Assembly (NCBI GenBank): GCA_903919535.1
Contig: CAIXIP010000074.1
Location: forward strand, 1-43,126
Direction: 5' to 3'
Origin: an uncultured Bacteroidota bacterium
GTDB taxonomy: Bacteria; Bacteroidota; Bacteroidia; 2-12-FULL-35-15
Length of the DNA: 43,126 nt
Below are positions 1-43,126 of the stretch, piece by piece. Within the stretch, counting starts at the first letter, position 1. Every line of letters starts with the position of its first letter. The position numbers and the translations under genes are program-made. Below the pieces are notes generated by a model. That model did no database searches. It saw only the letters and a program-made list of their open reading frames with translations, and was not told where the DNA came from.

Positions 1-116
1 AATAGAATACGAGAAAATAATGATGTAAATTTCGGAAAATTTAAATTTTAAATACATTTTGTTAATTCGGTTAAACTTTAGCTGTTGTTTTTTAACATAA
101 AATAAATTAAGATTTT

Positions 117-1967
117 ATGAAATATAAATATTTTCTCCCTCTGTTTTTCTTCTTATTGTTTAGTAAGTTATTTGCTCAAAATAATTCAACAAATCCAACT
201 CTTGACCATAAAATATTTGTCAAAGAACTTGAGAATAGCCAAAAAACGATTTTCGATAATGTAATCAAGGAATACGATGATTATCTTTTGAAGCATGCAG
301 ATGATGTGTTAATACAAATTGAAAAATGCAAATTTATTCAATTTGCTCAGTACGATGAAACGGAAGATTATAATCCAAATCAGGATTTCTTTGATAGTTG
401 TACCGCGGCACTTTCAAAGTTATATCCAAACAATCCTGATGTATTGATTTTTCAAACAACGTATTTGTTTGGTGATGAGCTAAAAGAGGTCTTCGAAACA
501 GCAAAAGTGTCAATTCAAGAAAACCCAGAAGCTTGGAGTAAAGCCAATTTTGGACAGATGTATTTCCAAATGGCAACTAATTATTATTCTGATTCCGAGT
601 ACAAAAAGGCTTATACCTATATGGTTAAAGCGTGTTTTTATGATACACAATATAAATCTTCACTCGATTATGTTCGGATATTGATTGAACTCAAAAAGAA
701 TGACGAGGCATTAATTGTTTTAAAGGCAAGTAAGGATACAACAAAGGATACTTGGCAACTAAGTGAAAAGGCCAAATTATTTATAAAACTAGAGGATTAC
801 CCTGATGCTTTGAAATTATATAATTCAATAACTGAATTAGATTCTTCTTTCAATAATAATGAAGAGATGGCTAAAGCCATGGAGAATATAAAAGAATATG
901 CATTGGCCAGAAAATATTTAGTTGCCGATACTTCAAAAAATTGGAATCATGATGAAGCGTCACTTCGCCTGTTTTTGCATGATATGCAATATCAAAATGG
1001 CGATACATGTATAGGCAGTTATTGTGCATACAGAGCATTTGGTTACGCCTCAGACCCTTTGGCTATTTATCGCTTAAAACTTTTTTTAAGGCATCCATTT
1101 TTGCCTTGGAAAATGCATGATATACTTGGATTAATGACTTTGCTACTTGTAATAATTTTATTAATACTTGCTCCATCTATCTGGATCTTACCAGTTTATT
1201 TTATTGGCCATAAATGGAAAATAATTGATCAGATTAGAACGGATGAATTCACCTGGGGATTAAAAAGTTTTTGGTGGATAAGTTCGGGTTACTTGATTGC
1301 AAATTTTGCTGCACAACTTATCAATCCTGAATATATAAATTCCCTAATCGCAAGAACTCGATATAATTCGATTATTACTTCAGAAGAAGAAGGGGGAAGA
1401 TTCCTTCTGTTTATATTGGTTGCGGCTTTTTTTGGCTTCACAGCATTGTACAAAGTTGATTTAAAAGTATTGTCAACAAAATACTGGAAAGTAGGGAGAA
1501 GTATAGCCATTACGATTGGTTGGTTTGTTGTATTTAAAATTATTTCGGGTATTTATTTACAAATTGGTGTTAAGCTTTTTGATGTTAAAATAGATGATTT
1601 AACTTCTATTCCTAATATACTTTTATCCTCTCGGACAGATATTGATGCACTTCTTGCTAATTATGGAAATGGCGTTGGATTTTTAATCATAGGATTTGTA
1701 GGTCCATGTTTTGAGGAAATTTTCTTTAGAGGAGTGATACTTGATTCTTGCAAGCGATATTTAAATTTTAATTTTGCCAACATACTTCAGTCTGCATTAT
1801 TTGCAACCATTCATTACAATTTGTTTTTGTTTCCTGTGTTTTTTAGTTTTGGAATTCTTACCGGAATATTAAGAAAAAGATCTGGCGGGATGTTTTCAGG
1901 AATTGTTTTTCATATCATAAACAACATTTTGGCAGTTGCAGTAATGATTGCGATGGCTCACAAGTAG
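117..1967 (+). CDS. Secreted TPR-like domain fused to CPBP (Abi/CAAX-type) intramembrane protease
   Basis: A 616-residue protein in two parts. Residues 1-21 form a signal peptide ending in LFAQ. Residues ~22-330 are soluble and helical, with repeat units of TPR type (for example the stretch around YKKAYTYMVKACFYD). From ~333 onward there are about seven or eight hydrophobic segments. The last third carries the three CPBP-family motifs: E533-E534-x3-R538 (EEIFFRG), F562-x3-H566 and H599-x3-N603. In known members these residues form the metal or catalytic site of a glutamic-type membrane protease. All of them are present, so the enzyme should be active. The substrate is unknown; the periplasmic repeat domain may bind it (inference). 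The gene stands alone and converges on asnS with a shared terminator. CPBP proteins are usually 200-300 residues, so the long N-terminal extension is notable. Confidence 0.85.
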   Translation: MKYKYFLPLFFFLLFSKLFAQNNSTNPTLDHKIFVKELENSQKTIFDNVIKEYDDYLLKHADDVLIQIEKCKFIQFAQYDETEDYNPNQDFFDSCTAALSKLYPNNPDVLIFQTTYLFGDELKEVFETAKVSIQENPEAWSKANFGQMYFQMATNYYSDSEYKKAYTYMVKACFYDTQYKSSLDYVRILIELKKNDEALIVLKASKDTTKDTWQLSEKAKLFIKLEDYPDALKLYNSITELDSSFNNNEEMAKAMENIKEYALARKYLVADTSKNWNHDEASLRLFLHDMQYQNGDTCIGSYCAYRAFGYASDPLAIYRLKLFLRHPFLPWKMHDILGLMTLLLVIILLILAPSIWILPVYFIGHKWKIIDQIRTDEFTWGLKSFWWISSGYLIANFAAQLINPEYINSLIARTRYNSIITSEEEGGRFLLFILVAAFFGFTALYKVDLKVLSTKYWKVGRSIAITIGWFVVFKIISGIYLQIGVKLFDVKIDDLTSIPNILLSSRTDIDALLANYGNGVGFLIIGFVGPCFEEIFFRGVILDSCKRYLNFNFANILQSALFATIHYNLFLFPVFFSFGILTGILRKRSGGMFSGIVFHIINNILAVAVMIAMAHK

Positions 1968-2046
1968 AAGTGATAAAATGCGATTGCAATAATAAACTAT
2001 TTTTGTTTTAAAACAAAAGCCTAACAAAGCATATTCGCAATAAAAA

Positions 2047-2076
2047 AACCGTAACAATTTTGTTACGGTTTTTTTG
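2047..2076. terminator. Bidirectional terminator between CPBP fusion gene and asnS
   Basis: The stem AACCGTAACA pairs with TGTTACGGTT, with an A-run on the left and a T-run on the right. It can therefore end transcription from both convergent genes. Confidence 0.8.
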
Positions 2077-2097
2077 TTTTCAGACGTTAAATAATAT

Positions 2098-3540
2098 TTA
2101 AAATTCTGCTGTTTTTGGTGCTCTCGGAAAAGGTATCACATCACGTATGTTTGACATGCCGGTTACAAATAATACCAAGCGCTCAAAACCTAATCCAAAT
2201 CCAGCATGTGGAGCTGTTCCGAATCTTCGTGTGTCCAAATACCAATAAAGATCTTCAGCAGGAATATGCATTTCCTGCATGCGTTTTTCCAATAATTCCA
2301 AACGTTCTTCACGTTGCGAACCACCAACTATTTCACCAATGCCTGGGAACAAAATATCCATAGCTCGTACTGTTTTTCCGTCTTCATTTTGTCGCATATA
2401 AAATGCTTTAATGTCTTTCGGATAATCAGTTAGAATAACCGGTTTCTTAAAATGTTTTTCTACCAGATAACGTTCATGTTCACTTTGTAAGTCAGCACCC
2501 CAGTTTTCAATCAAATATTTGAATTTTTTCTTTTTGTTAGGGGTTGAATTTTTTAAAATTTCAATTGCTTCAGTATATGTTAATCGTTCAAAATCATTTG
2601 AAGAAGCAAAATGTAATTTGGCTAACAGATCCATTTCTGAACGTTCGTCTTGAGGCTTTTGTTTTTCTTCTTCTAACAAACGGTTTTTCAAAAACTCTAA
2701 TTCATCTTCACACGTATCCATTGCATGTTTTATAACGTATTTTAACAAATCTTCTGCAAGATTCATGTTGTCGTTCAAATCATTAAAAGCAACTTCAGGT
2801 TCTATCATCCAGAACTCAGCAAGATGGCGAGTTGTGTTTGAATTTTCAGCTCTGAATGTTGGGCCGAACGTGTAGATTTCTCCCAAAGCCATTGCTGCTA
2901 ATTCACCTTCCAGCTGTCCAGAAACAGTTAGATTGGTTGATTTTCCAAAAAAATCTTGTTTAAAATCTACTTTGCCATCTTCTGTACGTGGCGGATTATC
3001 AAAGTCTAAACATGTAACACGAAACATTTCGCCTGCACCTTCTGCGTCACTTGCAGTAATGATAGGTGTATGTAAATAGACAAATCCACGGTCATTAAAA
3101 AACTGGTGAATAGCAAAAGCTAAAGCATGGCGCACTTTAAATACGGCATTAAATGTATTGGTGCGAAAACGTAAATGTGCTATTTCGCGCAAGAATTCCA
3201 GACTATGTTTTTTGGGTTGTAATGGAAATTTTTCTGCATCACTATCACCTAATATTTCCAGAGTTTTTACTTTGATTTCCACTTTTTGTCCTTTGCCCAG
3301 CGACTCAATTAACTCCCCTGTAATGCTAATTGCAGAACCTGTTGTTACTCTTTTCAGTAAAGCTTCATCGGTATTCTGAAAATCAACAACAGCTTGGATA
3401 TTATTGATAGTAGAGCCATCATTGAGGGCTATAAATTGGTTGTTGCGAAATGTTCGCACCCAACCTTTTGCTGTTACTTCCGTTCCGTATGCTGTTGAAT
3501 TTAACAGCTCTTTCACTTTTGTTCTTTTCAATGTTTCCAT
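2098..3540 (-). CDS. asnS: Asparaginyl-tRNA synthetase
   Basis: This enzyme charges tRNA-Asn with asparagine using ATP in the cytoplasm. The 480-residue length is typical of bacterial AsnRS. An N-terminal OB-fold anticodon-binding domain (about residues 15-110, with [10 protein letters not shown]) is followed by a class II catalytic domain. Class II motif 2 is visible as FRAEN from F229 onward. Motif 3 is GLGFER at 449-454, and the C-terminus RDVIPFPR is the usual ending of the AsnRS/AspRS group. The tail, together with the [15 protein letters not shown] stretch, fits AsnRS rather than AspRS. The start is an ATG and the reading frame begins like other AsnRS proteins. It sits downstream of the nidogen-like gene on the same strand but is separated from it by a terminator, so it is probably transcribed on its own. 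Confidence 0.97.
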
Positions 3541-3605
3541 TTCAGTTTAAATTTTTGAGGTTACAAAAAAACGAAAAATTTAGCGGATGACAATATATAA
3601 AAATC

Positions 3606-3639
3606 AAAAAGCCGATGGACATTGACCATCGGCTTTTTG
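3606..3639 (-). terminator. Terminator of the nidogen-like gene
   Basis: GCCGATGG and CCATCGGC form an 8-bp GC-rich stem with a 7-nt loop, flanked by A5 and T5 runs. It lies 25 bp past the stop of the 3665-5206 gene and before asnS. Confidence 0.8.
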
Positions 3640-3664
3640 ATTTAATACAAAAATATCTGAATTC

Positions 3665-5206
3665 CTATTCCCGAACAATCTTTATCGTTTTTGTTTTTCC
3701 TTTTTTATTTGTAATTGTTGCTTCGTAAATTCCTTTAGAAAGCATTGATATATCAAAAGTTTGTTCATGACTGTTAAGAGGTGTTGACAATAAACTTTGT
3801 CCAATAACATTTCTGATAGTTAACATAGGTTCTGATGAAATTTCGAAGTTTTGTTTTACAGTAATACTGTTCTCAGCAGGGTTTGGAAAAATACTAATTG
3901 ATAGCGTTTCATTTGCATCAACAATAGCTGTTGCTATACCCGGATCCCAACTGGAACGTATCACTATAATTTGTGAAGTTGATTTTGAAGGTGTTCCATT
4001 ATCTGTTGCAGTTACGGTTACATAATATAAACCGAGAGGTAAATTTTTAGCGACAAAAGTACAAGCATATTTTTTATAAGTTGTCGTGTTCATTGTTTCA
4101 ACATACGAAAATGCTGAAGGTTCAGTTGAAGAGAGTGTTGCTGAAACAGTTTGGTTGATCTCTGGTGTACTCATCCCAATATCAAATGTAACAGAATCAA
4201 AATGGATCATTGCGTGTGTGGTGTCCCCGGTATACACATCAATTGTGTCACAAATATTATTGTTGATAATCACAGGTGGAATATTTCCAAGTGAAGCAAC
4301 ATCAAAATACATTCCTTGGTTATTTAACCAAAATACTCCATCTGGTGCATTGTAAGGTCCGTCAAAATTAATGGTGGGTTGATAGAATGTTCCTAATTGA
4401 AAATAATCAACGCCATTTCCTTGATTTACACCAACTGTAGCTGGTGAACCAAATCCTCCGCCACCAGTAACATCACCGGTTGTCCATTCCATATTTCCAT
4501 AGCAAAATCCAACATTTTTTCCTGCCGGTAAAATCGGGTCAGAGCCATTAGTAATGATCAACTGAAAAGTGTTGTGTTTGTCGAAATGCTGATTGTAATA
4601 ACCAACATTTTCCCATTTAACGATCATGGCAGTTGGAGTAATTTTGTAATAAATATTGCTCGCTGTGGTAGCAAAATCTCGTGTATCCACATCTGCCCAA
4701 AAAGGAGCGATCATATTATAACTAGCATCCGGAAAAGGGTTTGCTGTGAATTGTGAATAATATGTATTGAATGAAACGTTTCCATTGGCATTGATGAACA
4801 CCGTTGAGTGATTAGCACCATAAAAATTAAAAGTGAATGGTAAGTTAATAGGAATAGATGAAGCGTCATCATTCATATAGTTTGCTCCATAAACAGCAGT
4901 GGTAGCATCACTCCAATAACTGACAAATGGAACATAGTGAAAGGATGTATCCAAAGGAATCATACAACTACAAATGCTGCTAGGTGTATGATTAGAGTTC
5001 GTTTCTTTATAACTTACAGGTGCTCCAATGGGAGCAATGGCATCTGTAAAAATATAGTTCTTTGTTACATCCAAGCTGCCATTTTGTTTCATGGTACTAT
5101 ACGTAGAATGTAAAATATTAATGTTTTTTTGGGCTAACACAGTAAGTCCAAAAGAACAAGTTAATAGTAGTAGCAGTTTTTTCATTACAGAAAAATTTAG
5201 TTTCAT
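3665..5206 (-). CDS. T9SS type A secreted protein with nidogen-like (NIDO) domain
   Basis: A 513-residue exported surface protein. Two in-frame ATGs are possible. The second (position 5185, residue 8) starts directly at the hydrophobic signal MKKLLLLLTCSFG and may be the true start. Residues ~120-300 resemble a NIDO domain: FTFNFYG, then NANGNVSFN, APFWADVDTR, an NTFQLIITNGSD strand and a glycine-rich GDVTGGGGFG turn before a GxNxGxGVDYFQL segment. Residues ~310-425 look like an Ig/cadherin-type beta sandwich (YVTVTATDNGTPS). Residues ~437-513 are a T9SS type A sorting domain (ISIFPNPAENS ... KGIYEATI ... KTKTIKIV), which directs export across the outer membrane and anchoring or release. NIDO domains occur in adhesive extracellular proteins, so an adhesion role is likely but not shown. 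Confidence 0.82.
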   Translation of the reverse strand: MKLNFSVMKKLLLLLTCSFGLTVLAQKNINILHSTYSTMKQNGSLDVTKNYIFTDAIAPIGAPVSYKETNSNHTPSSICSCMIPLDTSFHYVPFVSYWSDATTAVYGANYMNDDASSIPINLPFTFNFYGANHSTVFINANGNVSFNTYYSQFTANPFPDASYNMIAPFWADVDTRDFATTASNIYYKITPTAMIVKWENVGYYNQHFDKHNTFQLIITNGSDPILPAGKNVGFCYGNMEWTTGDVTGGGGFGSPATVGVNQGNGVDYFQLGTFYQPTINFDGPYNAPDGVFWLNNQGMYFDVASLGNIPPVIINNNICDTIDVYTGDTTHAMIHFDSVTFDIGMSTPEINQTVSATLSSTEPSAFSYVETMNTTTYKKYACTFVAKNLPLGLYYVTVTATDNGTPSKSTSQIIVIRSSWDPGIATAIVDANETLSISIFPNPAENSITVKQNFEISSEPMLTIRNVIGQSLLSTPLNSHEQTFDISMLSKGIYEATITNKKGKTKTIKIVRE

Positions 5207-5270
5207 AACACTATGACGCAGGTAAATTTATTTAGTTGCATGGAAGGTAAGAATAAGTGTTTTAATCATA

Positions 5271-5302
5271 AAAAAAGCCTTTGCTTTATGCAAAGGCTTT
5301 TT
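5271..5302 (-). terminator. Terminator of the NHL-repeat protein gene
   Basis: AAAAAGCCTTTGC pairs with GCAAAGGCTTTTT around a 5-nt loop. It starts 4 bp beyond the stop codon of the 5307-8621 gene. Confidence 0.82.
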
Positions 5303-5306
5303 AAAA

Positions 5307-8300
5307 TTACTCTATCACAACAATAATCTGTGTGCTTGATTTTGCATCAATCATAAGTTTGATAAGATAAACGCCTGCGCTTAATTCATTATTCAAATTG
5401 TATTTGTGATTTCCGGATGATTGTTTTGAATTTACAAGTGTTTTTATTTTTACTCCTAAAACATTCATAACTTCCAACGATACATTTGATTCACTTGAAA
5501 TAGTATATTCAATACTTGTATTACCCTTAAATGGATTTGGGTAGATCTTGAATTTATTTTCTTTTGCAATAGAATAATTACTTATTCCTGTATTTGATAA
5601 TGTGTCAATATATATTTTTGTTGAATCAGCTCTATAATTTAAACTGTCATATATTGGGTGCGTTGCGTCAAGAACAACTGTAAAGAAGGAAACTTGTCCT
5701 AACCCAGGAACATCAACGTATACTGTGTATGATTCGCCAATACTATTTAATGCAAGTCCTCCGAAAGAATAGTATCCACTACTGTTTGTTTGCATATTTG
5801 CAATGATTCCTCCGCTAGGATTTTTCCCCAATTTCACATCAAGACCTGGAATTGGATCTCCTTCTGCTCTAATATAACCTGCTCCTTCTCTGATAATCCC
5901 GCCCAATATTCCTGCACCACCTGGCGCTGATTGATTAAATAATACTGAAATATTGGAAGTGTCGTTAACGTTACAATCATGATATATTGTATCTGCAGCA
6001 GCCCATAAATACTTATCTCCGAAATAGGTCGGCATTGATGCTGGATACAAAGTTGTGTTCGGAAATACTTTAAGCAAGTATGTGCCATGATTAACATTAG
6101 TAAAATGATAATTTCCGCTTGAATTCGGACTTACAACTTGCAAGGTATCAAAATGTGTTTGGTAGAGAAGATATTTTAAAAGCACTAAGTTTCCTGAAGT
6201 GATATTACCGACTGGCGAAGTAACATGACCGTAAATATCTGTTCGTGGAAGTACATTTAATGTCGCAGTTTTTGATGTTGCATTTGTGCAATTTCCTAGA
6301 GCAATGCAATGGTATTTATTCCCGTCCATTGTGAGTGTAGAAAATACTTTATAACTCGAAGTAATCGCACCAGAAATATTTGCCCAGGTATGTGATGCAG
6401 TGCTATCCTGCCATTGATAGCTAAGGACACCACCTGATGCGCTAACATTAAAAATAGTACTGTCGATTTCGCAAAGTGTAATACTAGTTGGATTAACTAC
6501 AATAGAAGGTGATGTCGAGGTGCAATCGATTTTTCTGATGCGGTGATTCCCCCAGTCAGCAACAAAAGCTTGTCCTGCTCCGTCAGTTGCAACACCGTGT
6601 GGATTCCAAAAAGTAGCAGCAGTAGCTAACGCTCCATCACCTGTAAATCCTAATGTTCCTGTTCCTGCAATAGTACTTATTATACCTGATACATTAACTT
6701 TTCTTATTCGATGATTATAGTTGTCTGCAATAAAAATATTGCCGAAAGAGTCCACAGCAACACCGCTAGGAGAAGCAAGTTGTGCTGCAGTAGCTAATCC
6801 TCCATCACCACTAAAGCCCGATACACCAGTGCCTACTACGGTAGAAATAATTCCTGTTGTTACATTTATTTTTCGGATAACATAGTTGGACCATTCGGCA
6901 ACATAAACGTTACCGGCAGTATCTAAAGCAATGCCATGAGGGTAATACATAGTTGCTGAGGTTGCCGGCCCCCCATTACCTGTATATCCAGGTGAACCTG
7001 TGCCTGCAAATGTAGAAATGATACCTGTTGCAGCAGTAACTTTTCTTATTTTGTGGTTGGTGTAATCTGCAATATAAATGTCACCGGCTTTGTTAACGGC
7101 AACTCCCATACATTTTAACTGTGCAGATGTAGCGGGTCCTCCATCACCTAAAGCTCCGGACACTCCCGTTCCTGCAACTGTAGTGATGATTCCGGTTGCT
7201 ACTGTAATTTTTCTTATTCGTTTATTTCCCCATTCTGCAATATAAATATTTCCAAATCTATCGAAAGTGATGTTTCGTGGTTCATACAATTGTGCTGCTG
7301 TAGCAAGACCGTTGTCTCCCGAATAACCTGCGATACCTGTTCCTGCAACAGTTGTAATAATTCCTGAAAGGTCAATTTTTCTTACACGGTGATTTTCCTG
7401 ATCTGCAATATAAATATTGCCTGCAACATCAACAGCTACTCCAGTTGGATTGTTGAGGTAAGCAGCTGTAGCAGAAGCTCCATCACCACCATATCCCGAT
7501 AATCCTGTCCCACAAATTGTTGAAATTATTCCTAATGTGTTAATTTTTCTTACACGTTGATTTCCCCAATCAGCAATATAAGAATTCCCATATTTATCAA
7601 AAGCAATTGCATTAGGCGAATTAAACTGCGCATTTGTTGCAAGTCCTCCGTCTCCTGACCAACCAACAGCAATGGTATATCCTGCAAATGTTGTAATGAT
7701 CGATGTTGCAGCAGTTACCTTCCTGATCTTATTATAATAACTTGCTATATAAACATTCCCTGCAGAATCAACAGCAACGCCATTTGGCGCATCAATTGTT
7801 GCAGAAGTGGCTGGTCCGCCATCCCCATTATTAAATGCTCCGCCATTACCAGCATAGGTGGAAATAACACCTAAAGGATTTACTTTTCTTATTCGCATAT
7901 TATTGTAATCAGCGATATAAACGTTCCCTGCTGTATCAACAGCAACACCATCTGGAGAATCAAGTTGTCCTAATGTTGCACTTGCCCCATCGCCTGAAAA
8001 GCCGGCAATACCTGTTCCTGCAACAGTTGTAATGATATTATTCGCAATTGTTATTTTTCGTATACGATGATTACTTTGATCAGCGATATAGATATTACCT
8101 GCTACATCCAAAGAAATACCACTTGGATAAAATAATTTTGCTGCTGTAGCCAAACCGCCATCTCCTCCATAAGCACCAACTCCTGTGCCTGCTATTGTTG
8201 TTATGATTCCGGTTGCTGTTGTTACTTTTCTGATTCGATTATTATAAGTATCGGCAATAAGAATATTTCCGGAAGCATCTATTATTATTCCACCCGGACT

Positions 8301-8621
8301 ATTAAGAAACGCGGAAGTTGCTTGTCCACCATCGCCACCATATCCCCCTGATGCAGAACCTGCAACTGTTGTTATAATGCCTGTTGCAGCAGAAATTTTT
8401 CTGATTCGATTATTATAACTATCAGCAATATAAATGTTTCCAAAAGTATCTGTTGCAACGCATGTAGGTCCGCTTAATGAAGCGGTAACTGCTAATGATC
8501 CATCGCCTCCAAATGTTAATGCTCCCGAACCAGCTACAGTACTTATAGTTTGAGCGTTGAAATATGTAACTATTGAAAATAGTAACAATATACTTAACGA
8601 TAATTTTCGGAGTAGATTCAT
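5307..8621 (-). CDS. Giant T9SS surface protein: 12 NHL repeats + Ig-like + shared C-terminal module
   Basis: An 1104-residue secreted protein. A signal peptide (residues 1-24, ending in FNAQ) is followed by twelve NHL repeats of ~56 residues filling residues ~25-700. Each follows the pattern GDGGxATxAxLxxPxGVAVDxxGNIYIADxxNHRIRKV then IITTVAGTG. NHL repeats fold as beta-propeller blades, so twelve suggests two six-bladed propellers. Residues ~705-790 form an Ig-like domain (LSYQW ... YHCIALGNC). Residues ~795-1020 are a module beginning TDIYGHV and containing GGIIREG and EGDPIPGLDVKLGKNP, a carboxypeptidase-regulatory/Cna-B-like sandwich. Residues ~1025-1104 are a type A sorting domain (KIYPNPFKGNTSIEY). 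The last ~310 residues closely match the end of the neighbouring 8813-12295 protein. NHL propellers bind proteins, glycans or RNA; the ligand here is unknown. The gene has its own terminator. Confidence 0.87.
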   Translation of the reverse strand: MNLLRKLSLSILLLFSIVTYFNAQTISTVAGSGALTFGGDGSLAVTASLSGPTCVATDTFGNIYIADSYNNRIRKISAATGIITTVAGSASGGYGGDGGQATSAFLNSPGGIIIDASGNILIADTYNNRIRKVTTATGIITTIAGTGVGAYGGDGGLATAAKLFYPSGISLDVAGNIYIADQSNHRIRKITIANNIITTVAGTGIAGFSGDGASATLGQLDSPDGVAVDTAGNVYIADYNNMRIRKVNPLGVISTYAGNGGAFNNGDGGPATSATIDAPNGVAVDSAGNVYIASYYNKIRKVTAATSIITTFAGYTIAVGWSGDGGLATNAQFNSPNAIAFDKYGNSYIADWGNQRVRKINTLGIISTICGTGLSGYGGDGASATAAYLNNPTGVAVDVAGNIYIADQENHRVRKIDLSGIITTVAGTGIAGYSGDNGLATAAQLYEPRNITFDRFGNIYIAEWGNKRIRKITVATGIITTVAGTGVSGALGDGGPATSAQLKCMGVAVNKAGDIYIADYTNHKIRKVTAATGIISTFAGTGSPGYTGNGGPATSATMYYPHGIALDTAGNVYVAEWSNYVIRKINVTTGIISTVVGTGVSGFSGDGGLATAAQLASPSGVAVDSFGNIFIADNYNHRIRKVNVSGIISTIAGTGTLGFTGDGALATAATFWNPHGVATDGAGQAFVADWGNHRIRKIDCTSTSPSIVVNPTSITLCEIDSTIFNVSASGGVLSYQWQDSTASHTWANISGAITSSYKVFSTLTMDGNKYHCIALGNCTNATSKTATLNVLPRTDIYGHVTSPVGNITSGNLVLLKYLLYQTHFDTLQVVSPNSSGNYHFTNVNHGTYLLKVFPNTTLYPASMPTYFGDKYLWAAADTIYHDCNVNDTSNISVLFNQSAPGGAGILGGIIREGAGYIRAEGDPIPGLDVKLGKNPSGGIIANMQTNSSGYYSFGGLALNSIGESYTVYVDVPGLGQVSFFTVVLDATHPIYDSLNYRADSTKIYIDTLSNTGISNYSIAKENKFKIYPNPFKGNTSIEYTISSESNVSLEVMNVLGVKIKTLVNSKQSSGNHKYNLNNELSAGVYLIKLMIDAKSSTQIIVVIE

Positions 8622-8760
8622 AACGCTAATATTTCAATTGTTTTTTTAATTAATTACAATAACTACTATAGAAACGATTATTTTGTATTGCGTATTTACA
8701 AAATGATATTAAGCTAAAATAAGAATTTCTTGTATTTAAATGATGAATAGTGGAGAAATA

Positions 8761-8797
8761 AAAAACAGCAAGCATTTAAATTACTTGCTGTTTTTTT
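8761..8797 (-). terminator. Terminator of the P-domain giant protein gene
   Basis: AAAAACAGCAAG pairs with CTTGCTGTTTTT around an 11-nt AT loop. It lies 16 bp past the stop of the 8813-12295 gene. Confidence 0.75.
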
Positions 8798-8812
8798 ATG
8801 TTAAAAATTAGT

Positions 8813-11800
8813 TTACTCTATAACAACTATCCTCTGTGTGCTTTCTTTTCCATCAATATTAAGCGTAATAAAATATACGCCCGAACTTAATTGAATGTTT
8901 TGATTGTTCAAATTGAATTTGTGATTTCCGGCTAATTGCCTTGAATTTACAAGTGATTTGATTTTTACACCCAAAACATTTATAACTTCTATTGTTACAT
9001 CTGATTCTTTTGAAATGTTGTATTCAATACTTGTATTTCCTTTAAATGGATTTGGATAAATTGAAAAATGAGATGTAACATCACTTGCAATATTATTGAT
9101 TCCGGTTGATGAAGTAGGAACAATATAAATTGTAGTTGAATCAACTAAATAATTTAAGCTATCGAAAGAAGGATTAGTTGCATCAAGAGTAATAGTGTAA
9201 GAAGAATCTCTACCTAGTCCCGGAACATCAGCATATATTACATATTCAGTATTTAACGCAAGGTTGCCAAAGGAATAATAACCATTTCCATCAGTTTGTG
9301 TACTAGCCATTATTTGTCCACCAGGGTTTTTCCCCAGTTTTACATCAAGTCCCGGAATCGGGTCACCTTCCTGACGAGCAACAAATCCAAATCCTTCTCT
9401 AATTATTCCTCCTAACGAACCAGGTCCTGAATTTGGAAGAGTGAAGATCGCAGAAATATTTGCCGTGTCATTAACACTACAATCGTGGCTGATTGTAGAA
9501 GCAGTAGTCCATAAAAATGTATTTCCAAAATAAGTTGGCACTGATGTTTGGTAAGACGTAATATTTGGAAAAACTTCTATTAAATAGGTACCATTATTAA
9601 TATTTGAAAAGTGGTAATTCCCATTTGCATCTAGTTGCACAGCATTGATGCTATCAAAACGCGTTAAGTAAGATTGATATTTATAAATTACAACTTCTCC
9701 ATTGGTAATGCTATTGAATCCTAAAGAGTCTACATGCCCGTATATATCAGTGCTTTGAATCACTGTTAAGGTTGTAGAACTACCTGCAGAACAAGCCCAA
9801 TTATCTGTAACGGTTAGTGAATATGTATATGTTGCTGCAGCCGGACTTACATTTATTGTTTGACCTGTATTTGTTGTACTTCCATCATACCAAGAATAAG
9901 TATAAGGCGAAGTTCCTCCAATTGCTGAAGCAGAAATTAATGCAGTGTCTCCTAAACAGATCTTTTGCACAGCCCCTGCATCTGCTGTTATTTGCGGACT
10001 AACATAAACAACTGTTGTGTCCTGAATAGGACAGCCAGTGGAAAGTGTATCAGCAACATAATAAATTGTAGTATTAATAGGAGTAACTGTTAGTCCAAAA
10101 GCAAGACTGTCATTTAATCCTGCATTGTTTGACCAATGATATCCCGGAGGGCTCGGTTGCCCAAAATTTGATAATCCAACAATACTTGCTGATAAGGAAT
10201 CGGAACCGTTAAAACAAATATGCGGCAGATGTGAATTTATTTGTAATCGAGGAATCTCTACTAATGCAGAATCGTGAGAAGAGCAACCTATTTGGTTTGT
10301 AACTGTTAATGTGTAAGTCGTACTTGATTGAGGAGAGGCTAGCAGGTTTGGCGCGTTGCTCGGCATCAACAACCCATTTGTTGGCGCCCACGAGTATGTT
10401 ACAACAGTATCTCGTTGAGAAAATTTCAAGGACCATCCTTTTAAATAACCATAATTATTTCCATAAGTATCGGTAAGTTGTAAAATCCAAATGCCATTTG
10501 TGGAACCTGACAAATTATATAAGGAATCAACAGGGCCAAATGAACCGGTATAAGGTGCTATCCCATTATAAATTGGGCCGCCACCTCTTATGAATGTTGT
10601 GCCAACATAATTATTACCATAGGCATAATTCGAAAGCGTTATTGGTGCACCAAAAGGAGGTTTAAGAGTTAATTGTAACCCGTTATTATTTATGTCAACA
10701 ATACTATCAATCGTAACTGAAATTATTGCATCGCCAGCCCATTCATCAGGAGCAATGTTTACCATTAATGTATCTGCAACTGATTCTAAACTAGAAAAAG
10801 GAACTTTTAAATTACTTTGAAAAGTGGGTCCTGTGGTACGCAAATTTGAATTTGCCGTTACAGGAAGTTGGACTGTATCGCCTTTACACAATAAAGAACC
10901 TCTGTCATAAAAATTTCCGGAATTTGAAGGAGATGGAATGTTTTTTAATGAAACAGTATCTACAACTTCACATCCGTTTGCTGATAGCACGGTAACAGCA
11001 TAGCTGCCAGGATAAGAAACCGTTAATGTTTGAGTTGTATCTAATGTTTGATTAAAGGCAAGGTCTGTCCATACATAACCGATACCAGAATTTCCAGCAT
11101 CAAAAGTATAAGGTATTCCGGAACAAATTGTTTTGTCAGCTCCAAGACTTATGCTTGGAGGAGATGTTAAACATAGTTTCCATATTTGACTTCCACTTGA
11201 TAAACTGTTCGGGCCTCTGATAATAGGAGGCGAGCTCATGAACTGATAATCACATGAATAATAAATGTTATTTCCAAATTGGATAGTTGAACCGTTTGCT
11301 CCATCTAAGCCTTGAACACCAAATCCATTATTTGTGGAATAGGTGTATGGAGATGTACTTGCGTCTCTTACAATAGCTGCAGGAGAGAATATACCTGTAC
11401 CTATATATTTACCTTGCAAGGTTGCGCATAATTTATTTGAAATAACTTGTAGGCTTGTAATTTTTCCAAAATTAGGATAAGTTGCTACTAAATTCCAAGC
11501 AATAAAATCTGTTGTTTCCCAAATTTGAGCACCATTATAACTTTCTGTTCCAATGTATAATTCATTGTTAAATGAAACCATTGCAGATATAGATGTTGAA
11601 CTGAATTGTGTGGTGTCGAGAATAATTGTACTTTCTTGTGTCCAATTATTGCCATCTGCAGAACTCCAAAGTGTTGGTTTGTATAAAGGAGCGCTCTGGC
11701 TTGTGCCAATATATAGCTTGCTATTATGAATGCAATTCGAAGTAATTGTAAAGTATCCATTATTTACAAAATTTGTTTGTGCCCATGAATTAGATAAATT

Positions 11801-12295
11801 CAATTGGTCGTTTTTCCATATTTCACTTCCATTTACTCCGTTTTTTATAACATAGATTGAATCAACGGTGCCAATCCCTTTGAAAGGGATGATAAAATTT
11901 GCACTCCCCGAAAATTTAAAATAAGGAGTCCAATTAGTTGAACCATCCGAAGAACGATAAATTATAGTAGTATCAGGATAGATAGAGTTGTAGTTATAAT
12001 AACCTGAAACATAAAAGTTGGAGGAGGTTGAATTTATCGCATTTACAGATGAAACGCCTGGTTGTGAAAATACTTTTTGCCAAGAATTTTTTTGACCAGT
12101 TGATGTTCTATAAACGTAACCACTGTCAGGTCCTGTTGCAGCATAAAGCCGATTATTAAATACATTCAAGCCTTTGCTTTGGGTATTATTTGTATTGTTA
12201 AACCCACCAATAACATTATTTACCCATGAATCTTGGGCAGATAAGGTATTAAGACCAATTAAAATTGTTGCAGAAACGAGTAATATTTTTTTCAT
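8813..12295 (-). CDS. Giant T9SS surface protein: propeller-like N-terminus, P-domain, PKD-like domains
   Basis: An 1160-residue secreted protein with a signal peptide ending in LSAQ. Residues ~22-380 contain repeated strands of the form LYIGTxxxxxAQIWETTD and LWSSADGNNW, typical of a sialidase/kelch-type beta propeller. Residues ~382-450 are Ig-like (SLGADKTICSG ... GCEVVDTV). Residues ~500-630 resemble a proprotein-convertase P-domain (APDEWAGDAIISVTID ... NGIWILQLTDTYGN ... LKGWSLKF). No subtilisin-type catalytic domain accompanies it. Two or three PKD/Ig-like domains follow (~635-845). The C-terminal module (TDIYGHV ... GDPIPGLDVKLGKNPGG, ~848-1075) and the type A sorting domain (FSIYPNPFKG, ~1078-1160) are shared with the 5307-8621 protein. 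It probably acts as an adhesin or structural surface protein (inference). Confidence 0.85.
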   Translation of the reverse strand: MKKILLVSATILIGLNTLSAQDSWVNNVIGGFNNTNNTQSKGLNVFNNRLYAATGPDSGYVYRTSTGQKNSWQKVFSQPGVSSVNAINSTSSNFYVSGYYNYNSIYPDTTIIYRSSDGSTNWTPYFKFSGSANFIIPFKGIGTVDSIYVIKNGVNGSEIWKNDQLNLSNSWAQTNFVNNGYFTITSNCIHNSKLYIGTSQSAPLYKPTLWSSADGNNWTQESTIILDTTQFSSTSISAMVSFNNELYIGTESYNGAQIWETTDFIAWNLVATYPNFGKITSLQVISNKLCATLQGKYIGTGIFSPAAIVRDASTSPYTYSTNNGFGVQGLDGANGSTIQFGNNIYYSCDYQFMSSPPIIRGPNSLSSGSQIWKLCLTSPPSISLGADKTICSGIPYTFDAGNSGIGYVWTDLAFNQTLDTTQTLTVSYPGSYAVTVLSANGCEVVDTVSLKNIPSPSNSGNFYDRGSLLCKGDTVQLPVTANSNLRTTGPTFQSNLKVPFSSLESVADTLMVNIAPDEWAGDAIISVTIDSIVDINNNGLQLTLKPPFGAPITLSNYAYGNNYVGTTFIRGGGPIYNGIAPYTGSFGPVDSLYNLSGSTNGIWILQLTDTYGNNYGYLKGWSLKFSQRDTVVTYSWAPTNGLLMPSNAPNLLASPQSSTTYTLTVTNQIGCSSHDSALVEIPRLQINSHLPHICFNGSDSLSASIVGLSNFGQPSPPGYHWSNNAGLNDSLAFGLTVTPINTTIYYVADTLSTGCPIQDTTVVYVSPQITADAGAVQKICLGDTALISASAIGGTSPYTYSWYDGSTTNTGQTINVSPAAATYTYSLTVTDNWACSAGSSTTLTVIQSTDIYGHVDSLGFNSITNGEVVIYKYQSYLTRFDSINAVQLDANGNYHFSNINNGTYLIEVFPNITSYQTSVPTYFGNTFLWTTASTISHDCSVNDTANISAIFTLPNSGPGSLGGIIREGFGFVARQEGDPIPGLDVKLGKNPGGQIMASTQTDGNGYYSFGNLALNTEYVIYADVPGLGRDSSYTITLDATNPSFDSLNYLVDSTTIYIVPTSSTGINNIASDVTSHFSIYPNPFKGNTSIEYNISKESDVTIEVINVLGVKIKSLVNSRQLAGNHKFNLNNQNIQLSSGVYFITLNIDGKESTQRIVVIE

Positions 12296-12473
12296 GTATG
12301 ACTTTTTATGATAATGGATTGCTAAAATAGTGAATTATAGTTAATTGCTTACAAAAAAGTCAAAAAAAATACTCCTTTTGAAAATAGAAATAATATTCGA
12401 AAATCAATGATATCAAAAGCATAATAAAATAATATTCGTACCTTAGAGTTCTTTTTCTGTTGAAATATCGAAA

Positions 12474-15164
12474 ATGAAAAAAATAGTTGCTTTTGCTTTT
12501 CTTTTCTTAATTGGATTAACCAATGTTTTTGCTACACACAACCGTGCAGGAGAAATTACATATCAGCATATTTCCGGTTATACATTTAAAGTAATTGTAA
12601 CCACCTATACCAACACCTACAATACAACTGCCGATCGTTGCGAACTTTCTGTTCTTTTTGGTGATGGAGATAGTGCAATTGCCCCGCGTATAAATGGCAA
12701 TATTGGGCCTCTTTGCCCCAATACGCATGATGGCGTGATGATAAATTCAAATACAAAATTAAATATTTATGAAGTAGTTCATACGTATCCTGGTTCAGGA
12801 AACTATTTTATTACCATGGAAGACCCAAACCGTAATGCGGGAATATGCAACATCCCTAATTCGGTTAACCAATCATTTTTTCTCCGTACCGAATTGGTAA
12901 TAAATCCTTTTCTTGGATATAATTCTTCACCAACACTTTTAAATCCTCCTATCGATGATGCGTGTATTGGTGAATGTTTTGAGCATAACCCCGGGGCTTA
13001 TGATGCAGATGGCGATAGTTTGTCGTATAGTTTGGTAGCTTGTTATGCAAATGGGCAGCCTATTTTTGGTTATTCACTACCACCAAATATGTCTGCAAAT
13101 GATATAGATGCCCGTAAAGGAGATTTGGTATGGTGTACGCCTAATGCCATTTGTCAGTATAATGTAGCTATATTAATTAAAGAGTATCGATTACTTCCAG
13201 GTTCTCCAATTCGTTATTATATCGGTTCCATTTTGCGAGATATGCAAATTAATGTTGCGTCATGTTCAAATAATGCGCCTCATATAAAAAATATAAATGA
13301 TACCTGTGTTGTTGCTGGCACCAATTTAAATTTTACAGTTTCAGCGACTGATGCGCAAGCAAACCTTATCACATTAACTGCCACTGGTGGCCCTTTTCAA
13401 ATTACACCAGCTGCAACATTTACTTCAACTCCAACTTATTCAACTGCGACTGGCATATTTAATTGGTCTCCTAATTGTTCTCAAATTCAATTACTACCTT
13501 ATCTGGTAACATTTAAAGCGAGCGATAATTATCCAACTACACCGTTGGTTAATTTTGAATCTGTTTTTATAACGGTGGTAGCTCCAGCTCCAACAATTTT
13601 ATCTGCAACTCCAAGCGGTGCAAGTATTATTGTTGATTGGAATGATGCACTATGTCACGATACATTAGGTGGCAATCCTTTGGTGGGGTATTATATTTAT
13701 CGAAAAGATAATTGTGATCCTTGGATACATAATCCTTGCGAAACAGGTGTTCCATCATATACAGGTTATACAATGGTTGGTTCAACCGGACCTTCTGTTA
13801 CAATTTTTACAGATAATAACTATGGGCAAGGCTTAGTTAATGGGGTTGATTATTCGTACATCGTTGTTGCATATTATTCGGATGGTTCACAAAGTTATGC
13901 ATCTACACATATTTGTGCTCAGTTGGTTCGCGATGTTCCTATAATTACAAATGTAAGTGTGATAAGCACAGGCATAAGCGATTCGATATATGTGCGTTGG
14001 GTAAAACCGTTGGCAACAGGAATAAATCTTGATACTGTTGCGAATCCTCCACCATACGAATATCGTTTAATGAAGGCGCAAGGTTTTTCCGGAAGTTTGT
14101 CATTTGGGCAAGTTGCTTCATATACTTCTCCATCATTTTGGCAATTAAATGATTCTAGTTTTGTTAATATTGGATTGAACACAACAAGTTTCCCATATAC
14201 TTATCGGGTTGATTTTTATTGCAATGGCATACTAAAAGGCTCTTCACATACTGCCTCATCTGTTTATTTGTCGAGTTCACCTGCTGGAAATAAAGTGAAT
14301 CTGACATGGCAGGAGTTTGTTCCATGGACAAATTACCAATATTATATTTATCGCGAAACCGCATCCGGTTCCGGTTTGTATAATTTTATTGATAGCACTG
14401 CTACACAATCATTTGTGGATACAGGTTTAGTAAATGGTGCAAATTATTGTTATAAAGTAGTGAGTAAAGGTCAATACTCTGATCCGGTTTTACCTCGCCC
14501 TTTATTTAATAGTTCACAAATAAAATGTGAAACGCCAATTGATATTATACCGCCTTGTCAGCCAACTTTCAATGTTAACAGTGATTGTGGTATTATTCAA
14601 AATGTGCTTACCTGGTCGAACCCTAATAATTATTGTAGTGAAGATGCCGTTCAATACAATGTGTATTTTTCTCCAACTACTGATGGTACTATGAGTGTGA
14701 TTCATTCAACAACAAACATGAATGACACAACGTTTACTCATATTTATTATTTTGAAGGTGTTGCTTCTGTTGCTGGTTGTTACGCTGTTACAGCAGTAGA
14801 TTCATTTGGAAATGAAAGTCCGATCATAACAAAAGTGTGTGTCGATAATTGTCCGGTTTATGAATTGCCAAATGTATTTACACCCAATGGCGATAATGTA
14901 AATGATTGGTTTATACCATTGCCTTATCAATTTGTAAAAGATATTGATATAAAAATTTATGATCGTTGGGGAGTACTGATGTTTACAACAAAAAATCCTG
15001 ATGTTCTTTGGGATGGAAAAAATGCCGATACAAAAATGATTTGTTCTGATGGAACGTATTACTATGTTTGTGTTGTAAATGAAATACGTGTTGAGGGAAT
15101 AATGCCAAGAATTTTAAAAGGATTTGTCCAACTAATTAATGATAAAACCGCATCAAATAAATAA
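12474..15164 (+). CDS. T9SS type B (gliding-motility-associated C-terminal domain) Fn3 protein
   Basis: An 896-residue secreted protein. The signal peptide is MKKIVAFAFLFLIGLTNVFA, followed by a mature N-terminus THNRAGEITY, a beginning typical of a family of large Bacteroidota surface proteins. Residues ~21-270 form a Cys-containing beta-rich domain (DACIGECFEHNPGAYDADGD). Ig/Fn3-type domains follow at ~275-370, 375-480, 490-590, 595-680 and 690-790; their signatures include GYYIYRKDNC and YYIYRETASG. Residues ~795-896 are the type B sorting domain: LPNVFTPNGDNVNDWF, IYDRWGVLMF, WDGK, SDGTYYYVCV. Type B cargo in Bacteroidota is often bound to the surface by a PorP/SprF-like protein, but no such gene is nearby. 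It is divergent from the 8813-12295 gene across a 178-bp gap. Its TAA is 2 bp from the ribE start. Confidence 0.9.
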   Translation: MKKIVAFAFLFLIGLTNVFATHNRAGEITYQHISGYTFKVIVTTYTNTYNTTADRCELSVLFGDGDSAIAPRINGNIGPLCPNTHDGVMINSNTKLNIYEVVHTYPGSGNYFITMEDPNRNAGICNIPNSVNQSFFLRTELVINPFLGYNSSPTLLNPPIDDACIGECFEHNPGAYDADGDSLSYSLVACYANGQPIFGYSLPPNMSANDIDARKGDLVWCTPNAICQYNVAILIKEYRLLPGSPIRYYIGSILRDMQINVASCSNNAPHIKNINDTCVVAGTNLNFTVSATDAQANLITLTATGGPFQITPAATFTSTPTYSTATGIFNWSPNCSQIQLLPYLVTFKASDNYPTTPLVNFESVFITVVAPAPTILSATPSGASIIVDWNDALCHDTLGGNPLVGYYIYRKDNCDPWIHNPCETGVPSYTGYTMVGSTGPSVTIFTDNNYGQGLVNGVDYSYIVVAYYSDGSQSYASTHICAQLVRDVPIITNVSVISTGISDSIYVRWVKPLATGINLDTVANPPPYEYRLMKAQGFSGSLSFGQVASYTSPSFWQLNDSSFVNIGLNTTSFPYTYRVDFYCNGILKGSSHTASSVYLSSSPAGNKVNLTWQEFVPWTNYQYYIYRETASGSGLYNFIDSTATQSFVDTGLVNGANYCYKVVSKGQYSDPVLPRPLFNSSQIKCETPIDIIPPCQPTFNVNSDCGIIQNVLTWSNPNNYCSEDAVQYNVYFSPTTDGTMSVIHSTTNMNDTTFTHIYYFEGVASVAGCYAVTAVDSFGNESPIITKVCVDNCPVYELPNVFTPNGDNVNDWFIPLPYQFVKDIDIKIYDRWGVLMFTTKNPDVLWDGKNADTKMICSDGTYYYVCVVNEIRVEGIMPRILKGFVQLINDKTASNK

Positions 15165-15166
15165 AT

Positions 15167-15751
15167 ATGTTTTCAGGAATAGTAGAAGAATCAGGAGAGG
15201 TTACTGATTTAAAAAAAGAACAAAGCAACCTTCATATCACCATCAAACCAAGTTTTATTAGCGAATTAAAGATCGATCAAAGTATTGCCCACAATGGCAC
15301 CTGCTTAACCGTGGTTGATTTAAAAGACGACAGTTATACTGTTACCGCTATTGATGAAACTCTGAAAAAAACCAATTTAGGACTATTAAAAATTGGTGAT
15401 AAAGTTAATTTAGAACGCTGCATGAAATTGGGTGATAGACTTGATGGACATATTGTTCAAGGTCATGTTGACCAAACCGCAATTTGTAAGAGTGTTGAAG
15501 AAACCGATGGAAGCTGGATGTTTACTTTTGAATACGATGCATCTCAAAATAACATTACCGTTGAAAAAGGTTCTGTTTGTGTAAATGGAGTAAGTTTAAC
15601 GGTGGTTAATTCACAGATGAATTCATTCTCTGTTTGTATCATTCCTTATACATTCGAAAACACAAATTTTAAATATATCCGTAAAGGAACTGTTGTGAAT
15701 TTAGAATTCGATATTTTAGGAAAATACATTAGTAAATTAATGACGAAATAG
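15167..15751 (+). CDS. ribE: Riboflavin synthase, alpha subunit
   Basis: This enzyme converts two molecules of 6,7-dimethyl-8-ribityllumazine into riboflavin and a pyrimidinedione, the last step of riboflavin synthesis in the cytoplasm. The 194-residue length is close to the usual 200-220. The N-terminus MFSGIVEESG is the family hallmark. Two homologous lumazine-binding barrels are visible: residues 1-~90 (with NGTCLTV and GDKVNLERCMKLGDRLDGH) and ~95-190 (with GHVDQTA, VNGVSLTVV, GTVVNLEFDILGKYI). The ATG comes 2 bp after the stop of the upstream type-B surface protein, so it can be co-transcribed with that unrelated gene. No other rib gene is present in the window. The symbol is ribE in E. 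coli-style naming (ribC or ribB elsewhere). Confidence 0.96.
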   Translation: MFSGIVEESGEVTDLKKEQSNLHITIKPSFISELKIDQSIAHNGTCLTVVDLKDDSYTVTAIDETLKKTNLGLLKIGDKVNLERCMKLGDRLDGHIVQGHVDQTAICKSVEETDGSWMFTFEYDASQNNITVEKGSVCVNGVSLTVVNSQMNSFSVCIIPYTFENTNFKYIRKGTVVNLEFDILGKYISKLMTK

Positions 15752-15903
15752 TCTTCCAACAATTCGTTTTCAATATCTCTTTGTTTTGGCACAGAATGCT
15801 CAACCAACTAATTAATGGTCTGCTTGAGCTGATTCGAGATTTATTGGCTATAGGTAATAAGATTAGATAAAATAGAATTTAGAGTACATTTCACTAAGTA
15901 AGC

Positions 15904-16674
15904 ATGATCTTTACCGATACCCACACACATCTTTATTCTAAAGATTTTGACGAAGACAGAAGCATTGTAATTCAAAATGCAATTGATGAAGGTGTTACAC
16001 GTTTGTTCATGCCTAACGTTGACAGCAAGTCAATTGAAGGGATGTTAGAAGTAGAAAAAACATTTTCAGTAAATTGTTTTTCTATGATGGGCATTCATCC
16101 TTGCTCCATAAACGAAAATTATCTTGATGAATTAAATTTAGTTGAACAATGGCTTAGCAAACGAAAATTTGTTGCTATTGGCGAAATTGGTATTGATCTT
16201 TATTGGGATAAAACTTTTTTTTCGCAGCAACAAGATGCATTCAGGAAGCAAATTCAATTAGCAAAAAAATACAATCTGCCTTACGTAATTCATTCCAGAA
16301 ATTCGTTTAATGAAGTTATGGAAATAGTTTCTGAATTTAAGAATGATAATTTAAAAGCAATTTTTCATTGCTTTAGTGGAAACGTAGAACAAGCAGAACA
16401 AGTTATTGCTTCTGGAAATTTTAAATTAGGGATCGGAGGAGTTGTAACATTTAAAAATTCAGGGTTAGATAAAGTTGTTGAAGCAATAGATCTGAAACAT
16501 TTGGTTTTGGAAACTGATGCGCCATACTTAGCACCAGTGCCTCATCGTGGCAAACGTAATGATCCAAATTATTTAATTTTGGTCGCAAAAAAAATAGCAG
16601 AAATAAAAGGAGTAAGTCTTGAAGAAGTTGCCGCAATAACAACTCAAAATTCTTTGGAAGTTTTCAATTCTTAA
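15904..16674 (+). CDS. tatD: TatD-family metal-dependent hydrolase (3'-5' DNase)
   Basis: A 256-residue TIM-barrel amidohydrolase-like protein, normal length for TatD. Two-metal ligands are all present: H7 and H9 (TDTHTH), E94 (GEIGIDLYW), H130 (VIHSRNS), H155 (FHCFSG) and D205 (LETDAPYLAP). Family members are cytoplasmic 3'-5' exonucleases involved in DNA degradation and repair; several paralogues exist in many bacteria (YcfH, YjjV), so TatD family is safer than a specific orthologue. The gene is on the ribE strand, 152 bp downstream, and may have its own promoter. Confidence 0.92.
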   Translation: MIFTDTHTHLYSKDFDEDRSIVIQNAIDEGVTRLFMPNVDSKSIEGMLEVEKTFSVNCFSMMGIHPCSINENYLDELNLVEQWLSKRKFVAIGEIGIDLYWDKTFFSQQQDAFRKQIQLAKKYNLPYVIHSRNSFNEVMEIVSEFKNDNLKAIFHCFSGNVEQAEQVIASGNFKLGIGGVVTFKNSGLDKVVEAIDLKHLVLETDAPYLAPVPHRGKRNDPNYLILVAKKIAEIKGVSLEEVAAITTQNSLEVFNS

Positions 16675-16978
16675 GTTATTTGCTCCAATAAATAACGATT
16701 GCTTAATTTTTGATCACAAATATTCCTTACAAAGTATTCTGCAAATTTATTAATGGAGTTCAAGCAAATAGCAAATTATGCTTTTTCGCAAACTATTCAT
16801 TGTGTTCGTTTTTTTAAATAAATGCTTTTTTAGCGAACCTCATTAAAGTTTTATAATCGTATCCTGTTTTTCAAATAAATCAAATTACTTTTGGCGCGGA
16901 AATTTCAATAGGGTGTTTAATCTACGGATTACTTAACAGTTGAGTTTTTTAATAATAGTTTGTACAAAAAATAGCTTT
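16675..16978. other. Intergenic stretch, no gene seen
   Basis: This AT-rich gap of about 300 bp lies between tatD and the next T9SS cargo. No open frame with coding character, no GC-rich hairpin and no clear promoter pair was recognised. The last 75 bp must contain the promoter of the downstream gene. Confidence 0.6.
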
Positions 16979-18181
16979 ATGAAAAATATTTTATGCATAG
17001 TCTTACTCAGCTTGCTACCAAGTTTGGTTTCAGCACGTACATTTTTTTCAATTGGGTCGAATTGGTCTGCAAGTAATTTTTCCTATACACGGGGTGGATT
17101 AAGTTGCGGTGTGTTACCAGCGGCTAATGATAGTGTTATAATTCCAAGCCCACATGCGGTAACCAGATCATCAAGCCTGACAATTGGTTTCACAGGAAGT
17201 ATTGGGACACTTGTTGTTGAATCAGGTGCATCTCTATCATTATTATCTTCAAGTAATTTAACAGTATTAGATGGGGGCATTTTAATATTGAATGGCACAC
17301 TTACTGCAAAGGATGTAATGTTTTCTAATGGCAGTTCAGTTACAACAACACTCGGCTCAACATTTACGGTTATGGGTAATTTTACGAATTACAGTAATTC
17401 AGTTACAGTAAATGGCAAGATGAATATTAGCGGAAGTTTCATAAACCAAACAGGTGGTGTAATAAAAGGAACAACAGGTGTTATTAAAGTTAGTGGATCG
17501 GTAACAAATAAAGGTGTTGTATATGGTGGAATAGGTTGTGTAACTTCTCATTCAGAGGGTAAAGAAGAAGGTGGTTCTGGAGAGCTTCATCCGTGTGAAT
17601 TTATTGGAGCAAATAATCCTTTACCTATCGAATTAATAAATTTTACTGCGAAAGTGAACAAGGGTGTTGTTGATATTAAATGGACTACTTCTTCAGAAAA
17701 AAATAACGATTATTTTACCATTGAACGTTCATTAGATGGGATTAATTTTGAGAAAATTACAACAATTGCAGGTAGAGGTAATAGCAGCCAAATAAGCAAC
17801 TATTCATTTTCAGATAAATATGCTCCAGAAGGTGTTTTATATTATCGTTTAAAACAAACAGATTATGATGGCGTTTTTTCGTATTCAAATATTGTAGCTG
17901 TTGAGTTTTATAATGCATCTGATTTTTCTTATTCAATTTTTCCAAACCCAACAAATGGAGTAAATATTAATATCAAACTAAACTCAATAAATGGAGATAA
18001 AATACTTGTTGCTATTTATGATCTGACAGGAAAAGAATGTTATTCGAATACTATTTTTACTGCTGATAATGGAGAAGGGAACTATCCAATTGAGCCTTCT
18101 CAAAAGTTGTCATCAGGTATGTATTTACTCATGCTTACAGCAAATGGAAATATATCCAAAAAGAAATTTATTGTCGAATAA
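16979..18181 (+). CDS. T9SS type A secreted protein with beta-solenoid-like region
   Basis: A 400-residue protein if started at the ATG at 16979, which opens directly into the signal peptide MKNILCIVLLSLLPSLVSA. A TTG 39 bp upstream is in frame but adds residues unlike a signal peptide. Residues ~75-190 consist of short repeated beta strands rich in Gly, Ser, Thr and Asn (SGASLSLLSSSNLTVLDGG, then FTVMGNFTNYSNSVTVNGK), suggesting a parallel beta-helix. From ~220 the linker LPIELINFTAK starts a Fn3-like domain (IKWTTSSEKNNDYFTIERS) common in front of T9SS tails. The type A sorting domain occupies the last ~80 residues (YSIFPNPTNG ... LSSGMYLLML). No enzymatic motif is seen. A strong terminator follows. 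Confidence 0.85.
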   Translation: MKNILCIVLLSLLPSLVSARTFFSIGSNWSASNFSYTRGGLSCGVLPAANDSVIIPSPHAVTRSSSLTIGFTGSIGTLVVESGASLSLLSSSNLTVLDGGILILNGTLTAKDVMFSNGSSVTTTLGSTFTVMGNFTNYSNSVTVNGKMNISGSFINQTGGVIKGTTGVIKVSGSVTNKGVVYGGIGCVTSHSEGKEEGGSGELHPCEFIGANNPLPIELINFTAKVNKGVVDIKWTTSSEKNNDYFTIERSLDGINFEKITTIAGRGNSSQISNYSFSDKYAPEGVLYYRLKQTDYDGVFSYSNIVAVEFYNASDFSYSIFPNPTNGVNINIKLNSINGDKILVAIYDLTGKECYSNTIFTADNGEGNYPIEPSQKLSSGMYLLMLTANGNISKKKFIVE

Positions 18182-18200
18182 TAAGCTATTCATCCCAAAT

Positions 18201-18230
18201 AAAAGCCTTGATTTTACAAGGCTTTTTTTA
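18201..18230 (+). terminator. Terminator of the beta-solenoid T9SS gene
   Basis: AAAAGCCTTG pairs with CAAGGCTTTT around a 6-nt loop and is followed by a T-run, 20 bp after the stop codon. Confidence 0.82.
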
Positions 18231-18278
18231 TTTCTGAATGGGGGTGAAAATTATATAGAACAACTATATTTAGAGTTA

Positions 18279-18311
18279 TTTGCTTAAAGGGAATTGAAAT
18301 TTGTAAATTCG
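18279..18311 (+). promoter_or_regulatory. Candidate ansA promoter (TTTG-N21-TAAATTCG)
   Basis: TTTG at 18279-18282 and TAAATTCG at 18304-18311 match the Bacteroidota primary promoter form, with a C in place of T in the -7 box as in the rplM promoter. The ATG is 22 bp downstream of the box. Confidence 0.5.
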
Positions 18312-18333
18312 CAGCAAATAAGTTTTCGAAAAA

Positions 18334-19356
18334 ATGAAAAGCAAAATTCTTTTAATATATACCGGTGGAACAATCGGAATGATGCAAGATGTAACAAGTG
18401 GGCAATTAAAACCGTTCGACTTCAAACATTTGACAAAACAGATTCCAGAGTTAAGTAAATTTGATATAGAATTATCAGCTGTTTCATTTGATAAGCCGAT
18501 TGATTCGAGTGATATGCAGCCTGAAATTTGGGTTGATTTAGCAAAACTGATTGAAAAGAATTATTCAAAGGTAGATGGATTTGTAATTTTGCATGGAAGC
18601 GATACAATGTCGTTTACAGCATCTGCATTGAGTTTTATGCTTGAAAATTTAAATAAGCCAGTTATTTTAACAGGTTCTCAATTACCAATAGGGACAATAC
18701 GTACAGATGGGAAAGAAAATTTAATAACGGCTATTGAAATTGCAGCGGCAAGAGAAAATGGGAAACCTGTAATTTCGGAAGTGTGTATTTATTTTGAATA
18801 TCAATTATACCGAGGTAATCGAACTCATAAATTTAATTCAGAACATTTTCAGGCGTTTCAATCGGCAAATTACCCAATACTAGCTGAAGCTGGAGTGCAT
18901 ATCAAATATAATCATGGAGCGTTAAAGAAATTGAATTCAAGTAAATTGAAAATTCATACAGCGCTTGATGCGAATATTGCAATTTTAAAACTGTTTCCGG
19001 GTATTACACAAAATTTAGTGGATGCAATAAGTAATACTAAAAATCTAAAGGCAATTATTTTAGAAACTTTTGGTTCGGGCAATGCGAGCACACAAAAATG
19101 GTTTGTTGAATCAATAAAAAAAATAATTGATAAAGGTATTATAGTTTTAAATGTAACTCAATGTAATGCAGGCGCAGTAGATCAAGGGAAATATGCAACC
19201 AGTGCCGCCCTCGCAAAAGCTGGTGTTGTTGGTGGAGAAGATATAACAACTGAAGCCGCAGTTACCAAATTGATGTATGTTTTGGGCACCACTAAAAACG
19301 AAAAGGAAATTAAAAAATTACTATTGAAAGATCTCCGAGGAGAAATTACTAAATAA
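18334..19356 (+). CDS. ansA: Type I (cytoplasmic) L-asparaginase
   Basis: This enzyme hydrolyses asparagine to aspartate and ammonia. The 340-residue length and lack of a signal peptide fit type I, the cytoplasmic form. The N-terminal catalytic motif YTGGTIG (nucleophile Thr at T10 or T13) and the second motif HGSDTM (H87-M92, with the T/D pair of the active site) are intact. TDGKENL and TQCNAGAVDQGKY are also typical of the family. The ATG lies 22 bp after a candidate promoter. Its last 8 bp overlap the end of a convergent coiled-coil gene, and no terminator is visible between them. Confidence 0.95.
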   Translation: MKSKILLIYTGGTIGMMQDVTSGQLKPFDFKHLTKQIPELSKFDIELSAVSFDKPIDSSDMQPEIWVDLAKLIEKNYSKVDGFVILHGSDTMSFTASALSFMLENLNKPVILTGSQLPIGTIRTDGKENLITAIEIAAARENGKPVISEVCIYFEYQLYRGNRTHKFNSEHFQAFQSANYPILAEAGVHIKYNHGALKKLNSSKLKIHTALDANIAILKLFPGITQNLVDAISNTKNLKAIILETFGSGNASTQKWFVESIKKIIDKGIIVLNVTQCNAGAVDQGKYATSAALAKAGVVGGEDITTEAAVTKLMYVLGTTKNEKEIKKLLLKDLRGEITK

Positions 19357-19795
19357 ATATTTTTTCGTGTTTTTTCTTTTTCTTCATCACCTCTTCAGAA
19401 TACAAGAAAATTCTTTTCTTTAACTCCTTCATTTCGCTTAGTAGAAGATGGATAGTGCCTTGTAGGTTTTCATGCTCATCCCGAAAAACCTGTTCATCAT
19501 GTGCAAATGCATTTTCAAGAAGCTCAAATACTTGTTTCTCTTGCCCTATAATTTTGTTCTGCATTTTTGTTAATTTAATTGATAGGTCGTTCAATTCTTT
19601 TTTCAGTAATTTTAATTCACTTAGCTTATGTTCAGTTGTCATGTCTGAAAAATACTCATCAAAAATTCCCTCCGTAAATTTCAGGTCTACACTACATAAT
19701 GCTATTTCCGAAAGCCATAATTTACATTCATTATAAAGCTCCTCAAGTGATTCTTTTTTTAAGAATTCGCTTTTACTTAAAATTTTAGTTTCCAT
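19349..19795 (-). CDS. Small coiled-coil protein of unknown function
   Basis: A 148-residue cytoplasmic protein without signal peptide or membrane segment. From residue ~50 onward the sequence is almost wholly charged and leucine-spaced (KLSELKLLKKELNDLSIKL ... LLSEMKELKKRIFLY), as expected for a long coiled coil, and it ends in a lysine-rich tail. I do not recognise the family. Its coding status is supported by its length, the ATG start and a consensus-like promoter upstream (19855-19885). The open frame on the opposite strand (19455-19736) is Ser/Cys-rich and looks like its shadow. The 3' end overlaps ansA by 8 bp. Confidence 0.7.
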   Translation of the reverse strand: METKILSKSEFLKKESLEELYNECKLWLSEIALCSVDLKFTEGIFDEYFSDMTTEHKLSELKLLKKELNDLSIKLTKMQNKIIGQEKQVFELLENAFAHDEQVFRDEHENLQGTIHLLLSEMKELKKRIFLYSEEVMKKKKKHEKIFI

Positions 19796-19854
19796 TTTCA
19801 GATGATTAATAATGTTTTATTTGTGTGCAATATTTAAACTGAATTAATTAAAAG

Positions 19855-19885
19855 CAAAATTAATAGGATAGGTTCTGTTGAACAA
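19855..19885 (-). promoter_or_regulatory. Candidate promoter of the coiled-coil gene
   Basis: Read on the minus strand, TTG (19885-19883), a 20-bp spacer and TAATTTTG (19862-19855) fit the Bacteroidota TTTG/TAnnTTTG pattern. This leaves a leader of about 55 nt before the ATG at 19795. Upstream of it, 19886-20144 shows no convincing gene. Confidence 0.45.
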
Positions 19886-20144
19886 TGAATTTAATCAACG
19901 CGTTTTTTGATTTAAGTCTAAATCGATCTGATGTTGTAAGAGATTTAATTTATTCAAATAACACCTCACAACTCTAATGGGCATTATAGATTTTCGCAAT
20001 GATGATTTCTGGACTGCAAAAATATTTCAAAATGATGGTATGTTTTATTATGCGACATCTTTTGTAACACTGCTAATCGGGGATAAGAAAACTAATCATT
20101 TTGTTTTATTTGAATTTACTAAAACAGATACGGCCGAAATTTCT

Positions 20145-20152
20145 TACATTTG
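20145..20152 (+). promoter_or_regulatory. -7 box of the tRNA-Ser promoter (TACATTTG)
   Basis: TACATTTG matches TAnnTTTG and lies 14 bp before the first base of the tRNA. No TTTG is present at the expected upstream distance, so the -33 element is weak or absent. Confidence 0.45.
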
Positions 20153-20166
20153 CATTCCTAAAAAAC

Positions 20167-20253
20167 GGAGAGGTGTCAGAGTGGCCGAACGAGCAAGCCT
20201 GGAAAGTTTGTATACTCGCAAGGGTATCGCGGGTTCGAATCCCGCCCTCTCCG
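20167..20253 (+). tRNA. tRNA-Ser, anticodon GGA
   Basis: The 87-nt class II tRNA folds fully by eye. The acceptor stem is GGAGAGG/CCTCTCC with a G discriminator. The anticodon stem CAAGC/GTTTG (20194-20198 with 20206-20210) carries the loop CTGGAAA, anticodon GGA at 20201-20203. A long variable arm (ACTCGCAAGGGT) is present. The T-arm is GCGGG-TTCGAAT-CCCGC. It reads UCC/UCU codons. The CCA end is not encoded (the discriminator G is followed by CAC). A terminator follows at once, and the 3' side is the apparent integration site of the remnant element. Confidence 0.97.
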
Positions 20254-20256
20254 CAC

Positions 20257-20295
20257 AAAGGGACTTAGGCTCAAAAAGAGAGCTAAGTCCCTTTT
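20257..20295 (+). terminator. tRNA-Ser terminator
   Basis: AAAGGGACTTAG pairs with CTAAGTCCCTTT; a small inner CTC/GAG pairing caps it and a T-run follows. It begins 3 bp after the tRNA. The recombinase frame on the other strand reads through it without a stop. Confidence 0.85.
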
Positions 20296-20800
20296 TCATT
20301 TTAGCAAAATCGCCCGAATAACGGGCGATTTCAGCGATTATAAAATTAATATCCGGAGTTCGAAATACCCCATTTTCTTTGTCATATACCAAACCGGACG
20401 GGAATATCAGTTTTTGCAATTTCTCTTTGAGCGCGATACTTCCCTCTTGCCATAGTTTACGCAGGTTTCGACATAATACTGAGGCTTCATTTAGCATTTC
20501 TTTTAGGTTCGAAATGTAAACAGAACAACTGTCCATTTCTTTTTGAATCAGGTTGAAATCTTCCCGATATTTAGCAAGGAAACGGTTATAGGTTTCTTTG
20601 CTCATTTCTTCTTTAATGAAATATTTCTCCTCGAGCTTCTCAATATTCCTACCTATTTCCGTCATTCGAATTTTCAATGCTTGTTCCTTTTCGATATTCT
20701 CCTTATTTTGCTCATGATAGGTGCTTTCCAGCTCAATTTTGAGGGCTTCGGTCAAATCTTCCTTGATTTGGTACTTCTCAAGGTCGTTGGCAAATAATTC

Positions 20801-21529
20801 ATGCATGGATTTTGCACTTTTGTTGCACTTACTTTAGACCACAATAAGACTGTTTATTGCATCAATTATCTTAACCATAAAAACGACTACGTTAATCGGG
20901 TAGTAGATTTTAAAACTTTAGACCAAGATATCATTAAAGAAAAAAATTGGGAAAAAGAAAATGCGCCAATAAAATCAGATGATGTTTCAGAAAAAATTGA
21001 TTCATTTCTATTAGCCATAAACAAAAACCATAAATCGTATCCCTTGACAAAAAAATACAGAAAACAAATAGATACTGTTTTTATGTTTTTACATGGTGAG
21101 TTTTTTTATTGGAAAGAAGATATCGTGCCATTTAGGTTTGATTCTTTTGGAGAAAAAAATGAAAAAAAAGCTTTTGTTGTAGCGCCAATATTTACTAATC
21201 AGTGTTATAATTCCTTTAAACTCTCAGCAAAGGAGAGGGCATCAAAATCTGTAATAGATGAATTGTTGCCAAAATTGAGGGCTTTTAAATATTTTAAAAG
21301 TGCTGAGATTAAATATATTGGATTAAGTTGTGTTTATTCATGTAAGGATTTTACAGATGATAAGGCTGGAAATAAGATTGAATTTGTAGGAATTGTCATT
21401 CCTGTAAATCTTTTAAAAAAATACGTTTCTGGAAATATTACAAAAGAAGATTTTGTAAATCAAATAGATATCTATTCAAAGGATAAAGATTCTATTGATT
21501 TAGTGAAAATTAAAATTAATATTCAGTAG
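20801..21529 (+). CDS. Hypothetical protein inside the tRNA-Ser remnant element
   Basis: A 242-residue soluble protein that I do not recognise. The ATG at 20801 overlaps the 5' end of the divergent recombinase fragment by 6 bp. The first ~12 codons may be junction-derived, so the original start could have been lost. The protein is rich in Lys, Asp and Phe, has no signal peptide and no membrane segment. Landmarks are an FLHGEFFYWKED stretch near residue 105 and VGIVIPVNLLKKYVSG in the C-terminal third. Codon use is strongly A/T-biased like the flanking chromosome. It has no visible promoter pair and no partner gene. It could be cargo of the element or a chromosomal gene caught at the boundary. 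Confidence 0.6.
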   Translation: MHGFCTFVALTLDHNKTVYCINYLNHKNDYVNRVVDFKTLDQDIIKEKNWEKENAPIKSDDVSEKIDSFLLAINKNHKSYPLTKKYRKQIDTVFMFLHGEFFYWKEDIVPFRFDSFGEKNEKKAFVVAPIFTNQCYNSFKLSAKERASKSVIDELLPKLRAFKYFKSAEIKYIGLSCVYSCKDFTDDKAGNKIEFVGIVIPVNLLKKYVSGNITKEDFVNQIDIYSKDKDSIDLVKIKINIQ

Positions 21530-21534
21530 CATAT

Positions 21535-21669
21535 TTATTTCTTTGGCGCAATTACTCTAATTACATTATCATTGTCTTTGTAGGTCAATATATCTTTAAT
21601 CTTTGCCTTTTGCTTTGCATTAAGTTGCTGTATTTGTTCCTGACTAATATTGATTAAATCTGCAAATGT
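21535..21669 (-). pseudogene. 44-codon tail of an unidentified gene
   Basis: Read on the minus strand from 21669, the frame gives TFADLINISQEQIQQLNAKQ, then an acidic/lysine stretch, and ends VIRVIAPKK at a TAA (21537-21535). The amphipathic, codon-like composition suggests a real C-terminus, but no start codon exists upstream and a stop lies three codons before. It ends exactly where the plus-strand T9SS tail begins (21668), so both look cut at one junction. The family is not recognised. Confidence 0.45.
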
Positions 21670-21826
21670 GAATATTTATAATATCATAGGAGAGTGTATT
21701 CTTCAGCAAATCGTCACACCTTCAAATCGTTACATTGATTTGTCCAGTCAACAGGACGGAATTTATTTCATCAACATTAATTCAGATCAAGGTTTTGTTT
21801 CGAAAAAAATAATAATAAGCAGATAA
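21668..21826 (+). pseudogene. Decapitated T9SS type A sorting domain
   Basis: Fifty-two codons plus stop, starting at the GTG at 21668. They read VNIYNIIGECILQQ, then IDLSSQQDGIYFININS, then GFVSKKIIISR. This is the second half of a type A sorting domain: the IYNxxG strand, the LSxxxxGIYFI strand and the final KKIII strand. The first half (the FPNP motif), all cargo domains and the signal peptide are absent, so it cannot be exported. A terminator follows 29 bp later, as it would behind an intact gene. It is too short for most gene callers. Confidence 0.75.
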
Positions 21827-21854
21827 CATTAAGTTTCAAAGGATTTATATTATT

Positions 21855-21880
21855 AAGGAGGTTAAAGGCCTCCTTTTTTA
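21855..21880 (+). terminator. Terminator behind the T9SS tail remnant
   Basis: AAGGAGG pairs with CCTCCTT around a 7-nt loop, followed by Ts. It is probably the original terminator of the lost T9SS gene. Confidence 0.75.
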
Positions 21881-21918
21881 TGTTTATTTTTTATCCTTCA
21901 CTTGAACGTTTCGGTCAT

Positions 21919-21936
21919 AATAAATAATTATTTATT
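21919..21936. repeat. 18-bp AT palindrome upstream of the cupin gene
   Basis: AATAAATAATTATTTATT is perfectly self-complementary. Its position, ~130 bp before the cupin ATG, allows a regulatory role, but all-AT palindromes arise easily in this base composition. Confidence 0.35.
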
Positions 21937-21997
21937 GATTACTATCACAAGCCTATTTGAGATATATCAAATTATTTTCAATCCCTCATGCGTTACT

Positions 21998-22009
21998 TTG
22001 TGATCACAA
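21998..22009. promoter_or_regulatory. Candidate operator TTGTGATCACAA before the cupin gene
   Basis: A perfect 12-bp palindrome 57 bp before the cupin ATG. The half-site TGTGA/TCACA resembles CRP/FNR-family sites but lacks their usual 6-bp spacer. The same 12-mer occurs inside the MsbA-like gene, so chance is possible. Confidence 0.3.
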
Positions 22010-22066
22010 TTATTTCACATAAATACTGCACTATTAATCCAATAAATAATTTTAAAATCTAATTCA

Positions 22067-22489
22067 ATGGACACATTATTACTTGAGGAACATCCTCCTA
22101 TAGCATTGATTTCAGAACGCAGAGAGCGTATACTTGATGCTCCAATGTTAAATTTTGATTTGCTATCGGATATTTCAAAAATGAAAAATGAGATAGCATG
22201 GAAAATCGATAATCAGGATACAAAAACTATTTTTAGAAATCCTTCAATGAAGATAGTATTAGTAGGACTTCATTCTGGTGCAAAGATTTTACCGCATCGA
22301 TCAGAAGGTGTAATAAGTTTTTTAATTCTGGAAGGAAGAGTAAAGATAAGAACAGAAAGGGAAACTGTTGATTTAAGTGAAGGACAGTTGCTTACATTAC
22401 ATGAAAAAATAATGCATGAAGTTCGTGCAATGGACGAATCTTTTGTTTTGGTTACAACAGCCCTGGACAAATACGATCAAGGAGAATAA
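22067..22489 (+). CDS. Small cupin-domain protein
   Basis: A 140-residue cytoplasmic protein with a single cupin barrel at about residues 60-135. Motif 1 is GAKILPHRSEG ... LEGRVKI. H77 is kept but the second histidine of the usual HxH is a serine. Motif 2 is the region LSEGQLLTLHEKIMHEV, with H112 and H117. Metal binding is therefore possible but atypical. Such stand-alone cupins often bind small molecules or metals and can protect against stress; the substrate here cannot be told. The N-terminal 55 residues (LISERRERILDAPMLNFDL) are helical and lie outside the barrel. The gene is monocistronic, preceded by two palindromes and convergent with the next CPBP gene. Confidence 0.8.
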   Translation: MDTLLLEEHPPIALISERRERILDAPMLNFDLLSDISKMKNEIAWKIDNQDTKTIFRNPSMKIVLVGLHSGAKILPHRSEGVISFLILEGRVKIRTERETVDLSEGQLLTLHEKIMHEVRAMDESFVLVTTALDKYDQGE

Positions 22490-22523
22490 AAAATTGGACT
22501 AGAAAGGCAACTTAATCAATATC

Positions 22524-23426
22524 TTAAACTTGATTGGTATTCATAATAATATCCCTTCTTTTTTTCTCGATCCTATAAACCAGAAATAAACTTATTGCAA
22601 CCATAATACTACTTGTCGCAACATATATCCATTGGTTTTGTTCTATTCCAATTTTATCAGCATCGGCTGAAATTTCTCCTCTGTTCACCAGCCACGAAAG
22701 ATAAACAGCCATTCCATTGTTTAAAAAATGAGCTATCATTCCCGGCCATAATGATCCACTCCATAAAAATAAATATCCTAAATAAGCTCCCATCAGCATG
22801 CGGGGAAAAAAACCGAAAAATTGCATGTGAAATGCGCTGAATAATGCGGCACCAATCCAAACGCCAATATGTTTATTGCGTGTACATTCGATCAATACTT
22901 TTTGAAGTATACCACGAAAAAATATTTCTTCGCTTACTGCGGCCATAAATGCAATCACAAATAAATTGGTGATTAAAACTCCAATTGTTGTTCCATTGGT
23001 AAATGCTTCTGTAAGCTGTCCGGCCTTTTCTTCGCTATGTTTCATCCACATTTCCATTCCACTTAGTGCATCTGGTAATTTCATATGTTGATTCATTTCC
23101 GATAACCAGTTAATCATTGGCATTGCCAGTAACATTCCAACACCAGCTATAAGTAGAGTAGTGAGAGCAGGCTTTTGAGTAATTCCTAAATAGTGAATAC
23201 GAGATTTTGTCCAGAAAACAGAAAATAAAACAGATGGCAAAATAAAAATAATGATCACGCTAATCACTTGTAGAAACTTCAATAAGTTGATGACATTGGA
23301 GTCGTTTAAATTCATATTGATATCACCATCACCACCAACAATGTTCAATACGCCATATCCTATTAAAAAAGACAATAAGATTCCTAGCTTTAACCACGAA
23401 TGGCGTTCTTGTTCTATGTTTTGCAT
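22524..23426 (-). CDS. CPBP-family intramembrane glutamic protease
   Basis: A 300-residue membrane protein if started at the ATG at 23426. An upstream in-frame TTG (23459) would add 11 polar residues and is less likely. About eight hydrophobic segments are present, beginning near residue 15. The CPBP motifs are complete: E166-E167-x3-R171 (SEEIFFRG), F196-x3-H200 (FSAFHMQFF) and H233-x3-N237 (HFLNN). Members cleave or process membrane or secreted proteins; bacterial roles range from bacteriocin self-immunity to signalling, and nothing here picks one. It is shorter than, and distinct from, the TPR-fused CPBP protein at the start of the window. Divergent from dusB across a ~120-bp AT-rich region. 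Confidence 0.88.
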   Translation of the reverse strand: MQNIEQERHSWLKLGILLSFLIGYGVLNIVGGDGDINMNLNDSNVINLLKFLQVISVIIIFILPSVLFSVFWTKSRIHYLGITQKPALTTLLIAGVGMLLAMPMINWLSEMNQHMKLPDALSGMEMWMKHSEEKAGQLTEAFTNGTTIGVLITNLFVIAFMAAVSEEIFFRGILQKVLIECTRNKHIGVWIGAALFSAFHMQFFGFFPRMLMGAYLGYLFLWSGSLWPGMIAHFLNNGMAVYLSWLVNRGEISADADKIGIEQNQWIYVATSSIMVAISLFLVYRIEKKRRDIIMNTNQV

Positions 23427-23545
23427 TGTTTCTCTTTTATTTTTGGTAATTTTGCACAATATTAGTAAATAGTTAAATAAGTCGATTAAGTTAATTTAGG
23501 GGTAATTCCTTAATTAACCTATTTTACTTATTACTTAATTATCCA

Positions 23546-24538
23546 ATGGTCAAAATAGGTAACATAGAATTAGGCGAATTTCCTTTATTGCTTGCTCCCA
23601 TGGAAGATGTGAGCGATCCACCATTTCGTGCAGTGTGTAAACAACACGGTGCTGATTTGATGTATACCGAATTTATTTCTTCTGAGGGATTGATTCGTGA
23701 TGCGGCTAAAAGCGTTCAAAAGTTGGATATTTTTGAATATGAACGTCCGATAGGAATTCAATTGTTCGGCTCGGACATTGATTCTATGCGTGAAGCAGGT
23801 ATTGTTGCTGACAATGCAAATCCTGACCTGATCGATATAAATTATGGTTGCCCGGTGCGGCAAGTGGCTTGCAAAGGAGCTGGTGCAGCACTGTTGCAGG
23901 ATATTCCAAAAATGGTGCTGATGACCTCAGAGATCGTAAAAATTGCTCATCGCCCGGTAACTGTAAAAACACGTTTGGGCTGGGATGATAAAACAAAAAA
24001 CATCATTGAGGTGGCCGAACGTCTTCAGGATATTGGCATTTCTGCACTTACCATTCACGGCCGTACACGTGCACAAATGTATAAAGGTGAAGCTGACTGG
24101 TCCTTGATAGGTGAAATAAAAAACAGCTCCCGTATCACCATTCCCATTTTCGGAAATGGGGATGTGGATTCTCCCGAGAAGGCAAAAGAAATGAAAGATC
24201 GTTATGGCATTGATGGCATCATGATAGGTAGAGCAAGTATTGGAAATCCTTGGATATTTAATGAGATAAAACATTATTTAAAAACAGGAGTTCATCTTTC
24301 CGGACCAACCATTTCTGATAGAGTAAAAGTTTGCAAAGAGCATTTAGATTTTTCAATGAGATGGAAAAGTAAACATGCAGGAATAGTTGAAATGCGCAGG
24401 CATTATACTAATTATTTTAAAGGATTGCCACATTTTAAAGAATATCGATTGAAATTAGTTACAACCTATTCGTATGATGAAATTATTAAGATATTAGATG
24501 AAGTAGAAAAAAAATACGCTGACATGATATTAATTTAA
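23546..24538 (+). CDS. dusB: tRNA-dihydrouridine synthase (DusB/NifR3 type)
   Basis: This FMN enzyme reduces specific uridines in the tRNA D-loop using NADPH. The 330-residue length fits DusB. The N-terminal TIM barrel shows LAPMEDVSDPPFR (FMN-binding start), YTEFISSEG and IDINYGCP with the likely catalytic C102. KTRLGWDD, IHGRTRAQMYKG (tRNA and FMN contacts), IFGNGDV and GIMIGRASIGNPWIF follow. The C-terminal helical domain follows from ~250. The NYGCPVRQVACKGAG variant of the active-site loop differs slightly from E. coli DusB but is common in Bacteroidota. Its stop codon overlaps that of the convergent phosphatase gene within TTTAAA. Confidence 0.95.
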   Translation: MVKIGNIELGEFPLLLAPMEDVSDPPFRAVCKQHGADLMYTEFISSEGLIRDAAKSVQKLDIFEYERPIGIQLFGSDIDSMREAGIVADNANPDLIDINYGCPVRQVACKGAGAALLQDIPKMVLMTSEIVKIAHRPVTVKTRLGWDDKTKNIIEVAERLQDIGISALTIHGRTRAQMYKGEADWSLIGEIKNSSRITIPIFGNGDVDSPEKAKEMKDRYGIDGIMIGRASIGNPWIFNEIKHYLKTGVHLSGPTISDRVKVCKEHLDFSMRWKSKHAGIVEMRRHYTNYFKGLPHFKEYRLKLVTTYSYDEIIKILDEVEKKYADMILI

Positions 24539-26916
24539 ACCTTTACACCAATAATACAAATATCATCTATTTGCTCCAGGTCACCTTGCCAGTCTGTAAA
24601 TGCAGTATCAATTAATTTTTTTTGTGTTGCCAAAGGTTTGTCAGCAATAGCCAAAAATAATTCTTTCATTTGTTTATACTTAAATTTTTTGCCGCTTGGC
24701 CCACCAAATTGGTCGGCAAATCCATCCGAAAAAGTATAAAGAGTGTCGTCTTCTGATAATTGTATCTTTAGTTGTTTAAATGGTTTTAGATCTCTCCCAT
24801 ATATTCCAACAGGGTGATTATCTCCTTTGTATTCTGTTAACGAATATTCATTCTGGTTTTTCGAAACAATATATATAGGTCGGTTGGCAGAAGCAAAAAT
24901 TAATTCGTTTTTTGATTTGTCAATAACACAAACAATCATATCCATTCCGTCCTGATGTTCACCGCTTAATCCTTTTTGTCGTAATGCAGTAATTACTTTT
25001 TTGCGAATGCGACTTAGGATCAATGCAGGTTCAGTTAACTCATGTTCCTTTACTACCTCATTTAATAAGGAAATGCCAAGCATGCTCATGAAGCCGCCCG
25101 GAACGCCATGTCCGGTGCAATCAGCTGTTGCATAAATTATTTTATTATCTACTTCACTAATCCAATAAAAATCACCGCTAATTATTGCTTTTGGTTTAAA
25201 TAAAACAAATGCGTCCTTAAAATAATTTGCAACCTCATCTTCTCTTGGCATCAATGCCGATTGAATATTATTGGCATATTTTATACTATCTGTTATTTCT
25301 CTGCTTTTATGCTCTATAGTGAGTTTTTGTAATTCAATAGTTTTATTGTTTTCCTTTAATTCGTTATTGATTGAATTCAAAAGCTTATTGGCATATTCCA
25401 CTTCTTTTTGCGCTTTATGTTTTATTCTATTGGCGCGTATCGCAATAAATAAAAATCCAATAACGATAATTGAAAAAAGGAGAGAGACATTTCTGATGGT
25501 TCGTTGTTTTTCATTTTCATGTGAAGCAATGGATAATTCATTTTCCTGAAAGATTTTTTGCAATTGTTCTTTTTTTGAAAAGTCAAACTCTAATTCTTTG
25601 CGGGTAATCTCTTTGGTTTTTTCAATGTTATAAATACTGTCGCGCAAAGCAATAAATGATTTGTAATGAAATAGGGCCTCTGCGTTATTGTTGTTTTTCA
25701 TATACAAATTGCATAATACTTCATGTGCATCTTTTATAAGAACAGCTAACTGAAGTGTTTTTGCCCCCTTTAATGATTTTTCTGCATATGAAATTGCTTT
25801 GTCAATATTATTTGTTTGTTGATAGTACATTGCATAAACAAGTTGTGTATTTGCGATTCCTTCCCTGTCATTGAGGCTGGTTCTTATTGTAAAACTGGTA
25901 TCCAGATTTTTAAATGCCAGATCAAGTTGATTTAATTTTAAATATACTCGTGCAATATTTTCGTGAATTAATGCGGTGCGATTTTTTAGATTTATTTTTT
26001 TACTTATTTCCAATGCTTTAAAGTGATATTCTAGCGCCTTTTTATAATCGCCTTTATTCTGATAAAGCTGCCCTATGTTTGTGTATCGCCCGGATACACA
26101 TTGAAGGTCATTAATTGTGGTGCAAATTTCCAGACTTTTAAATTCTGATTGAAGAGCTTTGTCCAATTCTCCCATTCCAAAATAAATTTTATACAAACAC
26201 AAATATGAATTTGCTAACCCTCTTTTATCACCAATCTTTTCCCGAATGGTAATGCTTTTCTGAATAAAACTGATTGCATTCGAATAATTACCCAGAAAAG
26301 AATAATTTAAACCTATAAATGCATAACATCCAGCCTCACCTAGTTCATCACCTAATTGTTTTTTAATAACTAGACTGGAGTCATATTGGAGCAGACTTTC
26401 TTGGGTTTTCCCAACGTCAGAAAGTGCTGAGCCGGAAAGATAATAAGCAATACTTAATCCATATTGGTCATCATTTTCTTTTGCTTTCTTTTTAATTAGC
26501 GAGTACAGTTCAAAGGCTTTGTCAAATTCATCAATTGTTGCTAATGCTTTTGCTTTAAGGTTTAGCGCTTTTATCACATAGCGATTTGAAAAATCGTTAT
26601 TCAATATTTTAATAGCAGTATCACAAATTTCAATGCATCTAATGTAATTGCTTTGGTTATATATAATATTCGCTTCATATATGCTTGCTGCTGCAAAAAG
26701 TGGAAGGTTGTTTTTGTTTTGCTTCAGGGAATATATAAGTTGTTTTGCATCTTCGTATTTACCTGAAAGTGTAAGGTTATAAATTTCGGTCAATTTATTA
26801 TTGATCGGCACTTCAGGAAAGTACTTGTCAATCAACTGTTTTTTTTCAACATTAATAGAAAACAGATTAAAAGCGAGACACATTAGTAGTAACGATATGT
26901 ATTTTCGCTTTTCCAT
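24535..26916 (-). CDS. TPR sensor - SpoIIE-type PP2C protein phosphatase
   Basis: A 793-residue membrane-anchored signalling protein. An N-terminal signal or anchor (residues ~5-21) leads into about eight or nine TPR units at ~25-430 (for example YTNIGQLYQNKGDYKKALEY). A membrane helix follows at ~474-494 (LLFSIIVIGFLFIAIRA), then a coiled coil (~495-550). The catalytic PP2C/SpoIIE domain spans ~560-793. Metal-binding acidic residues are present: D582 (SGDFYW), D599 (ATADCTGHG), D731 (FSDGFADQ) and D784/D785 (QIDDI). The enzyme should dephosphorylate Ser/Thr, typically of anti-sigma-antagonist-type partners; no such partner gene is in the window. Its ATG overlaps the TAA of the upstream LolE-like gene by one base (TAATG), suggesting coupled translation. 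Confidence 0.92.
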   Translation of the reverse strand: MEKRKYISLLLMCLAFNLFSINVEKKQLIDKYFPEVPINNKLTEIYNLTLSGKYEDAKQLIYSLKQNKNNLPLFAAASIYEANIIYNQSNYIRCIEICDTAIKILNNDFSNRYVIKALNLKAKALATIDEFDKAFELYSLIKKKAKENDDQYGLSIAYYLSGSALSDVGKTQESLLQYDSSLVIKKQLGDELGEAGCYAFIGLNYSFLGNYSNAISFIQKSITIREKIGDKRGLANSYLCLYKIYFGMGELDKALQSEFKSLEICTTINDLQCVSGRYTNIGQLYQNKGDYKKALEYHFKALEISKKINLKNRTALIHENIARVYLKLNQLDLAFKNLDTSFTIRTSLNDREGIANTQLVYAMYYQQTNNIDKAISYAEKSLKGAKTLQLAVLIKDAHEVLCNLYMKNNNNAEALFHYKSFIALRDSIYNIEKTKEITRKELEFDFSKKEQLQKIFQENELSIASHENEKQRTIRNVSLLFSIIVIGFLFIAIRANRIKHKAQKEVEYANKLLNSINNELKENNKTIELQKLTIEHKSREITDSIKYANNIQSALMPREDEVANYFKDAFVLFKPKAIISGDFYWISEVDNKIIYATADCTGHGVPGGFMSMLGISLLNEVVKEHELTEPALILSRIRKKVITALRQKGLSGEHQDGMDMIVCVIDKSKNELIFASANRPIYIVSKNQNEYSLTEYKGDNHPVGIYGRDLKPFKQLKIQLSEDDTLYTFSDGFADQFGGPSGKKFKYKQMKELFLAIADKPLATQKKLIDTAFTDWQGDLEQIDDICIIGVKV

Positions 26917-28118
26917 TATATCAGGTGTTTCTTTGTAAAGATCCTTACCGGGTACCAGGCTGCAAAAAAACCAATAAATAGTACAACGGCTAAAACCGAA
27001 ATAAAATCGCTTGCTAACATTTGGATAGGATATGCATCAACCAGCCATCCTTCGGATAAATGAACTAATGAAAATTTAATCTGAAGCCAGCATATCAATG
27101 TTCCAAGAATAAGTCCCGCGGCTGCACCAATAAATGTGATCAACATTCCTTCTATCAAAAATATTTTGCGAATTAATTGAATGTCCGCACCCATATCATG
27201 TAAAATAGTAATATCTTTTTTCTTTTCGATAATTAACATTGTTAAGGAACCTACTACGTTGAACGTCCCAATTATCAATATGAATACAAGTATCAGAAAG
27301 GTCCAGAGTTTTTCCGTTTTTAATGTTTTGTAAAGCAAAGCATTTTGTTGTTCACGATTTTTTACTTCAAATTTATTTCCTAAAAGGGAAGCAATTTGTT
27401 GTTGAATATTCGCTTTATCAACCCCTGGTTTCAAACTTATTTCAATGGAGGTAACTTCCGTTGTGTAGTCGAATAATTCACGTGCTTTAGCAATACTCAT
27501 AAACACATATTTTGAATCAAGCTCATCGTTAATTGAAAATGTCCCGGAAGGATAAACTTTTAACTCATTCAATCCATCTTCCGGATTTATAGAATTAATA
27601 TTGCCACGTTTTGGGGCATAAACAGAAATAGGTGTAAATAAATTATTGGGCCCTGATTGTAAAATATAACTGATTCCTTTTCCGATTAGAACATTATTTT
27701 TCTCAAGGTTAAAATTTCCTTCACCTACAAGGGTATCAAACCCATTCATTTTCTTATAATCATAGCTAACGCCCTTTATTGTTGCCAGACATTGTTGATC
27801 TTCATATTTCAACAATGCATTTCCTTCAATAATTTCAGAATAATAAGCGAGCCCCTCAATTTTTTTTATCGATTGTATTTCATTTGAATTCGGTTCAAAC
27901 GTTTTGCCTTGTTTAGCGGTAATAGAGATTTCGGCATCAAAGGAGTTATAAAGTGATCGTACTAATTCAGATAATCCGTTAAATGCCGAAAGCACGATGA
28001 TAAGTGCCATTGTTCCAATGCAGACACCAAGTACCGAAATGCCCGAAATAATATTTATGGCATTGTGCGATTTTTTTGAAATCAGGTACCGTTTTGCTAT
28101 GAAAAATGGTAAGTTCAA
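26916..28118 (-). CDS. LolC/LolE-family lipoprotein-release ABC permease
   Basis: A 400-residue inner-membrane protein of the MacB/LolE permease type. TM1 lies at ~19-46 (NIISGISVLGVCIGTMALI). A periplasmic domain of ~220 residues follows. Three TM segments then follow at ~268-292, ~315-345 and ~365-390 (FtsX-like domain, with the cytoplasmic EKKKDITILHDMGA coupling helix). In Lol systems such permeases extract lipoproteins for transfer to the outer membrane, driven by the ATPase LolD, which is not nearby. The start is a TTG at 28118; MNLPFFIAKRYL is the usual N-terminus of Bacteroidota homologues, so the rare start is probably right. It is followed without a gap by the SpoIIE gene and preceded by a TACGAAT repeat in the leader. 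Confidence 0.88.
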   Translation of the reverse strand: MNLPFFIAKRYLISKKSHNAINIISGISVLGVCIGTMALIIVLSAFNGLSELVRSLYNSFDAEISITAKQGKTFEPNSNEIQSIKKIEGLAYYSEIIEGNALLKYEDQQCLATIKGVSYDYKKMNGFDTLVGEGNFNLEKNNVLIGKGISYILQSGPNNLFTPISVYAPKRGNINSINPEDGLNELKVYPSGTFSINDELDSKYVFMSIAKARELFDYTTEVTSIEISLKPGVDKANIQQQIASLLGNKFEVKNREQQNALLYKTLKTEKLWTFLILVFILIIGTFNVVGSLTMLIIEKKKDITILHDMGADIQLIRKIFLIEGMLITFIGAAAGLILGTLICWLQIKFSLVHLSEGWLVDAYPIQMLASDFISVLAVVLFIGFFAAWYPVRIFTKKHLI

Positions 28119-28134
28119 TTATCTAAGGATTAAC

Positions 28135-28180
28135 TACGAATTACGAATATACGAATTACGAATCATTACGAATTACGAAT
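28135..28180. repeat. Three spaced copies of TACGAATTACGAAT
   Basis: Exact copies at 28135-28148, 28150-28163 and 28167-28180, each made of two TACGAAT heptamers, in the gap between rbfA and the LolE-like gene. Spacing is irregular (15 and 17 bp), so this is not a simple tandem array. Confidence 0.8.
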
Positions 28181-28286
28181 TGTCAAAAAAGCCTCTTGTG
28201 TGTAAGGTTTTGTGCTAACGTGAAGGTGGTTAATAATATGGGGCTTTGCAGAGTAATGTCTTGATTTAATCTGCTTTTTAAAGCGA

Positions 28287-28625
28287 TTACTTTTTCAACA
28301 ATTCATCAATACGCATAGCATAGTCCAATGAGTCATCAAGAAAAAACACAAGATTAGGGATAATACGAACTTGTTTTTTTATGCGATCTGATAATTTTGT
28401 GCGAATTTCTTTAGTATGAACTTGGATCGATTTTAATAAAACTTTGGTGTCAGGTACATTAAATAAACTAACATATACTTTTGCTATACCTAAGTCGGGA
28501 CTCACACGAACTTGTGTAACAGTGATTAATGCATTGCCAAACAAAAGCTTTGTTTCTCGTTGAAATATTTCACCTAATTCTTTTTGTACTAAACGTGATA
28601 CTTTTAATTGTCGTGTCGAATCCAT
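28287..28625 (-). CDS. rbfA: Ribosome-binding factor A
   Basis: This cytoplasmic factor binds the 30S subunit late in assembly and assists 16S rRNA 5'-end processing and cold adaptation. The 112-residue length is typical. The KH-like fold is recognisable from RLVQKELGEIFQRE at the N-terminus, then VTQVRVSPDLGIAKVYVS and the C-terminal IPNLVFFLDDSLDYAMRIDELL. ATG start; a TAATTTTG box at 28655-28648 (minus strand) is a possible -7 element. It is divergent from the MsbA-like exporter and lies upstream of the LolE-like gene on the same strand. Confidence 0.95.
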   Translation of the reverse strand: MDSTRQLKVSRLVQKELGEIFQRETKLLFGNALITVTQVRVSPDLGIAKVYVSLFNVPDTKVLLKSIQVHTKEIRTKLSDRIKKQVRIIPNLVFFLDDSLDYAMRIDELLKK

Positions 28626-28677
28626 TGTTATGTATATTATATAAGGTCAAAATTAACAAATTAAGCGCTACAAACAT

Positions 28678-28685
28678 TATATTTG
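28678..28685 (+). promoter_or_regulatory. -7 box TATATTTG of the ABC exporter gene
   Basis: Exact TAnnTTTG match followed by C, 28 bp before the ATG of the MsbA-like gene. A TTTG at the expected -33 distance is not seen. Confidence 0.45.
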
Positions 28686-28713
28686 CACATTATTCGATAA
28701 TCAAAAGAATTAA

Positions 28714-30558
28714 ATGAAAAAGATTTTTGGTGTTCTGCATTATGTAAAAGGCTATTGGAGATATGCTATCTGGAATATTATTTTCAATATACTTTCAGTA
28801 GTATTTTCATTGTTTTCAATCGTCATGTTATTCCCTTTTTTGAAAATATTATTTTCTAATAATCCTGCCGAATTAGCTGAAATCGTAAAGAAAGGGGCAC
28901 CTGCATTCGGTTTTTCAACAGATAAGATCGTTGAGGATATTAATTATTTTTTAGCATCCGGTGCTCAGCAATATGGAAAAATTAATGTGTTGTTGTGGAT
29001 ATGTGCATTTGTTGTGATCACAATTTTCTTGAAAAATTTGTTTCGTTATTTGGCAATGTATTTTTTAGCTCCCATTCGTAATGGTGTGGTTCGTGATATC
29101 CGAAATAGACTATTTAATAAAACATTGGAATTGCCATTGTCTTATTATTCAGAAGAACGCAAGGGTGATATTATGAGCCGAATGACAGCCGATGTTCAAG
29201 AAGTGGAGTGGAGTATCATGCAATCTTTGGAGATGATATTTCGTGAGCCTCTTACGATAGTTATTTACATTGTCATGATGCTTGCTGTTAGTACAAAACT
29301 AACATTAATAGCACTTCTGTTATTACCAATAACAGCACTAATTATTGGTCGTATCGGCAAAAGTTTAAAACGATCAGCATCTTCAGGAAAAATAAAAATG
29401 GGAGTTCTGTTATCCATGATGGAAGAAACGCTCGGTGGTTTGCGCATCATAAAAGGATTTAATGCCGAAAAAAATGTTTCAGGGAAATTTGAAAAAGAAA
29501 ATCAACAATACACCAATATTTCAATTAAGATGTATCGTAAGGTTGATCTCGCTTCGCCATTAAGTGAGTTCTTAGGAGTAACAGTTTTAGTAGTGATATT
29601 ATTTTTAGGTGGAGAAATGGTGCTGACAAATAAATCAATGGAGGGCGCCCTTCTGATTATGTATTTGGTTATGTTTTATCAGATATTAACTCCTGCAAAG
29701 TCTTTTACTTCTGCTTATTATAGTGTTCTAAAAGGATTAGCATCATCCGAAAGGATCGATAGTATTTTAAATGCAGAAATTAAAATTCAGGATGCCATAA
29801 ATCCTAAACCAATTGCCAAATTTGAAAAAGAAATTGAATACCGAAATGTCTCTTTCGCTTACCGTGAATCGGAGCAAGGGTGGGTATTGAAAAATATTAA
29901 CCTGAAGATTGAAAAAGGGAAAACAATTGCTTTGGTTGGTCAATCAGGTTCAGGGAAAACTACTTTGGCTGATATGTTGCCACGATTCTATGATCCAACT
30001 CAAGGCGAAATTTTGATTGATGGCGTAATAATAAAAGATGCAAAAATTAAGGATGTACGTTCATTAATGGGAATTGTAACTCAGGAATCTATTTTATTTA
30101 ATGATACAGTTTATAATAATATTGCATTCGGAATTGAAAATGTAACCGAACAACAAGTTATAGAAGCTGCAAAAATTGCTAATGCACATGAGTTTATTTC
30201 TCAAATGCCCGAAGCATATCAAACAAATATTGGCGATCGAGGAAGTAAACTTTCTGGCGGACAGCGTCAAAGGATGAGTATTGCTCGAGCAGTATTAAAA
30301 AACCCACCCGTTTTGATTTTAGACGAAGCTACATCTGCATTAGATACTGAAAGCGAACGCTTGGTTCAGGACGCATTAAATAAGTTAATGAAGAACAGAA
30401 CATCACTTGTAATTGCTCACCGTTTATCAACTATTCAACATGCTGATGAAATTATTGTAATGCAAAAAGGTGAAATCATTGAAAGAGGAACTCACACTAC
30501 ACTTCTTGCTCAAAATGGTACATATCGCAAGTTGAATGATATGCAATCATTTGTTTGA
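28714..30558 (+). CDS. MsbA-like ABC exporter (fused permease and ATPase)
   Basis: A 614-residue half transporter that should work as a homodimer in the inner membrane. The transmembrane domain covers ~1-340 with six hydrophobic segments (first at ~20-45). The ATPase domain spans ~365-614 with Walker A GQSGSGKTT (G409-T417), signature LSGGQ (L513-Q517), Walker B VLILDEATSALD (D537, E538 catalytic) and the H-loop IAHRLST. All catalytic residues are intact. In Bacteroidota proteins of this architecture flip lipid A precursors (MsbA) or export other lipids or peptides; the sequence alone does not separate these. It is divergent from rbfA and monocistronic. Confidence 0.92.
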   Translation: MKKIFGVLHYVKGYWRYAIWNIIFNILSVVFSLFSIVMLFPFLKILFSNNPAELAEIVKKGAPAFGFSTDKIVEDINYFLASGAQQYGKINVLLWICAFVVITIFLKNLFRYLAMYFLAPIRNGVVRDIRNRLFNKTLELPLSYYSEERKGDIMSRMTADVQEVEWSIMQSLEMIFREPLTIVIYIVMMLAVSTKLTLIALLLLPITALIIGRIGKSLKRSASSGKIKMGVLLSMMEETLGGLRIIKGFNAEKNVSGKFEKENQQYTNISIKMYRKVDLASPLSEFLGVTVLVVILFLGGEMVLTNKSMEGALLIMYLVMFYQILTPAKSFTSAYYSVLKGLASSERIDSILNAEIKIQDAINPKPIAKFEKEIEYRNVSFAYRESEQGWVLKNINLKIEKGKTIALVGQSGSGKTTLADMLPRFYDPTQGEILIDGVIIKDAKIKDVRSLMGIVTQESILFNDTVYNNIAFGIENVTEQQVIEAAKIANAHEFISQMPEAYQTNIGDRGSKLSGGQRQRMSIARAVLKNPPVLILDEATSALDTESERLVQDALNKLMKNRTSLVIAHRLSTIQHADEIIVMQKGEIIERGTHTTLLAQNGTYRKLNDMQSFV

Positions 30559-30678
30559 TTTGAAAAATGAAATGAAGTAATGCCGAATTGATACAGGTCT
30601 GCATTTAACACTATTTGTGTTTTAATTAATCTAATTTTACGAATTCTATAAGTATTTTTATTTCTTTATCATATTCTA

Positions 30679-30686
30679 TATATTTG
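30679..30686 (+). promoter_or_regulatory. -7 box TATATTTG of the 30723 T9SS gene
   Basis: Exact TAnnTTTG match 37 bp before the ATG at 30723. The TTG inside this box is an in-frame potential start, which argues that it is promoter rather than coding sequence. Confidence 0.45.
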
Positions 30687-30722
30687 TTTATAAATCAAAT
30701 CTCTAACAAAAAAAACGATCAC

Positions 30723-31796
30723 ATGAAAAAATCTTTACTATCAATAGCCATTGTTTGTTTTGGACTTTTGAGCGCATCAGCTCAAATAACAATTACTACA
30801 GCCGATGTTGCTGCACCATCAAAAATTATTTATCAGGAAACCGATACCTTACCAACAATTTCTATCGGGGCTCCAGGCGCAACTAGCCAAACATGGAACA
30901 TGTTAGCATTAAAAACCGGAACTAAGGATACACTTTCTTTTTTAAATGCGAATTGGGTTCCAAATGCATCTTTCCCAACAGCCAATCTTGCTCTTAAACA
31001 AGGTTATCAAACAAATTATTCTTATCTAATAAATTCTGGAGCTGGTCTATTTTCTTTAGGTCTTGCTGCTAGTGTTGATTTTGGGTCTGGACTTACACCA
31101 ATTAAGCAAATTAGTTCGCCTGCTGAGAAGTTGATGGTTTTTCCCGCTACATATAATACTTCTTTTACTAATAATTTCACAACTACCACGCCTACATTTT
31201 ATATTAACATCAACCCGGGAATTCAAATCGATTCAGCAAGAGGGAAGTCTGTTGTTCAGAAAACTGCACTAGTTGATGCTTGGGGTTCAATAACTACTCC
31301 ATTAGGGACATATAATGTAATCAGAAGTAAAGAGATTAGAATTAATCATGATACAATGGATGCATTAATTCCTCCATTTGGTTGGCAAAATGGAGCTCAA
31401 AAAGCATCTGACTCGGTTGTTACATACACTTGGTGGGCAAATGGAATTGGTTTTCCAATTGTAACTGCTACAATGGATTCAACTGGTCTTGGAGTTAAAT
31501 CTGTACAATGGTTGCAATCATTACCTATCACTGGGATTAATGAAGTTGCCTCTTCTGTAAATGTAAATGTATATCCAAATCCTGCCGAAAACGAGTTGAA
31601 TATTTCTATTGATGGTTTAAAAACTGAATCAATTCAAGTGTTTGATATAACAGGTAGATTAATTAATTCGTATAGCGTACAAAATAATTATGCGTTGATC
31701 AATACTACCACTTTTGCAAATGGAATTTATACTTATTCAATAATCGGAAAAGAAAATGCTGTTCTTAACCGTGGTAAATTTACAGTTGCTAAATAA
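30723..31796 (+). CDS. T9SS type A secreted protein of unknown function
   Basis: A 357-residue protein from the ATG at 30723, which opens into MKKSLLSIAIVCFGLLSASA, a clear signal peptide with a SASAQ cleavage region. The mature part, ~22-270, is beta-rich without enzymatic motifs (TSQTWNMLALKTGTKDTLSFL; TTPLGTYNVIRSKEIR). It resembles the secreted lipocalin-like or beta-sandwich proteins often found alone in Bacteroidota. The type A sorting domain is at ~280-357 (VNVYPNPAENELNISI ... FANGIYTYSI). An in-frame TTG at 30684 is rejected because it lies in a promoter box. A strong terminator follows. Confidence 0.85.
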   Translation: MKKSLLSIAIVCFGLLSASAQITITTADVAAPSKIIYQETDTLPTISIGAPGATSQTWNMLALKTGTKDTLSFLNANWVPNASFPTANLALKQGYQTNYSYLINSGAGLFSLGLAASVDFGSGLTPIKQISSPAEKLMVFPATYNTSFTNNFTTTTPTFYININPGIQIDSARGKSVVQKTALVDAWGSITTPLGTYNVIRSKEIRINHDTMDALIPPFGWQNGAQKASDSVVTYTWWANGIGFPIVTATMDSTGLGVKSVQWLQSLPITGINEVASSVNVNVYPNPAENELNISIDGLKTESIQVFDITGRLINSYSVQNNYALINTTTFANGIYTYSIIGKENAVLNRGKFTVAK

Positions 31797-31814
31797 TATT
31801 TTCTGCTTAAAAAA

Positions 31815-31856
31815 ATTAAAAACGCTTTCTTTAATACTTAGAAAGCGTTTTTAATT
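31815..31856 (+). terminator. Terminator of the 30723 T9SS gene
   Basis: A 16-bp perfect stem (31815-31830 with 31840-31855), core AACGCTTTCT/AGAAAGCGTT, with a 9-nt loop and trailing Ts. It is the longest terminator stem in the window. Confidence 0.85.
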
Positions 31857-31918
31857 TTTTGTATAATTGACAATTTAATTTTAATATTACATACATATTC
31901 ACATAAAAAATTCGATTA

Positions 31919-32845
31919 ATGAAAAAAATAATTTTTACTTTTTCGCTTGCACTTGCTTCAATTACTGGGGCATTGGCTCAAGCTCCTGATTTTAATTTTG
32001 AAACATGGGCAAATGTTCAATTTGGATCGATTCAGGATCCTACCGGTTGGGCAAGTTTAAATACATTAAATTTGGTTGGAACAGCACAATCACTTTTCAA
32101 AGAAACTGTTGCTCCATTTGCAGGAACAGCAAGTGCAAAAATTACAACTGTAAAAGTAGTAGGAGCATCTATTCCAAATCCATACACCAATGGCAATATT
32201 GATACAGCAGGTATTCTTGCAATTGGTAAAGTAAGTATTACGCCTCCGGGCCTTACTTATGGCTATACTTATGCATGGCGTCCTGCATTATTATCATTCG
32301 AGTCAAAATATTCACCAGTAGGCAATGACTCAGCTTTCGTGTTGATCAATTTAACAAAATGGAATACCATTACCCTTACGCGCGATACAATCGCTACAGG
32401 GAAATATGCTACAGGAGCAAGTACAAGTACATATTCATTAAATAATGTAACCTTGAATTATACAGCGAATGTGATGCCTGATTCGGAACAAATATTTATT
32501 TCCTCAAGCATTTATTCACATGGCGGAGCAAAAATTGGAAGCGCATTTTGGGTTGACGCATTTGCTTTATCTGGATATAACAGCGTTAGTGAGATAAATG
32601 GTGTTGAAAACAATGTTTCTTATTTCCCAAATCCCGCTACAAGCAGTATCAGTTTTAAAAGTTCTGTAGACGCAAACTCTGTCGAAGTGTTTGACATTGC
32701 AGGTCGTAAGTTGGGGTTGTTTTTAATGAAAAATTATACTGTGAAAATTGAAACAGGGAATTACACTCCAGGTTTCTATATGTTTCATGTGTTGAATGAT
32801 AAAAAGGAGATAATTAATAGAGGAAAATTCGAAGTAATAAAATAA
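31919..32845 (+). CDS. T9SS type A secreted protein, PCMD-like beta-sandwich
   Basis: A 308-residue protein with the signal MKKIIFTFSLALASITGALA. The mature start PDFNFETWANV ... DPTGWASLNTL, together with the later GSAFWVDAFALSGYN, resembles the jelly-roll carbohydrate-associated modules (PCMD-type) that begin with a FExW and P.GW pattern. Assignment is tentative. The type A sorting domain occupies ~230-308 (VSYFPNPATSSISFK ... TPGFYMFHVLND). It is a neighbour of the 30723 gene on the same strand but is separated by a strong terminator, so the two are probably independent units rather than an operon. Confidence 0.83.
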   Translation: MKKIIFTFSLALASITGALAQAPDFNFETWANVQFGSIQDPTGWASLNTLNLVGTAQSLFKETVAPFAGTASAKITTVKVVGASIPNPYTNGNIDTAGILAIGKVSITPPGLTYGYTYAWRPALLSFESKYSPVGNDSAFVLINLTKWNTITLTRDTIATGKYATGASTSTYSLNNVTLNYTANVMPDSEQIFISSSIYSHGGAKIGSAFWVDAFALSGYNSVSEINGVENNVSYFPNPATSSISFKSSVDANSVEVFDIAGRKLGLFLMKNYTVKIETGNYTPGFYMFHVLNDKKEIINRGKFEVIK

Positions 32846-32864
32846 TTTATTCTCAATAAAATTT

Positions 32865-32900
32865 ATGCCCGAAGTGAGTAATCACTGCGGGCATTTTATT
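32865..32900 (+). terminator. Terminator of the 31919 T9SS gene
   Basis: ATGCCCG pairs with CGGGCAT, with an inner AGTGA/TCACT extension after one mismatch, and is followed by TTTTATTTA. Confidence 0.75.
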
Positions 32901-32960
32901 TATATAAAGTAAAAAATAAGTTTAAAAATCATTGGTATCTTTACGAAAAACGTTGATTAA

Positions 32961-33980
32961 TTGACAAAAATTTCAGACAACCTTAATTTTGTTTCTAAAC
33001 TTTCTTTTCGAAGGATATGGAATGCTATAAAAGTCGTGAAGAGTTTTTATTTGTCAAAATGGCTAAAAAGACCTATTCAGTGGGGACTTCCAGTAAGTGT
33101 CACTTTTGAGCCAACAACATCATGTAATTTGCGTTGTCCGGAATGTCCAAGTGGAAAGCGCGAATTTACAAGGCCAACGGGAATGCTTCAGGCTGATTTT
33201 TTTCGAAATACAATTGATGAATTATATCGCGATATTTCCTATTTGATTTTTTATTTTCAAGGAGAACCTTATTTAAATACACAATTTTTAGAGATGGTTA
33301 AATATGCATCTTCAAAAAATATTTATACTGCAACATCAACCAATGCGCATTATCTGAATGATTCAAATTCAAAACAAACAATTGAAAGTGGTTTAGATAG
33401 ATTAATAATTTCAATTGATGGCACCTCGCAAGAAACTTATGAACAGTATCGTATAGGAGGAGAGTTGAATAAAGTTATCGAAGGAACAAAAAATATTATT
33501 CGCTGGAAAAAACAGTTGAGATCAAAAACACCGCATATTATTTTTCAGTTTTTAGTTGTGCAACCCAATGAACATCAAATTAAAAATGTTGAAGCATTGG
33601 CAAATGAATTAGGGGTTGACGAGGTGCGTTTTAAAACGGCTCAGCTTTCCGATTATGTGAATGGAAATAAATTAATGCCTACTATCGAAAAATATTCCCG
33701 ATACAAAAAACAAAATGATGGTACCTACAAGATCAAAAATGACTTGCAAAATCATTGTTGGAGATTATGGCATTCAACAGTTATAACATGGGATGGTTTA
33801 GTTGTGCCTTGTTGTTTTGATAAGGATGCAAAACATCAATTGGGTGATCTGAAAAAAAATAAATTTTCAGAACTGTGGAGTTCAAGTGAATATAATAATT
33901 TCAGAGCTTCTGTATTACGTTCTCGTTCGGAAATTGATATATGTAAAAATTGTACTGAGGGGACAAAAGTATGGGCATAA
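32961..33980 (+). CDS. Radical SAM / SPASM-domain protein
   Basis: A 339-residue iron-sulfur enzyme. The radical SAM cluster motif is C55-x3-C59-x2-C62 (TTSCNLRCPECPSG), which binds a 4Fe-4S cluster and S-adenosylmethionine. A barrel follows (FQGEPYLN; ISIDGTSQETYEQYR). The C-terminal SPASM-type region has cysteines in HCWRLW, VPCCFDKDA and ICKNCTEG for auxiliary clusters. Such proteins modify peptides or small molecules or act in cofactor synthesis; no substrate peptide gene is apparent here. The frame begins with TTG directly after an in-frame TAA, and no ATG occurs before residue ~75, inside the barrel. The TTG is therefore the only reasonable start. It converges on frr across a bidirectional terminator. 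Confidence 0.87.
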   Translation: MTKISDNLNFVSKLSFRRIWNAIKVVKSFYLSKWLKRPIQWGLPVSVTFEPTTSCNLRCPECPSGKREFTRPTGMLQADFFRNTIDELYRDISYLIFYFQGEPYLNTQFLEMVKYASSKNIYTATSTNAHYLNDSNSKQTIESGLDRLIISIDGTSQETYEQYRIGGELNKVIEGTKNIIRWKKQLRSKTPHIIFQFLVVQPNEHQIKNVEALANELGVDEVRFKTAQLSDYVNGNKLMPTIEKYSRYKKQNDGTYKIKNDLQNHCWRLWHSTVITWDGLVVPCCFDKDAKHQLGDLKKNKFSELWSSSEYNNFRASVLRSRSEIDICKNCTEGTKVWA

Positions 33981-34010
33981 AAAAACTCCGCTTTGTTGCG
34001 GAGTCTTTTT
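33980..34010. terminator. Bidirectional terminator between the radical SAM gene and frr
   Basis: ACTCCGC pairs with GCGGAGT around a 6-nt loop, with A and T runs on both sides. Confidence 0.82.
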
Positions 34011-34034
34011 ACTAATGTGGTTGCTATTTTCAAA

Positions 34035-34598
34035 TTAAACCGTCATAATTTCCTTTTCTTTTATCTCTAAATGCTTGTCACATTTTACTGCGTAGCCGTC
34101 TGTTAATGTTTGCACAAGCGTTTCTGCACTTTTCACCTCATCTTCAGGAGTTCCGTTTTTTTGCAATTTTTTTAATTCTTCATTAGCTTCTTTACGAATA
34201 GTTCGTAAAACAACTTTTCCGTTTTCTACTTCAGATTTTGCTTTTTTTACCAAATCTCTTCTGCGTTCTTCTGTCAATGCAGGAACTAAAATGCGTATCA
34301 ACACACCATCATTTTGTGGATTCAAACCAAGGTTTGCAGCCATGATCGCTTTTTCAATTGGTGTAAGCATTGATTTTTCCCATGGTTGAATAACCAACGT
34401 ACGTGCATCTGCAGTATTTATGTTGGCTACCTGACTGAGTGGAGTTCTTGTTCCATAATAATCAACACCAATGCTTTCAAGCATTGTGGGGCTTGCTTTC
34501 CCGGCACGTACTTTAACTAATTCTGATTCCAGATGCGAAAGGGCTTTTTCCATTTGCTCCTTTGTGTTGTCAAGAATAAATTGAATGTCTTCGTTCAT
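34035..34598 (-). CDS. frr: Ribosome recycling factor
   Basis: RRF works with EF-G to split the post-termination ribosome. The 187-residue length is standard (185). Hallmarks are the N-terminal helix KEQMEKALSHLESELVKVRAGKASP, given here in part, then GVDYYGTRTPLSQVANI, TLVIQPW and the basic LTEERRRDLVKKAK. It lies 95 bp downstream of pyrH on the same strand, the conserved pyrH-frr order found in many bacteria, so co-transcription is likely. No terminator is seen between them. Confidence 0.97.
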   Translation of the reverse strand: MNEDIQFILDNTKEQMEKALSHLESELVKVRAGKASPTMLESIGVDYYGTRTPLSQVANINTADARTLVIQPWEKSMLTPIEKAIMAANLGLNPQNDGVLIRILVPALTEERRRDLVKKAKSEVENGKVVLRTIRKEANEELKKLQKNGTPEDEVKSAETLVQTLTDGYAVKCDKHLEIKEKEIMTV

Positions 34599-34693
34599 TT
34601 TGTAATTATTAATTATGAGGTATAGCCTGCTATTTATAAATGCAAATGTAAGATTTTTTCTTTTTCGTTTCTCTGTGAGATTACATATGAAGT

Positions 34694-35401
34694 TTAAAAT
34701 TCAACAAGTGTTCCAACTTGTTCTCCATCCATGATTTTTTTCAAGTTGCCGGGTTTATTCATGTCAAAAATAATGATGGGCAATTTGTTTTCATTACATA
34801 GCGTAAAGGCAGTCATATCCATTACTTCTAATCCTTTTGAATATACTTCCTCAAAAGAGATCGTGTCGTATTTGGTTGCGGTTTTATCTTTTTCTGGATC
34901 GGCAGTATAAATTCCATCCACGCGGGTTCCTTTTAAAATAACATTTGCTTCTATTTCTATAGCACGCAACGTAGCTGCAGTATCAGTTGTAAAATAAGGA
35001 TTACCTGTACCGGCTCCAAATATCACAACTCTGTGTTTTTCTAAATGGCGCACTGCGCGTCTACGAATAAATGGTTCACAGATCTGTTCCATTTTTATTG
35101 CAGATTGTAAACGTGTTTCTACATTAATTTTTTCTAATGATGACTGTAACGCCATTGAATTGATAACTGTAGCAAGCATTCCCATGTAATCTCCATGAAC
35201 TCTGTCCATTCCACCTTCTTCAGCTTGTATTCCTCTGAAAATATTTCCACCACCAATAACAATTGCTACCTGGACTCCCATATCAACGATTTCTTTTATT
35301 TGAATTGCGTATTGTGCAATTCGTTCATTGTCGATACCAAATTGTTTTTTTCCCATTAGCGATTCACCGCTTAATTTCAGGAGGATACGTTTGTATTTCA
35401 T
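34694..35401 (-). CDS. pyrH: Uridylate kinase (UMP kinase)
   Basis: This enzyme phosphorylates UMP to UDP with ATP in pyrimidine synthesis; it is a hexameric amino-acid-kinase-fold enzyme, usually activated by GTP and inhibited by UTP. The 235-residue length is typical. Family motifs are KLSGESLMG at the N-terminus, [41 protein letters not shown] and [15 protein letters not shown]. The ATG start is followed directly by the first strand. The gene sits between a tsf terminator (35511-35545) and frr, so it needs its own promoter in the ~110 bp upstream. I did not find a strong box there. Confidence 0.97.
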
Positions 35402-35510
35402 AAAGAGTATAAAGTTTTAAAGTTCAATTTGGATTGGGGAATAATTTCTGTACTAAAATAGTGTTCAATATAATTCAATCATAAAAATATAAAATAGTGC
35501 TTTGCACCCA

Positions 35511-35545
35511 AAAAAAAGTCCCGAATAAATCGGGACTTTAAAAAA
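35511..35545 (-). terminator. Terminator of tsf
   Basis: AAAGTCCCGA pairs with TCGGGACTTT around a 5-nt loop, flanked by an A-run that gives the T-run on the minus strand. It begins 8 bp after the tsf stop. The stem matches that of the hairpin upstream of tsf. Confidence 0.85.
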
Positions 35546-35552
35546 TTAGTAT

Positions 35553-36389
35553 TTAGCTTAAAGCTATTCGTTTGAAACTTGTAACGGTCAGGCCTTTTTC
35601 TGATTCGTTCAAATATTGCGAAATAGTTTTTTTATTATCTTTAATAAACTCTTGGTTCAATAAAGTAGATTCTTTATAAAATTTATTTAATTTACCCATT
35701 GCAATTTTCTCAAGCATTTCTTCAGGTTTCCCTTCTTCACGTGCTTGTTCTTTACCAACCTCAATTTCGCGTTTAATTGTTTCAGCATCAACATCACCTT
35801 TGTCAACTGCTACTGGAGCCATTGCCGCAACTTGCATTGAAACATCTTTTGCAACATCACCATTAACTGTTGCAGAACTAAATCCTACAATGTTTGCTAA
35901 CTTGTTACCTGGATGAATATATGCATACACAAATGGAGCTTCAACAGTTTCAAATTTTGTTAATTCAATTTTTTCTCCGATAACCCCTGTTTGCTCAATT
36001 AATTTTTCAGCAATAGTAATTTTGCTGTCAAAAGCTAAAGCTTTTAATTCGTCAGCTGTTTTAGGATTTTTTTCGATAGCGATATCGATGATCGTGTTTG
36101 TTAATTTTATAAAATCAGCATTGATACCTACGAAATCAGTTTCGCAGTTGATCGCTAAAACAACTCCACGTTTGTTATCAGAAGTAACTTTAGCTAAAAC
36201 AACTCCTTCTTTTGATTCACGGTCACCACGATTAGCAGCTACTTTTTGTCCTTTTTTACGAAGCTCATCAATTGCTTTTTCGAAATCTCCATTCGCTTCA
36301 GTTAATGCTTTTTTGCAGTCCATCATTCCTGCACCGGTCATCTGTCTTAATTTATTAATTTCTGCCGCTGTGATAGTCATTGTTGTCAT
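35553..36389 (-). CDS. tsf: Translation elongation factor Ts
   Basis: EF-Ts exchanges GDP for GTP on EF-Tu. The 278-residue length is in the normal range. The N-terminal UBA-like module (TAAEINKLRQMTGAGMMDCK, then KKALTEANGDFEKAIDELRK), the conserved TDFVG of the core domain (NCETDFVGIN) and the HIHPG-like YIHPGNKLANIV are present. Two ATGs are possible, at residues 1 and 4; the second (MTITAAEIN) is closer to most homologues. It lies 52 bp downstream of rpsB, the classical rpsB-tsf pair, with a hairpin between them. Confidence 0.97.
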   Translation of the reverse strand: MTTMTITAAEINKLRQMTGAGMMDCKKALTEANGDFEKAIDELRKKGQKVAANRGDRESKEGVVLAKVTSDNKRGVVLAINCETDFVGINADFIKLTNTIIDIAIEKNPKTADELKALAFDSKITIAEKLIEQTGVIGEKIELTKFETVEAPFVYAYIHPGNKLANIVGFSSATVNGDVAKDVSMQVAAMAPVAVDKGDVDAETIKREIEVGKEQAREEGKPEEMLEKIAMGKLNKFYKESTLLNQEFIKDNKKTISQYLNESEKGLTVTSFKRIALS

Positions 36390-36404
36390 GTTTTATTGGA
36401 TTAA

Positions 36405-36436
36405 AAAATGTCCCGATTTTGTCGGGACGATTTTTA
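36405..36436 (-). terminator. Hairpin / partial terminator between rpsB and tsf
   Basis: GTCCCGA (36410-36416) pairs with TCGGGAC (36422-36428); on the minus strand it is followed by a T-run. It can act as a terminator or attenuator that lowers tsf relative to rpsB. Confidence 0.7.
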
Positions 36437-36441
36437 AATTA

Positions 36442-37305
36442 TTAATTAATTTTTCTTCTTGGTTTTTTTACTCCTGTTGCAGTTCCGGGTTTAGCGGATC
36501 TGGCTCCATCATCTGTTGTTTGGAATTTTGCTCCAACAGCTAATTTCTCCGCTTCATCACGGGATGTTTTTGGTCCACCTTCTTTTTCTTCAACAGCAGC
36601 AGTTTCTTTATCCACTTTGCGTTCTGCTAAACCTTCTTCGATTGCTTTAGTAATGATACCAGTAATTAAAGCGATTGAAGTTGATGCGTCATCATTTGCT
36701 GGAATTGCAAAATCAACAGCAGTAGGGTCAGAGTTTGTATCAACAATTGCAAAAGTTGGGATGTTTAATCTTTTTGCTTCTGCAACAGCGATATGTTCTT
36801 TAGAGATATCAACAATAAATAATGCTGCTGGTAAACGGGTAAGGTCAGCAATACTACCTAAGTTGGTTTCTAATTTTGCTCTAACACGTGAAATTTGCAA
36901 TTTTTCTTTTTTAGAAATATTATCAAATGTTCCATCAGTTCCCATTTTATCAATAGTAGCCATTTTTTTAACAGCTTTACGGATAGTAGCAAAGTTAGTA
37001 AGCATTCCGCCTGGCCAACGCTCAGTTACATAAGGCATATTTACTGCTTTTACTTTCTCAGCAACGATGTCTTTAGCTTGTTTTTTTGTAGCAACAAATA
37101 AAACTTTTTTACCTGATCTTGCAATTTGTTTAAGAGCTGCAGCAGCTTCTTCAATTTTTACAACAGTTTTATTTAAGTCGATAATATGAATACCATTTTT
37201 TTCAGTAAAAATGTATGGAGCCATAGCTGGATTCCATTTTCTTTTTAAGTGACCGAAGTGTGAGCCAGCCTCTAATAATTCAGTAAAATTTGTTCTTGAT
37301 GACAT
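36442..37305 (-). CDS. rpsB: 30S ribosomal protein S2
   Basis: A structural protein of the small subunit, needed for S1 binding in many bacteria. The core (residues ~1-230) is clear: LLEAGSHFGHLKRKWNPAM, IIDLNKT, VLFVATKKQAKD, ERWPGGMLTNF, PAALFIVDI and the end NIPTFAIVDTNSDP. The 287-residue length exceeds E. coli S2 (241) by a charged, low-complexity C-terminal tail of ~45 residues (AAVEEKEGGPKTSRDEAEK ... KKPRRKIN); tails of this kind are known in Bacteroidota S2. It starts a unit with tsf, and a palindromic hairpin lies between rpsI and this gene. Confidence 0.97.
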   Translation of the reverse strand: MSSRTNFTELLEAGSHFGHLKRKWNPAMAPYIFTEKNGIHIIDLNKTVVKIEEAAAALKQIARSGKKVLFVATKKQAKDIVAEKVKAVNMPYVTERWPGGMLTNFATIRKAVKKMATIDKMGTDGTFDNISKKEKLQISRVRAKLETNLGSIADLTRLPAALFIVDISKEHIAVAEAKRLNIPTFAIVDTNSDPTAVDFAIPANDDASTSIALITGIITKAIEEGLAERKVDKETAAVEEKEGGPKTSRDEAEKLAVGAKFQTTDDGARSAKPGTATGVKKPRRKIN

Positions 37306-37360
37306 TGAGTCTTTATTTGATTATTAATACTTTTTTGAGATAGATGATTATATAAAAGGA

Positions 37361-37390
37361 ATTGCAAATCGAAATAGATCGATTTGCAAT
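37361..37390. promoter_or_regulatory. 12-bp perfect hairpin between rpsI and rpsB
   Basis: ATTGCAAATCGA (37361-37372) is the exact complement of TCGATTTGCAAT (37379-37390), with a 6-nt loop. It starts 11 bp beyond the rpsI stop. On the minus strand only a broken T-run follows (CCTTTTATAT), so it may be a weak terminator of rplM-rpsI or a leader structure of rpsB. Confidence 0.6.
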
Positions 37391-37401
37391 ATCCAATAAT
37401 A

Positions 37402-37788
37402 TTAACGCTTGCTGAATTGGAAACGTTTACGAGCTTTTTTCTGACCCGGTTTCTTACGTTCAACCATTTTAGGATTACGTGTCATAAGTTCTTCTGCTTT
37501 AAGCAAAGGCTTATGATTTGCATCCATTTCTACTAAAGCACGGGCAATTGCTAATCTTACAGCTTCTGCCTGACCTGTTACCCCGCCCCCTTTTACATTT
37601 ACATTTACGTCATATTCACCTAATGTTTTTGTAACATTAAATGCTTGAGTAACTTTGTATTGTAAAACGGATGTTGTGAAGTACGTTTTGTAATCTTTTT
37701 TGTTGATCACAATTTCGCCACTTCCTTTTTGCACATATGCACGTGCTACAGCGGTTTTTCTTCTACCAAGAGTATTTACTACTTCCAT
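37402..37788 (-). CDS. rpsI: 30S ribosomal protein S9
   Basis: This small-subunit protein has a C-terminal tail that reaches the P-site tRNA. The 128-residue length is typical. The start LGRRKTAVARAYV, the middle VNVKGGGVTGQAEAVRLAIARAL and the end KKPGQKKARKRFQFSKR, with the invariant final Lys-Arg, are diagnostic (stretches given in part). It follows rplM by 5 bp, the near-universal L13-S9 pair. Confidence 0.98.
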   Translation of the reverse strand: MEVVNTLGRRKTAVARAYVQKGSGEIVINKKDYKTYFTTSVLQYKVTQAFNVTKTLGEYDVNVNVKGGGVTGQAEAVRLAIARALVEMDANHKPLLKAEELMTRNPKMVERKKPGQKKARKRFQFSKR

Positions 37789-37793
37789 TTCTA

Positions 37794-38249
37794 TTATTTA
37801 ATTGTATTTAATTTGATTTCTTTTGGTTGTTGAGCTGTATGAGGATGTTCTGTACCTGCATAGATATAAACATTACGTCTCAAGGCATCGCCCAGTTTGT
37901 TTTTTGGTAACATTCCACTAACTGCCATTCTGATGATCTCAGTTGGTTTTTTTGCGAAAAGAATTTTTGGAGTTGCGAAACGTTGTCCACCTGGATATCC
38001 GGTATGACGAACATATTCTTTTTCATCCACTTTATTACCTGTTAATTTAACTTTTTCAGCATTGATGATGATTACATTATCACCTGTATCAACGTGAGGA
38101 GTAAAGTTAACTTTGTCTTTTCCTCTTAGGATAAAGGCAACTTTTGAAGCTAAACGACCTAATATTTCGTCTTCTGCATCTATAATAACCCATCCTTTGT
38201 TTACAGTTTCTTTGCTTGCTGAAATTGTTTTGTAGCTAATTGCTTCCAC
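37794..38249 (-). CDS. rplM: 50S ribosomal protein L13
   Basis: An early-assembly protein of the large subunit. The 151 residues include SYKTISASKETVNKGW, the signature LGRLASKVAFILRGK, FTPHVDTGDNVIIINAEKV, YVRHTGYPGGQ and MLPKNKLGDALRRNVYIYAG. The start is GTG (38249), and the resulting N-terminus EAISYKTISA aligns with the normal start of Bacteroidota L13, so the GTG is accepted. It is the first gene of the L13-S9 unit, with a consensus promoter about 60 bp upstream. Confidence 0.97.
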   Translation of the reverse strand: MEAISYKTISASKETVNKGWVIIDAEDEILGRLASKVAFILRGKDKVNFTPHVDTGDNVIIINAEKVKLTGNKVDEKEYVRHTGYPGGQRFATPKILFAKKPTEIIRMAVSGMLPKNKLGDALRRNVYIYAGTEHPHTAQQPKEIKLNTIK

Positions 38250-38307
38250 TTTATTTTTGTATTAAATTTTGTACTAAAAATTGTATTATTTTCCTTAAAA
38301 CGGGACG

Positions 38308-38338
38308 CGAAGATAAGCACATTTTTATTTACCACAAA
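38308..38338 (-). promoter_or_regulatory. rplM-rpsI promoter (TTTG-N19-TATCTTCG)
   Basis: On the minus strand TTTG (38338-38335), 19 bp, and TATCTTCG (38315-38308) match the Bacteroidota sigma-ABfr-type promoter. Transcription should start near 38302, giving a ~50-nt leader. The rest of the gap up to 38523 shows no gene. Confidence 0.7.
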
Positions 38339-38523
38339 ATAATTCACAAATAAATTGTTGAAAACTAATAATTAAAGCGTGTTTTGGTGTGCTCAGAGTT
38401 TCTAAAAACTCCTAAATAGTTTAAAAATTCTATTAATTATGATTTTGGATGGATAATAACTGAATTTTGAAATGGAGGGTTAGGGGCTTTTTTGTAATAT
38501 TAAAAATACTGATGGAATAAAAC

Positions 38524-38558
38524 AAAAAAAGGGAAGATCAAAACGATCTTCCCTTTTT
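38524..38558 (-). terminator. Terminator of korB
   Basis: GGGAAGATC pairs with GATCTTCCC around a 5-nt loop, flanked by A7 and T5; 18 bp past the korB stop. Confidence 0.85.
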
Positions 38559-38576
38559 AATTAATTTGAATCCCAA

Positions 38577-39599
38577 TTATATGGTCCAAGTATTTTTTCC
38601 GCGAATAAGTGCATCTAAATCACCTTTGCCTTTAGTTTTTATTGCTTCTTCAATTTGAGCATTCATCGAAGTTTCATAACAGAAACGGTCTTCTTGATAG
38701 AATATTCCGAATGGACGCGGTAATGGATTTTCCATTTTTGGGCTGTCGAAAAAACGAACCAAAATACTTGCTTTTACGCGATCTGTTTCATCATGTATCC
38801 AAAGATCATTCGGAGAAACATCAGCAATATTCACTATAACAGGTTTAAATCCGTCAAGTTTTATTCCTTTATCAGCATTTTCACCAAAAATTAATGGTTT
38901 GCCTTGCTCAACCATAAGGGTATTTAATTTTTTTGTAGCCTTTTCGGTAAATACTTCAAATGCTCCATCATTAAATATATTACAGTTTTGATAGATCTCC
39001 ACCAAGGATGTTCCTTTATGTGCATGTGCACGTTTTAGCATTCCACGTAAATGAATAGGGTCACGATCCATTGAACGAGCAACAAATGTAGAATCTGCAC
39101 CAAGTGCCAATGCTAAAGGGTTAAAAGAATGATCAACAGAACCCATTGGAGATGATTTGGTAACCGTTCCCATTGGTGATGCCGGTGAATACTGACCTTT
39201 TGTTAAACCGTAGATCTGATTGTTGAATAGCAATACATTCACATCAAAATTTCTTCTCAATAAATGAATGAAATGATTTCCTCCGATAGATAATGAATCT
39301 CCGTCACCGGTAACGATCCAAACACTTAGGTCTGGGCGTGAAGCTTTTAATCCGCTGGCAATAGCTGTTGCGCGACCGTGAATACTGTGCATTCCGAATG
39401 TTTCCATATAATAAGGAAAACGAGAAGAGCATCCGATGCCGGAAACAAATACAATTTCTTCTTGTTTTAAACCTAACTCAGGCATTACGGTTTGTACTTG
39501 TTTTAATATAGAGTAATCTCCACAACCAGGGCACCAACGAACTTCTTGGTCAGTTACGAAATCCTTTGCGGTTAATTTGTTGTCTATTGTTGCTTCCAT
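38577..39599 (-). CDS. korB: 2-oxoacid:ferredoxin oxidoreductase, beta subunit (2-oxoglutarate type)
   Basis: This is the thiamine-diphosphate subunit of the KorAB complex that converts 2-oxoglutarate (and perhaps other 2-oxoacids) plus CoA to acyl-CoA, reducing ferredoxin. The 340-residue length is typical of two-subunit enzymes. [12 protein letters not shown] and [12 protein letters not shown] are the N-terminal cysteine motifs. The TPP/Mg motif is [13 protein letters not shown] ... [14 protein letters not shown], followed by PNPLALAL-like [10 protein letters not shown]. The likely 4Fe-4S cysteines are in CPGC and CSS plus CNIFNDG. It lies 50 bp downstream of korA on the same strand and is followed by a terminator, making a korA-korB operon. 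Confidence 0.94.
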
Positions 39600-39649
39600 T
39601 GTATTTTAATTTTTTAAAGGTTACTACTAATTTATTGGATATCGTTCCT

Positions 39650-41503
39650 TTATTTAGTAGCCACTAATTCTTTTATTTTTTCTTTTATTTCTGCAGAAGT
39701 AAAAGGCAAGCCCTTTATTTTATTCAATCCTTTTGCATCTATAAAGTATTTATCGCGAATGATCTTTATTAACTGACCATTATTGATTTCCGGAATTAAT
39801 ACTTTATCAAAACTCTTTAATAGTTCACCTAAGTTTTTAGGGAATGGATTTAAGTACATTACGTGAGCATGAGAAACATCGTATCCTTCAGCAATAGCTT
39901 CTTTTACAGCTGTTTTAATAGAGCCATAAGTTGAGCCCCACCCTAATACCAATAGTTTTCCTTTTGTGTTTCCCTGGTCAATTGTTTGTAATGGAATGTG
40001 GTCAGCTATTTTATCCACTTTTGCCTGACGGGTTTTTACCATGAATTCGTGGTTATCAGGATCGTAAGAGATATTTCCTGTCTCATTTTCTTTTTCAATA
40101 CCACCAATTCTATGTTCCAATCCTTTTGTTCCTGGTATTGCCCAAGGACGAGAAAGTTTTTCGTTACGCTTATATGGTAAATATTTTTCTCCTTCTTTTA
40201 ACTCATTTTTCGCAAAACTTACTTTTAAGTCTTTCAAATCTGTAGCAGCAGGGAACTTCCATGGCTCTGAGCCATTTGCAATATAACCATCGGTTAATAA
40301 AAATACCGGAGTCATAAATTCCAAGGCTAATCGACAAGCTTCAAAAGCCATATCAAAACAACTGGAAGGAGAATAAGCAGCAACAACAGCAACTGGTGAT
40401 TCACCGTTTCTGCCGTAAATTGCTTGTAAAAGATCTGCTTGTTCTGTTTTAGTTGGTAAGCCTGTACTTGGTCCGCCACGTTGAACATTTACAATTACTA
40501 AAGGCAATTCCAACATTAATGCTAAACCAATAGCTTCTCCTTTTAATGCGATACCAGGTCCTGAAGAAGTTGTTACAGCTAATGCACCTCCAAATGCGGC
40601 ACCAATTGACGATGTGATAGCAGCAATTTCATCTTCAGCCTGAAATGTTTTCACACCAAAATTTTTATATTTCGCTAATTCATGCAAAATATCTGTTGCA
40701 GGAGTGATAGGGTAACTTCCTAAAAATAATGTTAAGCCTGATTTTTGAGCTGCTGCAACCAAACCGAATGCTGTAGCTTGGTTTCCCATGATACTGCGGT
40801 AGGTGCCTTTTTCAACAGGTGCAGGTTTTACTTCGAAGCGATTCATTGGGGCTTCAATAGTTTCACCGTAATTGTATCCAACTTTTAATACTTTAACATT
40901 GCTATCAATTAGGTCAGGACGTTTTTTAAATTGATCCTTGATAAATTCAATAGTGTTATCCAGTTTACGATTGTACATCCAATAAATGAATCCCAATACA
41001 AACATGTTTTTAGAACGATCAATTTCTTTTGTACCAAGCCCTGAGTCATTCAAAGCGACACGTACAAGTTTTGTCACATCAATTTCATGAACAATAAATT
41101 TGCCCAATGAGCCATCTTGTAATGGATTAACACCATCGGGATATTTTGCAAGTTTTAAATTTTTTGCATCAAATCCATCGGTATTTGCGATGATAATTCC
41201 ACCTGGTTTTAATTGCTTGATGTTGGCTTTTAATGCAGCTGCATTCATTACCACTAGCACATCACTTGCATCACCTGCTGTATATATTTTTTCGCTTCCG
41301 AAATGTAATTGAAAGCCGGAAACTCCAGCTATTGTGCCTTGTGGGGCACGGATTTCGGCTGGGTAGTTCGGGAAAGTGCTAACATCATTCCCATACAAAG
41401 CTGTAGTTGTAGTAAATTGGGATCCTGTAAGCTGAATACCATCGCCTGAATCACCTGCAAACAGTATTACTACATCATTTTTAATTTCGGTTGTTGATTT
41501 CAT
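39650..41503 (-). CDS. korA: 2-oxoacid:ferredoxin oxidoreductase, fused gamma-alpha subunit
   Basis: A 617-residue partner of KorB. Residues ~10-190 are the gamma domain (FAGDSGDGIQLTGSQF, the CoA/cofactor-handling part). Residues ~235-617 are the alpha (pyrimidine-binding) domain, with GSYPITPATDILHELAKY, FQAEDEIAAITSSIGAAFGG, TTSSGPGIALKGEAIGLA, QRGGPSTGLPTKTEQADLL and the C-terminal NPFPKNLGELL. This gamma-alpha fusion is the usual form in Bacteroidota and other aerobes that run 2-oxoglutarate oxidation through ferredoxin. No delta (ferredoxin-like) subunit is encoded next to it. It is the first gene of the korAB operon, with a candidate promoter and inverted repeat upstream. Confidence 0.94.
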   Translation of the reverse strand: MKSTTEIKNDVVILFAGDSGDGIQLTGSQFTTTTALYGNDVSTFPNYPAEIRAPQGTIAGVSGFQLHFGSEKIYTAGDASDVLVVMNAAALKANIKQLKPGGIIIANTDGFDAKNLKLAKYPDGVNPLQDGSLGKFIVHEIDVTKLVRVALNDSGLGTKEIDRSKNMFVLGFIYWMYNRKLDNTIEFIKDQFKKRPDLIDSNVKVLKVGYNYGETIEAPMNRFEVKPAPVEKGTYRSIMGNQATAFGLVAAAQKSGLTLFLGSYPITPATDILHELAKYKNFGVKTFQAEDEIAAITSSIGAAFGGALAVTTSSGPGIALKGEAIGLALMLELPLVIVNVQRGGPSTGLPTKTEQADLLQAIYGRNGESPVAVVAAYSPSSCFDMAFEACRLALEFMTPVFLLTDGYIANGSEPWKFPAATDLKDLKVSFAKNELKEGEKYLPYKRNEKLSRPWAIPGTKGLEHRIGGIEKENETGNISYDPDNHEFMVKTRQAKVDKIADHIPLQTIDQGNTKGKLLVLGWGSTYGSIKTAVKEAIAEGYDVSHAHVMYLNPFPKNLGELLKSFDKVLIPEINNGQLIKIIRDKYFIDAKGLNKIKGLPFTSAEIKEKIKELVATK

Positions 41504-41576
41504 TTTTGATCAAAAATTTTAGAACGAAAAAGAAAAATTTCTCATCTGTTCAATTAACAATTTTTTTTTGCGGCCA

Positions 41577-41620
41577 CAAAGTTATAAATATTCATCTGAT
41601 TTCATGATATTCATCATGAA
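41577..41620 (-). promoter_or_regulatory. korAB promoter region with inverted repeat
   Basis: On the minus strand TAACTTTG (41584-41577) fits TAnnTTTG and would start a ~65-nt leader. No TTTG sits at -33; instead the inverted repeat TTCATGA-N6-TCATGAA (41601-41620) covers that position, as an activator or repressor site might. The rest of 41504-41765 shows no gene. Confidence 0.45.
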
Positions 41621-41765
41621 AATCTAATAAATCATCTCAAACTTACAACTAAATGTTTAATTATATGTTGCTTTTAATTAGATTTTAGAGCAGAAATAGT
41701 CGTAAAATATATTATTTACTATTTAGTTTGTATGATTTGTATTTCAATTTATTTAATTTGGCCTC

Positions 41766-43028
41766 ATGAAAAAATCATTAGTTACAATTCTTATTTGTGT
41801 TTTTACTTCTTCTATATTGCTTGCTGGAGGTTTTCAGGTTAATTTACAGGGGCAAAAACAAACAGGGATGGGGCATGCAGGAACGGGTTTGTTACTCGAT
41901 AATGCAAGTATATTATTTAATCCAGGAGCCGTTTCATTTTTAGATTCACTGCGAGGGATTTATTTCGGAGCCAGTTTTATTATGCCTCGAACTACTTATT
42001 TAGCACCTTACCCTGGTGTTTATACTGCAAACATCGAAAATCATACGGGAACTCCGATTACCTTATATGCTGTTTATAAATTCAATAAGTCATCTAACTG
42101 GAATTTTGGGTTAGGAATTTATAATCCTTTTGGAAGCAGAATTCAGTGGGCAGATAATTGGGCAGGAAATGCACTTATGCGTGAAATGGATCTGAAAACT
42201 TTTTTTATTCAACCTACTTTTTCCTATAAAGTGTCGGATAAACTGGGCATTGGTGCCGGTTTTGTTTATGCTACAGGGAGTTTCTCTTTACGTAAGGGGA
42301 TTCCATTGCAAGATTCTCTGGGAAATTATGGAGAAGGGAAATTGAGTGGGAAGGCTAGGGGTTATGGCTTTAATATGGGGATTTATTTTAAAGCAAATGA
42401 TAAATTTTCTATTGGCATCGATTACCGTTCGGAGGTGAAAGTTAATATTGATGGTGGATCAGCTGAATTTTCAGTTCCCTCTTCAGTAGAAAATTATTTT
42501 CCAAAAACTACATTCTCTACAGGAATAAAATTACCTCAAGTGGCAACTTTAGGTTTTGGTTATGTATTGAATAGTAAAATAAAATTGGCTTTGGACATAA
42601 ATTATATTGGTTGGAAATCTTATGATTCATTAATAATAGATTTTGCCGACAATACTGATAAATTATCTGATATTCATTCTCCACGGATGTATCACAACTC
42701 CTTTATTTTCAGATTAGGTGGTCAATATAAATTGAATGAAAAATGGACTGTTCGTGCAGGAACTTATTATGATATGAGTCCTGTTAAAGCAGGTTATTTG
42801 ACACCTGAAACTCCAGATGCTGATAAATTAGGTTTAACAGCAGGTGTTTCTTTTAATGTTATAAAATCGACTAGCAGCAAAGAAACAATGAGAAAAGAAA
42901 TTAGCAAAGAAATAGCTCCTAATATGTCAGCTGTATACGATCCTTCAGTCTTTGGAAGAACTCCTAGATTAGTAAGTTTGGTAAACTTAATATTGATGAA
43001 AAAAATATTTTACATTAGAAATGCTTGA
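41766..43028 (+). CDS. FadL/OmpP1/TodX-family outer-membrane transport protein, odd C-terminus
   Basis: A 420-residue protein. The signal MKKSLVTILICVFTSSILLA precedes GGFQVNLQGQKQTGMGHAG and then DNASILFNPGAVSFL, the N-terminal plug pattern of FadL-type channels, which take up long-chain fatty acids or hydrophobic compounds. The barrel region (~45-367) has the expected alternating aromatic strands (YAVYKF, WNFGLGIYNPFG, GIGAGFVYATGSF, SIGIDYRSEVKV). After GLTAGVSFNV (~residue 367) the sequence turns into a Lys/Glu-rich, non-barrel tail (SKETMRKEISKEI) and ends IFYIRNA. The usual last strands and the terminal aromatic residue are missing, so the 3' end may be altered or misassembled. No clear promoter pair was found. 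The final 98 bp of the window hold nothing recognisable. Confidence 0.82.
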   Translation: MKKSLVTILICVFTSSILLAGGFQVNLQGQKQTGMGHAGTGLLLDNASILFNPGAVSFLDSLRGIYFGASFIMPRTTYLAPYPGVYTANIENHTGTPITLYAVYKFNKSSNWNFGLGIYNPFGSRIQWADNWAGNALMREMDLKTFFIQPTFSYKVSDKLGIGAGFVYATGSFSLRKGIPLQDSLGNYGEGKLSGKARGYGFNMGIYFKANDKFSIGIDYRSEVKVNIDGGSAEFSVPSSVENYFPKTTFSTGIKLPQVATLGFGYVLNSKIKLALDINYIGWKSYDSLIIDFADNTDKLSDIHSPRMYHNSFIFRLGGQYKLNEKWTVRAGTYYDMSPVKAGYLTPETPDADKLGLTAGVSFNVIKSTSSKETMRKEISKEIAPNMSAVYDPSVFGRTPRLVSLVNLILMKKIFYIRNA

Positions 43029-43126
43029 ATAAAGACTCATTCCAAATCCACAGGTAAGAAAGCCAAAAATATATATAAAAAGATAGTAGGTTTTCCTAAA
43101 TTTATTGTATAATATTATTCTTACAC

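Follow-up and report, generated by a model that had tools for sequence, protein, structure and literature searches.

A widespread family of Bacteroidota serine integrases whose reading frame appears to run through a tRNA terminator into the attachment-site tRNA gene

Comparison of a serine-recombinase fragment with its intact relatives points to a widespread family of Bacteroidota elements in which the integrase gene, attP, a replacement terminator and a replacement tRNA 3' end very probably form one locked module. In such a module, integrase codons would pass through the terminator hairpin into antisense acceptor and T-stem sequence of a tRNA gene. The crossover of integration, presumably performed by the integrase itself, would take place in the stretch from the tRNA 3' end to the T-loop. 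It would restore the tRNA, supply it with a new terminator and fuse the integrase frame with tRNA DNA of the host, from which the final residues and, in most cases, the stop codon would then be read. The tail up to the tRNA edge would be functional, and the state-dependent part beyond that edge would be mostly passenger sequence. The module model is supported by a fixed spacing and frame, an open tail, a predicted terminator, attachment repeats of the tDNA type and predicted C-termini that differ between the integrated and circular states in four of five elements. Against it count the recovery of far ends in only 5 of the ~26 elements searched, the loss of frame in one locus (L103) and the disorder that AlphaFold2 predicts for the tail.

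The window, the whole 43,126-nt stretch of DNA analysed here, holds a recombinase remnant beside a tRNA-Ser(GGA) gene (Table 1). The sequence-only reading had described a serine-recombinase fragment that runs antisense through a terminator and an entire tRNA-Ser gene. Both points were borne out: the fragment lies on the minus strand, is 220 aa long and is matched by intact relatives in tblastn, and the antisense run is confirmed by ARAGORN, Rfam and the sequence itself. The ~45 residues of antisense-tRNA peptide that it had counted need correction, as the tRNA encodes ~29 and the higher figure is reached only when terminator-encoded and post-tRNA residues are included. It had also placed the end of recombinase homology before the tRNA, but the alignments of G001 and G002 reach into it. 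Intact relatives of the same genus aligned at 20830-20165 on the minus strand with 69-72% identity, starting at residue 344, and the open frame of the window copy extends to 229 codons. The window recombinase lacks the first 343 residues, which hold the catalytic domain, the recombinase domain and most of the zinc ribbon, and by its sequence it is evidently a decayed fragment, a pseudogene. Pfam and NCBIfam profiles gave nothing useful on the fragment; its identity was obtained from whole-genome relatives. In all likelihood it is the leftover integrase C-terminus of an element once inserted at the 3' end of tRNA-Ser(GGA). No displaced tRNA 3' fragment was found at a far end for this copy. Decay of the window copy precludes mapping a crossover in it, and the interval in Table 1 was drawn by analogy with the att-repeat identity blocks of G018, G001, G260 and Puia L096/L276 and with the natural attP of L105 and L139. 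The broken end of the fragment abuts a 242-aa ORF that overlaps its first codons; this ORF has no significant Pfam match and its family is unassigned. Four further relatives are present in the same genome: one looks intact, with a 547-codon open frame (C177), two are located at tRNA-Leu and are cut by contig ends (C86, C109), and one is decayed and close to tRNA-Met (C158).

Table 1. Features at the recombinase remnant, in window coordinates
Feature	Position	Strand	Basis
C-terminal remnant of a large serine recombinase, 220-aa open frame	20144..20806	-	ORF call; tblastn with intact relatives G001/G002
FPxG motif; its F codon anchors the 164-nt spacing to the T-loop	20402..20404	-	Sequence; spacing statistics
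Hairpin plus T-run, predicted tRNA terminator within the recombinase frame	20257..20296	+	Sequence; equivalent hairpins in relatives
Stem of the predicted terminator, 12 bp, perfect	20257-20268 / 20283-20294		Sequence
tRNA-Ser(GGA), attachment-site gene, antisense to the recombinase frame	20167..20254	+	ARAGORN; Rfam RF00005, 48.2 bits
Probable crossover interval, tRNA 3' end to T-loop	20236..20254	.	Analogy with reconstructed att sites of relatives
Recombinase frame past the tRNA 5' end, ~7 codons of host DNA, then stop	20144..20166	-	Sequence
242-aa ORF at the broken end of the remnant	20801..21529	+	

Intact relatives end in the same way as the window fragment. In the Pfam comparison they carry PF00239 (Resolvase) and PF07508 (Recombinase) above the cut-off, with a weaker PF13408 (Zn_ribbon_recom) below it. 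They thus have the architecture of large serine recombinases and would recombine attP with attB. In the first loci of the genus, at tRNA-Ser, Leu, Val, Phe and Met, the antisense T-loop was always read in one frame, as G-x-E-P. Across 80 Bacteroidota loci, FPxG and GxEP are separated by exactly 54 residues in nearly every tRNA-adjacent member. Dereplication at 85% left 78 recombinases, 66 of which have an adjacent tRNA or tmRNA, and in 66/66 the T-loop lies exactly 164 nt past the F codon of FPxG, in the GxEP frame. This count includes four tRNA-Leu(UAA) cases in which the automatic motif search had matched 6 nt early and in which the sequences put GLEP at the same codon. The outcome that would have spoken against the sequence-only reading, namely intact relatives that all stop early or insert elsewhere, was not what we observed; relatives with the same ending beside a tRNA occur across Bacteroidota. 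The sole frame exception seen beside a tRNA is L103, where the loss of 1 nt immediately ahead of tRNA-Asp shifts the recombinase away from the GxEP frame.

The tail is also kept open in this frame. At tail codons +25 to +48, which link the folded domain to the tRNA, in-frame stops occur in 3/78 sequences, against 60/78 and 70/78 in the remaining two frames. The short rows of this count were inspected: three were mis-anchored on a wrong motif and have full-length tails, and one is a truncated copy, L137. Among tRNAs occupied by a recombinase, 104/104 have at least 54 stop-free codons of GxEP antisense frame upstream of the T-loop, and each of the two alternative frames is open in 1/104. The 'other' tRNAs that showed long open frames mostly proved to adjoin recombinases of the same type.

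We then considered what the tail encodes at the DNA level. Hairpins with an A-rich left flank precede the tRNA 3' end, with a median folding z of -4.9 (71/74 below -2), and their arms typically finish within a few bases of it. Such a hairpin, with its A-rich left flank, is the predicted terminator of the tRNA. At the far end of G018, an element at tRNA-Leu, a further hairpin lies ahead of the displaced tRNA 3' end and is presumably the terminator native to the host. The element is therefore seen to carry a new tRNA 3' end and a putative new terminator, both within integrase coding sequence. In the tail, dN/dS is 0.54 as compared with 0.12 in the body, and synonymous sites are constrained too (pS 0.10 in the tail vs 0.31 in the body). 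Part of the tail constraint is thus predicted to act on the DNA, through the terminator, and not on the protein; the dN/dS together with the reduced synonymous change is as expected if DNA and protein were constrained jointly. AlphaFold2 modelling of an intact relative gave a fold that matches solved serine integrase-DNA complexes and ends near residue 505, with residues 507-558 disordered. The low pS of the tail, its strong hairpins and its predicted disorder would all suit an explanation in which the fixed spacing reflects constraint on DNA alone, from the geometry of terminator and attP, and translation of the tail is incidental. This explanation fails to account for the near absence of in-frame tail stops next to alternative frames that are filled with them, and we consider it unlikely.

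Far-end att repeats were sought in ~26 elements of the same class. Four far ends were clear by repeat search and a fifth, in Puia dinghuensis, by pattern search. The identity blocks in these five relatives measure 17-57 bp and are 24-50 kb apart (27 bp and 35 kb in G018; 20 bp and 24 kb in G001; 22 bp uninterrupted and about 42 kb in G260; 57 bp and 50 kb in G049_C3; 16 of 17 bp and about 30 kb in Puia L096). All five have the arrangement of tDNA-type elements, in which one end carries the intact tRNA and the opposite end a displaced piece of tRNA 3' sequence. The other elements searched showed no far-end repeat within the DNA examined, be it through contig ends, decay or larger element size. 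Natural attP-like copies that lack a tRNA were found in L139/L222, L105, L152 and L124, with phage genes following in L139; they match integrated relatives up to the T-stem/T-loop and then diverge. The identity blocks of the att repeats and the natural attP-like copies place the crossover in the stretch from the tRNA 3' end to the T-loop, inside the recombinase frame. Two contigs suspected to be circular showed no terminal overlap. Phage and plasmid collections gave distant relatives only, and viral_contigs gave three loci, two of them informative (L222 and L224). In L224, a 9.4-kb viral contig, the recombinase runs into a tRNA-like 3' half and no complete tRNA was called; this is a putative attP with a long tRNA mimic. 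In L006/G001:C37, pieces of a second tRNA-Ser-like sequence follow the intact tRNA at a distance of ~300 bp and point to an integration that was either older or in tandem.

We next compared the protein ends of the two states. Of the 66 members, 38 have a frame that crosses the entire tRNA; in 25 the frame ends within the tRNA but beyond the T-loop, and in 3 it ends ahead of the T-loop. The proposal that the host tRNA completes the C-terminus of intact recombinases thus holds for the 63/66 that run past the T-loop. Circular att sites were reconstructed for five elements and the predicted C-termini compared. In G018 the integrated form ends in GLEPIQSQ and the circular form in GLEPICPQWSQDEMICYNN; in G001 the ends are GFEPAVPCGT... 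and GLFAIAHDPCSPILKIK, in G260 GFEPAVRLPV... and GFESTCR, and in Puia L096 GFEPSVRLPA... and GLPPLAFGGAR, respectively. The predicted C-terminus of G049_C3 is identical in both states. A protein that differs between integrated and circular forms, as had been proposed, is thus predicted for 4/5 elements (G001, G018, G260 and Puia L096), and the natural attP-like copies part from their integrated relatives there too. Integrated tails past the crossover consist of host tRNA and flank sequence, which adds a few residues at tRNA-Ser(UGA) and tens at others; overall, their length ranges from a few residues to hundreds. In L081 and L086, the frame crosses tRNA-Ser(UGA) and stays in register with the host gene that follows, so that >1080 codons are open. 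Circular tails are short and unrelated to each other. In neither state did the post-crossover tails show a common residue pattern beyond what the tRNA imposes.

Integrase C-termini altered by integration are already known from Mx8 and the rumA ICEs. In the Myxococcus xanthus phage Mx8, attP lies within int, and integration changes both the 3' end of the gene and the C-terminus of the protein (PMC6070905; PMC4701971), with 112 integrase residues replaced by 13 (PMC4701971); the specificity or activity of Int changes with the altered C-terminus (PMC6070905; PMC4701971). In streptococcal ICEs inserted in rumA, attR lies within the serine integrase gene, and the integrase of the excised form differs in length and C-terminus (PMC4701971). 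Like Mx8, the Bacteroidota elements have attP within the integrase frame and a predicted C-terminus that changes on integration (4/5 reconstructed elements). Mx8 is a single phage system with a tyrosine recombinase, whereas the Bacteroidota family comprises serine recombinases, is phylum-wide and keeps a fixed geometry at many different tRNA genes; a change in activity has been described for Mx8 and would be a putative one in the Bacteroidota family. The rumA ICEs differ in that they target a protein gene, and the cited part of PMC4701971 describes no antisense-tRNA tail or terminator overlap.

These precedents (PMC6070905 for Mx8 and PMC4701971 for the rumA ICEs) lend some appeal to a switch, in which host-tRNA-encoded and attP-encoded C-termini would differ in activity or stability and thereby control integration versus excision in the manner of Mx8. 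The differing predicted forms in four elements, the divergence of natural attP copies at that point and the frame that stays open into the crossover across the family would fit. Against this, post-crossover tails are unconserved in both states, with lengths between a few and hundreds of residues, the tail of G049_C3 is the same in both states, and the tail is predicted to be disordered by AlphaFold. Moreover, 3/66 members, and likewise the close relatives L077, L078, L110 and L008, stop before the T-loop; for these three members the state cannot matter because the frame ends before the crossover. We therefore regard a switch as very doubtful. The phylum-wide version, in which the host tRNA gene serves as the 3' coding end of the integrase and host- or attP-encoded tails set the direction of recombination, locking or marking the integrated state, appears to us just as improbable. 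Of the sequence-only reading, the tRNA-completed C-terminus and the state-dependent protein stand; the sensor of integration state that it had built on them is not supported, as the tails share nothing past the tRNA, 3/66 stop before the crossover and the G049_C3 tail is unchanged. Should the tail matter after all, the family would be a natural setting in which to study how elements tell that they are integrated.

In domain order and predicted fold, the Bacteroidota relatives resemble the large serine integrases of phiC31, Bxb1 and LI/A118. To our knowledge, these three neither use tRNA genes nor have an int frame that runs through attP into the target. The tDNA islands catalogued by Islander/TIGER restore the tRNA 3' end and leave a displaced 3' fragment at the far end (PMC4383910), as the Bacteroidota elements do; these islands have tyrosine integrases, whereas the Bacteroidota elements carry a serine recombinase by Pfam. 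They work like tDNA islands but fall outside the tyrosine-integrase class. According to the 2014 Islander paper, no serine-family integrase was then known to target a tRNA gene; the same paper notes that the Mx8 and SSV integrases extend across attP (PMC4383910). The main text of a 2022 large-scale survey of serine recombinases does not mention tRNA (PMC10083194), and in a survey of Mycobacterium abscessus prophages only tyrosine integrases are described with integration sites that overlap tRNA or tmRNA genes (PMC10654092). Within a literature search that covered subscription journals in part, we found no description of a serine integrase family ending in tRNA genes, and TIGER may hold such islands unremarked. 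The present family would extend tRNA-gene integration, credited to tyrosine integrases in 2014, to a broad group of Bacteroidota serine integrases, in a compact module that uses one stretch of DNA as integrase coding sequence, attachment site, tRNA terminator and tRNA 3' end. Their att sites should be predictable from the gene alone, which would help both to annotate such elements and to find insertion tools for Bacteroidota, and the antisense-tRNA peptides that end some recombinase annotations would be explained.

The targets of the 66 members are Ser, Leu, Met, Pro, Asp, Phe, Arg and Val tRNAs and tmRNA. A tree of 59 members requires at least 17 changes of target among tRNA types, and the geometry is therefore kept while the target switches. 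The recombinase frame of L151 (Draconibacterium, about 11506-11902) enters a tmRNA gene antisense at its 3' end, again at the 164-nt spacing. Of 20 loci sampled in a more distant subfamily, 16 are laid out in this way, and Ala, Glu and Asn tRNAs join the targets. That a decayed recombinase merely ran into an antisense tRNA frame that is often open, as the absence of stops from the GxEP antisense frame of many isoacceptors and the pseudogene state of the window copy might suggest, can practically be discounted given a spacing and frame that are the same in 66/66 at many tRNA types, tail stops in 60-70 of 78 for the alternative frames, and occupied tRNAs open in 104/104 as against 1/104 per alternative frame. 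Finally, recombinases that are 91-98% identical in DNA were found at different tRNAs (Ser-UGA, Ser-GGA and Asp) in L102, L105, L106 and L129 (and in L074-L089). Their bodies and terminators are 91-98% alike, and between different targets the ~12 bp of tRNA 3' end agree at 58-83%; these elements apparently retarget yet keep a matching tRNA 3' end.
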